DNA of 64,000 bases from Pseudomonas sp. ADAK13 (lineage in GTDB: Bacteria > Pseudomonadota > Gammaproteobacteria > Pseudomonadales > Pseudomonadaceae). The stretch covers positions 5,704,001 to 5,768,000 of the forward strand of contig NZ_CP052860.1 in the NCBI RefSeq assembly GCF_012935715.1, in the 5' to 3' direction. Every line of letters begins with the position of its first letter. The stretch's first letter is position 1. The notes beneath the pieces were generated by a model. It was not told the DNA's origin, made no database searches, and saw only the letters and a program-made list of their open reading frames with translations. This document shows positions 1-64,000 of the stretch, in pieces. The position numbers and the translations under genes are program-made.

Positions 1-843
1 CACCCGGCCAAGCTGGTGCGTGGCCTGGCGCGGGTGGTCGAACAGATGGGCGTCACGATTTACGAAAACAGCCCCGTGACCCACTGGCAATCCGGCAGCC
101 TGCGCACGGCCAAAGCGTCGGTGCGCGCCTCATGGGTGGTGCCGGCGGTGGAGGGGTATGCCACGACATTGGCGCCGCTGGGGCGCTATCAGTTGCCGGT
201 GCAAAGCCTGATCGTCGCCACCGAGCCGTTGCCGGCCAGCACCTGGGATGAGATCGGCCTGAACCGCGGCCAGGCGTTCGGCGAAAGCAGTCGACAAGTC
301 ACCTACGGCCAGCGTTCAGCCGATAACCGCCTGGTGTTCGGTGCCCGTGGCGGCTATCAGTTTGCCGGCAAGCTGCGGCACAACTTCGACCTCACCGACA
401 GCGAAATCGAACTGCGTCGCTACCTGTTCGGTGAACTCTTCCCGCAGCTCAAGAAAGTCCGCATCACCCACGCCTGGGGCGGCAACCTCGGCATGTCCCG
501 ACGCTTCAAGCCGCACATGCTCTGTGACCACGCGGCAGGCATCGCCCTGGCCGGTGGTTACGGCGGCGAGGGCGTAGGAGCCAGCAACCTGGGCGGCCGC
601 ACGTTGGCCGACCTGATCCTGGGGCTCGACACGCCGCTGGTGCAGCAGCCATGGGTGATCCAGCCGGGCCGGCTGGACGGGCTCAAGGCCTGGGAACCGG
701 AACCCTGCCGCTGGCTGGGCTACAACGCGATCATTCGCAGCTTTGTCCACGAGGACCAGGTGCTGGCCAACCCCAACACCGCGCCGTGGCGTCGCAAGTT
801 GGCCAGCGGGGTTGCCGGGTTCATGGAAGGTTTCATGCACTAA
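1..843 (+). CDS. FAD-dependent oxidoreductase (DAO family), C-terminal part
   Basis: The reading frame is open from the first base, so the start codon and the N-terminal FAD-binding Rossmann motif lie outside the window. The visible 280 residues have the features of D-amino-acid-oxidase-type flavoenzymes, including a C-terminal glycine-rich FAD segment (GGYGGEGVGASNLGGR). Relatives of this kind in pseudomonads include gamma-glutamylputrescine oxidoreductases. The following cupin and polyamine-type binding protein on the same strand fit a role in amine or amino-acid oxidation, but the substrate is an inference. The family is fairly sure and the exact reaction is not. Confidence 0.8.
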   Translation, partial: HPAKLVRGLARVVEQMGVTIYENSPVTHWQSGSLRTAKASVRASWVVPAVEGYATTLAPLGRYQLPVQSLIVATEPLPASTWDEIGLNRGQAFGESSRQVTYGQRSADNRLVFGARGGYQFAGKLRHNFDLTDSEIELRRYLFGELFPQLKKVRITHAWGGNLGMSRRFKPHMLCDHAAGIALAGGYGGEGVGASNLGGRTLADLILGLDTPLVQQPWVIQPGRLDGLKAWEPEPCRWLGYNAIIRSFVHEDQVLANPNTAPWRRKLASGVAGFMEGFMH

Positions 844-864
844 GTCGTTTCAATCACCACAGGT

Positions 865-1212
865 ATGAACATGAGCATTACCCAGTTCAAAGACACACTG
901 AGCGCCCATTTGCCCGACTCTTCGCCGGTTGCCGTGCCATTGGGCACGCCGGTGGCAGTGGCCTCCACCCTGAGCGTGGAGCGCAACGACGGCGTCGAAA
1001 CCGGCATCTGGGAATGTACGCCCGGGCGCTGGCGCCGGCAGATTGTGGCCCAGGAGTTTTGCCACTTTATCCAGGGACGTTGCACCTTCACCCCCGACAA
1101 CGGGGAAATGCTCCACATAGAAGCCGGCGACGCACTGATGTTGCCGGCCAACAGCACGGGTATCTGGGACATCCAGGAAACCGTACGCAAGACCTATGTA
1201 TTGATCCTCTGA
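865..1212 (+). CDS. Cupin-domain protein (cupin_3/DUF861-like)
   Basis: A 115-residue single-domain protein begins 21 bases after the oxidoreductase stop, so the two are probably co-transcribed. The sequence has the small beta-barrel pattern of cupins: GIWECTPGRWR, then EFCHFIQGRCTFTP and an EAGDALMLPANS turn. Small cupins of this group are often found beside amine and amino-acid oxidases. Some members of the wider family act on ureidoglycolate or ethanolamine pathways. No substrate can be assigned here. MNMSI offers two ATGs, and the upstream one (865) is used. Confidence 0.75.
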   Translation: MNMSITQFKDTLSAHLPDSSPVAVPLGTPVAVASTLSVERNDGVETGIWECTPGRWRRQIVAQEFCHFIQGRCTFTPDNGEMLHIEAGDALMLPANSTGIWDIQETVRKTYVLIL

Positions 1213-1272
1213 TTCTTTGATCTTTGATCGCCTGCCATAAAAACAGCCCTAAAACCGCCAGGAAATCGAACC

Positions 1273-2352
1273 ATGAGACCCATTGCCCTGTTGCCGCTGG
1301 TATTTGTCGCCACCCTCAGCCAAGCCGCCGAGACGGTAAAGATCTACAACTGGTCGGACTACATCGCCCCCGACACCACCAAGAACTTCCAGAAAGAAAC
1401 CGGGATCGGCTTCACCTACGACGTGTACGACAGCAACGAAACCCTCGACGGCAAGTTGATGACCGGCAAATCCGGCTACGACGTGGTGTTTCCTTCCAAC
1501 CACTTCATGGCGCGGCAGATCCAGGGCGGGGCGCTGAAGAAACTCGACAAGAGCCAGTTGCCCAACTGGAAGAACCTCAATCCGGTGCTGCTCAAGGCCC
1601 TGGAAAACAACGACCCGGGCAACGCCCACGGCTTCCCTTACCTGTGGGGCAGCACCGGCATCGGCTACAACATCGACAAGGTCAAGGCCGTACTGGGGGA
1701 CAACGCCCCGGTGGATTCCTGGGACCTGATCTTCAAGCCCGAAAACATGCAAAAGCTGCAGAAATGTGGCGTGGCGATCCTCGACAACGGCCCGGAACTG
1801 CTGCCGGCAGCGCTCAACTACCTGGGGCTGCCGCACCACAGCAAGAAGGCGGAAGACTACAAAAAGGCCGAGGACCTGCTGATGAAAGTACGGCCATACG
1901 TGGCGTACTTCCACTCCTCGAAATACACCGCAGACCTGGCCAACGGCGACATCTGCGTGGCCGTGGGCTTCTCCGGCGACATCCTCCAGGCCGAAAGCCG
2001 CGCCAAGGAAGCCAAGAACGGCGTGAACATCGGCTACAACATTCCCAAGGAAGGCGCCGCCATCTGGTTCGACATGGTCGCCATGCCCGCCGATGCCCCG
2101 GATGAAAAAGCCGGCTACGCGTTCATGAACTACCTGCTGCGCCCGGAAGTGATGGCCAGCATCACCAACTACGTGCACTACGCCAACGGCAACGCGGCGG
2201 CAGACAGCCTGGTAGACCCGGCGATCAAGAGCGACACCAAGGTGTACCCAAGCCCGGAAATGATGGGCAAGCTGTTTGCACTGGAAGCGATGCCGCTGAA
2301 CATCGACCGGATTCGTACGCGGGTGTGGAACACGATTCGTACAGGTCGCTGA
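1273..2352 (+). CDS. Polyamine-type ABC transporter periplasmic binding protein (PotF/SpuD family)
   Basis: A 359-residue protein with a cleavable signal peptide ([20 protein letters not shown]). The mature start [14 protein letters not shown] is characteristic of spermidine/putrescine binding proteins, and the length matches that family. It should capture a polyamine or similar cation in the periplasm and hand it to an inner-membrane ABC permease. No permease or ATPase gene follows, so it either works with a transporter encoded elsewhere or serves the upstream oxidoreductase gene set. It lies 60 bases after the cupin gene and is followed by a strong intrinsic terminator. Confidence 0.88.
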
Positions 2353-2421
2353 TGGACGCAATGTAGGTGAGCAGTACTGGAGTAAGCAGGGATGGTTATT
2401 ACAGTCATTACAAACAGTTCT

Positions 2422-2465
2422 AAAAAACCGGTATTTTTCACAGTAGTGCTTTACCGGTTTTTTTT
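2422..2465 (+). terminator. Intrinsic terminator after the polyamine binding-protein gene
   Basis: A 12-bp stem (AAAAAACCGGTA at 2422-2433 pairing with TACCGGTTTTTT at 2452-2463) runs into a continuous T tract ending at 2465. The 18-nt loop contains a small inner CAC/GTG pairing. It lies 70 bases after the stop codon at 2352, in the expected orientation. Confidence 0.85.
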
Positions 2466-2510
2466 ACACAGTCTGATGGCGGGAAACCTATTTTCTAAAG
2501 GAGTTTTGCT

Positions 2511-2984
2511 ATGTCAGGCGATCACAGTTCAAGCGAATACAGTCAGCAAAGGAAAAAGCTGGAAAAGCATATTGCTGAGCATCGAGTGGAGGGGACATTC
2601 AAGGGGACACTGGAAAGTAATAGGGATCAAGAACGTCACCTGACGGCTTTCCAAGTGTCGCGCTCCGAGTCGAGCGAACGGTTGCGGGTATCAATTCTCG
2701 CACTCGACCCGTTGCATGCTGGGAATCGTATCGAGTTCTATTTTGATCTTCATAAAAACGCCCAGGCGACAGGCGGTACCTACCCGATCCCGGCAGATCC
2801 GGGTGGTGGTCCTTACGCGACGGCTTATCTAGGTGTACAGATCCACGAGGTTTTCACCCACGCCGCCAGTGGCGAGTTGCACATAGAAAAACATTCATCC
2901 GGACACATAAATGGCCGCTTGCGATTTGTTACTGAGGTTTTCGCGGGCGTTGTCTATACGGGTGACTTTATATTCGCTGTATAG
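2511..2984 (+). CDS. Hypothetical protein, 157 aa
   Basis: I do not recognise this protein. It has a strong ribosome binding site (AAAGGAG at 2498-2504) seven bases before the ATG, so it is likely translated. No signal peptide or membrane segment is visible. The N-terminal 40 residues are charged and hydrophilic. The rest looks like a beta-rich globular domain, with GNRIEFYFDLH, a GTYPIPADPGGGPYATA loop and GHINGRLRFVTEVFAG. Base composition and codon use are visibly AT-richer than in the flanking metabolic genes, which suggests horizontal origin together with the next gene. An alternative upstream frame starting at 2392 was not accepted because it runs through the terminator. Confidence 0.7.
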   Translation: MSGDHSSSEYSQQRKKLEKHIAEHRVEGTFKGTLESNRDQERHLTAFQVSRSESSERLRVSILALDPLHAGNRIEFYFDLHKNAQATGGTYPIPADPGGGPYATAYLGVQIHEVFTHAASGELHIEKHSSGHINGRLRFVTEVFAGVVYTGDFIFAV

Positions 2985-3241
2985 GTCGGTTGCTTTTTCA
3001 ACCTTGCGAGCGTCGTTACCGGGTTTTTGAAGCCCTCTGTTTCCAGAGGCAGCACTACCGTTTGATGAATGGCTAATGAATTCCCGACATATTGATTCGG
3101 AGAATTTCATTAGTTATTCGTCATGCGCGCTCATATAAGCAAGCTGGAAAATACTTTTATAACCGTGGAAAGTTTCGGATCGACGCATCGGCAGCCGTCG
3201 GTGTCACTTGAACTTTCATTCACCTATAAAAGGTAACCCCT
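2985..3241. other. AT-rich intergenic region, probable promoter of the RTX-like gene
   Basis: These 257 bases have no convincing gene. The stretch is AT-richer than its surroundings and ends with the ribosome binding site AAAAGGTAA before the ATG at 3242. A promoter for the following gene is expected here, but I cannot define its boxes. Confidence 0.35.
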
Positions 3242-3727
3242 ATGTCATCCATTGAACGTCTCCCTACCGGCGGAACCTGGACCTACCCCGAACCCTCCAG
3301 CACGGCCCGCCCGACCTTGCGTGGCACAGACGCAAGCGAACGACTGGAGGCCAATCGTGGTCAGGATTCCGTCATTATCGGCGGCGGTGGTGGCGACCAA
3401 CTCGTCGGGCATGTGGGCCGTAACAGTTTCAAGTATGAAAAGCCTACCGACTCACTGGCGAGTGACCCAGACCGGATTTCCAACTTTAATCCCAAGGACG
3501 ACCGGCTTGATCTTTCCAGGATGCTCAAAAAGTTGAATATAACGCAAATCAAACGGACAGAAGGGCCGCCCCAACAGGTCGGGGATATGCAATTGACGTA
3601 TTTGCGGCCCCAGGAAGTGGGCGTGCTGACGATTAAAGTAACGCCCGAAGGCGAGCACTTTGCTGTGCATGTCGACGGCGTTCATTTAACGGAAAAAAAT
3701 ATCAAGCTATTTAATAAACCCAAGTAG
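3242..3727 (+). CDS. Small RTX-like protein without a catalytic domain
   Basis: The 161-residue protein has no enzyme domain. Residues about 28-60 hold a degenerate RTX calcium-binding segment (LRGTDASERLEANRGQD, then IIGGGGGDQLVG). This leads into a stretch like the serralysin C-terminal region, seen as ISNFNPKDDRLDLS, which parallels [14 protein letters not shown] in the AprX protease encoded at 7627. No N-terminal signal peptide is visible, as expected for a type I secretion substrate. The C-terminal tail (KNIKLFNKPK) is basic and differs from the usual hydrophobic ending of serralysin substrates. It may be a secreted accessory protein, a remnant of a larger RTX protein, or unrelated in function. 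Export through AprDEF is an inference. Confidence 0.65.
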   Translation: MSSIERLPTGGTWTYPEPSSTARPTLRGTDASERLEANRGQDSVIIGGGGGDQLVGHVGRNSFKYEKPTDSLASDPDRISNFNPKDDRLDLSRMLKKLNITQIKRTEGPPQQVGDMQLTYLRPQEVGVLTIKVTPEGEHFAVHVDGVHLTEKNIKLFNKPK

Positions 3728-3746
3728 ACCCGGGCCGGTTGCTGTT

Positions 3747-3789
3747 AGCGCTCAAGCATGACGTGCCGGGCTGCTCCGGCTTGAGCGCT
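3747..3789. terminator. Inverted repeat between convergent genes, possible bidirectional terminator
   Basis: A perfect 11-bp inverted repeat (AGCGCTCAAGC at 3747-3757, GCTTGAGCGCT at 3779-3789) lies between the end of the RTX-like gene (3727) and the end of the convergent luxR-type gene (3797). There is no T tract, so efficiency as an intrinsic terminator is uncertain. Confidence 0.5.
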
Positions 3790-3796
3790 GACCGCG

Positions 3797-4591
3797 TCAA
3801 GGGTTTTCCAGATCATGCCCCAACGACTGGATAAACAACGAAAACAGCTCCGGCTGCGACGAGATATCCAGCTTGGCGTACAGGTGCCGACGATGCACCT
3901 TGACCGTGTCCGGCGAGATATTCAGCCGTTCGGCCATGGCTTTTGACGAAAACCCGCGCAGCACCAGCCGCGCAATCTCCAGCTCCCGCTCCGACAACAC
4001 CCCGCAACCAAAATGACTCAGCGCATCGCGAATCTGACTGGCCATTTGCGCAGGCGCCGCCACCCGCTGGGTACTCTGCTGCCAATGCTGCTGCATCAAC
4101 GGCAACACCCAGGCCGCCAACGTCGTCATCAACCCCGTTTCCTCCCCGGTAAACAGCCGCTGCATGCCCAACGACAGCGACAACGTGCCCGCGCCCGGCA
4201 GTTGCAGGATGAATTGCACCTCGTCCTCCAGCACGTTGTCGTGAAAGTAATTGAGGAAGTATTCACTCTGGCGAAAGTGATCCGGCGCCACTTCTTCAAG
4301 GCGGTACACGCCACTGGCATAGCCTTCGCGGCAGGCCTGGAAGAACGGGTCCAGCAAGTACAAACCATTGAGATACACCAGCATCGACGCCGGTTTGCTG
4401 CTGGGTTGGGCGTCGTACTCCTCCAATGCCTGGGGCGGGCCGTCGGCGGGGTAGAAAATCGCCAGGGCATTGTCGAAAGGCACGCATTGGTGCAACAACA
4501 GCACCAGTTGTTTCCAGAAACGCTCGGTGCCGATCTGTGCGACGGTACGGCCCAGGCCCGCATGCATGCCGACTTCCCTGAACAGGCTCAT
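3797..4591 (-). CDS. LuxR-family transcriptional regulator
   Basis: A 264-residue regulator. The C-terminal 65 residues form a classical LuxR/GerE helix-turn-helix domain (LSERELEIARLVLRGFSSK, then NISPDTVKVHRRHLYAKL). The N-terminal 190 residues are an unassigned sensor region and do not look like an acyl-homoserine-lactone binding domain. The ATG at 4591 is preceded by GGAG at good distance; a GTG four codons upstream is also open. The gene is divergent from the APC permease and peptidase genes, with a 196-base promoter region between them. It is therefore the likely local regulator of that pair, which is an inference from position. Confidence 0.85.
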   Translation of the reverse strand: MSLFREVGMHAGLGRTVAQIGTERFWKQLVLLLHQCVPFDNALAIFYPADGPPQALEEYDAQPSSKPASMLVYLNGLYLLDPFFQACREGYASGVYRLEEVAPDHFRQSEYFLNYFHDNVLEDEVQFILQLPGAGTLSLSLGMQRLFTGEETGLMTTLAAWVLPLMQQHWQQSTQRVAAPAQMASQIRDALSHFGCGVLSERELEIARLVLRGFSSKAMAERLNISPDTVKVHRRHLYAKLDISSQPELFSLFIQSLGHDLENP

Positions 4592-4787
4592 GTGCCGCTC
4601 CACGCAAAGAATGAGGCCGCAAGGGTTCGACTTTTGCCCGGTGGCGTCAAGGGGAGTACTCCAATAGGGGAATTGGCCGCCTTATACAGAGCGTTTAAGT
4701 TGGCCGTCAGTCAGCGAGGAACATACCCCGCGTCGCTTTGCCTTTTCGTTTCTGCCTCAAACCAAGAACAATCAAGAGGATAACGAT

Positions 4788-6152
4788 ATGAGTGCTCCTT
4801 CCACGCCCGACGGCGTGCTGAAACCCACCCTCAGCGTGTTCGATGTGGTGGCCATCACTGTCTCGGCGGTGACGCCGGCCAGTTCGGTATTCGTGATTGC
4901 GCCGTTTGCGATCCAGCAGGCCGGCAGCGGGGTGTTCCTGGCCTTTGTGATGGCCGCGTTGCTCGCGCTGATGTTCGCCTTTTGCTACGCCGAACTCGGC
5001 CGCGCCCACAACAGCGCGGGCGGCGAGTACGTGTACGCCAAGCGGGTGTTCGGCGGCATGGCTGGCTACGCGACGTTTCTCACTGTATTGGTGATGTTGC
5101 TGTTTATCCCGCCGGTGCTGGCCACTGGCGCGGCGACGTACCTGAATAACGCCCTGGGCACCACATTCGACTCACAAACCGTGGCTCTGGTGATAGTGGT
5201 GTGCAGCTACGCCCTGGGTATCCTGAATATCAAGCTGAATGCATGGATCACCGGCACCTGCCTGCTGCTGGAAGTGGCGGCGTTGCTGGTGATTGTGTTT
5301 ATCGGCTTCGGTAACGCGGTGCAGCCGGTCAGCGTGTTGTTGCAACCGCAAATCGTCGAAAACGGCGTGTTGCACCTCGCACCCTGGGCGCTGGTAATCG
5401 GCGCGGTCGGCATCGGCCTGTTTTCGTTCAATGGCTACGGCCCGGCGGTGTTGCTGGCGGAAGACATGAAGTGCGGCGGCAGGGGCGTGCACAAGGCGGT
5501 GTTGTGGTCCCTGGGGCTGGTGGTGGTCATCGAACTGGTGCCGATCACCGCGCTGCTGATCGGTGCCCCGTCCCTCAGCGCGATGATCAGCAGCCCCGAC
5601 CCGATTGGCTACCTGCTGACCAGCCACGGCAATGAAACCCTGTCGCGGCTGGTGAGTGCCGGGATCTTCCTGTCGGTGTTCAACGCCATCGTCGCCATCG
5701 TGATCCAGATTGGCCGGGTGGTGTTCAGCAGCGGCCGCGATGCGCTGTGGACGCCGACCATCAACAAACTGTTTACCCGGATTCATCCGCGCTGGGATTG
5801 GCCGTGGTTGGCTACGCTGTTCCTGGCGATTCCTTCGGCGTTGCTCAGCTTCAGCTCCAACCTGGCGGACCTGACGTCCTTCAGTGTGCTGCTGATCATG
5901 CTGGTGTACCTGATCGTCGCGCTGAGTGCGCTGATGAGTCGGGTCGTGCTGCGTGACCGTGAGCACCCGTATCGCATGCCGTTGTGGCCGGTGCCGGCCT
6001 TGATGGCGGTGCTGGGCGCCGGCTACCTGTTGGTGACCCTGGCGATTGCCGCCTCGGTTCGCGACATCATGATTATCATCGGCCTGCTGGCGCTGTCGGT
6101 GATCCTGTATTGCATCAGTGGCCGGTTGAGTCCGGCGTTTCAGAAATTGTAA
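4788..6152 (+). CDS. APC-superfamily amino acid/amine permease
   Basis: A 454-residue integral membrane protein with about 12 hydrophobic segments. It has the typical APC start (LSVFDVVAITVSAVTPASSV, first helix near residues 15-40) and length. It should import or exchange an amino acid, amine or small peptide-like compound across the inner membrane. The AGAGGA ribosome binding site lies about nine bases before the ATG. The stop codon TAA at 6150-6152 overlaps the Shine-Dalgarno sequence of the next gene, so permease and peptidase are almost certainly translationally linked and handle the same substrate. Confidence 0.9.
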   Translation: MSAPSTPDGVLKPTLSVFDVVAITVSAVTPASSVFVIAPFAIQQAGSGVFLAFVMAALLALMFAFCYAELGRAHNSAGGEYVYAKRVFGGMAGYATFLTVLVMLLFIPPVLATGAATYLNNALGTTFDSQTVALVIVVCSYALGILNIKLNAWITGTCLLLEVAALLVIVFIGFGNAVQPVSVLLQPQIVENGVLHLAPWALVIGAVGIGLFSFNGYGPAVLLAEDMKCGGRGVHKAVLWSLGLVVVIELVPITALLIGAPSLSAMISSPDPIGYLLTSHGNETLSRLVSAGIFLSVFNAIVAIVIQIGRVVFSSGRDALWTPTINKLFTRIHPRWDWPWLATLFLAIPSALLSFSSNLADLTSFSVLLIMLVYLIVALSALMSRVVLRDREHPYRMPLWPVPALMAVLGAGYLLVTLAIAASVRDIMIIIGLLALSVILYCISGRLSPAFQKL

Positions 6153-6161
6153 GGAGTGGTT

Positions 6162-7262
6162 ATGCGCGCACGTCAAATGGGCATTACGTTGGGACTGGGT
6201 ACGCCCGGTGAGTTGAATGCCATCACCGACGTTCCAGGGGTACGGGTCGGCCACAGCACGCTCAAGACCCGTATCGACGGCAAACAGGTGCGTACCGGCG
6301 TGACGGCGATCCAGCCGAGGGCCGGTGCAGCACGGCACCAGCCCTGTTTTGCCGGCTACCACGTGCTCAACGGCAACGGCGATGCCACCGGCCTGGAATG
6401 GATCAGCGAGTCGGGGTTGCTGACCACGCCGTTGGCTATCACCAACACCCACAGCATCGGCATCGTGCGCGACACACTGATCGCCCTGGAGCGCGAAAGC
6501 CTGGCAGACCCGGCGGTGTACTGGTGCATGCCGGTGGTGATGGAAACCTACGACGGTTTGCTCAACGACATCTGGGGCCAGCACGTCGGCCCGGAGCATG
6601 TGCGCGAGGCGTTGGCCAACGCTGAAACCGGGCCGGTGGCGGAGGGCGCCGTGGGCGGTGGCACCGGGATGATCTGCCACGAGTTCAAGGGCGGCATTGG
6701 CACCGCTTCGCGGCGGCTGCCGGCGGAGCAGGGCGGCTGGACCGTGGGCGTGCTGGTGCAGGCCAACCATGGCAAACGCCAGGAGTTGCGGGTGGACGGT
6801 TACCCGGTAGGCCGGCAGTTGATGGACATCCCGTCACCGTTTGCCGATCGCGGTACACCCGGTATGGGCTCCATTGTGGTGATCATCGCCACCGATGCGC
6901 CGTTGTTACCCCATCAATGCCAGCGCCTGGCGCAGCGGGCGTCCATCGGCATTGCACGCACCGGCGGCGGCACCGAAGATTCCAGCGGGGACCTGTTCCT
7001 GGCGTTCGCCACCGGCAATCAGGATTTGCCGGTGGCCGATTACGGGCGCAAGGGTTTGCCCCTCAGCACGCGGCTGGACATGGTCAATAACGACCACATT
7101 TCGCCGTTGTTCAGCGCGGCGGCGGAGGCCGTGGAGGAAGCGATCATTAATGCGATTCTGGCCGGCGAAGAAATGACCACCGACCACGGTGTGCGGGTAC
7201 CGGCACTGGATGCGCAAACACTCCTGCCGGCACTGCGCCAAACCGGCTGGCGCGATCAATAA
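6162..7262 (+). CDS. P1-family (S58) peptidase, DmpA-like aminopeptidase
   Basis: A 366-residue member of the DmpA/P1 family of N-terminal-nucleophile peptidases. Established members cleave themselves before an internal serine and act as L-aminopeptidase/D-amidase-esterases or beta-aminopeptidases. The self-cleavage site is visible as PGMGSIVVI, giving Ser237 as nucleophile after Gly236. The N-terminal ITDVPGVRVGH and the Gly-rich EGAVGGGTGMICHEFKGG segments also match. The ATG at 6162 follows AAGGAG at 6151-6156; the in-frame GTG at 6156 overlaps that site and was rejected. Coupling to the APC permease suggests uptake and intracellular hydrolysis of an unusual peptide or amide; the substrate is unknown. 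Confidence 0.88.
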   Translation: MRARQMGITLGLGTPGELNAITDVPGVRVGHSTLKTRIDGKQVRTGVTAIQPRAGAARHQPCFAGYHVLNGNGDATGLEWISESGLLTTPLAITNTHSIGIVRDTLIALERESLADPAVYWCMPVVMETYDGLLNDIWGQHVGPEHVREALANAETGPVAEGAVGGGTGMICHEFKGGIGTASRRLPAEQGGWTVGVLVQANHGKRQELRVDGYPVGRQLMDIPSPFADRGTPGMGSIVVIIATDAPLLPHQCQRLAQRASIGIARTGGGTEDSSGDLFLAFATGNQDLPVADYGRKGLPLSTRLDMVNNDHISPLFSAAAEAVEEAIINAILAGEEMTTDHGVRVPALDAQTLLPALRQTGWRDQ

Positions 7263-7273
7263 ATAGATTAAGT

Positions 7274-7297
7274 CTTGTCCCGGTAATACGGGACAAG
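7274..7297. promoter_or_regulatory. Perfect 9-bp inverted repeat after the peptidase gene
   Basis: CTTGTCCCG at 7274-7282 and CGGGACAAG at 7289-7297 with a 6-nt loop lie 11 bases after the peptidase stop. No T tract follows. It could be a weak terminator or RNA end-stabilising hairpin, or an operator for the aprX promoter region downstream. Confidence 0.45.
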
Positions 7298-7610
7298 TAC
7301 TAAGATGGTGGCCATTCACTACTAACAATGACACGGTGACACTTTCTTAGTGCACCTCAATCAATACTTTGGATCCATTCCTCGCAAAACCACTTTAGCG
7401 GTATTTAATATTTAAATAGTTGTCTTTTTATAAGTCGCTACTAGCCAGCGTTTGCAGGAATTATTCGCCGCGCCATGTTTTGCCCCGCAAAAATAGCGCT
7501 GGACGAATGATTTCAAGTTGTGTCAGTTTTCTTTCGCCTTCAAAAGGGGCGAGTGATAGGACTTACTCGCCAGAGTGGGTTCTATCGGACAAAAACTGTT
7601 CCACTTGCAA

Positions 7611-7620
7611 ACAAGGAAGT
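7611..7620 (+). promoter_or_regulatory. RsmA/RsmE-type binding site over the aprX ribosome binding site
   Basis: ACAAGGAAGT matches the published fluorescent-Pseudomonas consensus (A/U)CANGGANG(U/A) at every defined position. It contains the Shine-Dalgarno GGA, six bases before the ATG at 7627. Binding of RsmA/RsmE here would block translation until Gac-controlled small RNAs remove it. The match is seen; the regulation is inferred from what is known of aprA in this group. Confidence 0.65.
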
Positions 7621-7626
7621 ACGTTT

Positions 7627-9075
7627 ATGTCAAAAGTAAAAGACAAAGCTATTGTATCGGCGGCTCAAGCAAGTACTGCCTATACGCAAATCGATAGCTT
7701 TAGCCATCAATACGACCGCGGCGGCAACCTCACGGTCAATGGCAAACCCTCGTTCACCGTTGACCAGGCCGCAGACCACCTGCTGCGTGAGAACGCCGCG
7801 TATCGGGACGTGGATGGCAACGGCAAGATCGACCTCACCTACACCTTCCTGACTTCGGCTTCCAACGCGACCATGAACAAACATGGGATCACCGGGTTCA
7901 GCCAGTTCAACACCCAGCAGAAAGCACAGGCCGTACTGGCCATGCAATCCTGGGCGGATGTGGCCAATGTCACCTTCACCGAGAAAGCCTCGGGCGGTGA
8001 TTTCCACATGACCTTCGGCAACTACAGCGGCGGCCAGGACGGCGCAGCAGCCTTTGCCTACCTGCCGGGCACCAACGCCAAGTACAACGAAAGCGGCCTT
8101 GATGGCACTTCCTGGTACCTGACCAACAGCAGCTACACGCCGAACAAAACCCCGGACCTGAACAACTATGGCCGGCAGACCCTGACCCACGAAATCGGCC
8201 ACACCCTGGGCCTGGACCACCCTGGCGACTACAACGCCGGGACCGGCAACCCTTCGTACAAAGACGCGGACTATGGACAGGACACGCGTGGCTACAGCGT
8301 CATGAGTTACTGGAGCGAGAGCAACACCAACCAGAACTTCAGCAAAGGCGGGGTAGAGGCTTACTCGTCCGGCCCGCTGATCGACGACATTGCCGCGATC
8401 CAGAAGCTCTACGGCGCCAACTACAACACCCGCGCCGGCGACACCACCTACGGCTTCAACTCCAACACCGGGCGTGATTTCCTCAGCGCCACTTCATCGG
8501 CCGACAAGCTGGTGTTCTCGGTGTGGGACGGTGGCGGCAACGACACCCTGGACTTCTCCGGTTTTACCCAAAACCAGAAGATCAACCTCAATGAGACCTC
8601 GTTCTCCGACGTTGGCGGCCTGGTGGGCAACGTTTCCATCGCCAAGGGCGTGACCGTGGAGAACGCTTTCGGCGGCTCGGGCAACGACCTGCTGATCGGT
8701 AACGCCGCCGCCAACATCCTCAAGGGCGGTGCCGGCAACGACATCATCTACGGCGGTGGCGGGGCAGACCAGTTGTGGGGCGGCGCAGGTTCGGACACTT
8801 TCGTGTTCGGGTCCAGCTCGGATTCCAAGCCGGGTGCGGCCGACAAGATCTTCGACTTCACCTCGGGTTCGGACAAGATCGACCTCACCGGCATCACCAA
8901 AGGTGCAGGCCTGACCTTCGTCAATGCCTTCACCGGTCACGCTGGCGATGCGGTGCTGTCCTACGCCTCGGGCACCAACCTGGGCACCTTGGCCGTGGAC
9001 TTCTCCGGGCACGGAGTGGCGGATTTCCTCGTCACCACCGTCGGCCAGGCAGCGGTCAGCGACATCGTGGCCTGA
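7627..9075 (+). CDS. aprX: Serralysin-type extracellular alkaline metalloprotease AprX/AprA
   Basis: A 482-residue M10B zinc endopeptidase secreted by type I secretion. The zinc site [11 protein letters not shown] gives ligands His188, His192 and His198 with Glu189 as catalytic base. The Met-turn SVMSY supplies Met226 and Tyr228. GGxGxD calcium-binding RTX repeats occupy about residues 349-395. The C terminus ends [16 protein letters not shown], a hydrophobic type I secretion signal. There is no N-terminal signal peptide. The frame is open upstream to 7420, but only the ATG at 7627 has a Shine-Dalgarno site and gives the family start. This enzyme is the main heat-stable milk-spoilage protease of fluorescent pseudomonads and heads the operon running to lipA. 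Confidence 0.97.
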
Positions 9076-9088
9076 TACACGGGTAAAG

Positions 9089-9114
9089 GAGGGCGGCGCG
9101 CACGCGCTGCCCTC
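9089..9114 (+). promoter_or_regulatory. GC-rich hairpin between aprX and the inhibitor gene
   Basis: GAGGGC plus GCGCG (9089-9100) pairs with CGCGC plus GCCCTC (9103-9114) across a G-T wobble, with only a 2-nt apex. There is no T tract after it, so it is not a clean terminator. It is more likely an RNA-processing or 3'-end-stabilising element, or a partial terminator that lowers expression of the genes after aprX. Confidence 0.55.
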
Positions 9115-9143
9115 TGCCCTTGCGTCCACCCCTTGAACGGGCG

Positions 9144-9518
9144 ATGGTGATGACGTTATTTCGCACTACAGTGGCCTGGGGTTTCCAGGCAATGCTTATG
9201 TCGGCAGGAGCCTCAGCAATGGCAAACAGTCTGGTTTTACCTACGTCGGCGCAACTGGCCGGGCATTGGGCGCTGCACCAGCAGGAACAGGTGTGCGCGC
9301 TGGACTTGATCGAACAAGCCAACGCGCTCGGCGGGGATGTAGCGTGCGCCGGACAATGGCTGGGGGAAGCGCCCGTTAGTTGGACGCCGACTCCCGACGG
9401 TATTTGGTTGATGAATGCCGAAGGCACGGGCATTACACATTTGAATCGCCAGAAAGAAGGCGAATATGAAGGGCGCTCCAAATCTGGCGCGGTGTTGTTA
9501 TTACAACGCGCACCTTAA
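9144..9518 (+). CDS. inh: Periplasmic metalloprotease inhibitor (AprI/Inh, family I38)
   Basis: A small secreted protein of 124 residues from this start. Its signal peptide ends ASAMA and the mature N terminus is NSLVLPTSAQLAGHW. In characterised family members this N-terminal strand inserts into the active-site cleft of the cognate serralysin and protects the periplasm from it. The two cysteines (VCALDL and DVACAG) match the conserved disulfide. The start is unsure: ATG at 9144 or 9150, neither with a good Shine-Dalgarno site. Its position directly after aprX fits the family's usual gene order. Confidence 0.92.
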   Translation: MVMTLFRTTVAWGFQAMLMSAGASAMANSLVLPTSAQLAGHWALHQQEQVCALDLIEQANALGGDVACAGQWLGEAPVSWTPTPDGIWLMNAEGTGITHLNRQKEGEYEGRSKSGAVLLLQRAP

Positions 9519-9551
9519 TAGTTCGTTATAACGATATAACCCGATTTTAAT

Positions 9552-9585
9552 GTTTGCCCGCCCTTTAATGGGGCGCCGGGCAAAC
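9552..9585 (+). promoter_or_regulatory. Stem-loop between inh and aprD
   Basis: GTTTGCCCG at 9552-9560 pairs perfectly with CGGGCAAAC at 9577-9585, with further GCCC/GGGC pairing possible inside. No long T tract follows. It lies in the 104-base gap before aprD and may stabilise the upstream message or attenuate transcription. Confidence 0.5.
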
Positions 9586-9603
9586 TATTGCGCGTCATTC
9601 GGC

Positions 9604-9613
9604 TCAGGGAAGA
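9604..9613 (+). promoter_or_regulatory. RsmA/RsmE-type binding site in the aprD leader
   Basis: TCAGGGAAGA agrees with (A/U)CANGGANG(U/A) at every defined position. It covers the upstream GGGA of the aprD initiation region; the ATG is at 9623. A second purine patch (AGG at 9616-9618) lies closer to the start. The match is seen; binding is inferred. Confidence 0.5.
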
Positions 9614-9622
9614 TCAGGCAAC

Positions 9623-11374
9623 ATGGCGAAGACCACTCCCGTTGCACCACTGTTTAAAGCACTCGGTGATTACAAAAGTATTCTGATCAGTATTGGCTGC
9701 TTCACCGCATTGATTAACGTATTGATGCTGGTGCCGTCGATTTATATGTTGCAAGTCTACGACCGCGTGCTGTCGTCCCAGAACGAAACCACCCTGGTGA
9801 TGTTGACGCTGATGGTGGTGGGCTTCTTCGCGTTTATTGGCGTGCTGGAGGTGATCCGCAGCTTTATCGTGATTCGCATCGGTAGCCAGTTGGAGCGGCG
9901 TTTTAACCTGCGGGTGTACAAGGCCGCCTTCGAGCGCAACCTGCAACGGGGCGAGGGCCACGGCGGCCAATCCCTGGGGGATTTGACCCACATCCGCCAG
10001 TTCATCACCGGGCCTGCACTGTTCGCGTTTTTCGATGCGCCGTGGTTTCCGATTTATCTGTTTGTGATCTTCCTGTTCAACGTGTGGCTAGGGGTGTTGG
10101 CCAGCGCCGGGGCCGTGCTGCTGATCGGGCTGGCGTGCCTCAACGAGTACCTGACCAAAAAGCCCCTGGGCGAAGCCAGCGGGTATTCCCAGCAATCCAC
10201 CCAATTGGCTACCAGCCACCTGCACAACGCCGAAACCATCCAGGCCATGGGCATGCTGGGTGCGTTGCGCAAGCGCTGGTTCAAGGTGCATTCGCAGTTT
10301 CTGGGCTTGCAAAACAAGGCCAGCGACACGGGCTCGATCATCAGTTCCCTGAGTAAATCCCTGCGCCTGTGCCTGCAATCCCTGGTGCTGGGCCTGGGCG
10401 CATTGCTGGTGATCAAGGGCGACATGACCGCCGGGATGATGATCGCCGGTTCGATCCTGATGGGTCGGGTATTGAGCCCCATCGACCAGTTGATTGCCGT
10501 GTGGAAGCAATGGAGCTCGGCCAAGCTGGCCTACCAGCGCCTCGACAACCTGATGCGCGAGTTCCCGCCCCAGGGCGAACAGATGGCCTTGCCGGCGCCC
10601 AAGGGCAATGTGAGTTTCGAGCAGGTCAGCGCCGGCCCGCCCGGGCGTCGTGTGCCGACTTTGCATCAGGTCAGCTTCAACCTGACGGCCGGTGAAGTGC
10701 TCGGCGTGCTGGGCGCCTCGGGCTCCGGCAAGTCGACCCTGGCCCGTGTGCTGGTGGGCGTGTGGCCCACCCTGGCGGGCACCGTGCGCCTGGACGGTGC
10801 TGACATCCATCGCTGGGACCGTGACGACCTCGGCCCGCATATCGGCTATCTGCCCCAGGACATCGAGCTGTTCAGCGGCAGCATCGCCGACAACATCGCA
10901 CGCTTTCGCGAAGCCGACCCGCAGTTAGTGGTGCAGGCCGCCCAGCAAGCCGGCGTGCACGAACTGATCCTGCGTTTGCCCCACGGCTACGACACCGTGC
11001 TCGGCGACGAAGGCAGCGGCCTGTCCGGTGGCCAGAAACAACGGGTCGCCCTGGCCCGCGCGTTGTATGGCGGCCCGCGGCTGATCGTACTGGATGAGCC
11101 CAACTCCAACCTCGACACCGTGGGCGAAGCCGCCCTGGCCAGCGCGATCATGCAGATGAAGGCCCAGGGCAGCACGGTGGTGCTGGTGACGCACCGCTCC
11201 TCGGCGTTGGCACAGGCCGACAAGCTGCTGGTGCTCAACGAGGGCCGCTTGCAGGCCTTCGGACCCAGCCAGGACGTGCTGCGGGCACTGTCCGGCCAGC
11301 AGGAAGCACCGCGAGAAAAGACCGGGGTCAGCCTCAGCCGTCAGTATCAAGCCGGAAGGAATCCAGGCGCATGA
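9623..11374 (+). CDS. aprD: Type I secretion ABC transporter AprD (PrtD/TliD family)
   Basis: The inner-membrane ATPase of the exporter for AprX and LipA. The 583 residues are an N-terminal transmembrane domain (about residues 15-310) and a C-terminal nucleotide-binding domain. Visible motifs are Walker A GASGSGKS (364-371), signature LSGGQKQR (from 467) and Walker B LIVLDEP (487-493). The length is typical of PrtD-type exporters, which lack the N-terminal peptidase-like domain of HlyB. The gene overlaps aprE by four bases (ATGA), so exporter subunits are translationally coupled. Confidence 0.96.
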   Translation: MAKTTPVAPLFKALGDYKSILISIGCFTALINVLMLVPSIYMLQVYDRVLSSQNETTLVMLTLMVVGFFAFIGVLEVIRSFIVIRIGSQLERRFNLRVYKAAFERNLQRGEGHGGQSLGDLTHIRQFITGPALFAFFDAPWFPIYLFVIFLFNVWLGVLASAGAVLLIGLACLNEYLTKKPLGEASGYSQQSTQLATSHLHNAETIQAMGMLGALRKRWFKVHSQFLGLQNKASDTGSIISSLSKSLRLCLQSLVLGLGALLVIKGDMTAGMMIAGSILMGRVLSPIDQLIAVWKQWSSAKLAYQRLDNLMREFPPQGEQMALPAPKGNVSFEQVSAGPPGRRVPTLHQVSFNLTAGEVLGVLGASGSGKSTLARVLVGVWPTLAGTVRLDGADIHRWDRDDLGPHIGYLPQDIELFSGSIADNIARFREADPQLVVQAAQQAGVHELILRLPHGYDTVLGDEGSGLSGGQKQRVALARALYGGPRLIVLDEPNSNLDTVGEAALASAIMQMKAQGSTVVLVTHRSSALAQADKLLVLNEGRLQAFGPSQDVLRALSGQQEAPREKTGVSLSRQYQAGRNPGA

Positions 11375-12705
11375 GCAGCGACAGCAGCATTCAAATCAAC
11401 CGCGATTACGAACAGGCTCACCCCGAACATGGCGCACGTTTCTTTGCCCGCATGGGCTGGCTGCTGACGGTGGTCGGCGCCGGTGGTTTCTTCCTGTGGG
11501 CCAGCCTGGCGCCGCTGGACCAGGGCATTCCGGTGCAGGGCACCGTGGTGGTCTCGGGCAAGCGCAAAGCCGTGCAAACCCTGAGCCCCGGTGTGGTCAG
11601 CCGGATCCTGGTGCGGGAAGGCGAGGCAGTGAAGCAGGGCCAGCCGCTGTTCCGCCTCGACCAGACGCAAAACCAGGCTGACGTGCACTCCCTGCAAGCC
11701 CAGTACCGCATGGCCTGGGCCAGCGTGGCGCGGTGGCAGAGCGAGCGTGACAACCAGTCGACGATCACCTTTCCGGCGGAACTGAGCGGTAACCCGGATC
11801 AAGCCCTGGGCTTGGTTCTGGAAGGCCAGCGCCAACTGTTCAGCAGCCGCCGCGAAGCCTTTGCCCGGGAACAGGCCGGGATTCGCGCGAACATCGAGGG
11901 CGCCACTGCCCAACTCAACGGCATGCGCCGCGCCCGCAGTGACCTGACCGCCCAGGCCCAATCCCTGCGCGACCAGTTGAACAACCTGCAACCCTTGGCC
12001 GACAACGGCTACATACCGCGCAACCGACTGATGGAGTACCAGCGGCAGCTGTCCCAGGTGCAACAGGACCTGGCGCAGAACACCGGCGAAAGCGGGCGGG
12101 TGGAGCAGGGCATTCTTGAATCGCGGCTCAAGCTGCAACAGCACAGCGAGGAGTATCAGAAGGAGGTCCGCAGCCAACTGGCCGACGCGCAACTGCGCAG
12201 CCTGACCCTGGAGCAGCAACTGACCTCCGCGGGGTTCGACCTGCAGCACAGCGAAATCAACGCCCCGGCCGATGGCATCGCGGTCAACCTGAGCGTGCAC
12301 ACCGAAGGTGCCGTGGTGCGTGCCGGTGAAACCCTGCTGGAAATCGTGCCCCAGGACACTCGCCTGGAAGTGGAAGGGCGCTTGCCGGTGCACCTGGTGG
12401 ACAAGGTCGGCACCCATTTGCCAGTGGACATCCTGTTCACCGCCTTCAACCAGAGCCGCACGCCCCGGGTGCCGGGGGAGGTGAGCCTGATTTCTGCCGA
12501 CCAGATGCTCGACGAAAAAACCGGCATGCCGTACTACGTGCTGCGCACCACCGTCAGCAGCAGCGCCCTGGAGAAACTCCATGGCCTGGTGATCAAGCCA
12601 GGCATGCCCGCCGAGATGTTTATCCGCACCGGCGAACGCTCTTTGCTCAACTACCTGTTCAAGCCGCTGCTGGACCGCGCCGGCTCGGCGTTGACCGAGG
12701 AATGA
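11371..12705 (+). CDS. aprE: Type I secretion membrane-fusion protein AprE (HlyD family)
   Basis: A 444-residue periplasmic adaptor linking AprD to AprF. It has a short cytoplasmic N terminus, one membrane segment near residues 27-47 (GWLLTVVGAGGFFLWASLAP), a lipoyl-like half-motif (VVSGKRKAVQTLSPGVV), a long glutamine- and leucine-rich coiled coil about residues 95-285, and a C-terminal beta domain. Length and order match PrtE/AprE. The ATG overlaps the aprD stop and the end overlaps aprF by four bases. Confidence 0.95.
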   Translation: MSSDSSIQINRDYEQAHPEHGARFFARMGWLLTVVGAGGFFLWASLAPLDQGIPVQGTVVVSGKRKAVQTLSPGVVSRILVREGEAVKQGQPLFRLDQTQNQADVHSLQAQYRMAWASVARWQSERDNQSTITFPAELSGNPDQALGLVLEGQRQLFSSRREAFAREQAGIRANIEGATAQLNGMRRARSDLTAQAQSLRDQLNNLQPLADNGYIPRNRLMEYQRQLSQVQQDLAQNTGESGRVEQGILESRLKLQQHSEEYQKEVRSQLADAQLRSLTLEQQLTSAGFDLQHSEINAPADGIAVNLSVHTEGAVVRAGETLLEIVPQDTRLEVEGRLPVHLVDKVGTHLPVDILFTAFNQSRTPRVPGEVSLISADQMLDEKTGMPYYVLRTTVSSSALEKLHGLVIKPGMPAEMFIRTGERSLLNYLFKPLLDRAGSALTEE

Positions 12706-14045
12706 ACATGAAACCGATGTTCATCGCCTTGCTACTCGCCTGCAGCAGCGCCCAGGCCGCCATGGGCCCGTTTGATGTCTACGAACAGGCCCTGCGCAAC
12801 GACCCGGTGTTCCTCGGCGCCATCAAGGAACGTGACGCCGGCCTGGAAAACCGCACCATTGGCCGCGCCGGTCTGCTGCCCAAACTGTCGTACAACTACA
12901 ACAAGGGCCGCAACAACTCCCAGGCCACCTTGCCGGACGGGCGCGGCGGCAATTATCACGACGACCGCAACTACAACAGCTACGGCTCCACCTTCACCCT
13001 GCAACAGCCGCTGTTCGACTACGAAGCCTATGCCAACTACCGCAAGGGCGTGGCCCAGGCGCTGTTCGCCGACGAGAGTTTTCGCGACAAGAGCCAGGCG
13101 TTGCTGGTGCGGGTGCTGACTTATTACACCCAGGCCTTGTTTGCCCAGGACCAGATCGACATTGCCCGCGCCAAAAAGAAGGCGTACGAGCAGCAGTTTC
13201 AGCAGAACCAGCATTTGTTCCAACAAGGCGAAGGCACCCGTACCGATATCCTCGAAGCCGAATCCCGTTATGAGCTGGCCACCGCCGAAGAAATCCAGGC
13301 GCTGGATGAGCAGGATGCTTCGCTGCGGGAGCTGGGTGCGCTGATCGGCGTGCAGAGCGTCAACATCAACGACCTGGCGCCACTGAACCCGGGGTTTGCC
13401 GCCTTCACCCTGACGCCAGCCAACTACGACACCTGGCACGAACTCGCCCTGACCAACAACCCGACCCTGGCCTCGCAACGCCAATCCCTGGAAGTGGCGC
13501 GCTATGAAGTGGAGCGCAACCGTGCCGGGCATATGCCACGGGTAACTGCCTATGCCAGTTCGCGGCAGCAGGAATCCGACAGCGGCAACACCTACAACCA
13601 GCGCTACGACACCAACACCATTGGCGTGGAAATCAGCATGCCGCTGTATGCCGGTGGCGGGGTCTCGGCCTCCACCCGCCAGGCCAGCCGCGCCATGGAA
13701 CAGGCCGAGTACGAGCTGGAAGGCAAGACCCGCGAAACCCTGATCGAACTGCGTCGCCAGTTCAGCGCCTGCCTGTCAGGCGTCAGCAAGCTGCGCGCCT
13801 ACCAGAAGGCCCTGGCCTCGGCCGAAGCGCTGGTGGTGTCGACCAAGCAAAGCATCCTCGGCGGCGAGCGGGTCAACCTCGATGCGCTGAACGCCGAACA
13901 GCAGCTGTACAGCACCCGTCGCGACCTGGCCCAGGCGCGCTACGACTACCTGATGGCCTGGACCAAATTGCATTACTACGCAGGCAACTTGCGCGACACC
14001 GACCTGGCCAAGGTGGATGAGGCGTTTGGCCCTATGAGCCGCTGA
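12702..14045 (+). CDS. aprF: Type I secretion outer-membrane protein AprF (TolC family)
   Basis: A 447-residue TolC-type channel completing the AprDEF exporter. The signal peptide ends CSSAQA, followed by AMGPFDVYEQALRNDP, the usual start of this family. Repeated helical OEP segments follow, with the typical LLPKLSYNYN and YNQRYDTNTIGVEISMPLYAGG beta-strand passages. The start at 12702 overlaps the aprE stop; ATG at 12708 is an alternative that also leaves a good signal peptide. A REP pair follows and separates it from prtA. Confidence 0.95.
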   Translation: MNMKPMFIALLLACSSAQAAMGPFDVYEQALRNDPVFLGAIKERDAGLENRTIGRAGLLPKLSYNYNKGRNNSQATLPDGRGGNYHDDRNYNSYGSTFTLQQPLFDYEAYANYRKGVAQALFADESFRDKSQALLVRVLTYYTQALFAQDQIDIARAKKKAYEQQFQQNQHLFQQGEGTRTDILEAESRYELATAEEIQALDEQDASLRELGALIGVQSVNINDLAPLNPGFAAFTLTPANYDTWHELALTNNPTLASQRQSLEVARYEVERNRAGHMPRVTAYASSRQQESDSGNTYNQRYDTNTIGVEISMPLYAGGGVSASTRQASRAMEQAEYELEGKTRETLIELRRQFSACLSGVSKLRAYQKALASAEALVVSTKQSILGGERVNLDALNAEQQLYSTRRDLAQARYDYLMAWTKLHYYAGNLRDTDLAKVDEAFGPMSR

Positions 14046-14098
14046 TGCCTGGATGAGTATTGCCGGGTGCAGGGGACTTTTGGGGTGGGGGAGCTTGC

Positions 14099-14193
14099 TG
14101 TGGCGAGGGAGCTTGCTCCCGCTGGAGTGCGCAGCGCTCCCGCTTTTTTTGGGGCCGCTACGCAGCCCAGCGGGAGCAAGCTCCCTCGCCACA
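14099..14193. repeat. Paired inverted REP elements (GTGGCGAGGGAGCTTGCTCCC type)
   Basis: Two head-to-head copies of a Pseudomonas REP unit, beginning TGTGGCGAGGGAGC and ending GCTCCCTCGCCACA, flank a GC-rich centre. They lie between aprF and prtA. The transcript would form a large hairpin that may protect the 3' end of the exporter message. Similar pairs occur at 21937 and 39794. Confidence 0.85.
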
Positions 14194-14242
14194 GGAGGCA
14201 GCCTCGCTACAGGTATTTCAACAATAAGAAAAAGGACTCTTC

Positions 14243-17200
14243 ATGATCACCGATTCACCTCGCTTCAAACCCTTCACCGCAGGCTCCTTGCTGCTGCTGT
14301 CCGTGGCGGCCCACGGGCAGTACCTCGAAACCGGCAAACCGGGCGATCCCGCCAGTTGGCGTTCGGCCGAGTTCCAGAGCGACTGGGGCCTGGACCGGAT
14401 GAAAGCCAACGAGGCCTACGCGGCCGGCATCACCGGCAGTGGCGTGAAGATCGGCGCGCTGGACTCGGGTTTTGACCCCAACCATCCCGAAGCCTCAAAG
14501 GACCGTTATCACGCGGTCACCGCCAGCGGTACCTACGTCGATGGCAGCCCGTTCAACACCACCGGCGCCCTCAACCCCAACAACGACTCCCACGGCACCC
14601 ATGTGACCGGCACCATGGGCGCGGCCCGTGATGGCGTGGGCATGCACGGCGTGGCGTACAACGCGCAGATCTACGTCGGCAACACCAATGCCAACGACAG
14701 TTTCCTGTTTGGCCCCACACCGGACCCCCAGTACTTCAAGGCGGTGTACAGCGCCCTGGTGGATTCCGGCGTGCGCGCGATCAACAACAGCTGGGGCAGC
14801 CAGCCCAAGGATGTCAGCTACCAGACCCTGGGCGACCTGCACGCGGCCTATGCCCAGCACTACAACCAGAACACCTGGCTCGACGCCGCCGCCGATGTGG
14901 CCAAGGCCGGGGTGATCAACGTGTTCAGCGCCGGCAACAGCGGCTATGCCAACGCCAGCGTGCGTTCGGCCTTGCCGTATTTTCAGCCTGGGCTGGAAGG
15001 CCACTGGCTGGCGGTGTCGGGCCTGGACAAGGCGAATAACCAGAAATACAACCAGTGTGGCATCGCCAAGTACTGGTGCATTTCCACGCCGGGAGCGTTG
15101 ATCAACAGCACCATTCCCGAGGGCGGCTACGGGGTGAAATCCGGCACCTCGATGTCGGCACCCCATGCCACCGGAGCACTGGCACTGGTGATGGAACGCT
15201 ACCCATACCTGAACAACGAGCAGGCCTTGCAGGTGTTGTTGACCACGGCCACCCAGCTTAATGGCGCGGTCACTGACGCACCCACCACACAGGTCGGCTG
15301 GGGCGTGCCGGACCTGGACCGGGCGATGCACGGGCCTGGGCAGTTGCTGGGCCCCATGACGGTCACGCTGGCGGCCGGGCAGGGCGATGTGTGGAGTAAC
15401 GCGATCTCCGACAAGGCGCTGATCCAGCGTCGGGCCGAAGACAGCGCCGAAACCCTGGCCTGGCAGCAAACCCTGCGCGACAGGGGCTGGGAAAACGGCG
15501 TGGGAGCCGGTGCGAGTCAGCAGGACCAGACCGACTACGCCGTTGGCACCGCCCGGGCGGCGGCAGCGGCCCAGCGTATCTACGAAGGCAGCCTGACCAA
15601 ATCCGGCGCGGGCAGCCTGATCCTGACGGGTGACAATACCTACCGTGGCCCCACCACCGTCAACGGTGGCCGGTTGGCGGTGAACGGCTCACTGACTTCT
15701 GCGGTGACGGTCAATGACAGCGGCACCGTGGGCGGCGCCGGGCGTATTGCGGCGTTGCAGGTGAATAACGGCGGCACCGTGGCGCCGGGCAATTCCGTGG
15801 GCACCTTGCAGGTGGCCGGGGATGTGAACCTCGCCGCCGGCTCCACCTATGCAGTCGAACTCACACCCATCCGCAGCGACCAGATCGTCGCCACCGGCAA
15901 GGCTACCCTCGGCGGCGGTGCCGTGACCCTGGCCCTGGAAAACAGCCCGACCCTGCTCAGCCAGCAGCAGGCCGAGAGCCTGGTGGGGCGCCAGTACACC
16001 ATCCTGCAGGCGGCGGGCGGAATCCAGGGCCAGTTCGGTGCCGTGTTGCCCAACTACCTGTTCCTGGGCGGCACGCTGGACTATGCCGCCAACGGCGTGC
16101 AACTGGCCATTGCCCGCAGTGACGCGAGTTTTGCCAGTGTCGGCGCCAGCCGTAACCAGCGCTCGGTGGCGGCCGCCGCCGAGCAACTGGGCGCCGGCAA
16201 CCCGGTGTATGAAAGCATCCTGCGCTCGGACTCACTGGCCACCGCACAACAGGGCTTCCAGCAACTGTCCGGGGAAATCTACCCGGCCATCGGCACGATG
16301 TTGATCAATGACAGCCGCCAGGTACGTGACGCCGTGGGCGAACGCCTGCGCCATACGCCGGTGGCCGGTGAAAGCAACGTGTGGGTCAAGGCGCTCGGCA
16401 GCTGGGGCAAGACCGACAGCCGCAGCGAAACCGCAGGCTACACCAGCTCCCTGGGCGGCATGCTGGCCGGCGTCGACGGCGCCCTGGACGAGCAGACCCG
16501 CGTTGGCCTGGTGGCGGGTTACAGCGACAGCTCCCTGAACATGGGCAGCGGCACCCATTCCTCGGCGTCCATCGACAGCTACCACCTCGGCGCCTATGCC
16601 GGGCATGAGCTGGGCAACTGGCGGCTGAGCGTCGGTGGCGCCTACAGCTGGCATCGCGGGGATGTGAAACGCGACTTGCAGTACGGCGAGGTCAGCGGCA
16701 AGCAGAAGGCCAAGCTGGATGCGCGCAGCGCCCAGGTATTTACCGAGGCAGCCTACCGCTTGAACGTGCCAGCGGTAGCGCTGGAGCCGTTCGCCAACCT
16801 GGCCTACGTGCACCTGGACAACGAACGCTTTCACGAGAAAGGCGACGCCGCCGCACTGGCGCGTGGCAGTGACAGCCGCGACGCGGTGCTGAGCACTCTT
16901 GGCCTGCGGGCGTCGAAAACCCTGGCCCTCAATGACCGGCAGCAACTGGACGTATCCGGTTCGTTGGGCTGGCAGCACAGCCTGAGCGCCGTCGAATCCG
17001 AGGAGCACCTGGCGTTTGTCGCCGGTGGGCCGTCGTTCGCGGTGCAAAGCTCGCCGCTGATGCGCGATGCGGCGCTGGTGGGGGTGCAGGCCAGCCTGGC
17101 GTTGAGTAAAAGCACGCGGGTCAACCTCGACTACACGGGCCAGTTGGCTGGCCGGGAGAAAATCCAGGGCGTGGGGTTGAGCCTGAACTGGCAGTTCTAA
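14243..17200 (+). CDS. prtA: Subtilase autotransporter PrtA
   Basis: A 985-residue type V secreted serine protease. A signal peptide (hydrophobic core GSLLLLSVAAHG) leads into an S8 subtilase passenger with Asp74 (ALDSG), His117 (SHGTHVTG) and Ser303 (SGTSMSAPH). An autotransporter-associated strand repeat (LTGDNTYRGPTTVNGG, near residue 460) follows. The C-terminal 260 or so residues form the beta-barrel, ending in aromatic Phe (SLNWQF). In the aprX-lipA operon known from P. fluorescens, prtA and prtB occupy this place. It is paralogous to the next gene, with a much more similar barrel than passenger. Translation uses AAAGGA before the ATG. Confidence 0.95.
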   Translation: MITDSPRFKPFTAGSLLLLSVAAHGQYLETGKPGDPASWRSAEFQSDWGLDRMKANEAYAAGITGSGVKIGALDSGFDPNHPEASKDRYHAVTASGTYVDGSPFNTTGALNPNNDSHGTHVTGTMGAARDGVGMHGVAYNAQIYVGNTNANDSFLFGPTPDPQYFKAVYSALVDSGVRAINNSWGSQPKDVSYQTLGDLHAAYAQHYNQNTWLDAAADVAKAGVINVFSAGNSGYANASVRSALPYFQPGLEGHWLAVSGLDKANNQKYNQCGIAKYWCISTPGALINSTIPEGGYGVKSGTSMSAPHATGALALVMERYPYLNNEQALQVLLTTATQLNGAVTDAPTTQVGWGVPDLDRAMHGPGQLLGPMTVTLAAGQGDVWSNAISDKALIQRRAEDSAETLAWQQTLRDRGWENGVGAGASQQDQTDYAVGTARAAAAAQRIYEGSLTKSGAGSLILTGDNTYRGPTTVNGGRLAVNGSLTSAVTVNDSGTVGGAGRIAALQVNNGGTVAPGNSVGTLQVAGDVNLAAGSTYAVELTPIRSDQIVATGKATLGGGAVTLALENSPTLLSQQQAESLVGRQYTILQAAGGIQGQFGAVLPNYLFLGGTLDYAANGVQLAIARSDASFASVGASRNQRSVAAAAEQLGAGNPVYESILRSDSLATAQQGFQQLSGEIYPAIGTMLINDSRQVRDAVGERLRHTPVAGESNVWVKALGSWGKTDSRSETAGYTSSLGGMLAGVDGALDEQTRVGLVAGYSDSSLNMGSGTHSSASIDSYHLGAYAGHELGNWRLSVGGAYSWHRGDVKRDLQYGEVSGKQKAKLDARSAQVFTEAAYRLNVPAVALEPFANLAYVHLDNERFHEKGDAAALARGSDSRDAVLSTLGLRASKTLALNDRQQLDVSGSLGWQHSLSAVESEEHLAFVAGGPSFAVQSSPLMRDAALVGVQASLALSKSTRVNLDYTGQLAGREKIQGVGLSLNWQF

Positions 17201-17220
17201 ACGGTACGCCACCTTCATGC

Positions 17221-17316
17221 AGGAGCGAGCTTGCTCGCGAAAAACCTGAACGCAGCACAGTTATCCAGAAAGCCCGAGTCATCGTTAACGACCATCGCGA
17301 GCAAGCTCGCTCCTAC
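17221..17316. repeat. Inverted pair of REP units (GGAGCGAGCTTGCTCGC type)
   Basis: One unit at 17221-17240 and its inverse at 17295-17316 occupy the gap between prtA and prtB. The second unit ends directly at the prtB ribosome binding region, so its last bases form part of the Rsm-type motif there. Confidence 0.85.
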
Positions 17317-17324
17317 AAGGAAGT
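17315..17324 (+). promoter_or_regulatory. RsmA/RsmE-type binding site over the prtB ribosome binding site
   Basis: ACAAGGAAGT is identical in all ten bases to the motif before aprX and matches the RsmA/RsmE consensus fully. The AAGGA core is the prtB Shine-Dalgarno sequence, five bases before the GTG start at 17330. The first bases come from the end of a REP unit. Confidence 0.6.
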
Positions 17325-17329
17325 CCACC

Positions 17330-20300
17330 GTGAAAACAACAAAACGAGGGTTTCAATCCGCCATCCCGACAGGCCCGGGCTACCCGCTCAAGGCCCTGAG
17401 TGGCGTGCCATACGGCGCGTTGCTGTGTTGCCTGGCCAGCCTGGGTACCGCCCAGGCCGCACCCTACGTCGAAACCGGGAAACTGGGGGACGCTGCCAGT
17501 TGGCGCAGCAATGAGTTCAAGGCCGATTGGGGCCTGGGCGCCGTGCATGCAGACGCTGCCTACGCCGCCGGCTACACCGGCAAAGGCGTGAAGCTGGGGA
17601 TCTTCGACCAGCCGGTGTACGCCCAGCACCCGGAATTCGCCAGCCCCGGCAAAGTGGTCACGATCGTGACCGAGGGCATCCGCCAATACACCGACCCGTA
17701 CATCCCGGTGAAGGCCGGGGACGCCTTTCGCTACGACGGCACGCCGTCCCTGGGCTCCAACGGCAAGCTCGGCAACCACGGCACCCACGTCGGCGGCATT
17801 GCGGCGGGTAATCGCGACGGCGGGCCGATGCATGGCGTGGCGTTCGATGCGCAAATCATCAGTGCCGAAAACGGTGACCCGGGCCCCGAAGACGGGATCA
17901 TCCTGGGCAACGATGGCGCGGTCTACAAAGCCGGTTGGGACGCGTTGGTGGCCAGCGGTGCGCGCATCATCAACAACAGCTGGGGCATTGGGATTGGTGA
18001 CCAGTACGCCAAGGGCGGGCGTGATCCGGCGTTCCCCAACTTCACGGTCAATGAGGCGCAGGCCCAGTTCAATAATATCCGGCCGATCCTCGGCACGATC
18101 GCCGGCGGTGCCTATCAGGGTGCGATCGATGCGGCCCGCAGCGGCGTGCTGACGATCTTCGCCGCCGGCAACGACTACAACCGCAATAACCCGGATGCGA
18201 TTTCGGGCCTGGCGTACTTCGTGCCGGAGATCGCACCCAACTGGTTGTCGGTGGCGGCCTTGCAGCAGAACCCCGACACCACCAGTGCCGACCCGTACGT
18301 GATTAGCACCTTTTCCTCTCGCTGCGGTTATGCCGCGAGCTTTTGCGTCGCGGCGCCCGGGACCAAGATCTACAGCTCGGTGATCAACGGCACCACCCTG
18401 GAAAACCTGACCACCGACTACGCCAACTTCAACGGCACTTCCATGGCTGCGCCCCATGTTGCCGGCAGTGCGGCGGTGTTGATGGAGCGCTTCCCGTACA
18501 TGAGCGGCGACCAGATTTCCACGCTGCTCAAAACCACCGCGACCGACCTCGGCGCACCGGGCATCGACTCGCTGTACGGCTGGGGCATGATCAACCTGGG
18601 CAAGGCCATCAACGGCCCGGGGATGTTTGTGACGGCTGAGGATATTCCGGCCGAGTTTCGAATCGACGGCGCCTACGGCTCCGGCCAATTCGTCGCGGAC
18701 CTGCCAGGGATGGGCGCCGTGGTGGATGCCGGTAAACCGACCCAGCGCCTTTGCACCGACGTGCATTGCGGGCTGGACGTGTGGAGCAACGACATCGCCG
18801 GGCATGGCGGCCTGACCAAGCAGGGCATTGGCGCGCTGGTGCTGACCGGCACCAACACCTACAGCGGCCCGACCCTGGTCAACCAGGGGTTGCTGGCAAT
18901 CAATGGTTCGATCACCTCCGACGTCACCGTAGGCAGCAGCGGGGTAGTGGGTGGTTCCGGGCACATCGGTTCACTCACCGCCAACAGCGGCGGTACCGTG
19001 GCGCCAGGCAATTCCATTGGCACGCTGAACGTCGCGGGGGATGTGAGCTTCGCAGCCGGCTCCACCTATGCGGTGGAGCTGTCGGCCACCAACAGTGATC
19101 GCATCGTCGCCGGTGGCAAGGCCACCCTCGGCGGCGGCACGGTGACCCTGGCCCTGGAAAACAGCCCGACACTGCTGACCCAGACCCAGGCCGAAAGCCT
19201 GATCGGTCGCCAGTACAACATCCTTCAGGCCGCCGGCGGCATTACTGGCAGCTTCGGTTCGGTGCTGCCCAACTACCTGTTTCTCGGCGGCACCCTGAAC
19301 TATGCCGCCAACGGTGTGCAACTGGATGTGGCGCGCAACGCCAACACCTTCGCCAGCGTGGCGGTCACGCCGAATCAACGCTCGGTGGCAGCCGCTGCCG
19401 AACAGTTGGGCGCCGGTAACGCTGTGTATGAAAGCCTGTTGTCGGCGCCGAATGCGGCGTCGGCCCAGGGTGCATTCCAGCAGCTGTCCGGGGAAATCTA
19501 CCCGGCGCTGGAAACCGCGCTGGTCAATGACAACCGCTACCTGCGCGAAGCCGTGGGCGAGCGTTTGCAGCAAGGCGAAATGGGCGCATCGACCGAGACT
19601 ATCGACAGCCGCGGCAACGTTTGGGTCAAGGCCCTCGGCGCCTGGGGCAAGACCGACAGCCGCAGCGACACGGCAGGCTACACCACCTCCATCGGCGGCA
19701 TGCTGGCGGGTGTGGACGGCGCGCTGGACGAAGACACCCGTTTGGGCCTGGTGGCGGGCTACAGCGACACGTCGCTGAACATGGGCAGTGACACCCACTC
19801 CCGCGCATCAGTCGACAGCTATCACCTGGGTGCCTATGTCGGGCACGAGATCGGCGCCTTGCGTTTGAGCGGGGGCGCAACCTACAGCTGGCACCGTGCC
19901 GATGTGAAGCGCGAGCTGCAATACGGTGAAGTCGCCGGCAAGCAAAAAGCCAAGGTCGATGCCCGCAGTACCCAGGTGTTTACCGAAGCGGCGTATCGCC
20001 TGAACTTGCAACCCCTGGCCCTGGAACCGTTCGCCAACCTGGCGTATGTGCACCTGGATGCCGACGGGTTTACCGAGAAGGGTGATGCGGCGGCGTTGAA
20101 GGGCGGGAATGACAGCCGCGACCTGGTGTTGAGCACCCTGGGCGTAAGGGCGCTGAAAACCTTGAACGTGAGCGACCACCAGCAACTGGAGCTTTCCGGC
20201 ACGCTGGGCTGGCAGCACAACCTGAGCAGCGTCGACTCCGAACGCCACCTGGCATTTGCATCGGGCAGCCCATCGTTCTCCGTGGAGAGCTCGCCGATGG

Positions 20301-20440
20301 TGCGTGATGCAGCGCTGGTGGGCGCAAGGGTCAGCCTGGCGCTGAGCAAGGACGCGAAGGTGAATCTTGATTACAACGGCCTGCTGGCCAGCAAGGAGAA
20401 AGTCCATGGCGTCGGCTTGAGCCTCGACTGGGCGTTCTGA
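17330..20440 (+). CDS. prtB: Subtilase autotransporter PrtB
   Basis: A 1036-residue paralogue of PrtA. The GTG at 17330 is chosen because AAGGA lies just upstream; the frame is open 33 codons further, through the REP, and that part looks spurious. An extended signal sequence ends GTAQA. The subtilase passenger carries Asp93 (GIFDQP), His150 (NHGTHVGG) and Ser371 (NGTSMAAPH). One autotransporter strand repeat (LTGTNTYSGPTLVNQG) precedes the C-terminal barrel, which ends SLDWAF. The Asp motif DQP is less standard than DSG in PrtA. It should be exported through the outer membrane by its own barrel, independently of AprDEF. Confidence 0.94.
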   Translation: MKTTKRGFQSAIPTGPGYPLKALSGVPYGALLCCLASLGTAQAAPYVETGKLGDAASWRSNEFKADWGLGAVHADAAYAAGYTGKGVKLGIFDQPVYAQHPEFASPGKVVTIVTEGIRQYTDPYIPVKAGDAFRYDGTPSLGSNGKLGNHGTHVGGIAAGNRDGGPMHGVAFDAQIISAENGDPGPEDGIILGNDGAVYKAGWDALVASGARIINNSWGIGIGDQYAKGGRDPAFPNFTVNEAQAQFNNIRPILGTIAGGAYQGAIDAARSGVLTIFAAGNDYNRNNPDAISGLAYFVPEIAPNWLSVAALQQNPDTTSADPYVISTFSSRCGYAASFCVAAPGTKIYSSVINGTTLENLTTDYANFNGTSMAAPHVAGSAAVLMERFPYMSGDQISTLLKTTATDLGAPGIDSLYGWGMINLGKAINGPGMFVTAEDIPAEFRIDGAYGSGQFVADLPGMGAVVDAGKPTQRLCTDVHCGLDVWSNDIAGHGGLTKQGIGALVLTGTNTYSGPTLVNQGLLAINGSITSDVTVGSSGVVGGSGHIGSLTANSGGTVAPGNSIGTLNVAGDVSFAAGSTYAVELSATNSDRIVAGGKATLGGGTVTLALENSPTLLTQTQAESLIGRQYNILQAAGGITGSFGSVLPNYLFLGGTLNYAANGVQLDVARNANTFASVAVTPNQRSVAAAAEQLGAGNAVYESLLSAPNAASAQGAFQQLSGEIYPALETALVNDNRYLREAVGERLQQGEMGASTETIDSRGNVWVKALGAWGKTDSRSDTAGYTTSIGGMLAGVDGALDEDTRLGLVAGYSDTSLNMGSDTHSRASVDSYHLGAYVGHEIGALRLSGGATYSWHRADVKRELQYGEVAGKQKAKVDARSTQVFTEAAYRLNLQPLALEPFANLAYVHLDADGFTEKGDAAALKGGNDSRDLVLSTLGVRALKTLNVSDHQQLELSGTLGWQHNLSSVDSERHLAFASGSPSFSVESSPMVRDAALVGARVSLALSKDAKVNLDYNGLLASKEKVHGVGLSLDWAF

Positions 20441-20491
20441 AATACCGTTGTTTGGCTTTCTCGACAATTCCAACAAAAGAGAGGCAATACC

Positions 20492-21922
20492 ATGGGTGTC
20501 TTTGACTATAAAAACCTCGGGACCGAGGGCTCCAAAGCGTTGTTCGCCGATGCCATGGCGATCACGTTGTACTCCTACCACAACCTGGATAACGGCTTTG
20601 CCGTGGGCTACCAGCACAACGGTTTTGGCCTGGGGCTGCCGGCGACCCTGGTGGGCGCGTTGCTGGGCAGTACCGATTCCCAAGGGGTGATTCCGGGGAT
20701 TCCCTGGAACCCCGATTCGGAAAAGGCCGCCCTCGATGCGGTGCACAAGGCCGGCTGGACGCCCATCAGCGCCAGCACCCTGGGCTACGGCGGCAAGGTG
20801 GATGCGCGGGGCACGTTCTTCGGTGAAAAAGCCGGCTATACCACCGCTCAGGTGGAAGTGCTGGGCAAGTACGATGGTGACGGCAAGTTGCTGGAAATCG
20901 GCATCGGTTTTCGCGGCACCTCCGGCCCCCGGGAAACCCTGATCAGCGATTCCATCGGCGATTTGGTCAGTGACCTGCTGGCCGCGCTGGGGCCGAAGGA
21001 TTACGCGAAAAACTACGCGGGCGAAGCCTTTGGCACCTTGCTCAAGGATGTCGCGGCGTATGCCGGCAGCCATGGGTTGACGGGCAAGGACGTGGTGGTC
21101 AGCGGCCATAGCCTGGGGGGCCTGGCGGTCAACAGCATGGCCGACTTGAGCGGCAATAAATGGTCGGGGTTCTACAAGGATTCCAACTACGTGGCCTACG
21201 CCTCGCCGACCCAGAGTGCCGGCGACAAGGTGCTGAACATCGGGTATGAAAATGACCCGGTATTTCGCGCCCTGGACGGTTCGTCGTTCAATTTCTCGTC
21301 CCTGGGCGTGCACGACAAGCCCCATGAGTCGACTACCGACAATATCGTCAGCTTCAACGATCACTATGCGTCGACGCTGTGGAATGTCCTGCCGTTTTCC
21401 ATCGTCAATGTACCGACCTGGATCTCCCATTTGCCCACGGCGTATGGCGATGGCTTGACGCGGGTGCTGGACTCGCAGTTCTACGACCTGACCAGCCGGG
21501 ACTCGACGATTATCGTGGCCAACCTGTCGGACCCGGCCCGCGCCAATACCTGGGTGCAGGACCTTAACCGCAACGCCGAGCCCCACAAGGGCAACACGTT
21601 CATCATTGGCAGTGACGGTAATGACCTGATTCAGGGCGGCAAGGGCGTGGACTTCATCGAGGGTGGCAAGGGCAATGACACGATCCGCGACAACAGTGGG
21701 CATAACACCTTTTTGTTCGGAGGGCAGTTTGGGCAGGACCGGGTGATCGGCTACCAGCCCACCGACAAGCTGGTGTTCCGGGACGTGGAGGGCAGTGCTG
21801 ACTGGCGTGATCACGCCAAGGTGGTGGGGGGTGATACGGTGCTGAGTTTTGGCGCGGACTCGGTAACGCTGGTTGGGGTTGGACTGGCCGGGGTTTGGGG
21901 CGATGGAATTTCCATCAGCTAA
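20492..21922 (+). CDS. lipA: Family I.3 extracellular lipase LipA/TliA
   Basis: A 476-residue true lipase exported by the AprDEF-type system. The nucleophile motif GHSLGG places Ser207. Asp255 (ENDPVF) and His313 (ISHLP) fall exactly at the catalytic positions known for this family. RTX calcium-binding repeats follow near residues 373-400 (SDGNDLIQGGKG, FIEGGKGNDT), and the C-terminal beta region ends GDGISIS. There is no signal peptide. It is the last gene of the aprX operon, 51 bases after prtB, and shares the transporter with AprX. GAGAGG gives the ribosome binding site. A REP pair follows the stop. Confidence 0.97.
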   Translation: MGVFDYKNLGTEGSKALFADAMAITLYSYHNLDNGFAVGYQHNGFGLGLPATLVGALLGSTDSQGVIPGIPWNPDSEKAALDAVHKAGWTPISASTLGYGGKVDARGTFFGEKAGYTTAQVEVLGKYDGDGKLLEIGIGFRGTSGPRETLISDSIGDLVSDLLAALGPKDYAKNYAGEAFGTLLKDVAAYAGSHGLTGKDVVVSGHSLGGLAVNSMADLSGNKWSGFYKDSNYVAYASPTQSAGDKVLNIGYENDPVFRALDGSSFNFSSLGVHDKPHESTTDNIVSFNDHYASTLWNVLPFSIVNVPTWISHLPTAYGDGLTRVLDSQFYDLTSRDSTIIVANLSDPARANTWVQDLNRNAEPHKGNTFIIGSDGNDLIQGGKGVDFIEGGKGNDTIRDNSGHNTFLFGGQFGQDRVIGYQPTDKLVFRDVEGSADWRDHAKVVGGDTVLSFGADSVTLVGVGLAGVWGDGISIS

Positions 21923-21936
21923 ATAGCGCTGCTGTT

Positions 21937-22027
21937 GTGGCGAGGGAGCTTGCTCCCGCTGGACTGCGCAGCAGGCCCGTTTTTTGGGGCCGCTTCGCGG
22001 CCCAGCGGGAGCAAGCTCCCTCGCCAC
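21937..22027. repeat. Paired inverted REP elements after lipA
   Basis: Head-to-head units beginning GTGGCGAGGGAGCTTGC and ending GCAAGCTCCCTCGCCAC lie between the convergent ends of lipA and the small secreted-protein gene. The GC-rich centre contains a T6 run. The hairpin may serve as the operon's 3' boundary. Confidence 0.85.
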
Positions 22028-22053
22028 GGGGTTAGTCAGCGTCTGGGGAGGGG

Positions 22054-22329
22054 TTATCTCCAGTAGTGGCCGTGGTTCCAGTACGGGCGATGGGGTTGGC
22101 CGTAGCCGTAGCCGTAGTAATGCCCGCGTGGCCAGTAGCCTCGCGGGCCGTAGCCATAACCCCAGTGGCCGTAGTAGCCGGGAGGAGGCGGTTGCACGAT
22201 CACCACGCGCGCTGGCGCCTGGCGGATGATGAGGGTGTCGGCAAACACCGGCGTGCTCGCCAGCGCAGCCCACATCACGGGAATGAGTAGCAGAGCGCGC
22301 ACCGCTCGGGACATGAATGCCATGGCCAT
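22054..22329 (-). CDS. Small secreted Gly/Tyr/Trp/His-rich protein
   Basis: A 91-residue protein with a signal peptide (core RALLLIPVMWAALAS, cleavage near VFA-DT) and a mature part rich in Pro, Gly, Tyr, Trp and His. The C-terminal half is low complexity (GYYGHWGYGYGPRGYW and further repeats). The start at 22329 has GGAG upstream; the frame is open much further but without support. Proteins like this are often annotated as hypothetical in pseudomonads. Cell-envelope location is likely, and metal binding by the His-rich tail is only a guess. Confidence 0.7.
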   Translation of the reverse strand: MAMAFMSRAVRALLLIPVMWAALASTPVFADTLIIRQAPARVVIVQPPPPGYYGHWGYGYGPRGYWPRGHYYGYGYGQPHRPYWNHGHYWR

Positions 22330-22432
22330 GGTTCTCCGTCGTACCGCTTTCGAAGATGAAGGCGGTTGATCGGTTAAACGCGGGGGCGGTGGAAATCCTT
22401 CGGTAAAATTTTGTTTATTTTGCCCATGCCAA

Positions 22433-22462
22433 AAAAAACCGCGCATTTGCGCGGTTTTTTTT
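22433..22462 (-). terminator. Intrinsic terminator of the YgdI/YgdR-like lipoprotein gene
   Basis: AACCGCGC/GCGCGGTT stem with ATTT loop, flanked by A and T tracts on both sides, so it could work in both directions. It starts at the stop codon of the lipoprotein gene (22461). Confidence 0.85.
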
Positions 22463-22679
22463 ATTTCTCCTTGATCACGGTCGCGACGTCGGCGGCCTTG
22501 ACCCGTATGTGCTTGCCGGCGATGTCGGTGAATTCGTAGAAACCATCCGCAGTCTTCGCGTTCGGCACATCCCTGGTCAAATATTGGGTGCCGTTCTGCA
22601 ACGTCACTACGGTTTGCGTGGAGCAACCGGCCAATACCAGCATCGTCAACATACCCAGTGCCAGACCCAAATTCTTCAT
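22461..22679 (-). CDS. YgdI/YgdR-family lipoprotein (DUF903)
   Basis: A 72-residue outer-envelope lipoprotein. The signal peptide ends in the lipobox LAGC, so Cys19 is the lipidated residue. The mature domain (VTLQNGTQYLTRDVPN, then GFYEFTDIAGKHIRVKAADV) matches the small SH3-like fold of YgdI/YgdR. The function of this family is unknown. An ATG two codons upstream (22685) is an alternative; the AAGGG ribosome site suits 22679. Confidence 0.88.
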   Translation of the reverse strand: MKNLGLALGMLTMLVLAGCSTQTVVTLQNGTQYLTRDVPNAKTADGFYEFTDIAGKHIRVKAADVATVIKEK

Positions 22680-22882
22680 GCTCATAACCCTTACCCTGAC
22701 CCTTCGAAAACCCCGCGCCTGAGCGGTCGGGGGAGACACATTTAATGTGGCTGACAGCCATCTGATCATTATTACGCAAAAAGTTGCGTGTGCCTTTGAT
22801 CTATTACCGATTGCAACAGCCGGCCGGGGACGGCACTCTGTATGCATAACCAGTGTTTGATCCAGCGCCTGAAGTGCCTGAA

Positions 22883-24532
22883 ATGTCCGATCCCCTAGAA
22901 GATCCGCTCTATTACCTGCATAACTTCCGCCAAGTGCTCGACTGGCTGGGGCAGCGTTATGCCGATTTGCTGGCCCCTGACGAAGAGCATTTCATTCAGC
23001 AATTTGACAGCTTGCCGCAAGCGTCCCAGGCCTTGCTGGTGCGAATGGTAATGCGCAAGGGCGTGCATTTTCGCGCTGGCAAGCTCAACTATGTCGAGAT
23101 CGGCGCAGTGCAGGAGGCGGTGGTGCCGTTGCTCGAGCAGGGCTGGGTGAGCGATCAGTGCCTGGTGTCGTTTGAAGAGCTGTTCGGCCTGTTGCAGAAA
23201 GCCGAAATCCTCGTGGCGTTCAAACCCTGGATCGAGCACCCCAAGGCCAGGAAGTCTGACTGGCTGGCGGTGCTGTCAGTGCAGTTCTGCGAAGCGCGCT
23301 GCTTCCAGGATTGGTGCCCGGACGTGGCCGATCAACTCTACAGCCTGACGGTGATGGACCTGTGCGACCGCCTGCGCCTGATGTTCTTTGGCAATCTGTA
23401 TCAGGACTGGTCGGAGTTTGTGCTGGCGGACCTGGGGATTTTCACTTACGAGAAAGTCGAGTTCTGCGACGAGTCCCGCGGCTTGCGCAGCCGTGACGAT
23501 GTGCACGGTTTCCTGTTCCTGCACCAATGCCAGCAGGCTTTTGAAGCGGGTGAGGCGTTGGACGTGGTACTGGAAAACATCACCACCCTGCACACTGACA
23601 ACCCCTGGCTGGAAAAGCGTCGGGCCAAGCTGTTGTTTCAGGTAGGCCAGTACTGCGAGCGCAGTGCCGAACTGGCCCTGGCCGAGACGATCTACCGGGG
23701 CTGCGCTTATCCCGGCGCCCGGGCCCGATTGATTCGGGTGCTGGAGCGCCAGGAAGACTACGCCCAGGCGATGCTGCTGGCCCGTGAGGCGCAGGTGGCA
23801 CCGGAGAGCGCCGCCGAGCAGCAGCATCTGTTGCGAGTGATCCCCAGGCTGCGGCGCAAACTCGGCGAGCCGGCGATACCCAAGGCAAAGCCCCGCGAGA
23901 TCGTGCGCCTGGACCTTGAGCTGCCGGCCCCGGAGCCGCTGATGTCGGTGGAGTATTGCGTGCAGGCGCACCTGAGCGACCACGGCGCGCCGGTGCATTA
24001 CGTCGAGAACAGCCTGATCAATTCGTTGTTCGGCCTGCTGTGCTGGCCGGCGATTTTTGCGCCGTTGCCGGGGTCGTTTTTCCACCCGTTCCAGCGCGGC
24101 CCGGTGGACCTGCACAGCGAGGATTTTCATCAGCGGCGTGCCGAACTGTTCGCCGCATGCCTGGATCAGTTGGGCGATGAGCGCTACAAAACCACCATCC
24201 GCCAGCGGTACATCGACAAATGGGGCATCCAGTCACCCTTCGTGTTCTGGAACGTTCTCAGCGAAGAGCTTCTGGACCAGGCACTCGACTGCCTGCCCGC
24301 CGCGCACCTGCGTCACTGGTTCGAGCGCCTGCTGCTGGATATCCGCGCCAATCGTGCCGGCATGCCCGACCTGATCCAGTTCTGGCCCGAGGAAAAAACC
24401 TACCGCATGATCGAAGTCAAAGGCCCCGGTGATCGCCTGCAGGACAACCAATTGCGCTGGCTGGAGTTCTGCGGCGAGCACCAGATGCCCGTGACGGTGT
24501 GTTATGTGCGCTGGGCGGAGCAGCAGGCTTGA
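22883..24532 (+). CDS. FAN1-like VRR-NUC domain nuclease
   Basis: A 549-residue protein closely resembling bacterial FAN1, a structure-specific 5' flap nuclease acting in interstrand-crosslink repair. The C-terminal VRR-NUC domain carries PD (Asp496) and EVKGPGD (Glu511, Lys513), the intact PD-(D/E)XK catalytic set. The N-terminal part (DPLYYLHNFRQVLDWLGQRY) fits the SAP-like DNA-binding region, and a helical TPR-like middle is present (AETIYRGCAYPGARARLIRVLERQEDY). The ATG at 22883 is chosen; a GTG ten codons upstream (22853) is possible. It overlaps the helicase gene by four bases, which implies joint action. Confidence 0.9.
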   Translation: MSDPLEDPLYYLHNFRQVLDWLGQRYADLLAPDEEHFIQQFDSLPQASQALLVRMVMRKGVHFRAGKLNYVEIGAVQEAVVPLLEQGWVSDQCLVSFEELFGLLQKAEILVAFKPWIEHPKARKSDWLAVLSVQFCEARCFQDWCPDVADQLYSLTVMDLCDRLRLMFFGNLYQDWSEFVLADLGIFTYEKVEFCDESRGLRSRDDVHGFLFLHQCQQAFEAGEALDVVLENITTLHTDNPWLEKRRAKLLFQVGQYCERSAELALAETIYRGCAYPGARARLIRVLERQEDYAQAMLLAREAQVAPESAAEQQHLLRVIPRLRRKLGEPAIPKAKPREIVRLDLELPAPEPLMSVEYCVQAHLSDHGAPVHYVENSLINSLFGLLCWPAIFAPLPGSFFHPFQRGPVDLHSEDFHQRRAELFAACLDQLGDERYKTTIRQRYIDKWGIQSPFVFWNVLSEELLDQALDCLPAAHLRHWFERLLLDIRANRAGMPDLIQFWPEEKTYRMIEVKGPGDRLQDNQLRWLEFCGEHQMPVTVCYVRWAEQQA

Positions 24533-26817
24533 GCTACAGCGTCGCAGTGCGGGCGCTATGTGAGTTCACCGCCAAGGTCGGCGACCTCGACTTGCGGTTT
24601 ACCCCGTCCCCCAGCGCCCAGGAGGGCATTGTCGGCCACCGCACCGTGGCGTCGCGGCGCAGCGCCCACTACCAGAACGAAGTTGCGCTGGAGGGCGAAT
24701 ACCGGCAGTTGAAAGTCCGGGGCAGGGCAGATGGCTACGACCCGGACCGCAACCAGCTGGAAGAAGTCAAAACCTATCGCGGCGACCTGGACAAGCAGCC
24801 GGCCAACCACCGCCAACTGCACTGGGCCCAGGTCAAGGTGTACGGCTGGCTGATGTGCCAGAAGCTCGGGTTATCGGAGATTGTGCTGGCGCTGGTGTAC
24901 TTCGACATCATTGGCGAGCACGAAATCCTCTTGAGCCAACCCTTCCAGGCCGCCGACCTGGAACACTTCTTCAACCAGCAATGCGCGTTGTTCCTCGGGT
25001 GGGCCGAACAGGAAATGCGTCAGCGCGAAGCCCGCAACGCCGCAGCGGTTGCCCTGGGCTTTCCCCATGCGGCGTTTCGCCCGGGCCAGCGCTCCCTGGC
25101 AGAAACGGTCTACAAGGCCGTCAGCACCGGCCGTTGCCTGATGGCCCAGGCGCCTACCGGGATTGGCAAGACCGTCGGCACGATTTTCCCGATGCTCAAG
25201 GCCCTGGCGCCCCAGCAACTGGACAAGGTGTTCTTCCTCACGGCCAAGACCCCCGGCCGAAAATTGGCGCTGGACGCCGCGCAAGTGCTCTATGACAGCA
25301 GCCCGGACCTGCCGCTGCGGGTGCTGGAACTGGTCGCGCGGGACAAGGCCTGCGAACACCTCGACAAAGCCTGTCACGGCGACTCATGCCCCTTGGCCAA
25401 GGGCTTTTACGACCGCCTGCCCGCCGCCCGCCAGGCCGCTTCACAGGTGCGCCTGCTGGACCAGCGCAACCTGCGGGACGTCGCCCTGGCCCATGACGTG
25501 TGCCCCTATTACCTGAGTCAGGAAATGGCGCGCTGGACCGACGTGGTGGTTGCCGACTACAACTACTACTTCGATTTCGGCGCCATGTTGTTCGGCCTGG
25601 CCCAGCTCAACCAGTGGCGGGTGGCGGTGCTGGTGGATGAAGCCCACAACCTGGTGGAACGCGGCCGTTCGATGTACAGCGCCGCCCTTGATCAGTACAG
25701 CCTCAAGACGTTGCGTGACACCGCCCCGGAACCGCTCAAGAAGTCCTTGCAGCGCCTGAACCGAGAGTGGAACGCCTTGCACAAAGAGCAAGTCGCGCCG
25801 TATCAGGCCTATGCCCGCAAACCCGAGAAACTGCTGCAAGCGTTGAGCCTGTGCACCAGCGCCATGGGCGAGTATTTCAACGACCACCCCGAAGCACTCA
25901 ATGGCGACCTGCAAGCCTTTTACTTCGAGGCGTTGCAGTTCGCCAAGGTCGCCGAACTGTTCAACGAACACTTCATTTTCGACATCAGCAAGCGCGAACT
26001 CAGCGGCAAACGCAGCTCCTCCCACCTGTGCCTGCGCAACGTAGTGCCCGCCGAGTTCATTCGCCCGCGATTGACGGCGGCCCGCAGCAGCGTGCTGTTT
26101 TCCGCCACCCTGAGCCCGCGGCATTACTACGCGGACTTGCTCGGAATGCCACCCGACACGGCCTGGGTCGATGTGGAGTCGCCGTTCAAGGCCGAGCAAC
26201 TACAGGTGCATATCGTCGACCGGATCTCCACCCGGTTCGTGCATCGCCAGGCGTCCCTGGAGCCCATCGTCGAGCTGATCGCCACACAGTTCGCGCAGGC
26301 GCCGGGCAACTACCTGGCGTTTTTCAGCAGCTTCGATTACTTGCAGCCAGTGGCGCAATTGTTGGCCGAACGGCACCCGCACATCCCGCTGTGGCAGCAG
26401 TCACGGGGCATGGCCGAGGCCGAGCGCCAGGCGTTTCTCGACCAGTTCACCCAGCACAGCCAGGGCATCGGTTTTGCCGTACTCGGCGGTGCATTCGGCG
26501 AAGGCATCGACCTACCGGGAACGCGACTGATCGGCGCGTTTATCGCCACCCTGGGCCTGGCACAACTGAACCCGGTGAATGAGCAGCTCAAGGTGCGGAT
26601 GGGCGCGATTTTCGGCGCCGGTTACGACTACACCTACCTGTACCCGGGCATTCAGAAGGTGGTGCAGGCCGCGGGCCGGGTGATTCGCAGCCAGCAGGAC
26701 CGGGGCGTGGTGATGCTGATCGATGACCGTTTTGGCGAAGCCCGGGTGCGGCAGCTGTTGCCACGCTGGTGGTCGATCACTGCGGCGGATACACCGCGTC
26801 CCGCAACTGGTGGGTGA
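24529..26817 (+). CDS. DinG/Rad3-like DNA helicase with N-terminal PD-(D/E)XK nuclease motif
   Basis: A 762-residue superfamily 2 helicase. Walker A is APTGIGKT (Lys214) and the DEAH box is VDEAHN (Asp370). Four cysteines between these motifs (KACEHLDKACHGDSC and, later, DVCPYY) fit the iron-sulfur cluster of XPD/DinG enzymes. The N-terminal 130 residues show a nuclease-like signature, Asp68 (RADGYD) with Glu79 and Lys81 (EEVKTYRG). The TTG start at 24529 overlaps the FAN1 stop (TTGA) and gives the expected N terminus LSYSVAVRALCEFTA. The 3' end overlaps the convergent hydrolase gene by 41 bases. Confidence 0.88.
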   Translation: MSYSVAVRALCEFTAKVGDLDLRFTPSPSAQEGIVGHRTVASRRSAHYQNEVALEGEYRQLKVRGRADGYDPDRNQLEEVKTYRGDLDKQPANHRQLHWAQVKVYGWLMCQKLGLSEIVLALVYFDIIGEHEILLSQPFQAADLEHFFNQQCALFLGWAEQEMRQREARNAAAVALGFPHAAFRPGQRSLAETVYKAVSTGRCLMAQAPTGIGKTVGTIFPMLKALAPQQLDKVFFLTAKTPGRKLALDAAQVLYDSSPDLPLRVLELVARDKACEHLDKACHGDSCPLAKGFYDRLPAARQAASQVRLLDQRNLRDVALAHDVCPYYLSQEMARWTDVVVADYNYYFDFGAMLFGLAQLNQWRVAVLVDEAHNLVERGRSMYSAALDQYSLKTLRDTAPEPLKKSLQRLNREWNALHKEQVAPYQAYARKPEKLLQALSLCTSAMGEYFNDHPEALNGDLQAFYFEALQFAKVAELFNEHFIFDISKRELSGKRSSSHLCLRNVVPAEFIRPRLTAARSSVLFSATLSPRHYYADLLGMPPDTAWVDVESPFKAEQLQVHIVDRISTRFVHRQASLEPIVELIATQFAQAPGNYLAFFSSFDYLQPVAQLLAERHPHIPLWQQSRGMAEAERQAFLDQFTQHSQGIGFAVLGGAFGEGIDLPGTRLIGAFIATLGLAQLNPVNEQLKVRMGAIFGAGYDYTYLYPGIQKVVQAAGRVIRSQQDRGVVMLIDDRFGEARVRQLLPRWWSITAADTPRPATGG

Positions 26818-27985
26818 ACAGCCCGGACATGCCTTCGTACGCGGTATTGGTCAATGCGACCACTGTGAGCTTTTGCTGCGGGTCGACAAACCAGCTGTGA
26901 CCGTAGGCGCCGCCCCATTCAAAGGTGCCACGGGATTGCGGCGTGCCCGTCAGCGCCGGGTCACTCAGCACCGCCCAGCCGTAACCGAACCCCCAACCCG
27001 GGTCCTGGGTTTGCGCCATGGCGCCGACCTGATCGGTGACCATCAACTGCACGCTGTGCGCGGACAGGATCGGTGCGCCGCCCTGGCGAATGGTTTCCAG
27101 GAACCGCGCAATATCACCTGCCGTCCCGGCCATGCCGGCGCCGCCGGAAGGGTAGGCATGGGGATCAAGAATCCGCCGCACATCAAACAGCGCGGTGCTG
27201 TTGCCCGAGGTGATGGTGGCCTTGTCGACCATACGCAACGGCTGCGGTGATCCATCCTGATACGCGGCGGCCAGCCGCGTGAGGTCGGTCACGGCAAACC
27301 CGGTATCGCGCAGACCCAGAGGCCCGGTCACCGACTCGTGGATCAATTCCGGCAAGCGCTGGCCCGACGCCTTTTCCAGCACCGCACCCAGCACATCGGT
27401 GGCCATCGAATACTGCCAGCGGGTACCCGGCGGGTAACTCAGGGGCACGCTGGCGATGCGTTTCAGGTTCTCGGCAAAGCTGATTTCCGGCTCGCCCAAA
27501 CCATCGGAAACCCCGGCGGTGCGGTAGGGGCCGTGGGGGTCTTCCAGAAAACCGTAGCTGAGGCCGGCAGTGTGGTTGAGCAATTGGCTGACGGTGATCA
27601 CCGGGATGGTGCCATCCGCCAGCCTGGGATTGAAGTCGGGCAGCCAGCGGCTGACCGGATCGTCCAGGCCCAGGCGGCCTTGTTCCACCAGGTGCATCGC
27701 GGCGGCGGAGACCAGCGGCTTGGTGACCGATGCCAGGCGAAAGATCGTGTCCTCCGTCATCGGCCGCTCGGCTTCCCGGTCCGCCAACCCGGCAGCACGG
27801 TGGTAAACCAACTGCCCATCCCGCAGCACCAGCACCACTGTGCCCACCAGACGCTTGTCGGCAATGGCGCTGTCGACCACTGCATCCACTCGCTGGGCGA
27901 GTTGCGGGTCGTGGTTGCTGGCGCAGGCGAGGGTGGTGCAAAGCGAGGCGGCGAAGGCCACAAGGTGTCTGGTAGACGGCTGCAT
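26777..27985 (-). CDS. Serine hydrolase of the beta-lactamase/class C family
   Basis: A 402-residue probably periplasmic protein with signal peptide (hydrophobic core LVAFAASLCTTLAC). The class C-type SxxK motif is Ser86-Val-Thr-Lys89. A Tyr-Ser-Met at WQYSMATDV stands in the place of YxN, and HSW near the C terminus (AYGHSWFVDP) stands in the place of KTG. Such proteins are usually esterases, D-aminopeptidases or transacylases rather than resistance enzymes. The altered second and third motifs support that here. It is a single gene whose end overlaps the helicase gene. Confidence 0.85.
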   Translation of the reverse strand: MQPSTRHLVAFAASLCTTLACASNHDPQLAQRVDAVVDSAIADKRLVGTVVLVLRDGQLVYHRAAGLADREAERPMTEDTIFRLASVTKPLVSAAAMHLVEQGRLGLDDPVSRWLPDFNPRLADGTIPVITVSQLLNHTAGLSYGFLEDPHGPYRTAGVSDGLGEPEISFAENLKRIASVPLSYPPGTRWQYSMATDVLGAVLEKASGQRLPELIHESVTGPLGLRDTGFAVTDLTRLAAAYQDGSPQPLRMVDKATITSGNSTALFDVRRILDPHAYPSGGAGMAGTAGDIARFLETIRQGGAPILSAHSVQLMVTDQVGAMAQTQDPGWGFGYGWAVLSDPALTGTPQSRGTFEWGGAYGHSWFVDPQQKLTVVALTNTAYEGMSGLFTHQLRDAVYPPQ

Positions 27986-28044
27986 GGGTCAGGCTCTCTC
28001 ATCGGCAGTGCATGACCAACAAATATGAACACAAGGGCCCCAAA

Positions 28045-29004
28045 CTACAACGAGACACTGCACAGTTGCTGACTCAGTCCCCACAAACGTTCGGCTTGCT
28101 CGGGGTCGACGGCCCAGGCCCGTACTCCGTTACGCCGGGAGTCATCCTGCGACGGCGCAGCCACATCGCAATCTTCGCAGTAGACTCCGCCCAGGCCCTC
28201 TAGTTGCGGGCTGACGGCGCACCATACCGACGTTGCGGCGCCTTGCTCGGGGCTCTTGTAGTGACTGGCGCGACGGATATTGCCTTGGTCATCCAGGGCA
28301 CCGACGAACGCCAGGTCGTCCTTGTTCAAATAGCGGATCAAGTCAGTGAGAATTTCCCCAGGATGCACGGAGAATGCGCGCACACCATCAGCTATACCAC
28401 GTCGGTCGAGCGCTACCGCGAACAGCGCGTTGGCGGTTTTTGATTGGCCATAGGCGAGCCACTTGTCATAGGGGCGGCGCTCAAATTGCGGGTCATCGAA
28501 GTGCACAGGGCTGAGCCGATGGCCGAGGGACGACACCGAAACCACCCGTGCCCCGCGGGCCTGGCACAGCGCCGGCCACAGCCTTGCGGTGAGCTGGAAG
28601 TGGCCCAGGTGGTTGGTAGCGAACTGAGCTTCGAGGCCTCGTGCATCCCGTTGCAGTGGCGTGGCCATGATTCCGGCGCTATTGATCAGCAGGTCCAATG
28701 CCCGCCCGCTGGATAGAAAGTTTTCGGCAAAGCGATCAATTGAGGCCGGGTCGAGTAAATCGAGGCTGGTATGTTCAACGCCGATAATGCCAGAAAGATT
28801 GCGTTCGGCCTTTTGAGGATCCCGTGCGGGAACGATCACCTGTGCACCGGCGCTGGACAGCACGCGAACAGTTTCCAGGCCGATGCCGGAATAGCCGCCA
28901 GTGACGATCACAGTCTTGCCAAGCAAGTCGCAGGCCGCCAAGGCTTGCAGCGCGGTAGTACAGGCGTCGAAGCCGCTGCCAACCGGGATTTGTTTTTCAG
29001 TCAT
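28045..29004 (-). CDS. Short-chain dehydrogenase/reductase
   Basis: A 319-residue NAD(P)-dependent oxidoreductase. The cofactor motif TGGYSGIG starts at Thr35, the NSAG motif at 108-111, and catalytic Tyr185/Lys189 lie in YGQSK, with the catalytic Ser in SVSSLGHR. Its length and sequence style resemble the retinol-dehydrogenase/WWOX-like subgroup common in bacteria. AAGGAG precedes the ATG. It is divergent from an AraC-family gene across 96 bases and is presumably its target. The substrate is unknown. Confidence 0.9.
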   Translation of the reverse strand: MTEKQIPVGSGFDACTTALQALAACDLLGKTVIVTGGYSGIGLETVRVLSSAGAQVIVPARDPQKAERNLSGIIGVEHTSLDLLDPASIDRFAENFLSSGRALDLLINSAGIMATPLQRDARGLEAQFATNHLGHFQLTARLWPALCQARGARVVSVSSLGHRLSPVHFDDPQFERRPYDKWLAYGQSKTANALFAVALDRRGIADGVRAFSVHPGEILTDLIRYLNKDDLAFVGALDDQGNIRRASHYKSPEQGAATSVWCAVSPQLEGLGGVYCEDCDVAAPSQDDSRRNGVRAWAVDPEQAERLWGLSQQLCSVSL

Positions 29005-29100
29005 GAAAGATCTCCTTAAGGGAGGCCTAGGTTCCCCGCTGGAACCCGGACGTGGAATACCCTAGAGTCCGTTTTTCTGTCGCGATCGTCCGGAGCTTTT

Positions 29101-30063
29101 ATGGATACCCTTTCCGATGTGCTGGCACTGTTAAAAAGCCATCGCTCGACCTTCGCCGGCCTGAAGGCCGGAGGCACATGGGCCATTAACTTTGCGGCGC
29201 CGGACGGCATCAAGTTCAACGCGGTGGTGGAGGGCAGTTGCTGGCTGGAGGTGGAAGGGCTGGTGGTGCCGATGCGCTTGTATGAGGGTGATTGTTTCCT
29301 GTTGACCCAGGCACGCCCGTGGAGGCTGTCCAGTCATCTGTCGGGTGAAGGCGTTGATGCACGGGAGGTGTATGCCGATGCGGTCGGCGGTATCGCCACA
29401 CTGGGGGACACGGTGGATCTGTTTTTGATCGCCGGGCGCTTTATCTACGGGGATGACGCTCGGCTGTTGCTGGACAGCCTGCCGCCGGTGCTGCGGGTGA
29501 GCGCCCACTCCGAACAGGCCGCCGTATTGCGCTGGTGCCTGGACCGCCTGGCCCGGGAATACGCCAGCCCGCTACAAGGTGCGGCGCTGATGACCGAGCA
29601 TTTGGCGCAAATGATGCTGGTGCAAATCCTGCGGCTCTATCAATCTTCCATGGGCGCGAACACCACTGGCTGGTTGGGGGCATTGACCGATCCAAGGCTG
29701 GCTCCGGTGCTGCGGGAAATTCACGCGGCACCTGCCCGGCGCTGGACACTGAGTGAAATGGCCGCCGTGGCGAGTCAATCCCGCTCTACCTTTGCCTTGC
29801 ACTTCAAGCAACGGGTAGGGCTGGCACCGCAGGAATACCTGACCCGCTGGCGCATGCACCTGGCGGTGCAGGCCTTGAAAGCCAGCGATAACAGCGTGTC
29901 CACGATCGGCCAGTCCCTGGGTTATCAGTCAGACAGCGCGTTCAGCAATGCTTTCAAGCGCGTGATGGCCTGCTCTCCCCGGGAATACCGCGAGCGAACC
30001 CCACACAAGGAACCCAGTGATGAGCGACATCCAGCAGCAGAAGGTCAAGGTCAACGGCATTGA
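29101..30063 (+). CDS. AraC-family transcriptional regulator
   Basis: A 320-residue regulator with an N-terminal cupin-type ligand domain (cupin_6-like; NFAAPDGIKFNAVVEGSCWL, VPMRLYEGDCFLL). The C-terminal double helix-turn-helix lies near residues 205-305 (WTLSEMAAVASQSRSTFALHFK, LGYQSDSAFSNAFKRVMACSPREYR). GGAG lies before the ATG. It faces the SDR gene and overlaps the start of the downstream hydrolase gene by 44 bases. It is therefore likely to control both, in line with the many AraC/cupin_6 regulators placed next to SDR genes. Confidence 0.9.
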   Translation: MDTLSDVLALLKSHRSTFAGLKAGGTWAINFAAPDGIKFNAVVEGSCWLEVEGLVVPMRLYEGDCFLLTQARPWRLSSHLSGEGVDAREVYADAVGGIATLGDTVDLFLIAGRFIYGDDARLLLDSLPPVLRVSAHSEQAAVLRWCLDRLAREYASPLQGAALMTEHLAQMMLVQILRLYQSSMGANTTGWLGALTDPRLAPVLREIHAAPARRWTLSEMAAVASQSRSTFALHFKQRVGLAPQEYLTRWRMHLAVQALKASDNSVSTIGQSLGYQSDSAFSNAFKRVMACSPREYRERTPHKEPSDERHPAAEGQGQRH

Positions 30064-30961
30064 ATTGAACGTGCACATCGCCGGGCCCGAGAACGGTCCG
30101 CCGGTGTGGCTGCTGCATGGGTTTCCCGAGTGCTGGTACTCCTGGCGCGAGCAGATTCCGGCGCTTGTCGCGCTGGGTTATCGGGTGTTTGTGCCGCAAA
30201 TGCGCGGTTATGGACAGTCCAGCGCGCCGCCGGAGGTGGCCGACTATGAGCTGCTGACCCTGTGCGCCGATATCCAGGGCGCCATGGACCTGTTCGGGCA
30301 TCGTCAGGTCGTCATGGTCGGCCACGACTGGGGCGCAGTGGTGGCCTGGCACCTGGCGTTGCTGGAGCCTGAGCGGGTCACCCGGCTGGTGACGATGTCG
30401 GTGCCGTTCGCCGGGCGCTCGCGCAGGCCGGTGATCGAAATCATGCGCGAGCTGTACGCCGATCGCTTCAATTACATCCTGTACTTCCAGGCGCCGGGCG
30501 TGGCCGAAAAGGAGCTGGATGCCGACATTGAGCGAACCCTGCGCCTGTTCATGCAGGACCAGGACGTGTTCCTGCAGCAGAAACCCGCCAGCGCGAAACT
30601 GCTGGAAGGTGTCCCGCTGCCGGGCAAGCTCCCTGCCTGGTGCAGTCAGCAGGATCTCGATGTGTATGTGCAGACCTTCGCCGGCGACGGCTTTCGCGGC
30701 CCGTTGAACTGGTACCGCAACTTCGAGCGCAACTGGCAGCGCACCGAGTTCCTGGCCGGCAAGCAGGTGCTGCAACCGACGCTGTTCCTGATCGGCGACC
30801 GCGACCCAGTGGGCGTGTTCGAAGCTCACACCCTCAAGCGCATGCCTGAGGTGGTGCCCAACCTGCAGCAAGCGGTCCTTGCCAACTGCGGCCACTGGAT
30901 TCAGAACGAGCAGGGGGCCCGGGTCAACGAGTTGCTGGTCGGGTTTCTAGGGCGAACGTGA
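30020..30961 (+). CDS. Alpha/beta hydrolase, epoxide-hydrolase-like
   Basis: A 313-residue enzyme with the oxyanion motif HGFPE (residues 33-37). The nucleophile is Asp103 in GHDWGA, rather than serine, which points to an epoxide hydrolase or haloalkane-dehalogenase-type mechanism. The acid is probably in GDRDPVG and the base is His292 (CGHW). ATG at 30020 follows AAGG. It starts inside the end of the araC-type gene, so the two are coupled. Its 3' end overlaps the convergent histidine kinase gene by 38 bases. Confidence 0.87.
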   Translation: MSDIQQQKVKVNGIELNVHIAGPENGPPVWLLHGFPECWYSWREQIPALVALGYRVFVPQMRGYGQSSAPPEVADYELLTLCADIQGAMDLFGHRQVVMVGHDWGAVVAWHLALLEPERVTRLVTMSVPFAGRSRRPVIEIMRELYADRFNYILYFQAPGVAEKELDADIERTLRLFMQDQDVFLQQKPASAKLLEGVPLPGKLPAWCSQQDLDVYVQTFAGDGFRGPLNWYRNFERNWQRTEFLAGKQVLQPTLFLIGDRDPVGVFEAHTLKRMPEVVPNLQQAVLANCGHWIQNEQGARVNELLVGFLGRT

Positions 30962-32390
30962 ACGTCGCGCCGCGTCCTGGCACATCGATCAGGCGGATTT
31001 CCTGACCGTGCAATTGCAGGATGCGGTGCACGATGCGCAAGCCCAGGCCGCCATCGCGTCGGGCACCGCCAATGGTGAACGCACGCAGGAACAGGCCTTC
31101 GCGCAAATCCGCCGCAATCCCCGGGCCGCTGTCGCTCACCGTCACTTCAACAACGCCGGCCCTGGGCGCCAGGGTCACTTCAACTTCGCCATTGAGCGGC
31201 GTATGGCGCAAGGCATTGTCCAGCAGGTTGGTGAGCACCCGTTCGATCAGGCCCAAATCCGCCAGTACGGTCGGCACTACCGGCGGCAGGCTGGCGGTGA
31301 GGGTGATGCTGCGGGCTTCGGCCGTGAGTTCGAACTTCTGGAAGATGTCCTGCACCAGGTCGGGCAACGAAAAACCTTCGATGACCGGCTGCACAAACCC
31401 GTGTTCCAGGCGCACCAGTTCCAGCAGCGACTGGGCCAGCCCGCCGACCTTGCGACTCTGGTCCAGGGCGATGCCCAGGTAGCGCCGGCGTTCCTGCTGG
31501 GTCAGGCTGGCGTCTTTCAGGGACAGGGTTTCCAGGTAACCATGCAAGGAGGCCAGGGGCGTGCGCAGGTCGTGGGAGATATTCGCGACCATCTCCCGAC
31601 GCTCCTGCTCTTGATGAGTGATGGCCCGCCACTGTTCACCCAGGCGGTTCTCCATCTGCACGAAGGCGTGGTCGAGCACCGCAATCTCATCCTGGCTGGC
31701 CACCTCGGGGGCCACGGCTTGCGGGACTTTCGGTGCGCCGTTGATATCGAACTGGCCAACCTTTTCGGTTAACTGCCGCAGGGGCCGGGTGATCCACGCA
31801 AACGCGGTCAAACCCGCCAACAGGCACAGCAACGCCACCAGCGCGATGGACCACAGGGCGATATTCAGGGCCATGCCGGTGGCGTCCCGGGCGTCGAATA
31901 CATCATGGGCCTCGCCCAACAGCACCACATACAGGTAGCCGGCCTGCTGGCCATTGACCCGCAGCGGCGCGGCGCTGAACACCTTGAGGCCGTCGACACT
32001 GCGCGGGTCATCGCCGAGGATCGGCAACATTGCACCGCTGAGGAACCGCCGCACCGGCTCCAGGTTGACCTGGTCGCGGCGCAGGTGGCCGCTGGGCGCC
32101 GCATTGCCGACCACGCGGCCGTTGATGTCCAGCAGGTACACCTCGACGCTCGGGTTCACCAGCATCAATTGGCTGAACAGGTTACGCACCGCCTCAGGCT
32201 TGAGGCCGTCGGCGTCCATCAGTTGGGTGTCGCGGGCGATGTGCGCGGCGAGGTCGCGGGACAGGCCTTGCACCACTTCCAGCTCATGCATGTGGTTGGA
32301 GCGCACTTGCAGCCACGCCGAGGTGCCGCTGCAAATCAACAGCAACAGGGCGAACACCAGGGACAGGCGTTGGGTCAGGGTCAGCCTCAT
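30924..32390 (-). CDS. Two-component sensor histidine kinase
   Basis: A 488-residue membrane kinase with an N-terminal membrane helix (LVFALLLLICSGTSAW), a periplasmic sensor of about 140 residues and a second helix (ALWSIALVALLCLLAG). A HAMP segment, the phosphorylated His in ANISHDLRTPL, an N-box (LLDNALRHTP) and ATP lids (SDSGPGI, GLGLRIV) follow. The ATG at 32390 overlaps the response regulator stop by four bases; upstream in-frame codons lie inside that gene and are rejected. Facing the methionine-sulfoxide reductase genes, it may sense oxidative damage in the envelope; this is inference. Confidence 0.92.
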   Translation of the reverse strand: MRLTLTQRLSLVFALLLLICSGTSAWLQVRSNHMHELEVVQGLSRDLAAHIARDTQLMDADGLKPEAVRNLFSQLMLVNPSVEVYLLDINGRVVGNAAPSGHLRRDQVNLEPVRRFLSGAMLPILGDDPRSVDGLKVFSAAPLRVNGQQAGYLYVVLLGEAHDVFDARDATGMALNIALWSIALVALLCLLAGLTAFAWITRPLRQLTEKVGQFDINGAPKVPQAVAPEVASQDEIAVLDHAFVQMENRLGEQWRAITHQEQERREMVANISHDLRTPLASLHGYLETLSLKDASLTQQERRRYLGIALDQSRKVGGLAQSLLELVRLEHGFVQPVIEGFSLPDLVQDIFQKFELTAEARSITLTASLPPVVPTVLADLGLIERVLTNLLDNALRHTPLNGEVEVTLAPRAGVVEVTVSDSGPGIAADLREGLFLRAFTIGGARRDGGLGLRIVHRILQLHGQEIRLIDVPGRGATFTFALETRPATR

Positions 32391-33097
32391 GCGGACTGCT
32401 CGGCAAATTTGTAGCCACGGCCCCACACCGTGAGGATGCGCGCCGGGTTGGCCGGGTCAGCCTCGACCTTGGCCCGCAGGCGGTTGATATGGGTGTTGAC
32501 CGTGTGCTCATAGCCTTCGTGGCTGTAGCCCCACACGGCATTGAGCAGATCCATGCGCGAAAACACCTTGCCCGGCTGGCGGGCGAAAAAGTACAGCAGG
32601 TCGAATTCCCGGGGCGTGAGGTCCAGCCGCTGGCCTTGCAGGGTGGCGTCGCGGGTCAGCGGGTTGATGAACAACTGGCCGAGGTCAAGGCTGCCGGCGT
32701 CCATCTTCAGGTTGCGCGCCATGGCGTCGACCCGCCGCAGCAGCGCCTTGACCCGCGCCACCAGCTCCGGCATGGAAAACGGCTTGGCCAGGTAGTCGTC
32801 GGCCCCCAGTTCCAGGCCCAGGATGCGGTGCAGCTCACTGGAGCGGGCACTGGTGATAATGATCGGCGTGTAGCGCGTCATGGCCCGGGCCCGCCGGCAG
32901 ATTTCCAGGCCGTCGACGCCGGGCAGCATCAAGTCGAGAATCAGCGCATCCCAGCCGCCTTGCTCCAGCAGGCGCAGGCCTTCGTCACCGTCGGCACTGT
33001 GGACCACCTCGAACTGCTCGTCCCGCAGATGCAGGCAGATCAAATCGGCAATATGGGCATCGTCCTCGACCACCAGGACACGTTTGGGCTGATCCAT
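32387..33097 (-). CDS. OmpR-family response regulator
   Basis: A 236-residue regulator. The receiver domain has the acidic pair EDD (residues 11-13), the phosphoryl-accepting Asp in LILDLMLPG and Lys in LAKPF. The C-terminal winged helix is typical (LDLTPREFDLLYFFARQPGKV, then YEHTVNTHINRLRAKVE). It is the first gene of the pair and is co-translated with the kinase. A 276-base region containing a REP pair separates it from divergent msrB. Confidence 0.94.
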   Translation of the reverse strand: MDQPKRVLVVEDDAHIADLICLHLRDEQFEVVHSADGDEGLRLLEQGGWDALILDLMLPGVDGLEICRRARAMTRYTPIIITSARSSELHRILGLELGADDYLAKPFSMPELVARVKALLRRVDAMARNLKMDAGSLDLGQLFINPLTRDATLQGQRLDLTPREFDLLYFFARQPGKVFSRMDLLNAVWGYSHEGYEHTVNTHINRLRAKVEADPANPARILTVWGRGYKFAEQSA

Positions 33098-33233
33098 TGA
33101 TAGAAACCTGTCTTCGTAATTCGCGCATTGTGCGGCTTTTGCAACAGTGTAGTTATCACGAATTGTTTAACTCTGCGTGAGGATTCCGCGACCACCCCGG
33201 GCCTAACCTTCACTCATCGCAATGGCAAAAATT

Positions 33234-33330
33234 GTGGCGAGGGGGCTTGTCCCCCGTTGGGCTGCGTAGCGGCCCCAAAAAAAGCGGGAGCGCTGCGCAC
33301 TCCAACGGGGGACAAGCCCCCTCGCCACAG
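33234..33330. repeat. Paired inverted REP elements (GTGGCGAGGGGGCTTGTCCCCC type)
   Basis: Head-to-head units start GTGGCGAGGGGGCTTG and end CAAGCCCCCTCGCCAC. They lie in the divergent gap between the two-component genes and msrB, an unusual place because both flanking genes start there. The same type recurs at 48305. Confidence 0.85.
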
Positions 33331-33373
33331 GGTTATTTGCCGGCCATATAGTGTTGGAACTTAGGAGAAGGTC

Positions 33374-33886
33374 ATGTATTCACGTCGACAGATCTTGCTG
33401 GCCGGCGGCGGCCTTGGGCTCGCGGTCATCGCCGGTGGCCTGCTGCAAAAAATCAACGCCGGCCCCGGGCTGATCGCCGAAGCTGAGGCCGCCGAAAACT
33501 TCGAAGTCAGTCACACCGACGCCGAATGGCGCACCCTGCTGACCGCCGAGCAATACGCGATCCTGCGCGAAGAGGGCACCGAACGCCCCTACAGCAGTGC
33601 GCTCAACAGCGAACACCGCAACGGCACATTCGCCTGCGCCGGTTGCGCACTGCCGCTGTATTCCTCGACCACCAAATTTGAAAGCCACACCGGCTGGCCC
33701 AGCTTCTGGCAACCCCTGGAAAACGCCGTGGCCAGCCACGTCGACACCTCCTTTGGCGTGGTGCGCAAGGAAATCCATTGCCGGCGCTGTGGCGGCCATC
33801 AGGGCCACGTATTCGACGACGGCCCCGCGCCCACCGGCCTGCGCTACTGCATGAACGGCGCAGCCATGACGTTCACCGCGGCTTAA
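33374..33886 (+). CDS. msrB: Exported methionine-(R)-sulfoxide reductase MsrB
   Basis: A 170-residue enzyme reducing methionine-R-sulfoxide. The N terminus SRRQILLAGGGLGLAVIAGG is a twin-arginine-type export signal, so it probably works in the periplasm. Zinc cysteines are Cys88/Cys91 (CAGC) and Cys136/Cys139 (CRRC). The resolving or catalytic Cys159 lies in RYCMNGAAMTF. It opens a three-gene set with a dipZ-like electron-transfer gene and msrA, and AGGAGAAGG lies before the ATG. Confidence 0.94.
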   Translation: MYSRRQILLAGGGLGLAVIAGGLLQKINAGPGLIAEAEAAENFEVSHTDAEWRTLLTAEQYAILREEGTERPYSSALNSEHRNGTFACAGCALPLYSSTTKFESHTGWPSFWQPLENAVASHVDTSFGVVRKEIHCRRCGGHQGHVFDDGPAPTGLRYCMNGAAMTFTAA

Positions 33887-33915
33887 TTCAATGTCTTCTT
33901 ATAAGGGAATACCCC

Positions 33916-35676
33916 ATGTGGCTTTTGGTTCTCGCGTACCTGGGCGGCGTGCTGACAATTGTCAGCCCCTGCATCCTGCCGGTTCTGCCTTTTGTCTTCG
34001 CTCGCACCGGGCAGCCGTTTTTGCGCAGTGGCTTGCCGCTGTTGCTGGGGATGGCGATGACCTTCGCCCTGGTCGCGTCGCTCGCGGCGGTGGGCGGCGG
34101 TTGGGTGGTGCAAGTCAATCAGTACGGTCGCTGGCTCGCGTTGCTGTTTGTTGCGCTATTCGGGCTGACGCTGCTGTTGCCCAGCCTGTCCGAGCGCCTG
34201 ACCCGGCCACTGGTGGCCGCGGGCAGTCGCCTGTCGGAAGCCGCCGGGGCCGATTCGCGGCCGCGTCCCGGCGCATCGTTCCTGATCGGCGTGGCCACCG
34301 GGCTGCTGTGGGCGCCGTGCGCCGGGCCCATCCTGGGGCTGGTGCTGACGGGCGCCGCCCTGCAGGGCGCCAGTATCGGCACTACCTTGCTCTTGCTGGC
34401 CTACGCGGCAGGGGCCGCCACCTCCCTGGCCTTGGCGCTGCTGGTCGGCGGTAAAGTCTTTGGCTTCATGAAGCGCTCGCTCGGCGCCGGCGAATGGCTG
34501 CGTCGGGGGCTTGGCGCGCTGATGCTGGCGGGTGTGGCGGCGATTGCCCTGGGCCTGGACACCGGGATCCTCGCACGCTTGTCGACGGCCTCCACCGGCG
34601 GCCTGGAACAAAGCCTGGTGGAAAAACTCAGCGCCAAGCCTGAACAGAAGAGCGGGGCGATGATGGCCGGTGGCGCGATGATGATGTCGGCCAACCACAG
34701 CGACACGCTGCCGGTGGAAGGCCAGTTGCCGCCGCTGGACGGCGCCGTGCAATGGCTCAACTCCGAGCCGCTGACCGCCGAGGCGTTGAAAGGCAAGGTG
34801 GTGCTGGTGGATTTCTGGACCTACTCCTGCATCAACTGCCTGCGCACCTTGCCGTACGTGAAAGCCTGGGCCGAGAAGTACCGTGACCAGGGCCTGGTGG
34901 TGATCGGTGTGCACGCCCCGGAATTTGCCTTTGAGCGCGACGTCAACAACGTCACCAAGGCCATGAAGGACCTGGGCATTACCTACCCGGTGGCGATCGA
35001 CAACAACTACAAAATCTGGCGCGCGTTCAACAACCAGTACTGGCCGGCGCATTACTTTGCCGACGCCAAGGGCCAGATCCGCTACCACCATTTTGGCGAG
35101 GGTGATTACGCCGAGTCCGAGCGGGTTATCCAGCAACTGCTGCGTGAAGCGGGCGCCACCCAGGTGGCAGGCGGTTTGATCGAAGCCGACGCCAAGGGCA
35201 TCCAGGCCGCACCGGACATGAACGAAGTGCAATCGCCGGAAACCTACCTGGGCTTCCAGCGTGCCGAGAACTTCGTGTCCACCGGCACCTTGGCCACTGA
35301 TAAGGTCGCCAACTACCCGGCAGCCGGCAATCTCGCGCTGAACAACTGGACCCTGGAAGGCCAGTGGAACGTCGGTGGGCAGCAAGCCACCCTCGCGGCG
35401 GCCAACGGCAAGATCGTCTACCGCTTCCACGCCCGTGACTTGCACCTGGTGCTGGGCCCTGGCGCCGACGGCAAGCCGGTGCGCTTCAAGGTCACCGTCG
35501 ACGGCCAGGCGCCGGGTGATGCCCACGGCACCGACGTCGCGCCGGATGGCAGTGGCACCGTGACCGAACAACGCTTGTACCAGTTGGTGCGCCAGCCTGG
35601 CGCAGTCAAGGATCGGACCTTCACCATCGAGTTTCTAGACCCGCAAGTGTCGGCCTACGCCTTCACCTTCGGCTAA
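33916..35676 (+). CDS. DipZ-like CcdA/thioredoxin fusion protein
   Basis: A 586-residue membrane protein thought to carry electrons across the inner membrane. Residues 1-220 form a CcdA/DsbD-type domain with paired membrane cysteines (SPCILPVLP and WAPCAGPILG). A thioredoxin-like domain follows with active site Cys305-Ile-Asn-Cys308. The C-terminal part (about 420-586) is a beta-sandwich as in DipZ. The ATG at 33916 with AAGGGA upstream begins MWLLVLAYLGG; earlier in-frame codons lie within msrB. Position between msrB and msrA strongly suggests that it keeps both reductases reduced. Confidence 0.92.
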   Translation: MWLLVLAYLGGVLTIVSPCILPVLPFVFARTGQPFLRSGLPLLLGMAMTFALVASLAAVGGGWVVQVNQYGRWLALLFVALFGLTLLLPSLSERLTRPLVAAGSRLSEAAGADSRPRPGASFLIGVATGLLWAPCAGPILGLVLTGAALQGASIGTTLLLLAYAAGAATSLALALLVGGKVFGFMKRSLGAGEWLRRGLGALMLAGVAAIALGLDTGILARLSTASTGGLEQSLVEKLSAKPEQKSGAMMAGGAMMMSANHSDTLPVEGQLPPLDGAVQWLNSEPLTAEALKGKVVLVDFWTYSCINCLRTLPYVKAWAEKYRDQGLVVIGVHAPEFAFERDVNNVTKAMKDLGITYPVAIDNNYKIWRAFNNQYWPAHYFADAKGQIRYHHFGEGDYAESERVIQQLLREAGATQVAGGLIEADAKGIQAAPDMNEVQSPETYLGFQRAENFVSTGTLATDKVANYPAAGNLALNNWTLEGQWNVGGQQATLAAANGKIVYRFHARDLHLVLGPGADGKPVRFKVTVDGQAPGDAHGTDVAPDGSGTVTEQRLYQLVRQPGAVKDRTFTIEFLDPQVSAYAFTFG

Positions 35677-35713
35677 CCCGGCGACGTAACGCTTGAACTG
35701 AAAACCCAATCAA

Positions 35714-35786
35714 TGTGGGAGCTGGCTTGCCTGCGATAGCGATGTTGAATTCACCACCGCCATCGCAGGCAAGCCAGCTCCTACAG
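35714..35786. repeat. Paired inverted REP elements (GGAGCTGGCTTGCCTGCGAT type)
   Basis: Inverted units beginning TGTGGGAGCTGGCTTGCC and ending GCAAGCCAGCTCCTACA lie between the dipZ-like gene and msrA. The same family forms the centre of the large palindrome at 52386-53218. Confidence 0.85.
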
Positions 35787-35823
35787 TTGACCGTGTTTAT
35801 TCTGATGTTTCGGAGTGAATGAG

Positions 35824-36519
35824 ATGAAACTGCTTAATTACTTACCGGCCCTCGCGTTTGCTGCTTTCGTCGGCCACGCCTCGGCGTTCTCTTTCGGCCC
35901 GTCCGACGACGCCGTGGCCATCGCGCCGCCGGCCATGGACCTGCCGGCAAACGGTAGCAACCTGCAAACCGCGGTGTTCGCCGGCGGCTGCTTCTGGGGC
36001 GTGCAGGGCGTGTTCCAACACGTGCAAGGGGTGAAAAACGCGGTCTCCGGCTATGACGGCGGCGCGGCCAGCACCGCCCAGTACGAAAGTGTCAGCGGCG
36101 GCGATACCGGCCACGCCGAATCCGTCTCCGTGACCTACGACCCGAGCAAGGTCAGCTACGGCAAGCTGCTGCAGATCTACTTCTCGGTGGCCCATAACCC
36201 CACGGAACTCAATCGCCAGGGGCCGGACAGCGGCACCCAGTACCGCTCGGCGATCTTTGCCCAGAATGCCGAACAGCAAAAAGTCGCCCAGGCCTATATC
36301 GACCAGCTCGACGCTGCCAAATCCTTCGACAAGCCGATCGTGACCAGGATCGAAATGGGCAAGGCGTTCTACCCGGCGGAGTCCTACCACCAGGACTTCC
36401 TGACGGAAAACCCGTCCTACCCGTACATCGTGATCAACGATCTGCCCAAGGTGGCCCAGCTGAAAAAACTGTTCCCCGACCAATACCGGGCAGAACCGGT
36501 GCTGGTGAAAAACCAGTAG
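35824..36519 (+). CDS. msrA: Exported methionine-(S)-sulfoxide reductase MsrA
   Basis: A 231-residue enzyme with a Sec-type signal peptide (LLNYLPALAFAAFVGHASA). The catalytic motif GGCFWG gives Cys56 as nucleophile, and the family segments YRSAIF and AEDYHQDF-like AESYHQDF are present. ATG at 35824 has GGAG upstream; a GTG three codons earlier is less likely. With msrB and the dipZ-like gene it forms a periplasmic repair system covering both methionine sulfoxide isomers. Confidence 0.94.
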   Translation: MKLLNYLPALAFAAFVGHASAFSFGPSDDAVAIAPPAMDLPANGSNLQTAVFAGGCFWGVQGVFQHVQGVKNAVSGYDGGAASTAQYESVSGGDTGHAESVSVTYDPSKVSYGKLLQIYFSVAHNPTELNRQGPDSGTQYRSAIFAQNAEQQKVAQAYIDQLDAAKSFDKPIVTRIEMGKAFYPAESYHQDFLTENPSYPYIVINDLPKVAQLKKLFPDQYRAEPVLVKNQ

Positions 36520-36523
36520 GCTT

Positions 36524-36955
36524 TCAGCCCTTGGCTTTTGCCAGGTAGGGCGCCAGGCGCCGGCCCATTTCCTCACCCAGGGCTTGCAGCCCGCTCAAGG
36601 GGCGGATCATCACTTCAAACTCGATGATCTGCCCTTGCTCGTTAAAGCGAATCAGGTCGATGCCCTTGAGCTGCTTGTCACCCACCCGCGCGCTGAACTC
36701 CAGCACCACGCTTTGACCGTCGGCGGTGGCCAGCTCGCGGTGATAGGTGAAGTCTTCAAAGACGTTGAATACGGTGTTGAGGATCATCGACACCACCGGC
36801 GCCCCCGGGTAGGGCGTGTGGGCCATGGGCGAGCGGAAGACCGCGTCGGGGGCCAGCAATTCGGGGAGGGCTTTCAAATCACCGGCAGCCAGCATGGCGT
36901 GCCAGCGCTTGAGGCTGTGGGCGGCCTGGGGCGATAGGTTCAGTTGTTCGGACAT
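36524..36955 (-). CDS. NTF2/SnoaL-like protein
   Basis: A 143-residue single-domain protein with the NTF2-like pattern: LKRWHAMLAAGDLKALPELLAPDAVFRSP near the N terminus and GKDIDLIRFNE-like KGIDLIRFNEQGQIIEFEVMIRPL near the C terminus. Members of this fold are isomerases, cyclases or binding proteins. The C-terminal MIRPLSGLQALGEEMGRRLAPYL resembles polyketide cyclase-like members. The role is unknown. ATG at 36955 is used; an in-frame GTG is three codons upstream. Confidence 0.8.
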   Translation of the reverse strand: MSEQLNLSPQAAHSLKRWHAMLAAGDLKALPELLAPDAVFRSPMAHTPYPGAPVVSMILNTVFNVFEDFTYHRELATADGQSVVLEFSARVGDKQLKGIDLIRFNEQGQIIEFEVMIRPLSGLQALGEEMGRRLAPYLAKAKG

Positions 36956-37083
36956 GTCGGGCACCTGTTCTTATGATTGGCGGGGCGTTGCACCCCACCA
37001 ACATAAGAGCGGCACCAAGGCCGATCAATGATCCAAATTGACAGTTATATGATTGAACCGCACACCACACCCGCCACGATCAA

Positions 37084-37197
37084 CGATCGTTCCCACGCTC
37101 TGCGTGGGAACGCCGCCCTGGACGCTCTGCGTCCGCTCTTGACGTCGTGACGCAGTGCGTCACCGGATGCATTCCCACGCGGAGCGTGGGAACGATC
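37084..37197. repeat. REP-like inverted repeat (GATCGTTCCCACGCTC type)
   Basis: GATCGTTCCCACGC at the left returns inverted at the right as GCGTGGGAACGATC. Nested CGTGGGAACG and GACGCTCTGCGTC palindromes lie between. This differs from the REP families elsewhere in the window. It lies downstream of the alpha-E gene. Confidence 0.8.
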
Positions 37198-37202
37198 AAT
37201 CA

Positions 37203-38153
37203 TCAGACCACTTCCAGGTACGAGCTATGAATCGCCCGCGCCAATTCGCGCACGGTGTCGATAAACTCTGTCAGCCGGCTGTGCAACCCGTCCTCCAGAA
37301 TCTCGTCAATCCCCGTATACCTCAGCCGCGCCTCAAACTCGGCCGCCAGGCGCTGGGCCGTGCGCCCATAACTCCCGGGCAAATCCGCCAGGATGTGGCT
37401 CAACTCCTCGATACACGCATGCAATGAGCGGGGCACATCACTGCGCAGCAGCAACAGCTCCGACACTGACCGCGCATTCAACGCATTCGGGTACAGCTCG
37501 GTGTACGCCTCAAACGACGACAACGCCCGCAGCAACGCGCTCCACTGGTAATACCCGCGTGCCGACAGGTCACTGACCTCTTCGGACTCTTCGCCAAACA
37601 TCTCATACCGCGCGTCCAGCAGCCTTAAGGTGTTATCCGCTCGCTCGACAAACGTGCCCAGCCGGATAAACCGATACGCGTCATTACGCATGATCGTCCC
37701 GGAAGTAGCCCCGCGAAACAGGTGCGAACGCTGCTTCACCCAGTCACAAAAGTGGCTGATGCCGTGGCGCGCCAACCCGCCGGCCGCAATGCTGCGCATC
37801 TCCAGCCAGGTGGCGTTGAGGTTTTCCCACATGTCGGCGGTGATCCGCCCGCGCACCGCGTGGGCATTCCCGCGAGCGGCCCGCAGGCAGTTGTAGATAC
37901 TGGCCGGGTTTTCCTCGTCGAGGGCAAAGAAGTGCAGCATGCGCTCAGCGTCCAGTTGCTGATGGCGCTCAAGGTAACTGTCCAGGGTGCCGCTGCTGAG
38001 CAACGACATGGCTAACTCATCCAGCCCGTCACTGCGCCCGGCCTGAGGCATCAGCGACAGCGAATAACTGACTTCCAGCATGCGCGCCAGGTTCTCGGCG
38101 CGCTCCAAGTAACGGGACATCCAATACAAATCTGCGGCGGTTCTACTCAGCAT
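37203..38153 (-). CDS. Alpha-E domain protein (DUF403)
   Basis: A 316-residue, mostly helical protein of the alpha-E family, recognised by the start LSRTAADLYWMSRYLERAENLARMLE. It begins two bases after the stop of the ATP-grasp gene and should be translationally coupled. The family regularly accompanies circularly permuted ATP-grasp ligases and a transglutaminase-like protease in gene sets proposed to make or process a small peptide. The transglutaminase gene is absent here. Biochemical function is not established. Confidence 0.9.
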   Translation of the reverse strand: MLSRTAADLYWMSRYLERAENLARMLEVSYSLSLMPQAGRSDGLDELAMSLLSSGTLDSYLERHQQLDAERMLHFFALDEENPASIYNCLRAARGNAHAVRGRITADMWENLNATWLEMRSIAAGGLARHGISHFCDWVKQRSHLFRGATSGTIMRNDAYRFIRLGTFVERADNTLRLLDARYEMFGEESEEVSDLSARGYYQWSALLRALSSFEAYTELYPNALNARSVSELLLLRSDVPRSLHACIEELSHILADLPGSYGRTAQRLAAEFEARLRYTGIDEILEDGLHSRLTEFIDTVRELARAIHSSYLEVV

Positions 38154-38155
38154 AC

Positions 38156-39565
38156 TCAGCCCTCCACCACCCAGGTGTCCTTGGTTCCGCCGCCTTGCGA
38201 CGAGTTGACGATCAATGAGCCTTCGCGCAGTGCCACGCGGGTCAAGCCACCGGGCACCAGGCGGGTTTCCTTGCCCGAAAGCACGAATGGCCGCAGGTCA
38301 ATATGCCGGGGCGCGATGCCGTTTTCGACAAAGGTCGGGCAGGTGGACAGGCTCAAGGTCGGTTGGGCGATGTAGGCGTGGGGGCGGGCCTTAATGCGTT
38401 GACGGAAGTCCTCGATCTCGGCGGCGCTGGAAGCGGGGCCCACCAGCATGCCGTAACCGCCGGAGCCCTGGGTTTCCTTGACCACCAGTTCCGGCAGGTG
38501 CGCGAGGACGTGGGACAACTCGTCCGGCTTGCGGCACTGGAAGGTCGGCACGTTTTGCAGGATCGGCTCTTCATCCAGGTAGAAACGGATCATCTCCGGC
38601 ACATACGGGTAGATCGACTTGTCGTCCGCCACGCCGGTGCCGATGGCGTTCGCCAGCACCACGTTGCCCGCACAATAGGCCGCCACCAGCCCCGGGACGC
38701 CGAGCATCGAGTCCGGGTTGAAAGCCTGCGGGTCGAGGAAGGCGTCGTCGATGCGACGGTAGATCACATCAACGGCCTTGGGGCCATCGGTGGTGCGCAT
38801 GAACACCTTGAGGTCGTGCACGAACAGGTCGGCGCCTTCCACCAGCTCCACGCCCATTTCCCGGGCCAGGAACGCATGTTCAAAAAACGCGCTGTTGAAG
38901 CGGCCCGGCGTCAGCACCACCACATTCGGGTTGTCGAGGCGGCTGGAGCTTTTCAGGGTCTTGAGCAACAGGTTGGGGTAGTGGTCCACCGGGGCGATGC
39001 GCTGCTTGGCGAATACCTCGGGGAACAGGCGCATCATCATCTTGCGGTCTTCGAGCATGTAGCTCACGCCGCTGGGGGTGCGCAGGTTGTCTTCGAGCAC
39101 GTAGTAAGTGCCGTCGCCATCGCGAACCAGGTCGACCCCGGAAATGTGCGAGTAGATATCGCGGTGCAGGTCCAGGCCGACCATGGCCTTCTGGTAACCC
39201 TCGTTACCCAGCACCTGATCGGCAGGGATGATTCCGGCCTTGATGATGCGTTGGTCGTGGTAGATGTCGGCAAGGAACATGTTCAATGCATTGACCCGCT
39301 GGATACAGCCGCGCTCGATGACGCTCCACTCACTGGCGGGGATGCTGCGGGGGATGATGTCGAAGGGGATCAGGCGCTCGGTGTCTTGCTCGTCGCCATA
39401 CAGGGTGAAGGTGATCCCGGCGCGGTGAAACAGCAGGTCGGCTTCACGGCGGCGCTGGGCCAGCAGTTCTGGCGGCGTATTGGCCAGCCAGCGGGAGAAT
39501 TCCTGATAGTGCGCACGGCAAACGCCTTGTGCGTCATTCATTTCATCAAAGAAAGATCGAGCCAT
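38156..39565 (-). CDS. Circularly permuted type 2 ATP-grasp protein
   Basis: A 469-residue member of the DUF404/DUF407 ATP-grasp family. It shows LLFHRAGITFTLYGDE, the GDGTYYVLEDNLRTPSGVSYMLEDR central motif and KETQGSGGYGMLVGP near the nucleotide site. Such enzymes are predicted to join a carboxylate to an amine using ATP. The ATG at 39565 starts MARSFFDEM, which fits the family; an upstream in-frame extension to 39628 was rejected. It is the first gene of a two-gene unit with the alpha-E gene. Confidence 0.9.
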   Translation of the reverse strand: MARSFFDEMNDAQGVCRAHYQEFSRWLANTPPELLAQRRREADLLFHRAGITFTLYGDEQDTERLIPFDIIPRSIPASEWSVIERGCIQRVNALNMFLADIYHDQRIIKAGIIPADQVLGNEGYQKAMVGLDLHRDIYSHISGVDLVRDGDGTYYVLEDNLRTPSGVSYMLEDRKMMMRLFPEVFAKQRIAPVDHYPNLLLKTLKSSSRLDNPNVVVLTPGRFNSAFFEHAFLAREMGVELVEGADLFVHDLKVFMRTTDGPKAVDVIYRRIDDAFLDPQAFNPDSMLGVPGLVAAYCAGNVVLANAIGTGVADDKSIYPYVPEMIRFYLDEEPILQNVPTFQCRKPDELSHVLAHLPELVVKETQGSGGYGMLVGPASSAAEIEDFRQRIKARPHAYIAQPTLSLSTCPTFVENGIAPRHIDLRPFVLSGKETRLVPGGLTRVALREGSLIVNSSQGGGTKDTWVVEG

Positions 39566-39986
39566 TCCAATTACCTTGTCAGTGCCGGGACTAACTGCGC
39601 TTTGGCACTGCCGCTTTAGAAAACGCATTTTTTTATGAGCCCGTGGCTGATGGTGCCAACAGGCCTGGTCCTTACTTTCTTTTGGGGTGGGCTCTGGGTC
39701 GGGGGGTAACGATTGCTCCTGTATTCAGGCGGGGCAGGTGAATGATTGAAGGAATAAAGCAATGCCTGTGCCATCCACCCGTAGCGACTCCCCTGTGGCG
39801 AGGGAGCTTGCTCCCGCTGGGGTGCGAAGCGCCCCCAGGAAGCAGGCCGGCTAAGCAGTCCAATGCGAGCAAGCGCCCTCGCCACATAGAGCACTCGATT
39901 GCCTCAAAACGGTGCATCGATTACTTGAACTTTGCACCAGCGCGGTTCTTCTAACGGGCTTCAAATACCTGCGTGGAGCACTGATC
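39566..39986. other. Divergent intergenic region with a REP pair
   Basis: These 421 bases contain no convincing coding region on either strand. They should include the promoters of the ATP-grasp unit (reading left) and of the membrane-protein gene at 39987 (reading right). A REP pair at 39794-39886 stands in the middle. The rest shows nothing I can name. Confidence 0.4.
39794..39886. repeat. Imperfect paired REP elements
   Basis: The left unit TGTGGCGAGGGAGCTTGC is intact. The right unit, ending GCGAGCAAGCGCCCTCGCCACA, is diverged. It is the same family as the pairs at 14099 and 21937. Confidence 0.8.
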
Positions 39987-40532
39987 GTGCCCAGAATCAT
40001 TTCCCCACAGAACCCTGAGTCGGCCGTGACCGACCACAGCGAACACTCCGCAAAGATGTTCGGTTCACCCAAGGACCGCCTCGACTTCTACCGGCGCGAG
40101 ATCCAGTACGAAACCAGCATCCTGGCTAACCGCACCGACGCCTACCTCACGGCGCAGTCGTTCCTGGTGATCGCCTTTGTGTCCGGCATGGGCAACCTCA
40201 ACCCGGAATGGGGCAAGCTGTTCACCCTGGTGGTGCCGGTGTTCCTGGCGATGCTGGGCATCCTCAGTTCCCTCAACGCCTGGCCGGGCATTCGGGCGGC
40301 CTACGACATCATTGACCACTGGCACTACAAGCAAAGCGAACTGCTGCGCAGTGAACCGGTGATGGGCCTGGCGTATGACGAGTCGCCGCTGTTCAGCGAG
40401 ACGGAGTCCTCCCACAAGGGCTATCGCAAGTCGCTGTTGTTCTCGATGCGTGCACCCTGGTTGTTCATGGTGTTCTGGGTGATCCTGGGGGCCTATGCGT
40501 TCTATATCCAGGTCGACAACCCGGGTTCCTAG
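39987..40532 (+). CDS. Membrane protein of unknown function, 181 aa
   Basis: Two or three hydrophobic segments can be seen: AQSFLVIAFVSGM and FTLVVPVFLAMLGILSSL in the middle and APWLFMVFWVILGAYAFYI near the C terminus. A charged N-terminal region (DRLDFYRREIQYETSILANRTDAYL) precedes them. The general layout recalls small RipA/SLATT-like membrane proteins, but I cannot assign it. The GTG at 39987 with GGAG upstream is chosen; an ATG 23 codons later is possible, and the frame is open upstream to 39912. The two acidic small genes follow on the same strand. Confidence 0.7.
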   Translation: MPRIISPQNPESAVTDHSEHSAKMFGSPKDRLDFYRREIQYETSILANRTDAYLTAQSFLVIAFVSGMGNLNPEWGKLFTLVVPVFLAMLGILSSLNAWPGIRAAYDIIDHWHYKQSELLRSEPVMGLAYDESPLFSETESSHKGYRKSLLFSMRAPWLFMVFWVILGAYAFYIQVDNPGS

Positions 40533-40616
40533 GGAATCGGAATGAACTTCCACCCGGCGTGCGGCGCCTTACGTTTACGCAGGGCACGTTTCCCCAAGAT
40601 CTGCGAAGAGGTGACC

Positions 40617-40835
40617 ATGAACGCAACCGATAAAGATGACCCGCAAGTCAGCGGCCGCAATGACCCCGCCATCGACGGCGGTGAGCCGGCACCGGGTACA
40701 GCGGCCGACGCGCCGAAAGACCCAACGCCTGACGCCGACCCCAAGGCGGCAGAAAACGACTACAGTCCAGACTTCAAGCCCGAGCGCGAGCCCAAGCCTG
40801 AAACCGATGCCGATATCGATACTCAAGGCGGTTAG
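40617..40835 (+). CDS. Small acidic disordered protein, 72 aa
   Basis: A 72-residue protein extremely rich in Asp, Glu, Pro and Ala, without a signal peptide, hydrophobic segment or Cys. It is almost certainly unstructured. ATG at 40617 follows GAAGAGGTGACC; the frame is open 25 codons upstream, but that part has a different, basic composition and is rejected. It is not a family I can name. Another acidic gene follows after 11 bases, so the pair is probably one unit. Confidence 0.6.
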   Translation: MNATDKDDPQVSGRNDPAIDGGEPAPGTAADAPKDPTPDADPKAAENDYSPDFKPEREPKPETDADIDTQGG

Positions 40836-40846
40836 AGGAGACGGTC

Positions 40847-40987
40847 ATGTCAGTTGAAATAGACGAAGACGATGAGCTCAATGACCCGGGCAATGAAGAC
40901 CCGGGCTCACTGATGGATGATGCCGAAGTTCCGCTTAACGACTTGGATGATGCCGCCGACGTCGGCAACACCGAAAACCAGGAATAA
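40847..40987 (+). CDS. Small acidic protein, 46 aa
   Basis: A 46-codon gene starting with ATG after a good ribosome site (GAGGAGACG). The product, beginning MSVEIDEDDELNDPGN, has a very high share of Asp and Glu and no basic residue at all. It lies 11 bases after the other acidic gene and ends six bases before the end of the convergent antiporter gene. It is supported by its ribosome site and its similar composition to its neighbour. Function is unknown. Confidence 0.6.
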   Translation: MSVEIDEDDELNDPGNEDPGSLMDDAEVPLNDLDDAADVGNTENQE

Positions 40988-40993
40988 CCTTCA

Positions 40994-42337
40994 TTATTGT
41001 GCCTGGGCGCGTCGTTCATACCACGCCAGCATCGGCTGTGTGCTGAGGCCATGAACGATGATGCTCAGGGCAATGACTGACAGTGTCAGGTTCACCGCAA
41101 CGGCGCTGCTGGTGCCCACCAACCCATGGTTGATGGCGTAGAACAGGTAGTAAATGCTGCCGATCCCGCGAATCCCGAACCAGCCCACCAGCCCGCGCTG
41201 ATTGCGATCCAGCAGGCTGCCCCAGGGCACCGACAACACGCTGAGCGGGCGAATCACGCAAAACAGCAAACCGCCCACCGCCAGCGCCCGCCAGTCCCAG
41301 TGACTGACCAGCACCACGCCCAGCAGGGTCACCAGAAACACTTCCATCGAACGCTCCACCAGGCCGCCAAACGCGAGCATGTCGCCCATCATGACGCCGG
41401 CAGCGATCTGCGTGTCTTGCAACTGCCCGAGGTCACCGTGCAATGCGTGCTCCGGCTCCACTTCCATATGGCCCACTAACGGCTTTGCCAAATGTTCGGC
41501 AGGGGTTTGTGAGTTGCCGGTGGACTTGAACTCTGCCTGGCGCAGGCCGAGGCCGGCGGCAAATACCGACAGAAAGCCATAGCCGCCGATGGCCTCGGCC
41601 ACCACATAGGCCAGGGCGATCAGGGCCAGCGTCAGGTAGTCATTCGGGGAGAGGGTGCTGTCGGCATTGGTGATGCGCATCTTGAGGGTCAGCCGGCCGA
41701 TGCCCCGGGCCATCCAATAACCGGTCAACAAGCCGGCCGGCACCGCCCACAGCAGGTTTTTCAGGACCCACCCGCCAAGCCAGTCACCGTCGAACCCACC
41801 GTGCTGCATGAACATCAGCGCGAAGATCACAAACGGGAAGGCGGTGCCATCGTTCAAGCCGGCCTCGCCGGAGAGGCCGAAGCGCAGTGCGTCATAGTCC
41901 TGAGCGTTATTGACCTGCACCAGGCCCGCGAGCACCGGATCGGTGGGCGCGAGAATCGCCCCCACCAACAGCGAAACGCCCCACGACAACCCCAGCAGCC
42001 AATGCAGTACCAGGCACGTCCCGAGTATGGTCAGGAGCATGACCGGACCGGCCATGCCAAACGCAATGCGCCAGGTTCGATGCTTGAGGGGCAGGCGCAG
42101 CTTCAAGCCGCTGACAAACAGCGAAAACAGCACCGCGACCTCCGTCAGGTGTTCCATCCAGCGGGCGGAGTCCTTGATGTCCAAGTGCAGCAGGTCCGCG
42201 CCCAGCGGGCCAATACCCACGCCAAGCAACAGGCACACCGCCGAGGTGGTGACCGGCATCCAGCGCAGGTAGGAGGAGGTGAGGGCGAGGGTGAGCAACA
42301 CCGCGCCGAGTACGGCCATCCATAGAATAAAAGTCAT
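40994..42337 (-). CDS. Cation:proton antiporter (CPA1/NhaP family)
   Basis: A 447-residue inner-membrane protein with about 12-13 hydrophobic segments. The family signature is APTDPVLAGLVQV, and GLSGEAGLNDGTAFPFV contains the ND pair typical of CPA1 exchangers. It should exchange protons for sodium or potassium. The C terminus is short, without a regulatory cytoplasmic domain. It is a single gene, with a LysR gene on the same strand upstream. Confidence 0.92.
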   Translation of the reverse strand: MTFILWMAVLGAVLLTLALTSSYLRWMPVTTSAVCLLLGVGIGPLGADLLHLDIKDSARWMEHLTEVAVLFSLFVSGLKLRLPLKHRTWRIAFGMAGPVMLLTILGTCLVLHWLLGLSWGVSLLVGAILAPTDPVLAGLVQVNNAQDYDALRFGLSGEAGLNDGTAFPFVIFALMFMQHGGFDGDWLGGWVLKNLLWAVPAGLLTGYWMARGIGRLTLKMRITNADSTLSPNDYLTLALIALAYVVAEAIGGYGFLSVFAAGLGLRQAEFKSTGNSQTPAEHLAKPLVGHMEVEPEHALHGDLGQLQDTQIAAGVMMGDMLAFGGLVERSMEVFLVTLLGVVLVSHWDWRALAVGGLLFCVIRPLSVLSVPWGSLLDRNQRGLVGWFGIRGIGSIYYLFYAINHGLVGTSSAVAVNLTLSVIALSIIVHGLSTQPMLAWYERRAQAQ

Positions 42338-42394
42338 CGGGTGTGCACCGGGCCGTGGTCTGTCCAGGTTTGAGGACCACGGCCGGGCCCAGGT

Positions 42395-43321
42395 TCAATG
42401 TGATTCCAACAACTGTGAACCGATGGTTTTCACACGGATCATGTCTATCAACTGCCGCAACCCTGGATGAGACTGACGCCGGCTGGGGTAATACATGCAC
42501 AGTGGCGCGCCGATGCAGGCCCAGTCGGGCAGCACTTCCACCAGGCGGCCGTCTGCCAGTTCCGATAACACGCGATTCTCCAGGCAGTAGGCGATACCCA
42601 CGCCTTGCAGGGCCGCGTCGACGATGGTTTGTGTGTCGGCCGCGCTGAAGTGGCCGGGCACATCCAGGCGCTGTTGGCGGGTGCCGTTGCCCAGCTCCCA
42701 CTTGTAGGTGGTCTTGTCGCCCAGGTACATGCGGATGCAAGCGTGTGCGAGCAGGTCCTTGGGCACGGCAGGCGTTCCGGCCTTTGCAAGGTAGGCCGGG
42801 GAGGCGACCATGATCCAGCGCAGCTCGCCGGTCAGCGGCACGGCCACCATGTCCTGGGGCACGGTGGCGCCATAGCGGATACCCGCGTCGTAGCCTTCGG
42901 CGACGATGTCGAGCATGCGGTCTTCGATCATCACGTCCAGGCGCAGTTGCGGATAGGTGCGGGTGAACTCGCCCAACAGTGGCGAGATCAGCAGCACCGC
43001 GGCGTCCCGGGGAACGTTCAGGCGCAGCCGGCCAATCGGTGCCTCGCGGTACAGCTCCAGGGTGTCGAGGCCATCCTGGATCGTCGCGAAGCCCGCACTG
43101 AGTTTTTCCGCCAGCACCACACCGGCGTCGGTGGGCTCCACCGCACGGCTGGTGCGGTAGAGCAACTTCACCCCCAGGCGGGTTTCCAGGTTGCGCATGG
43201 TGTGGCTCAGGGCCGAGGTGGTGACGCCCAGTTCATGGGCAGCATGCCGGAAACTCCGGCGACGGATGATCGCCATGAACACATTCAGGTCGGCCAACTC
43301 GGAGCGGTTGAACGCAGCCAT
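42395..43321 (-). CDS. LysR-family transcriptional regulator
   Basis: A 308-residue regulator. The winged helix-turn-helix is near the N terminus (LADLNVFMAIIRRRSFRHAAHELGVTTSALSH) and the substrate-binding domain covers the rest. ATG at 43321 (MAAFNRSEL) gives the normal family length; the open frame before it lacks support. It is divergent from the aldo/keto reductase gene by 111 bases and is presumably its activator or repressor. Similar LysR-reductase pairs are frequent in pseudomonads. Confidence 0.92.
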   Translation of the reverse strand: MAAFNRSELADLNVFMAIIRRRSFRHAAHELGVTTSALSHTMRNLETRLGVKLLYRTSRAVEPTDAGVVLAEKLSAGFATIQDGLDTLELYREAPIGRLRLNVPRDAAVLLISPLLGEFTRTYPQLRLDVMIEDRMLDIVAEGYDAGIRYGATVPQDMVAVPLTGELRWIMVASPAYLAKAGTPAVPKDLLAHACIRMYLGDKTTYKWELGNGTRQQRLDVPGHFSAADTQTIVDAALQGVGIAYCLENRVLSELADGRLVEVLPDWACIGAPLCMYYPSRRQSHPGLRQLIDMIRVKTIGSQLLESH

Positions 43322-43432
43322 ATCAAGAACCTTTTGTACGGTTTGGGTTGCACGCGGCGTTGAGCCCGATTCAACCACGGATGATCTAGAGTAATCGTTT
43401 TTTTACTGAATGTTTCTGGCGGAGGCTTTTTA

Positions 43433-44416
43433 ATGAGTATCGAAACCATCAAGATCCCGGGGATCGACAAGGCCGTCTCGCGGATTGCCCTGGGTACCTG
43501 GTCCATGGGCGGTTCGATGTGGGGCGGCGCCGATAATGAGGTGTCGATCAAGACCATTCGCCATGCGCTGGCCAGCGGCATCAATTTTATCGACAGTGCG
43601 CCGGTCTACGGCCTCGGTTTGTCTGAAGAGCTGATCGGCCGGGCGCTGCGCGGCGTGCGCCATACGGCGGTGATCGCGACCAAGGCCGGCCTGCAATGGG
43701 ACGACGGCACCGTGCGCCGCAACGCCACGGCCCAGCGCATCCGCAAGGAAGTCGAAGACTCGCTGCTGCGCCTGGAAACCGACTACATCGACCTCTATCA
43801 GATTCACTGGCCCGACCCGCTGGTGGCCCAGGAAGAAACCGCCGGCGAGCTGGAAAAACTGCGCCGCGAAGGCAAGATCCTGGCGGTGGGCGTGAGCAAT
43901 TATTCCCCCGCGCAGATGGACGACTTCCGCCAGTACACCCACCTGGACACGGTGCAGCCACCCTACAACCTGTTCGAACGGGCGATCGACAGCGACATCC
44001 TGCCGTACGCCAGACAAAACGCCCTGGTGGTCCTGGCCTATGGCTCGCTGTGCCGGGGCCTGTTGACCGGCAGCATGCACGCCGCCACACGCTTTACCGG
44101 TGATGATGTGCGCAAGCTCGACCCGAAATTCAAGGCGCCACGCTTTGAGCAATACCTGGCGGCGGTCGCGGCGCTGGATGTGTATGCCCGCGAGTGCCAC
44201 GGCAAGTCCGTGCTGGCCCTGGCATTGCGCTGGGTGCTGGACCAGGGTCCGACGGTGGCGTTGTGGGGCGCCCGTCGCCCGGAACAATTGAAAGGCATCG
44301 AGGACGCATTCGGCTGGCAACTCAGCGCCGATGACCTGCAACATATCGACCGTATTCTGGCCAACACGATAAAAGATCCGGTAGGCCCGGAATTTATGGC
44401 CCCGGCCAAACGTTAA
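43433..44416 (+). CDS. Aldo/keto reductase
   Basis: A 327-residue NADPH-dependent oxidoreductase with a TIM-barrel fold. The catalytic tetrad is visible: Asp and Tyr in INFIDSAPVYG, Lys in IATKAGLQW and His in YQIHWPD. The sequence belongs to the AKR11/YajO-like groups. GGAGG lies before the ATG. It is regulated presumably by the divergent LysR gene; the substrate cannot be told. Confidence 0.92.
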   Translation: MSIETIKIPGIDKAVSRIALGTWSMGGSMWGGADNEVSIKTIRHALASGINFIDSAPVYGLGLSEELIGRALRGVRHTAVIATKAGLQWDDGTVRRNATAQRIRKEVEDSLLRLETDYIDLYQIHWPDPLVAQEETAGELEKLRREGKILAVGVSNYSPAQMDDFRQYTHLDTVQPPYNLFERAIDSDILPYARQNALVVLAYGSLCRGLLTGSMHAATRFTGDDVRKLDPKFKAPRFEQYLAAVAALDVYARECHGKSVLALALRWVLDQGPTVALWGARRPEQLKGIEDAFGWQLSADDLQHIDRILANTIKDPVGPEFMAPAKR

Positions 44417-44426
44417 CCTTTGCGAC

Positions 44427-44466
44427 AGGGATGTCTGGCAGTTGTAAAACAACAAAAGACATCCCT
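44427..44466. terminator. Stem-loop after the aldo/keto reductase gene
   Basis: AGGGATGTCT at 44427-44436 pairs perfectly with AGACATCCCT at 44457-44466. Inner GTTGT/ACAAC pairing extends the hairpin. Only three T residues follow, so it is a candidate rather than a clear terminator. It lies 10 bases after the stop at 44416. Confidence 0.6.
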
Positions 44467-44486
44467 TTGGCGTTGAGGTTTTTGGC

Positions 44487-45248
44487 ATGAAGCGCGGTAC
44501 CGTATTCAAGAGCATCGGTGGTTTGCTGTGTGTGGTGGCGTTGGCGGGCGCCTGGAAATGGCGGGGCAATCCCGATGTGTTGTGGCAGATCGTCAGCCGC
44601 CAATGCGTGCCCGACCAGAGCCAGCATCAAAACCCCAGCCCCTGCCTCAAGGTCGACCCGGACAAGGGTTTCGTGTTGCTCAAGGACCTCAACGGCCCGT
44701 ATCAGGACCTGCTGATCCCCACCGACAAAGTCACCGGCATCGAAGACGTCGCACTGACCCGCAACCTGCTGCCGCATTACTTTGCCCAGGCCTGGAAAAA
44801 CCACGACGTGCTCTCCACCGGCCTGCAAACGCCGATTGCCGACCGCTATGTGTCGCTGGCGATCAACTCGCGTTACGGCCGCTCGCAGAACCAGTTGCAT
44901 ATCCATATCGCCTGCCTGCGCCCCGACGTGTTCAACACCCTCACCGAACGCGCCGCCACCCTTAACGAGCAATGGCAAACCCTGCCGGTCAAACTGCAGG
45001 GGCATACCTACAGTGCCCGCACCTTGTCGGCAGCCGACTTCGACCTGCGTGACCCACTGGCGATCCTGAATGACTACGTGCAGGACCAGGGCGATTCCAT
45101 GGCCAGCTACAGCCTGCTGCTGGCACCCGAGGCGGATGGCAACTTCGTGCTGCTGGCCACCCGCTTGACGCTCAAGGAGTGGAACCTGGCGTCTGCCGAG
45201 GAGCTGCAAGACCACCAGTGCAAGCTGATGACCCAGACTGCCGGCTGA
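44487..45248 (+). CDS. cdh: CDP-diacylglycerol pyrophosphatase
   Basis: A 253-residue enzyme hydrolysing CDP-diacylglycerol to phosphatidic acid and CMP. One N-terminal membrane anchor (SIGGLLCVVALAGAW) is followed by a HIT-like catalytic domain with the NQLHIHIACL motif. Length and the segments LWQIVSRQCVP and DLLIPTDKVTGIED match Cdh of enterobacteria. It is a single gene between the reductase and the aminotransferase/ABC operon. Confidence 0.9.
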   Translation: MKRGTVFKSIGGLLCVVALAGAWKWRGNPDVLWQIVSRQCVPDQSQHQNPSPCLKVDPDKGFVLLKDLNGPYQDLLIPTDKVTGIEDVALTRNLLPHYFAQAWKNHDVLSTGLQTPIADRYVSLAINSRYGRSQNQLHIHIACLRPDVFNTLTERAATLNEQWQTLPVKLQGHTYSARTLSAADFDLRDPLAILNDYVQDQGDSMASYSLLLAPEADGNFVLLATRLTLKEWNLASAEELQDHQCKLMTQTAG

Positions 45249-45321
45249 ATTCATACCTACCTGAAGGTATCCACCACAACGACCTGTTTTAACTGTTTAC
45301 GACATCCGCGACGCTATCCGT

Positions 45322-45335
45322 TGAACGAGTGTTCA
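45322..45335. promoter_or_regulatory. Operator-like palindrome before the aminotransferase/ABC operon
   Basis: TGAACGAGTGTTCA has perfect TGAAC/GTTCA arms. In its 16-base context (TTGAACGAGTGTTCAG, 45321-45336) it is identical at 14 of 16 positions to the palindrome at 51331-51346 beside the tetR gene. It is proposed as a binding site of that TetR protein. Confidence 0.65.
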
Positions 45336-45359
45336 GTTTCAATTATGTTGGCTGCAACC

Positions 45360-45379
45360 CCCGCTGGGCAACCAGCGGG
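45360..45379 (+). terminator. Leader hairpin, possible attenuator
   Basis: CCCGCTGG (45360-45367), GCAA loop and CCAGCGGG (45372-45379) form a perfect 8-bp GC stem, followed by CTTGCGCTTTTTC. It lies between the operator-like palindrome and the ATG at 45415. It is either the late terminator of cdh or, more interestingly, a leader attenuator of the next operon. Confidence 0.55.
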
Positions 45380-45414
45380 CTTGCGCTTTTTCTGATTGAA
45401 CGAGAGGCACTGGC

Positions 45415-47409
45415 ATGCGGTTTTCACCCTTTGTTGAGCGAATTGCAGGGCAGGGCGTAGCCGCCTGGGACATCCACCACGCCGCGTTCCAGGCCAGCAG
45501 CAAGGGCGAAGACATCATTATCCTGAGCGTCGGCGACCCGGATTTCGCCACCCCCTCGTTCATCACCGACGCCGCCGTCGAAGCGCTGCGCCAGGGCGAT
45601 ACCCACTACACCGAAATCCCCGGCCGCCCGGCACTGCGGGATGCGATCGCCGCCCGTTACAGCCAGTCCCTGGCTCGCCCGTTAAACGCTGAAAACGTCA
45701 TCACCGTGGCCGGCGCGCAGAACGCTTTGTTCGTCACCTCGCTGTGCCTGTTGCAGGCCGGTGATGAAGTGATCGTCCTCGATCCGATGTACGTCACCTA
45801 CGAAGCCACGCTCAAGGCCAGCGGCGCGACGCTGGTGCGGGTGCCGTGTGCTGCCGATTCGGGCTTTCGCCTTGATCCTGCGCTGCTGGCCGCCGCCATC
45901 ACGCCGCGCACCCGTGCGATTTTCTTCTCCAACCCCAACAACCCCACCGGCGTGGTGCTCAACCCCCAGGAGCTGCAGGCAATTGCCGACCTGGCGATCG
46001 AGCATGAACTGTGGGTGGTGGTGGACGAAGTCTACGAAAGCCTGGTGTTCGACGGTGAGTACCACAGCCTCGCCGCGCTGCCGGGCATGGCCGACCGCTG
46101 CATCGTGATCGGCAGCCTGTCGAAATCCCACGCCATGACCGGCTGGCGCATCGGCTGGATCGTTGCCGAGCCTGCCATGGTGGCCCACGCCGAAACCCTG
46201 GTGTTGAGCATGCTGTACGGCTTGCCGGGGTTTGTGATGGAAGCCGCCACCGCCGCCGTGTTGGCCCACGATGAAGTCACCCAGGGCATGCGTGAAACCT
46301 ACCGGCGCCGCCGCGACCTGGTGGTCGCCGGCCTGAGCGATTGCCCGGGCATTCACGTACGCGCCCCCCAAGCCGGCATGTTCGTGCTGGTGGATGTGCG
46401 GGACACCGGCCTCAGTTCCCTGGATTTTGCCTGGCGGCTGTTCCGCGAAGCGGGGGTTTCCGTATTGGATGCCGCCGCCTTCGGTGAACCGGCCCAGGGC
46501 TTTGTGCGGCTGTCGTTCACCTTGGGTGAAGCGCGAATGGCCGAGGCCTGCGAGCGCATCAGCCGCTTCGTCGCCAAGCTCGCCGGCGAGCCGCGAATAG
46601 AGCCTGCTGCGAAAATCATCAGCGTGCAGCCCGTGGCCGCGAAGAAGATGATCGAGGTGCTCGACCTGCACAAACGCTTCGGCAATATCGAAGTGCTCAA
46701 GGGCATCTCCCTGACTGCGCACGAAGGCGAAGTCATCTCACTGATCGGCGCCAGCGGCTCAGGTAAAAGCACCTTGCTGCGCTGCATCAACATGCTCGAA
46801 GTGCCGGACCAGGGCAGCATTCATGTCGACGGCGAGAGCATCAAGCTCAACTACGGTCGCCCCGGCGCACCGCTGGTGGCCGATGCCAAACAGCTGGTAC
46901 GCATTCGCTCGACGCTGGGCATGGTGTTCCAGAACTTCAACCTGTGGCCCCATCGCACCGTGCTGGAAAACCTTATCGAAGCGCCGATCCAGGTCCTGCG
47001 CGAAAGCCGTGCCGAAGCCATCGAGCGCGCCGAAGCCTTGCTCGACCGGGTTGGCCTGGCCGCCAAGCGCAACGAATACCCGGCGTTCCTCTCCGGCGGC
47101 CAGCAACAGCGGGTGGCTATCGCTCGTGCCCTGGCCATGCGCCCCAAAGTCATGTTGTTCGACGAACCCACCTCGGCCCTCGACCCGGAGTTGGTGGGCG
47201 AAGTGCTGCGGGTGATTCGTTCCCTGGCCGAAGAAGGCCGCACCATGATCCTGGTGACCCATGAAATGGCGTTCGCCCGGGACGTGTCATCCAAAGTCGC
47301 GTTTTTGCACCAAGGCTTGATCGAGGAAACCGGTTCGCCGGACTCAGTGTTTATCGACCCACGCAGTGAACGTTGCCGGCAGTTCGTCAACGCGCATCAA
47401 ACTCGCTAA
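45415..47409 (+). CDS. Fused PLP aminotransferase / amino-acid ABC transporter ATPase
   Basis: One uninterrupted 664-residue frame encodes two proteins usually separate. Residues 1 to about 395 are a class I/II aminotransferase with the pyridoxal-phosphate lysine Lys237 (SLSKSHAMTGWR) and the substrate Arg region near VRLSFTLGEAR. After a linker of about 20 residues, residues 415-664 are a polar-amino-acid ABC ATPase with Walker A GASGSGKS (445-452), signature LSGGQQQR and Walker B MLFDEPTSALDPE. Both halves keep their key residues. The following genes supply the binding protein and two permeases. The fusion suggests that the imported amino compound is transaminated, but the compound is unknown. 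Confidence 0.92.
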   Translation: MRFSPFVERIAGQGVAAWDIHHAAFQASSKGEDIIILSVGDPDFATPSFITDAAVEALRQGDTHYTEIPGRPALRDAIAARYSQSLARPLNAENVITVAGAQNALFVTSLCLLQAGDEVIVLDPMYVTYEATLKASGATLVRVPCAADSGFRLDPALLAAAITPRTRAIFFSNPNNPTGVVLNPQELQAIADLAIEHELWVVVDEVYESLVFDGEYHSLAALPGMADRCIVIGSLSKSHAMTGWRIGWIVAEPAMVAHAETLVLSMLYGLPGFVMEAATAAVLAHDEVTQGMRETYRRRRDLVVAGLSDCPGIHVRAPQAGMFVLVDVRDTGLSSLDFAWRLFREAGVSVLDAAAFGEPAQGFVRLSFTLGEARMAEACERISRFVAKLAGEPRIEPAAKIISVQPVAAKKMIEVLDLHKRFGNIEVLKGISLTAHEGEVISLIGASGSGKSTLLRCINMLEVPDQGSIHVDGESIKLNYGRPGAPLVADAKQLVRIRSTLGMVFQNFNLWPHRTVLENLIEAPIQVLRESRAEAIERAEALLDRVGLAAKRNEYPAFLSGGQQQRVAIARALAMRPKVMLFDEPTSALDPELVGEVLRVIRSLAEEGRTMILVTHEMAFARDVSSKVAFLHQGLIEETGSPDSVFIDPRSERCRQFVNAHQTR

Positions 47410-47434
47410 CTCCAAAAAAAGACGGGGCAAGATC

Positions 47435-48271
47435 ATGAAATCCAAACGATTGGCAAAGTGGTTGAGCAGTGCAGTGTTGATGCTGGCGGCAGGTACTGCG
47501 TTGGCGGCGGAGAAACCCATCGTGTTCGCGGTGGCGGCGGAACCCTACCCACCGTTCACGGTGAAGGGCGGCAACGGCGAATGGACAGGGTTTGAGGTGG
47601 ACCTGATCCACAAGCTCTGCGACTTGATGAAAGCTGAGTGCCAGATCAAGGAAGTGGCGTGGGACGGGATCATCCCGTCGTTGCTGGCGAAGAAAATCGA
47701 CGTGATCTTCTCCTCGATGTCGGTCACCGAGGAGCGTGAAAAACAGATCGCGTTCAGCCGCGCCTACTACGATTCGCTGCTGGGCATTGCCGGTCCCAAG
47801 GGCACCACCGTCGAAGTCTCGCCGGCGGGCCTGAAAGGCAAGATCATCGGCGTGCAGATCTCCACCGTCAGCGCCAACTACCTGAAGAAGTACTACGAGA
47901 AAATTGCTGACCTGAAGTACTACGACACCCAGGAATCGGCCAACGCCGACCTGATTGCCGGGCGCACCGACCTGATGATGGCCGACGGTGTCGCCATCGC
48001 CATGATGGTGAAAACGCCTGAAGCCCAGGGCCTGGCCGAGATCGCCGAAGTGCCTTACGACCCCATCATCGGCCGTGGCGTGGGCGCGGGCCTGCGCAAG
48101 GAAGACACCGAACTCAAGGCCCGCCTCGACAAGGCGATTGGCGAGCTGCTGGTGAGCAAGGACTACGCTGACCTCTCGCAGAGTGTGTTTGGTGTGTCGG
48201 TGAGCCCGTGCAAGCGCGCCGACACGCCAGCCTACGTCAGCAAAGTATGTGACAGCCCCTACACGAACTAA
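47435..48271 (+). CDS. Amino-acid ABC transporter periplasmic binding protein
   Basis: A 278-residue family 3 solute-binding protein. The signal peptide (WLSSAVLMLAAGTALAA) is followed by KPIVFAVAAEPYPPFTVKGGNGEWTGFEVDL, the hallmark of this group, and YDSLLGI in the second lobe. It lies 25 bases after the fused gene. ATG at 47435 is chosen over earlier in-frame codons inside that gene. It should deliver the substrate to the two permeases encoded after the REP pair. Confidence 0.92.
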   Translation: MKSKRLAKWLSSAVLMLAAGTALAAEKPIVFAVAAEPYPPFTVKGGNGEWTGFEVDLIHKLCDLMKAECQIKEVAWDGIIPSLLAKKIDVIFSSMSVTEEREKQIAFSRAYYDSLLGIAGPKGTTVEVSPAGLKGKIIGVQISTVSANYLKKYYEKIADLKYYDTQESANADLIAGRTDLMMADGVAIAMMVKTPEAQGLAEIAEVPYDPIIGRGVGAGLRKEDTELKARLDKAIGELLVSKDYADLSQSVFGVSVSPCKRADTPAYVSKVCDSPYTN

Positions 48272-48304
48272 CCTGTGACCTTCCTGTGGTGAAGGGGCTT
48301 GTCC

Positions 48305-48400
48305 TGTGGCGAGGGGGCTTGTCCCCCGTTGGAGTGCGCAGCGCTCCCGCTTTTTTGGGGCTGCTCCGCAGCCCAACGGGGGACAAGCCCCCTCGCCACA
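48305..48400. repeat. Paired inverted REP elements inside the ABC operon
   Basis: Head-to-head units from TGTGGCGAGGGGGCTTG to CAAGCCCCCTCGCCACA lie between the binding-protein gene and the first permease gene. The placement, 3' of a binding-protein gene, recalls REP sequences that stabilise binding-protein mRNA in other transport operons. Confidence 0.85.
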
Positions 48401-48435
48401 AGGGTCATTGCGCATCATTGAAATAGGGAGCGCCG

Positions 48436-49140
48436 ATGTTCGATCTACTCAACTTCAGCGAGCAAGGCTGGGGCAACGCATTGCTCAAAGGGTTATGGAT
48501 GACCCTGCAGATCTCCGCCGGCTCGTTTGCGGTGGGGCTGCTGATCGGCCTGGTGGTGGCCTGTGCCAAGCTCAGTGCGCCGCGCCCGATTGCCATGCTG
48601 ATGCGCGGCTACACCACGGTGTTCCGCGCGGTGCCCGAGTTGCTGCTGATCCTGTTGCTGTATTACGCAGGCTCCATGGCCCTCAATGCGCTGATGCTGT
48701 GGCTGGGGTTCGAGCAGTTCAACATCAGCGGGCCGCTGGTTGCGATCCTGGTATTGGGGCTGGTGCAGGGCGCGTACGCCTCGGAGATTTTCCGCGCGGC
48801 GATCCTGGCGATTCCCCACGGGCAGATCGAAGCGGCACGGGCCTTCGGCTTGAGCGGCTTGGGTCTGTTTCGCCGGGTGACCCTGCCGATCATGGCGCCG
48901 TACGCGCTGGCCGGCATGTCGAACCTGTGGATCAACCTGATCAAGGACAGCGCGCTGATCAGCGTGGTGGGCACCAACGAACTGCTGTACACCGCCAAGC
49001 AGGCGGCGGGCTCGACCCGGCAATACCTGTTGTTCTACCTCACGGCCGCCGCCTTGTATTACCTGGTGACACTGGCCTCCAACTACCTGTCCGGGCGCCT
49101 GGAACGACGTATTCGTCGCTGGATGCCGGTTGTCGAGTGA
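48436..49140 (+). CDS. Amino-acid ABC transporter permease 1
   Basis: A 234-residue inner-membrane protein of the HisM/HisQ family. It has about five helices, the N-terminal GLWMTLQISAGSFAVGL segment and the EAA loop motif (IEAARAFGLSGLGLFRRVTLP) that contacts the ATPase. It pairs with the next permease, seven bases downstream. GGGAG lies before the ATG. Confidence 0.93.
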   Translation: MFDLLNFSEQGWGNALLKGLWMTLQISAGSFAVGLLIGLVVACAKLSAPRPIAMLMRGYTTVFRAVPELLLILLLYYAGSMALNALMLWLGFEQFNISGPLVAILVLGLVQGAYASEIFRAAILAIPHGQIEAARAFGLSGLGLFRRVTLPIMAPYALAGMSNLWINLIKDSALISVVGTNELLYTAKQAAGSTRQYLLFYLTAAALYYLVTLASNYLSGRLERRIRRWMPVVE

Positions 49141-49147
49141 GCCGCAC

Positions 49148-49846
49148 ATGCCTGAGTGGATAAGTTATTACGCAGGACTGATCGCCAAGGGCTTGCAGAC
49201 GACCCTGTCGTTGCTGGTGATCTCGGCGCTGCTGGGTTTCGCCCTGGCGGTGCTGGTGGCGCTGGCACGGCTGTCCCGGCGCAAGTGGCTGGCCCGTTGC
49301 GCACTGGGTTACACCAGCGTGCTGCGGGGCACACCGCTGCTGATCCAGATCTACATTTTCTACTACGGCCTGGGCAGCCTGTTTGCCCAGTTCCCGATGA
49401 TTCGCGGCAGCTTTTTCTGGCCGTTCCTGCGGGACGGCTACTGGTACATCGTGTTCGCCCTGGTGTTGTCGGTGGGGGCGTACGTCGGCGAAGTGATTCG
49501 CGGTGGCCTGCTGGCGGTGCCCAAGGGCGAAATGGAAGCCGCCTCGGCGTTTGGCATGACGCCTCGCCAGGCGCTATTGCGCGTGCGCCTGCCACGGGCC
49601 ATGCGCCTGTTGCTGCCCACACTGGCGGGGGAAACAGTGATGTTGCTCAAGTCCACGGCACTGGCCTCCACCATCGCGGTGGTCGACCTGCTCGGCGCCG
49701 CCAACGTGGTGCGCGCCCAGACCCTGCAGATCTACCAGCCGCTGCTGCTGGTGGCCGGGGTTTACCTGTGCCTGACCTTTTTGATTGAAGCCCTGTACGC
49801 GATTGCCGAGCGGCGTGGCACACCGTTGCGCAGGTCTGCCGGATGA
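49148..49846 (+). CDS. Amino-acid ABC transporter permease 2
   Basis: A 232-residue partner of the preceding permease. It shows GLQTTLSLLVISALLGFALA at the N terminus, the RGTPLLIQIYIFYYGLG segment common to this family and an EAA loop (MEAASAFGMTPRQALLRVRLP). ATG at 49148 gives the family length. Its stop overlaps the next gene by four bases (ATGA), so the DMT transporter is part of the same operon. Confidence 0.93.
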   Translation: MPEWISYYAGLIAKGLQTTLSLLVISALLGFALAVLVALARLSRRKWLARCALGYTSVLRGTPLLIQIYIFYYGLGSLFAQFPMIRGSFFWPFLRDGYWYIVFALVLSVGAYVGEVIRGGLLAVPKGEMEAASAFGMTPRQALLRVRLPRAMRLLLPTLAGETVMLLKSTALASTIAVVDLLGAANVVRAQTLQIYQPLLLVAGVYLCLTFLIEALYAIAERRGTPLRRSAG

Positions 49847-50841
49847 AAACCGATCGCTCGTTGCAAGGGATTGCCCTGTGCTCACTGGCCTATGCGTTCC
49901 TGGCGTTGCAGGACGCCGGGATCAAATGGCTGGTGGCCGACTATTCGGTGTTCACCATCCTGTTCTGGCGCAGCCTGGTGGTGGTTTCCGCCTGCGTGAT
50001 CGCCGGGCGCCTGGGCCTGCTCAAGCGTGCCTGGCACTCGGTCAGCCGCAGGCTGTTGATCATCCGGGGCCTGTTGTCGCTGCTGGCCTGGCTGCTGTAC
50101 TACACCGCCGCCAAGGACCTGACCCTGGCGGAAATGACCACCCTGTATTTTTCCGCGCCGATCATGGTCACGTTGCTGGCCGCGCTGATCCTCAAGGAGC
50201 GCGCCAGCCGTGGCCAGTGGGTTTCGCTGATCATTGGCTTTGTGGGCGTGGTGATCGCCTGTCGCCCCAGCAGCATGGTCGACCCGCTGCCCATTGGCCT
50301 GACGCTGGCCGCAGCGCTGTGCTGGGCGTTTACCTATATCCAGCTGCGCCAGGTGGATGACAACACCTCGGTGCTCGAACAGATGCTGATCACCAACGTG
50401 GTGTTCGTGATTTGCATGGCGGTGACATTGCCCTGGACGCACACACCCTCACCGACACCGGCATGGCTGGGCATGCTCGGCGCCGGGCTGGTGGGCGGAA
50501 TTGGCCAGTTCCTGTTGTTTGCGAGTTTCCGCCGGGCCACGGCAACGCTGTTGGCGCCGTTCGAGTACACCGGGTTGATTTGGGCGTTCCTGCTGTCGAG
50601 CCTGGTGTGGGGCACGCTGATGGATGTATCGCTGATCTTCGGCGCCGTACTGATCGCCATCAGCGGCACCCTGGCCATGCTCAGCGCCCGGCACCCTGTG
50701 TCACAAGACGTGGTCGGCGCTGAATGCTCCGTGACGCAGCCCTTGTATCCAGCAGCGGCAGATGTGCAGCCCGTCGGCGGGGCTGAAGGTGCCGGGGTTG
50801 AGGCACCACTCGAGCCAGAGTCCGTCGAGCATCGCCGATAA
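49843..50841 (+). CDS. DMT-family (EamA) transporter with an overlapping C-terminal tail
   Basis: A 332-residue drug/metabolite-type transporter with ten predicted helices in two EamA halves (LAYAFLALQDAGIKWL near the start). Such proteins commonly export amino acids or metabolites. The membrane part ends near residue 285. The remaining 45 or so residues are hydrophilic and antisense to the end of the tetR gene (50701-50841). It is coupled to permease 2, so uptake and efflux functions share one message. The tail is probably incidental. Confidence 0.88.
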   Translation: MKTDRSLQGIALCSLAYAFLALQDAGIKWLVADYSVFTILFWRSLVVVSACVIAGRLGLLKRAWHSVSRRLLIIRGLLSLLAWLLYYTAAKDLTLAEMTTLYFSAPIMVTLLAALILKERASRGQWVSLIIGFVGVVIACRPSSMVDPLPIGLTLAAALCWAFTYIQLRQVDDNTSVLEQMLITNVVFVICMAVTLPWTHTPSPTPAWLGMLGAGLVGGIGQFLLFASFRRATATLLAPFEYTGLIWAFLLSSLVWGTLMDVSLIFGAVLIAISGTLAMLSARHPVSQDVVGAECSVTQPLYPAAADVQPVGGAEGAGVEAPLEPESVEHRR

Positions 50842-51309
50842 GCCGATGGCCGCCAGGCGCGTGTCGTGGATCACGAAGCCTTCGCTCGCGGCCAGGTCGT
50901 CGAGCAGTTGGCGAATCAGTTCGAGGTAGGCGCGGTAGCTTTTTTCGTGGGAGTCGTTCACGGGGTCCGAATGGCGGATCAGGCTCCAGAACACCACCCA
51001 CACACCCAGCAGTTTCGGGTCCATGACCCGTGAGGAAAACGAGCCGGCGAGGAACGCATCCAGCCGTGCGGCAGGGCCCTGGGCCTGGTCGACTTCCTGC
51101 CACAGGGCGGTGGTCAGTTCGCTGGCGAGCTTGTGGTAGGTCTCGGCGATCAGTGCATCGATGCTGCCGAAATGGTGATTGAGCAACCCCACCGAAACCC
51201 CGGCTTCAGTGGCGATGCGCCGCACGGAAATGCCGGCATGCCCGTCCCGGGCGAGGCTGGTGAGGGTGGCGGCAATCAACAGGTCGCGACGGTCTTCGGT
51301 CACAGGCAC
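50701..51309 (-). CDS. TetR-family regulator, BetI-like
   Basis: A 202-residue regulator. The DNA-binding part lies at residues 1-55 (RRDLLIAATLTSLARDGHAGISVRRIATEAGVSVGLLNHHF), and the C-terminal ligand domain resembles BetI. It is convergent with the DMT gene, with which it overlaps by 141 bases, and divergent from the deacylase gene. Palindromes at 51331-51346 and 45322-45335 are likely targets, which would place the whole ABC operon and the deacylase under its control. Confidence 0.9.
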   Translation of the reverse strand: MPVTEDRRDLLIAATLTSLARDGHAGISVRRIATEAGVSVGLLNHHFGSIDALIAETYHKLASELTTALWQEVDQAQGPAARLDAFLAGSFSSRVMDPKLLGVWVVFWSLIRHSDPVNDSHEKSYRAYLELIRQLLDDLAASEGFVIHDTRLAAIGLSAMLDGLWLEWCLNPGTFSPADGLHICRCWIQGLRHGAFSADHVL

Positions 51310-51330
51310 ACCCTTGGTAAAAATACATGG

Positions 51331-51346
51331 TTGAACGTGTGTTCAA
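51331..51346. promoter_or_regulatory. TetR-type operator between tetR and the deacylase gene
   Basis: TTGAACGTGTGTTCAA has perfect 6-bp arms TTGAAC/GTTCAA. It lies 22 bases before the tetR start and 38 bases before the deacylase start, directly upstream of an AT-rich TATATAC. The twin copy at 45321-45336 supports a shared repressor. Confidence 0.7.
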
Positions 51347-51383
51347 TATATACCCACAGCTCCAACAAGAGGAGGGCAGCGGC

Positions 51384-52379
51384 ATGGCAAAAGACCTTTC
51401 GTGGCAAGTCCCGGGCGATTCGGGGAACACCCTGCACATCGGCGCCTGGCGCTTTGAGGGGGATGGCAGCGGCCCGCGGGTGCACCTGCAAGCCGGCGTG
51501 CACGCCGATGAAATCGCCGGGATGCTGGTGTTGCACCAACTGCTGCCACGTTTACAGGCGTGCCAGGACCAGGGGCGGCTCAAGGGCACGGTGACGGTGG
51601 TGCCCCAGGCCAACCCGTTCGGCATTGGCCAGTTTCGCCAGGGGCGGTTGCTGGGGCGCTTTCATGAAGCCACCGGGCAGAATTTTAACCGGGCGTTCGA
51701 TCATTCATTGGCGATGGAGCGCCCGGCCAGCAACCTGGCGCAATGGCAGAAAAGCCTGGTGCAACTGGCGGCCGATGCCGAGTTGGTGCTGGACCTGCAC
51801 ACGGATGATGAAGCGCTGCCGTACCTGTATATCCACCGCAGCTTTTGGCCCGAGGGCCGGGCATTGGCGGCGGCGTTGCAGGTGGACGTGGTGATTGTCT
51901 GGGACGAGGGCGGGGACGGGTCGTTTGAGGAAACCATCATCAATCACGCCAACCCGCGAATGGCAGCGACCATTGAATTGCGCGGGCAGGCGGATGTGTG
52001 TGACGCCCTGGCCGGGCAGGATGGCGATGGTATCTGGGCCTGGCTCTGTGCAAACGGGGTGATCGACGAAGCCCCGGCGATTGCCGATTGGCAGGGGCAG
52101 GTGGTGGACATGGGGTGCATGGAGACCATTCTGGCGCCGTGCCCCGGGGTGTTGGTGTTTGAAAAACGCCTCGGTGAACAGGTCGAGGAGGGCGAGCGGT
52201 TTGCACGGATTATCCGGCGGCCCGGGGATCCGGGGTCTGAAGTGGTGCTGCATGCGGCGCAAACCGGGCGCATGGTGACCGGGCATCGGGAGCGCCTGGT
52301 GTCGCAGGGTTCGGTGGTGGCCAAGTTTACCGGTTCGCGGTTGTCTGACAGCTACAGCGGTGGGGTGTTGGATCCTTAG
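51384..52379 (+). CDS. Succinylglutamate desuccinylase/aspartoacylase-family deacylase
   Basis: A 331-residue zinc hydrolase of the AstE/AspA family. The HxxE zinc motif is GVHADEIAG and the third histidine is in LDLHTDDE, followed by the usual C-terminal beta domain (PGVLVFEKRLGEQVEEGERFARI). Known relatives remove acyl groups from N-acyl amino acids or N-acetyl-diaminobutyrate, as in ectoine catabolism (DoeB/EutE). ATG at 51384 has AGGAGGG upstream. Together with the TetR-linked ABC importer and aminotransferase it suggests use of an N-acylated amino acid. The specific substrate is inference. Confidence 0.88.
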   Translation: MAKDLSWQVPGDSGNTLHIGAWRFEGDGSGPRVHLQAGVHADEIAGMLVLHQLLPRLQACQDQGRLKGTVTVVPQANPFGIGQFRQGRLLGRFHEATGQNFNRAFDHSLAMERPASNLAQWQKSLVQLAADAELVLDLHTDDEALPYLYIHRSFWPEGRALAAALQVDVVIVWDEGGDGSFEETIINHANPRMAATIELRGQADVCDALAGQDGDGIWAWLCANGVIDEAPAIADWQGQVVDMGCMETILAPCPGVLVFEKRLGEQVEEGERFARIIRRPGDPGSEVVLHAAQTGRMVTGHRERLVSQGSVVAKFTGSRLSDSYSGGVLDP

Positions 52380-52385
52380 TAGAGG

Positions 52386-53218
52386 TGTACATATCCGTTT
52401 TTTTGTGATGGCTTCGATGGGTTCCGCTCTTACAGCGGCTCACTTTTGAACAGCGCAAAAGTAAGCAAAACGCTCTTGCCCCACCACTCGGCACCTCGCT
52501 TGGGCTCGGTGTGCCCTCACTCCGGTACTACTGCGCGGGCCGCCGCGACGGGGCGTCCCTGCCCCGTCGCGGCTAAACCGGCGTCCTGCCGGTTTACCCG
52601 CTCCGTACTACCTGCGTTCGGCCAGCGTGGTTTAACGGGGCGCCTAAGATCAAGATCAAAAGCAGATCAAGAACACAGCGGCCTACAGGCCGGCTTGAGT
52701 GGTGTGAAGCAAAGGCAAGATCAAAATCTAAAGCGAGCACGATCCACTGTAGGAGCTGGCTTGCCGGCGATGGCATCAACTGGGTGTACCTGAAAAACCG
52801 AGGTGTCTGCATCGCAGGCAAGCCAGCTCCCACAGAAAAGCAGAGCCGCAGCAGTTTCAGATTTGGTTTTCGCTTTGGCTTTCGCTTTTGATTTGGCTTC
52901 TACCACTCAAGCCGGCCGGTAGGCCGCTGTGCTCTTGCTTTTGATCTTGATCTGGCTCTGACTGCCCCAATAAGCCCGAGGCCGAACGCAGGGATTGAGG
53001 AGCGGGTAAACCGGCAGGACGCCGGTTTAGCCGCGACGGGGCAGGGACGCCCCGTCGCGGCGGCCCGCGGAGCAATGCCGGAGTGAGGGAACACCGAGCC
53101 TAGGCGAGGTGCCGACAGGCGGGGCAGAGCCCTTTGCTTACTTTGGGGCTTTTCCAAAGTGAGTCGCTGTAAGAGCGAAACCATAGGAGGCCGTTACCGC
53201 AGCAACGGATATGTACCC
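52386..53218. repeat. Large interrupted palindrome with a REP pair at its centre
   Basis: No gene is seen in this 848-base gap. The left arm (about 52386-52747) and right arm (about 52835-53218) are imperfect inverted copies. Matching landmarks from outside in are GTACATATCCGTT, CGCTCTTACAGCG, CGGCACCTCGC, CTCACTCCGG, CCGCGACGGGGCGTCCCTG, TAAACCGGCGTCCTGCCGG and GGCCGGCTTGAGTGGT. Small gaps and substitutions separate the arms. Such long intergenic repeats occur in fluorescent pseudomonads, but I cannot give this family a name. Confidence 0.85.
52748..52834. repeat. REP pair at the centre of the large palindrome
   Basis: Inverted units TGTAGGAGCTGGCTTGCC and GGCAAGCCAGCTCCCACA form the tip of the larger structure. 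They are the same family as the pair at 35714. Confidence 0.85.
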
Positions 53219-53227
53219 AAAACCACC

Positions 53228-53932
53228 TCACCACCCCAACGACTCAAACAACCCAGGCACCCCCTCCAGCGTCGGCAAAATCGCATCCGGCCGGTAGTCG
53301 GGCAGCAATGTGCGACCCGTTCCCCGGTCGATCCACACACAGCGAAACCCGATATCCCGGGCCGCCGCGTGATCCAGATGCGGGCTGGCGCAAATATGCA
53401 CCACCTCCTCAAGACTCACCCCCAACTGCGCATGGGCATGGTCAAACAACCGCCGATCCGGCTTGTAGGCCCCGGCCTGCTGGGCTGTGATCACCCGGTC
53501 AATGGTCCCGCCCAGTTGGGCAACGTTGCCGGCAATCACATCGTCATCCGTGTTGGAGACGATGCACAGCTTGTAGCCCATGGCCTTCAGCTGCTTGAGC
53601 GTCCGGACCACCTCGGGGAACGGCGGCATCGCACTGATACGGTCCGTCAGGATCGCAGCGTCGTGCGCATCGGCTGGCAAACCCAACTCCTGCAGCGCCT
53701 GCCGTAACCCAAGCCCCGCCAACGTCCGAAAGCTGCGATGCGGCGGCGTTTGCTCCAGCGCATGTTCATGGCGGTCATACACGCTGATCAACGTCTCGGT
53801 ATCGACCCTGTGCGCCCCCTTGGCGGTGAGAATCTCGTCGATCGCCGCACGCAAGCCTTCATCCCACTGGATCAACGTGCCGTAGCAGTCAAAGGTCAGC
53901 CAGAGCGGGCGAGGGGAGTGTTCAAGGGACAT
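53228..53932 (-). CDS. HAD-superfamily hydrolase, haloacid dehalogenase type II-like
   Basis: A 234-residue hydrolase. The nucleophile motif is FDCYGTL (first Asp), motif II is CIVSNTDDD and the C-terminal acidic region is HICASPHLDHAAARDIGF. These match the type II haloacid-dehalogenase subgroup, although many members are phosphatases. ATG at 53932 is preceded by AGG; the extension upstream is not supported. It is divergent from a LysR gene that may regulate it. Confidence 0.87.
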   Translation of the reverse strand: MSLEHSPRPLWLTFDCYGTLIQWDEGLRAAIDEILTAKGAHRVDTETLISVYDRHEHALEQTPPHRSFRTLAGLGLRQALQELGLPADAHDAAILTDRISAMPPFPEVVRTLKQLKAMGYKLCIVSNTDDDVIAGNVAQLGGTIDRVITAQQAGAYKPDRRLFDHAHAQLGVSLEEVVHICASPHLDHAAARDIGFRCVWIDRGTGRTLLPDYRPDAILPTLEGVPGLFESLGW

Positions 53933-54046
53933 GGGGCACCTGTTCAGGGAAGTCAGTGATGACTGAAGCATAGGAACAGTACCCGTCAGTTGGAAATTAA
54001 ATTACCCTCTTCAGCTCAGTTGAATTATCGATATGAAGGTCGCGCC

Positions 54047-54907
54047 ATGTTTGATCTCGAACTGCTGCACACCCTGGTCTGCGTCGTGGATGAAGGCAGC
54101 TTCACCCGCGCTGCCGAGCGCGTGCACCGCACTCAGTCCACGGTCAGCCAGCAGATTCGCAAGCTCGAAGAAAGCGCCGGGCAGACGCTGTTGGTGCGCG
54201 ACCGCTCCGGGCAACAGGTCAGCCCCACCGAGCAGGGCGAGTTGCTCACCCACTACGCACGCCGGTTGCTGAACCTGTCCCGGGAAGCGCGGGACGCCCT
54301 GAGCACCGAAGCCAGCGTGGTGCCGGTGCGCCTGGGCGTGCCGGAAGATTTCGACGCCGTGCGCATGGCCTCGATGCTCAGCGGGTTTGTGCGGGCGCGT
54401 CCCGAAGCGCGGCTGGAAACCGTCAGCGGCATGAGCACCGATCTGCGCCGGCAACTGGACGCCGGCGAAATCGACATCGCCCTGGTCAAGCGTGAAACCG
54501 GCAGCGGCGACTGTCACGCCAGTTGGCCCGAGCCGCTGGTGTGGGTGAGCGGGCAAGGCCAGGACCTTGACCTCGAGACCCTGCCACTGGCGCTGTTCCC
54601 CCAAGGCTGCATCTACCGCCAACGTGCCACCCGTGCCTTGGACAAGGCCCGGCGCAGTTGGCGGGTGGCGTTCGGCAGCCACAGCCTGACCGGGATTCAG
54701 GCGGCGGTGACCTCCGGTTTGGGGCTGAGCATTTTGCCGGTCAGCGCCGTGCTCGCCAGCCACCGCGTCTGTACCGAACTGCCGCCGGTGCCGCCCTCGG
54801 AACTGGCACTGGTCAGTGGCGCCGAACGCCTGGGCCCGACGCACCAAGGCCTGATCGAATTCCTGCGGGAAGAGATTTCACTGCCACACACTGGTGCATC
54901 TTATTGA
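54047..54907 (+). CDS. LysR-family transcriptional regulator
   Basis: A 286-residue regulator with the winged helix at residues 1-60 (LELLHTLVCVVDEGSFTRAAERVHRTQSTVSQQIRKLE) and a co-inducer domain. It resembles the ArgP/iciA-like and nac-like groups only in general. ATG at 54047 gives a normal N terminus. It is divergent from the HAD gene, with 114 bases between the starts. Confidence 0.92.
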   Translation: MFDLELLHTLVCVVDEGSFTRAAERVHRTQSTVSQQIRKLEESAGQTLLVRDRSGQQVSPTEQGELLTHYARRLLNLSREARDALSTEASVVPVRLGVPEDFDAVRMASMLSGFVRARPEARLETVSGMSTDLRRQLDAGEIDIALVKRETGSGDCHASWPEPLVWVSGQGQDLDLETLPLALFPQGCIYRQRATRALDKARRSWRVAFGSHSLTGIQAAVTSGLGLSILPVSAVLASHRVCTELPPVPPSELALVSGAERLGPTHQGLIEFLREEISLPHTGASY

Positions 54908-54921
54908 TTGCATGCAACTTT

Positions 54922-54960
54922 TTGTGGCGAGGGAGCGTGCTCCCGTTGGGCTGCGCGGCA
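54922..54960. repeat. Single REP unit
   Basis: TTGTGGCGAGGGAGCGTGCTCCCG is a lone REP unit of the GTGGCGAGGGAGC family directly after the LysR gene. No inverted partner follows. An AT-rich stretch with a GGCAATTA motif leads to the chemoreceptor gene. Confidence 0.7.
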
Positions 54961-55050
54961 GGCCCAGCACCCTAATAAATAGCAGGCTAGCTAATTGGCG
55001 TGTTAATTGCCTTGAATTATGGCAATTAGACATCACTCCCGGAGTCCGCC

Positions 55051-57201
55051 ATGAGCAGCCTGTCGAGCAGCACGATGCAGTTATCTTCCGCCGAAAAAAG
55101 CTGGCTGCCCTGGTGGGGCAAGACCGGCAAGTTCGCCATGGGCTGGTCCTGCCGCCTCAACCGCAGCGTGTACCCGGTGATGGAGCAAACCTTCGAGGCC
55201 ATCGCCGAAACCCGGGTCAAGCTTTTGCAAACCTGGACCCGGGAACAGTGGGAACACCTCAGCGAACTGGCCAGCGTGCTCACCCGCGACTCCGTGCTCA
55301 CCGACAACAGCCTGTTGCTGGACAAACTGCAGCAGGCTGGCGACTTCTCCGAACTGTTTATCGTCGACCTCAAGGGCGAGGTGCTGACCACCACCTGGAA
55401 CCCGTCCGCTCACCGCACCCTGAACCATCAAGCCCTGGCCGCCGGTCTCAAGGCACCGTTCCTTCATGGCCCCTACAGCGACCCGCTGACCTTGCAGATC
55501 GGCCCTTCGTCCTCGCGTTTCCATGACGAAGTGACCCTGATGTTCTACCAACCGCTGACCCGTGAGGGCAGGGTGCTTGGCTGCCTGTGCGGGCGAGTGC
55601 CCAACGACATCCTCGGGGATTTGATCCAGCGCGAGGCCGGGCATATTTTCCCGGAGTCCGGCGACAACTACCTGTTCATGGTGCAATCGCGCTTCGACCC
55701 GGCGCTTCAACCCGGTATCGCATTGTCCCGTTCGCGCTTCGAGGACGGCGCCTTCACCCACGGCGAAAACCTCAAGAGTGGCGTGCACACGCCTTGGAAG
55801 ACCGTGCAGATCCAGCGCCACACCGAACTGGAATTGCGCTTTATCGACCCGGCCACCCAACAACTGCACCCCGGTGTACGCGAGACCATTCGCAAAGGCT
55901 CGAACCTGTTTGTCACCTATCCCGGCTACTCCGACTACCGCCACATCCCGGTGGTGGGCAAGGGCGTGACCTTTGAACTGCCGGGCTCGCCGGACCGCTG
56001 GGGCATGATGTGCGAGGCCGACCTGGAAGAGGTCTACCGCCGGCGCTCCCTGAGCCACGGCTTGATGAAACCTTACCTGGCGACCATGGCCGGTCTGTTT
56101 GCCTGCAATTTCCTGGTCCGCCACTACAGCGGCTTGCCCGCCGCCTGGACCGATGCGTGCGAAGTATTGAGCATGGTCGTGGCGGCCATGCTGTTCAGCC
56201 GCCTGGGGCCCAAGCGCCTGGCCGCACGCCTGAATGAAATGACCGAAGTGATCCGCACCATCGCCGAGGGCGAAGGCAACCTGCGCCAGCGCCTGGACAG
56301 CGGGCGCATGGTCAACGACGAAACAGGCGACATGAGCCGCTGGATCAACAGTTTTATCGACCGCCTGGATTCGGTGGTCGGCCAAGTGGTCAAAGCCAGC
56401 CACAGCGTCGGCAACACCAATCAGTTGATGCTGGGCCGCAGCGAGGCGGCCGGGTTGATGTCCCATGAAGTGGCCGACGCCACCCACCGCATGATGATCA
56501 TCGTTGAAGAGCAACTGGGGGAAATCCAGCAAGCCTCGGTGAGCGCCGAGCAAATGAAGCAGGCCATGGACGAGGTGGTCAGCCGCGCCCGCGAGCAATT
56601 CCTCGCGGTGCAGGTCGGCACCCAGTCGATTCGCGATGTGGTGCAGCGCTCCTCCGAAAGCGTGCAACTGCTGGACAGCCGCATGGCGCAGATCAGCAAC
56701 ATCACCGGGTTGATCAGCGACATCACCAACCAGACCAACCTGCTGGCCCTGAACGCGGCGATTGAGGCGGCCCGTGCCGGCGAGCATGGCCGCGGTTTTG
56801 CGGTAGTGGCCGACGAAGTTCGCACCTTGGCGTCGCGCACCTCCAAGGCCGCCGAAGACATTCGCCAGATGGTCGAAGGCTTGCAGAGCGAGACTCGCAA
56901 AGCCGTAGGCTTCATGGAAAACGGCGTAACCAATGTCGACAGCAGCCTGCGCCTGGCCGAGGATGCGTCGTCAGAAAACGTGCACCTGCACCAGGCGGTG
57001 GAGAGCATGTTCAGCATCATCCAGCAGCTCAACGCCCGCAGCCTCGACTATGGCAAGACCATCAAGCAGGTCAGCCACTCTTCGGAGCAGATGCGCCTGA
57101 CCGTGGGGGTGTTGCAGACCAGCGCGGAAACCGTGCGGGTGAATGCCAACAAGTTGCAGAAGCTGGTGGGGTTGTTCGAGGTCAGTGGGGCTGCGGCCTG
57201 A
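55051..57201 (+). CDS. Methyl-accepting chemotaxis protein
   Basis: A 716-residue chemoreceptor. The signalling tip is intact ([24 protein letters not shown]), with the long helical hairpin around it. Unusually, no hydrophobic segment is seen near the N terminus. Two membrane segments lie mid-protein (about residues 341-357 and 371-388), followed by a HAMP-like region. The first 330 residues, Cache-like in style, would then be cytoplasmic rather than periplasmic. The 3' end overlaps the convergent EAL gene by 20 bases. Ligand unknown. Confidence 0.9.
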
Positions 57202-58450
57202 CCAGGCCACGTTTCTCCAGCAACAGGCGCTCCAGCTCCTGCATCGGCAACGGCCGGCTGAACAGATAGCCCTGGATCTGATCGCAGCCGGCTTCCCGCA
57301 GGAACTCCAGTTGCGCCTGGGTTTCCACGCCCTCGGCGACCACTCGCAGATTCAGGCTATGGGCCAGTTCGATGATGGTGCGGGTGATCGCCGCGTCCTG
57401 GGGGTTGCTGGTGACTTCGCGGATAAACGCGATATCGATTTTCAGCGTATCAATCGGAAACCGCCGCAAGTAAGCCAGGCTTGAATAACCGGTGCCGAAG
57501 TCATCGATGGAAATCTTTACCCCCATCGCCCGCAGCCGGTGCAGGCTGGCGATGGTGTGCTCAGTGTTTTCCATCAGCGAGCCTTCGGTGATCTCAACCT
57601 CCAGCCAATGCGGTTCTACGTTAACCCTGGCGAGGGACTGGGTGATGTCGGCAATCAAGTCACCTTCGATCAATTGATGCCCCGACACGTTGACCGACAC
57701 TTCGACGGCACCCACCGCACTGGATTGCCACTCGGCGATCTGGCGACACACGTTGTCGATCACCCAGCGACCGAGCACCACGATCAACCCCAGGCTCTCC
57801 AGGATCGGAATGAATACCGCCGGAGACACCGCGCCATAACCGGGCCGGTCCCAGCGCAGCAACGCTTCAAGGGCACATACCTGACCGCCGGCCAGCTCGA
57901 CCTTGGGCTGGTAGTGCAGTACGAATTCTTCACGTTCGACGGCCAGGCCCAGGGCTTTTTCCAGCTCCAGGCGAGCCAGGTCTCGGATGTTCAACCGGGC
58001 GGCGGCATGCTGGTGATGTTGCAGTTGCTGCTCCAGCATCAGGCTGTGATTTTTCAGCCGGTCGCCATGGGCCTTGAGCCGCAGCAGGTTACGCACCCGC
58101 AACCACAACTCGACCCGTTCCACCGGCTTGCTGATGAACTCTTCGGCACCGTTTTCCAGTCCGCTCAGGCGGGCGCTGGGCTCACTCAGGGCCGAGAGCA
58201 TGATGATCGGGATGTTCGCGGTGGTCGGGTCCTGCTTGAGCTGGTTGGCCACTTCGTAGCCGTCCATGCCGGGCATCATGATGTCCAGCAGGATCAAGTC
58301 CGGCGGCTGTCGCGCCACCAGTTGCAAGGCTTCTTCACCACTGGCGGCGCTCAAGGTCTGGTAACCCTCGTGGCGCAGCAGGGTTTCCAGCAGCTTGCGC
58401 ACCTGGATTTCATCATCAACGATCAACAGCGTTGCGGGTTGGCTGGCCAT
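57182..58450 (-). CDS. Response regulator with EAL phosphodiesterase domain
   Basis: A 422-residue protein with an N-terminal receiver (VDDE; Asp in [10 protein letters not shown]; Lys in ISKPVE) and a C-terminal EAL domain. The catalytic motifs are complete: [37 protein letters not shown] and QGYLFSRP. An active cyclic-di-GMP phosphodiesterase is predicted. It follows the single-receiver gene by nine bases and should be the output of the kinase encoded at 58828. Confidence 0.93.
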
Positions 58451-58459
58451 GGAGAGGAC

Positions 58460-58827
58460 TCACGTCAGAGGAGTAATGTTTTGTTGCAGCAGCGTGTCGA
58501 TCACCTGGTACAGCTCTTTGTAGCGCAGCGGCTTGATGATGTAGGCGTCGCAGCCGGCCCGCAGGGTTTTATCGCGGTCTTCCTTCATGGCCATGGCGGT
58601 CAGGGCGATCACCGGGATGTGCGCGGTGTGCGGGTCCTGCTTGAGCAACGACGTGGCTGCCAGGCCGTCCATGCCGGGCAACTGAATGTCCATCAGGATC
58701 AGCGCCGGTTGTTTTTCCCGGGCCAGGGTCAGCCCGGTCTCGGCATCGGCGGCCCACAACACGCTGTGGCCGGCGTTCACCAGCAGCAGGCGGGCGAGGC
58801 GCATATTCGCCTCGTTGTCTTCCACGA

Positions 58828-58843
<16 letters not shown>
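58460..58843 (-). CDS. Single-domain response regulator (CheY-like)
   Basis: A 127-residue receiver with EDNE, phosphoryl Asp in LILMDIQLPGMDG and Lys in IIKPLRY. It has no output domain, as in stand-alone relays. It starts 16 bases inside the end of the histidine kinase gene. In such kinase-receiver-EAL sets it may pass or compete for phosphoryl groups. Confidence 0.92.
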
Positions 58844-60183
<1,340 letters not shown>

Positions 60184-60458
60184 CGCAGGGCATTCCGTGA
60201 ACTTCAGGCCCGACACCGCCGAAGGCCGTGCCGCAGAGCATGCTCACAGAAGATCGCACGGGTGCGATGAGGAGGAGATGAGGTCTTTTGACAATAGCAG
60301 ACATTGTGGCGATTTGATGGCTGAAAACATCCCCCCGGAAGCTTTCAGCCCTCAAATGAATAGATTCAGCTCAATACCGCACACTGTGAGCGCAGAAACA
60401 ACGCCGTGGCCTGCAGATAGTGGTCAGGCGTTAACCAAATGAAGGTTTATTCATCTGA

Positions 60459-60470
60459 TGAAACGTTTAA
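60459..60470. promoter_or_regulatory. Candidate LacI-family operator
   Basis: TGAAACGTTTAA is close to the general LacI-family box with a central CG (TGAAACGTTTCA). It lies 135 bases before the sugar ABC ATPase gene. Confidence 0.4.
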
Positions 60471-60487
60471 TCAATCGATAAAAGGCC

Positions 60488-60505
60488 TACGCAAGCGCTT
60501 GCGTA
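60488..60505. promoter_or_regulatory. 18-bp perfect palindrome before the sugar ABC operon
   Basis: TACGCAAGCGCTTGCGTA is fully self-complementary and resembles operators of LacI-type sugar regulators. It lies 99 bases before the ATG at 60605. A cognate regulator gene may lie beyond the window end. Confidence 0.6.
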
Positions 60506-60604
60506 AACAAATGTATCTGATTAGAGTCGGCAGCAATCAGGTCTGCCGATGGCTGTCATCGGCACACGCTTGAACACAAAAATAATAAAACCAGGAGCTC
60601 AGTC

Positions 60605-62137
60605 ATGAGCCTTGACCCCTTGCTTGAAATGCAGGGCATCAGCAAGACCTTCAATGGCCTGCGGGTGCTCAAGAACGTCAGCCTGAAAGTCTATCCCGGT
60701 GAAATTCACGCCTTGATGGGTGAGAACGGCGCCGGCAAATCGACGTTGATGAAGATCCTCTCCGGTGCCTACCAGGCCGATGACGGCGGCACCATCCGCA
60801 TCGATGGCCAACCCGTCGCCAGTTACAACCCAGCCTCCGCCAAAGCCCTCGGCATTGCCGTGATCTACCAGGAACTCAGCCTGTGCCCGAACCTCACGGT
60901 GGCCGAGAACATCTACCTGGGCCGTGAACTGCGCCGTGGCTGGACCATCGACCGCAAGGGCATGGAAGCCGGGGTGGCCGAGGTGCTGGCAAGGCTTGGT
61001 GCAGAATTCACACCCAGCACCCGCGTCGCCAGCCTGTCCATCGCCGAGCGCCAACTGGTGGAAATCGCCCGGGCCCTGCATGCCCACGCGAAAATCCTGG
61101 TGATGGACGAGCCCACCACGCCGCTTTCATCCCGAGAGACCGACCGCCTGTTCGCGCTGATCAAACAGCTGCGCAGCCAGGGCCTGGCGATCATCTACAT
61201 CAGCCACCGCATGGCCGAAATCTATGAGCTGTCGGACCGGGTTTCGGTGCTGCGGGACGGCGAGTACGTCGGCGAACTGGCGCGGGACGTGCTGTCGGCC
61301 GAGGTGCTGGTAAAGATGATGGTGGGCCGCGACCTTTCCGGTTTCTACAAGAAAGAACATGCCGCCTACGACCCGGGCCAGGTGGTGATGCGCGTACGTG
61401 ACATGGCCGACGGCAAGCGCGTGCGCCACTGCAGCTTCGACTTGCACGCCGGTGAAGTGTTGGGCATCGCCGGGCTGGTGGGCGCTGGCCGTACCGAGCT
61501 GGCGCGACTGATCTTTGCGGCCGACCCACGTACCTCCGGCACCCTTGAGGTGGTCGGCAAGACCGTGACCCAGTTGCGCAACCCGGCGGACGCGATTCGG
61601 GCCGGCGTGGTGTACCTCACCGAAGACCGCAAGGCCCAGGGCCTGTTTCTCGACATGAGCGTGGCCGACAACATCAACGTGTGCGCCTGTGTGCCGGATG
61701 CCCATGCCGGCGGTGTGCTCGACCGTGGCCACGGTGCGCAGCGGGCACGTGATGCAATCAAGTCGCTGTCGATCCGCGTGGCGTCGGGCAAGGTAAACGT
61801 CGGGGCGTTGTCCGGCGGCAACCAGCAGAAGGTGCTGTTGGCGCGGCTGCTGGAGGTCAAGCCCCATGTGCTGATCCTCGACGAACCTACACGGGGCGTA
61901 GACATCGGTTCCAAATCCGAGATCTACCGCATCATCAATCAACTGGCCAAGGCCGGCGTGGGCATCGTGGTGATCTCCAGCGAGCTGCCGGAAATCATCG
62001 GCACCTGCGACCGCGTGCTGATCATGCGCGAAGGGCAACTGGTGGCCGAAGTGGGCGGGGCATCCGGACTGGATATTTCCCAGGAGGCGATTATCGACCT
62101 CGCCACCGGCAGCGAGCAGGTGGCGGCCCATGGCTAA
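60605..62137 (+). CDS. Sugar ABC transporter ATPase (RbsA-like)
   Basis: A 510-residue protein with two fused nucleotide-binding domains. The first has Walker A GENGAGKS and a DEPTTPLS Walker B region. The second has the degenerate GLVGAGRTE loop and [15 protein letters not shown], as is normal for RbsA/MglA/XylG. It energises uptake of a monosaccharide or polyol. AGGAG lies before the ATG. It overlaps the permease gene by eight bases. Ribose is a possible substrate but is not shown by the sequence. Confidence 0.94.
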
Positions 62138-63131
62138 TTCAAACACGAGCGGGAGCAACACCATGACTGTGGCAACGATCGGCAAGGCTGAGCGTATTCG
62201 GGAACTGATGCGCACGGTGGGCATGTTGCCGGTGCTGGTGTTGCTGCTGGTGGGCTTTGCCCTGGCCAGCGAAAACTTCATGACCGTGCAGAACCTGTCG
62301 ATCATCACCCAGCAGGCTTCGGTCAACGTGGTGCTGGCGGCGGGCATGACCTTTGTGATCCTCACGGCGGGCATCGACCTGTCGGTAGGCGCGATTCTCG
62401 CCGCCTCGGCGGTGGTTGCGCTGCAAGCCTCGATGTCGCCGCAATTCGGCATGTTCGGGATTGCTGCCGGGATCGGCTTCGGGCTGTTGCTCGGCCTGGT
62501 CAACGGCGGCCTGATCGCGTTCATGCGCCTGCCGCCGTTTATCGTCACCCTGGGTGCGCTGACCGCCATGCGCGGTTTGGCGCGCCTGTTGGCCGACGAC
62601 AAAACCGTGTTCAACCCTGACTTGCCGTTCGCCTTTATCGGCAACGATTCAGTGCTCGGTGTGCCATGGCTGGTGATCATCGCCGTGGCCGTGATCGCGC
62701 TGTCGTGGTTCATCCTGCGGCGCACGGTGATGGGGGTGCAGATCTACTCCGTGGGCGGCAACCCGGAAGCGGCGCGGTTGTCGGGGATCAAGGTGTGGAA
62801 AGTCCTGCTGTTCGTCTATGCCATGTCCGGCGCTTTGGCCGGTCTCGGCGCGGTGATGAGTGCGTCGCGCCTGTTCGCCGCCAATGGCCTGCAACTGGGG
62901 CAATCCTATGAACTGGATGCCATCGCGGCGGTGATTCTCGGCGGCACCAGTTTTACCGGCGGCGTCGGCACCATTGGCGGCACGCTGATTGGTGCGCTGA
63001 TCATCGCGGTATTGACCAACGGCCTGGTGCTGCTGGGCGTGTCGGATATCTGGCAATACATCATCAAGGGCATCGTGATCATTGGCGCGGTGGCGCTGGA
63101 TCGTTATCGCCAGTCCGGTGCACGGACCTGA
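62130..63131 (+). CDS. Sugar ABC transporter permease (RbsC-like)
   Basis: A 333-residue inner-membrane permease of the carbohydrate uptake class 2 family. The signature is [17 protein letters not shown], and the C-terminal helices end [20 protein letters not shown]. Two starts compete: 62130 (overlapping the ATPase gene) and 62163, which has a better ribosome site (GGGAG). The longer form is given. Confidence 0.92.
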
Positions 63132-63164
63132 TTTCACTCAAACAACAATCACAAGAGAGTCATC

Positions 63165-64000
63165 ATGAACTTCAAACGCATGTTTCCTGTTGTCGCCTCC
63201 CTGGGCGTTGCCGTGTTGATGTCCCACGCCGTAGAGGCCCGTGAGCTGAAAGCCATCGGCATCAGCATGGGCTCCCTGGGTAACCCGTATTTCGTGACCC
63301 TGGCCGACGGCGCCACGGCCCGGGCCAAGGAGCTGAACCCGGCCGTCAAGGTGACCTCGGTGTCGGCCGACTATGACCTGAGCAAGCAGTTCTCGCAGAT
63401 CGACAACTTCATCTCGTCCAAGGTCGACCTGATCCTGCTCAATGCCGTCGACCCGTCGGCCATGGCCTCGGCGATCAAGAAAGCCCGTGACGCCGGGATC
63501 GTGGTGGTGGCGGTGGACGTCGACGCCAAGGGCGTGAATGCCACGGTGCAGACCGACAACGTCGAAGCCGGCAAGCTCGCCTGCCAGTTCATCGTCGACA
63601 AGCTCTCGGGCAAGGGCAACGTGATTATCCAGAACGGCCCGCAAGTGACTGCGGTGACCGATCGCGTCAAAGGCTGTAAAGCGGCCCTGGCCAGCGCGCC
63701 GGATATCAAGGTGCTGTCGGACGACCAGGACGGCAAAGGCTCACGCGAAGGCGGCTTGAACGTGATGCAGGGCTACCTGACGCGCTTCCAGAAAATCGAT
63801 GGCCTGTTTGCGATCAACGATCCCCAGGCCATCGGCAGCGACTTGGCCGCCAAGCAGCTCAAACGCAGCGGCATCATCATCACCTCCGTGGACGGCGCGC
63901 CGGACATCGAGAATGCCTTGAAGACCGACACCCTGATCCAGGCCTCCGCCAGCCAGGACCCATGGGCCATGGCTCAGACGGCGGTCAACGTCGGCAATGA
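63165..64000 (+). CDS. Sugar ABC transporter periplasmic binding protein, 3' end outside the window
   Basis: The frame stays open to the last base, giving at least 278 residues, so only the extreme C terminus is missing. A signal peptide (MFPVVASLGVAVLMSHAVEA) leads into the family 1-type binding fold (KAIGISMGSLGNPYFVTLADG, then VDLILLNAVDPSAMASAI). It follows the permease gene by 33 bases after AAGAGAG. The order ATPase-permease-binding protein differs from enterobacterial rbs order, in which the binding protein is also last but a pyranase gene is first. The ligand is unknown. Confidence 0.92.
   Translation, partial: MNFKRMFPVVASLGVAVLMSHAVEARELKAIGISMGSLGNPYFVTLADGATARAKELNPAVKVTSVSADYDLSKQFSQIDNFISSKVDLILLNAVDPSAMASAIKKARDAGIVVVAVDVDAKGVNATVQTDNVEAGKLACQFIVDKLSGKGNVIIQNGPQVTAVTDRVKGCKAALASAPDIKVLSDDQDGKGSREGGLNVMQGYLTRFQKIDGLFAINDPQAIGSDLAAKQLKRSGIIITSVDGAPDIENALKTDTLIQASASQDPWAMAQTAVNVGN

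Follow-up and report, generated by a model that had tools for sequence, protein, structure and literature searches.

The described systems closest to the locus considered here are the arginine transaminase (ATA) pathway of Pseudomonas aeruginosa, with its transaminase AruH; the octopine and nopaline importers (OccJ, NocT); the BetI choline repressor; and aot, which we take to be the arginine/ornithine importer operon that includes AotO. CphZ is presented, in the section of PMC10206079 that deals with it, as a β-Asp-Arg hydrolase acting on the cyanophycin dipeptide. The passages on aruSR in PMC11113362 and PMC7901475 place PA4984, PA4986 and PA4987 near those genes, and the part of PMC12442346 devoted to BetI1 describes a palindromic operator lying over the −35 box, as is the case for operator 1 below. 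The window, that is, the whole 64,000-nucleotide stretch of DNA analysed, contains the following features.

45321 to 45336, no strand assigned: operator 1, TTGAACGAGTGTTCAG, 94 nt ahead of the fused ORF
45321 to 45349, plus strand: predicted sigma-70 promoter (−35 TTGAAC, 17-bp spacer, −10 TATGTT), from conservation in the alignment
45415 to 47409, plus strand: fused gene, 664 aa, from domain matches, one ORF and intact motifs
45415 to 46584, plus strand: AruH-like class I aminotransferase part of the fusion
46648 to 47409, plus strand: HisP/AotP-like ABC ATPase part of the fusion
47435 to 48271, plus strand: family 3 periplasmic binding protein of the Lys/Arg/ornithine–octopine type, from domain and model scores
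48436 to 49140, plus strand: HisQ-like ABC permease, from domain and model scores
49148 to 49846, plus strand: HisM-like ABC permease, from domain and model scores
49843 to 50841, plus strand: DMT/EamA transporter, its final 141 nt antisense into tetR
50701 to 51309, minus strand: TetR1, BetI-type repressor (PF13977), 202 aa
51331 to 51346, no strand assigned: operator 2, TTGAACGTGTGTTCAA, in the tetR1–deacylase gap
51384 to 52379, plus strand: AstE/AspA-type zinc deacylase with a CphZ/AotO-like fold, 331 aa

The gene content is as the preliminary description had it: a Pfam scan returns an Aminotran_1_2/ABC_tran fusion, SBP_bac_3, two BPD_transp_1 domains, EamA, a BetI-type TetR on the minus strand and an AstE_AspA_cat deacylase. 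L035–L040 and L139 yielded no full DMT gene, and L119 has a fragment; since the gene is missing from otherwise intact operons, DMT efflux would be accessory at most. In the window, the DMT gene overlaps the 3′ end of tetR antisense by about 47 codons (50701–50841), and the same overlap occurs in the examined relatives that have an intact tetR and a full DMT gene; in L187–L189, which have lost tetR, part of the overlap stretch still codes for the DMT tail. Between the binding-protein and permease genes, at 48290–48405, there is a long REP-like inverted repeat, GGCGAGGGGGCTTGTCCCC ... GGGGACAAGCCCCCTCGCC, in a gap whose length differs among relatives.

The most unusual part of the locus is the fusion of an AruH-like aminotransferase to an ABC ATPase, a combination on which the open-access literature searched had nothing relevant. 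It is a single ORF of 664–681 aa in all 45 distinct proteins from the chosen loci with both domains, and 66 of the 120 aminotransferase homologues listed are at least 600 aa long. The PLP lysine is preserved, as are the Walker A, Walker B, signature and H-loop motifs, whereas relatives differ in how long the linker is and in its sequence. The fold model (mean pLDDT 83.7, pTM 0.57) has two folded domains, with very low confidence for linker residues 395–407, and does not give their relative placement. Met412, a candidate for an internal start from which a separate ATPase would be translated, is retained in 43 of 45 fusions and may be only a former start codon; no clear Shine-Dalgarno sequence was seen before it in the window or in three close relatives. 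Outside the fusion clade, in Burkholderia, Chromobacterium, Craterilacuibacter, other Pseudomonas and a second cluster of this genome, the order is ATPase–SBP–permease–permease–aminotransferase, with an AruI-like gene adjoining. On the aminotransferase tree the fused label requires four changes, and the tree neither shows nor excludes a single origin of the fusion. The source records of some homologues label them AruH or arginine:pyruvate transaminase. Among the best 25 of 284 NCBIfam matches none is named AruH and none is above its cut-off, so the name AruH-like, in the sense of an arginine:pyruvate transaminase type, draws on homologue labels and context.

The two palindromes noted in the preliminary description lie where it placed them, with 14 of 16 positions identical between 45321–45336 and 51331–51346. 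The arms are 5 bp long and perfect in site 1 (TGAAC/GTTCA) and 6 bp long in site 2, with asymmetric 4-bp centres in both. In the 7.30-Mb genome, TTGAACNNNNGTTCA (TTGAAC-N4-GTTCA) occurs at three places (2 forward and 2 reverse rows, against 1 and 2 for a reversed-pattern control) and TGAACNNNNGTTCA at four (4 and 4 rows, against 6 and 6), two places of each being operators 1 and 2. Of the remaining matches, 4266250 is within a long ORF and 4387149 is upstream of a LysR-like gene, within a 130-aa predicted ORF; both are taken as chance. Within the window, 11 matches at up to three mismatches compare with 4.3 expected, and 3 of 100 shuffles score equally high. The palindrome is rare in the genome yet unenriched, its counts being no better than chance; the above-chance signal is the conservation of the operators in relatives.

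That conservation was followed in 199 same-genus genomes, taken from a larger group, of which 34 have a close TetR1 (at least 67% identical) and 42 the aminotransferase (E at most 1e-170). The locus was used for all 42, the window serving for this genome, and 47 loci minus four duplicates gave 43 distinct upstream regions. The comparison bears out the conservation of the first site: TTGAACN4GTTCAA is present with at most one mismatch in 40 of the 43, the exceptions being L043 (2 mismatches), L041 (3) and L042 (4), and in these loci the best matches ahead of the genes for the SBP and the first permease have 3–6 mismatches. In random 130-bp windows of these loci, true sites included, at most two mismatches are attained in 90 of 4000 and at most three in 307 of 4000. 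The tetR–deacylase gap has a site with at most one mismatch in 33 of 39 deacylase-bearing loci. It is missing in L036–L040, whose TetR is more distant (59–64% identical) and which do have operator 1, and in L044, where tetR is truncated. The left half of operator 1 is also a −35 box, followed 17 bp downstream by an invariant TATGNT in the 43 aligned regions. We predict a promoter for the fused operon because of this conservation; a consensus promoter scan did not flag TTGAAC-17-TATGTT.

TetR1 joins a TetR_N HTH domain (PF00440) to a BetI-type C-terminal domain (PF13977) and scores below the BetI cut-offs (TIGR03384, 104.4 vs 201.3 bits; a second BetI model, 97 vs 118). Both hallmarks of the TetR family, an HTH and a palindrome at its own gene, are found for it, the operator being a prediction. 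A second repressor, TetR2, is encoded near an unlinked aruI gene described below. We took a match at E 1e-30 or better as presence of a TetR, scoring the 16 best-looking candidates per genome (13 in one), so that a diverged TetR might escape. By this measure 32 of the 42 genomes have TetR1 and TetR2, two TetR1 only, four TetR2 only and four neither. Against TTGAACN4GTTCAR, and bearing in mind that related genomes are non-independent points, operator 1 is perfect in every one of the 32 genomes that have both repressors, has 0 and 1 mismatches in the two with TetR1 only, none in four of four with TetR2 only, and 2, 3, 4 and 5 where neither was detected. The 32 genomes with both repressors likewise have TTGAAC-17-TATGNT without exception and operator 2 with 0–1 mismatches. 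Similar operator decay is seen in L041 and L042, whose loci yielded no TetR1. The four genomes with neither TetR have also lost the importer and deacylase from the locus, so regulator loss and gene loss coincide, and the aminotransferase tree has at least two such separate losses (L041 with L183; L042 with L184). In L041, L183, L042 and L184 the aminotransferase alone of the set was found, with a decayed operator and no importer, deacylase or tetR found.

It could be argued that the palindromes are chance or promoter elements only, given that TTGAAC doubles as a −35 box and the motif is unenriched by count. We regard this as most improbable: the distal half-site plays no part in the promoter, yet all 38 genomes with a TetR keep it and all four in which neither was detected have it in degraded form, and the −35/−10 pair remains legible despite decay of the distal half in two of those four and in L041. 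Sequence comparison alone yields the gene content, the fusion, the operators, the promoter geometry and their co-conservation and co-loss. The proposal of the preliminary description that these genes form one regulon is well supported by such comparative genomics, that is, by operator conservation, co-loss and shared sites.

The regulon probably extends to an unlinked operon. By tblastn, nine of the 42 genomes encode AruI, 2-ketoarginine decarboxylase, directly ahead of the fused operon (L111–L117, L191 and L192; at least 3 kb of upstream sequence was covered in 41 of 42), with an aldehyde dehydrogenase in between in L115, L116, L191 and L192. The linked AruI of L111 scores above the NF005712 cut-off. 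In the genome of the window, the counterpart of the L111 aruI (82% identity) lies 0.96 Mb from the window locus, behind ECH, acyl-CoA dehydrogenase and CoA ligase genes; close by are TetR2, an XRE-cupin regulator and an FMN oxidoreductase (locus L130). The sequence TTGAACRAGTGTTTA(A/G) recurs 63–66 nt upstream of aruI in nine of nine linked loci, and (C/T)TGAACA(C/G)T(C/T)GTTTAG recurs 62–71 nt upstream of ECH in seven of seven examined loci, this genome included. These sites have 2–3 mismatches to the symmetric motif, a level that random windows can attain, so the weight is on recurring sequence and position. In 250 nt upstream of aruI, at up to two mismatches, no site was found in L130, L165, L050, L051 or L053. 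Exact TGAACRCTCGTTYA has only two sites in this genome, operator 1 and the ECH–aruI operon; with at most one mismatch there are 9 matches, little above the 5 of a reversed control, and, as TGAACRCTCGTTYA was written from those very sites, the count is one of rarity and not an independent discovery. The L130 locus also has, after the aruI operon, an ABC importer of dipeptide type (SBP_bac_5 with a pair of permeases, 16350–19884) and, at about 4447, a one-mismatch operator-like TGATCACTCGTTTA near the start of an outer-membrane β-barrel gene.

Which repressor reads which site? Two genomes with the ECH site, L147 and L149, have TetR2 and no detected TetR1, so TetR1 cannot be all that the ECH site depends on. 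Among 16 regions upstream of TetR2-type genes, that of the L050 TetR being one of the 16, a match within three mismatches is present in seven and absent in nine; the tetR–ATPase gap of L050 (Burkholderia cepacia) has the same palindrome, with promoter geometry TTGAAC-17-TATACT. TetR2 is closely related to PDB 3e7q (321 bits), which presumably corresponds to PA4984. Because operator 1 is kept where TetR1 is lost and TetR2 retained, it may be readable by TetR2 besides the adjacent TetR1. A stricter division, in which TetR2 alone reads operator 1 and TetR1 is limited to itself and the deacylase, would account for the perfect operator 1 and lost tetR1-gap site (4–6 mismatches) of the four TetR2-only genomes, and for an operator 1 centre, GAGT or GACT (reverse complement in L036–L040), that is near those of the aruI/ECH sites and unlike the variable centre of operator 2. 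We think it unlikely, however, since L144 and L129, with TetR1 and no detected TetR2, have operator 1 with 0–1 mismatches beside a bare aminotransferase–tetR1 pair. It looks as though two BetI-type TetRs control an arginine-transaminase regulon, and comparison of such loci can put cross-talk between the two paralogues to the test.

As to the substrate, uptake, deacylation and transamination, as first suggested, fit the domains; one of the candidates then named, ectoine-derived N-acetyl-diaminobutyrate, does not. Uptake of ectoine or N-acetyl-diaminobutyrate, with breakdown by a DoeB-like deacylase and the transaminase, would suit the deacylase superfamily, an EhuA-like ATPase score (315.5 vs a cut-off of 345.4) and the DoeB/EutE structure 6twm among the structural matches of the deacylase model. 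The deacylase, however, scores 30 bits against the DoeB TIGR02994 cut-off of 402.7, and the best match in the genome to ectoine hydrolase (TIGR02993) is 30.6 against 613. On the DoeB score, the structural matches and the lack of a detected ectoine hydrolase we ruled ectoine out, its probability being very small.

The solved structure nearest to the deacylase fold model is CphZ. H40, E43, H139, E198, N102 and R103, presumably the zinc/catalytic residues of the AstE/AspA fold, are invariant over 35 deacylase sequences. An insert of about 30 residues after NFNR is absent in six of six window-type deacylases and present in four of four AotO-like ones and in 8ein; the enzyme was rejected as a true CphZ because this insert is missing, and for the same reason its acyl group may differ from that of AotO/CphZ. 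The open-access literature searched had nothing relevant on 8EIN/8EIP, 3E7Q or aotO. The binding protein is equally close to OccJ (130.9 bits) and LAO (130.0 bits) and has the Asp of LAO where OccJ has Asn. The residues kept would, we assume, bind a free amino acid head group, and they do not appear to favour an N-α-acylated ligand.

With fair confidence we favour a regulon of the arginine transaminase pathway that brings in arginine or a conjugate of it: the aminotransferase points to arginine, and so do the decarboxylase and the aldehyde dehydrogenase whose genes adjoin it in relatives. From these comparisons we infer TetR binding, ligand, substrate, enzyme activities and exporter role as follows. 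The binding protein and two permeases, driven by the AruH-fused ATPase, would import arginine or its conjugate; the CphZ/AotO-like zinc deacylase would split an N-acyl or isopeptide conjugate and so release its amino acid; and the transaminase part would yield the 2-oxo acid, 2-ketoarginine, for AruI, aldehyde dehydrogenase and acyl-CoA-type enzymes, which some species encode alongside and of which AruI is 0.96 Mb off here. TetR1, on the −35 box, would repress the fused operon, as well as its own gene and the deacylase gene, and TetR2 of the aruI locus would probably share the operator at the fused operon.

The true substrate could instead be an arginine analogue, since this genome has a second AruH (57% identical), in an ABC+AruH+AruI cluster of its own, and AruI scores above cut-off for three of its genes. 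A basic amino acid outside the proteinogenic set, or a conjugate of one (for example D-arginine, N-δ-acylated ornithine, or an opine-like or peptide-bound arginine analogue) would then be handled by specificity-drifted AruH/AruI homologues. Equal scores to octopine- and arginine-type binding proteins, and a deacylase superfluous for free arginine, are consistent with this; the operator shared with the aruI operon argues against it, as do the surroundings of that operon, which resemble the P. aeruginosa arginine-transaminase locus as portrayed in the passages cited above. We consider the analogue possible, though clearly the less probable substrate. In the second cluster (L165; C1:888000–907999 of this genome), the order is AruI–LysR–ATPase–SBP–Q–M–AruH with an Amidohydro_3 hydrolase downstream, so that importer, AruH and amide-type hydrolase are again grouped.

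With arginine or its conjugate as the preferred substrate, a cluster described mostly by generic domain names gains a testable pathway, operator and regulon. It is tempting to imagine, tentatively and with considerable doubt, an AruH homodimer tethered to the ATPase dimer and transaminating arginine, or the amino acid that a conjugate yields, at the inner mouth of the pump, with two repressors that sense different intermediates coupling uptake and breakdown through one operator. A natural fusion of an amino-acid transaminase and an importer ATPase is in any case well suited to the question of physical coupling between transport and metabolism.

Compared with known systems, the deacylase has the zinc/catalytic residues of CphZ and AotO, whereas the insert of about 30 residues is found only in those two. 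The aot-type operon, which this genome has at 0.47 Mb, similarly combines this type of ABC importer with a zinc hydrolase of the AstE/AspA kind, but in another gene order and with no AruH domain on its ATPase. The octopine/nopaline importers are matched by a binding protein as near OccJ as LAO; here, however, the Asp of LAO is kept and a transaminase is fused. TetR1 shares the PF13977 domain with BetI, and the BetI1 palindrome given in the pertinent part of PMC12442346, ATTGACGCGTCAAT, differs from TTGAAC-N4-GTTCAA. The XRE-cupin regulator, the oxidoreductase and the TetR of the aruI locus parallel PA4987, PA4986 and PA4984 of P. aeruginosa as these are described, with an Aldolase_II gene in the place of PA4985, a binding protein in the passages that mention it. 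In contrast to P. aeruginosa, with its AruSR, a Pfam scan of the 13 L130 ORFs revealed no two-component gene. The likeness to the ATA pathway is thus in the AruH-like transaminase and in AruI-type decarboxylase and acyl-CoA genes with a similar operator; the differences are that AruH is here fused to an ABC ATPase, within an importer operon, and that control is apparently by BetI-type TetRs.
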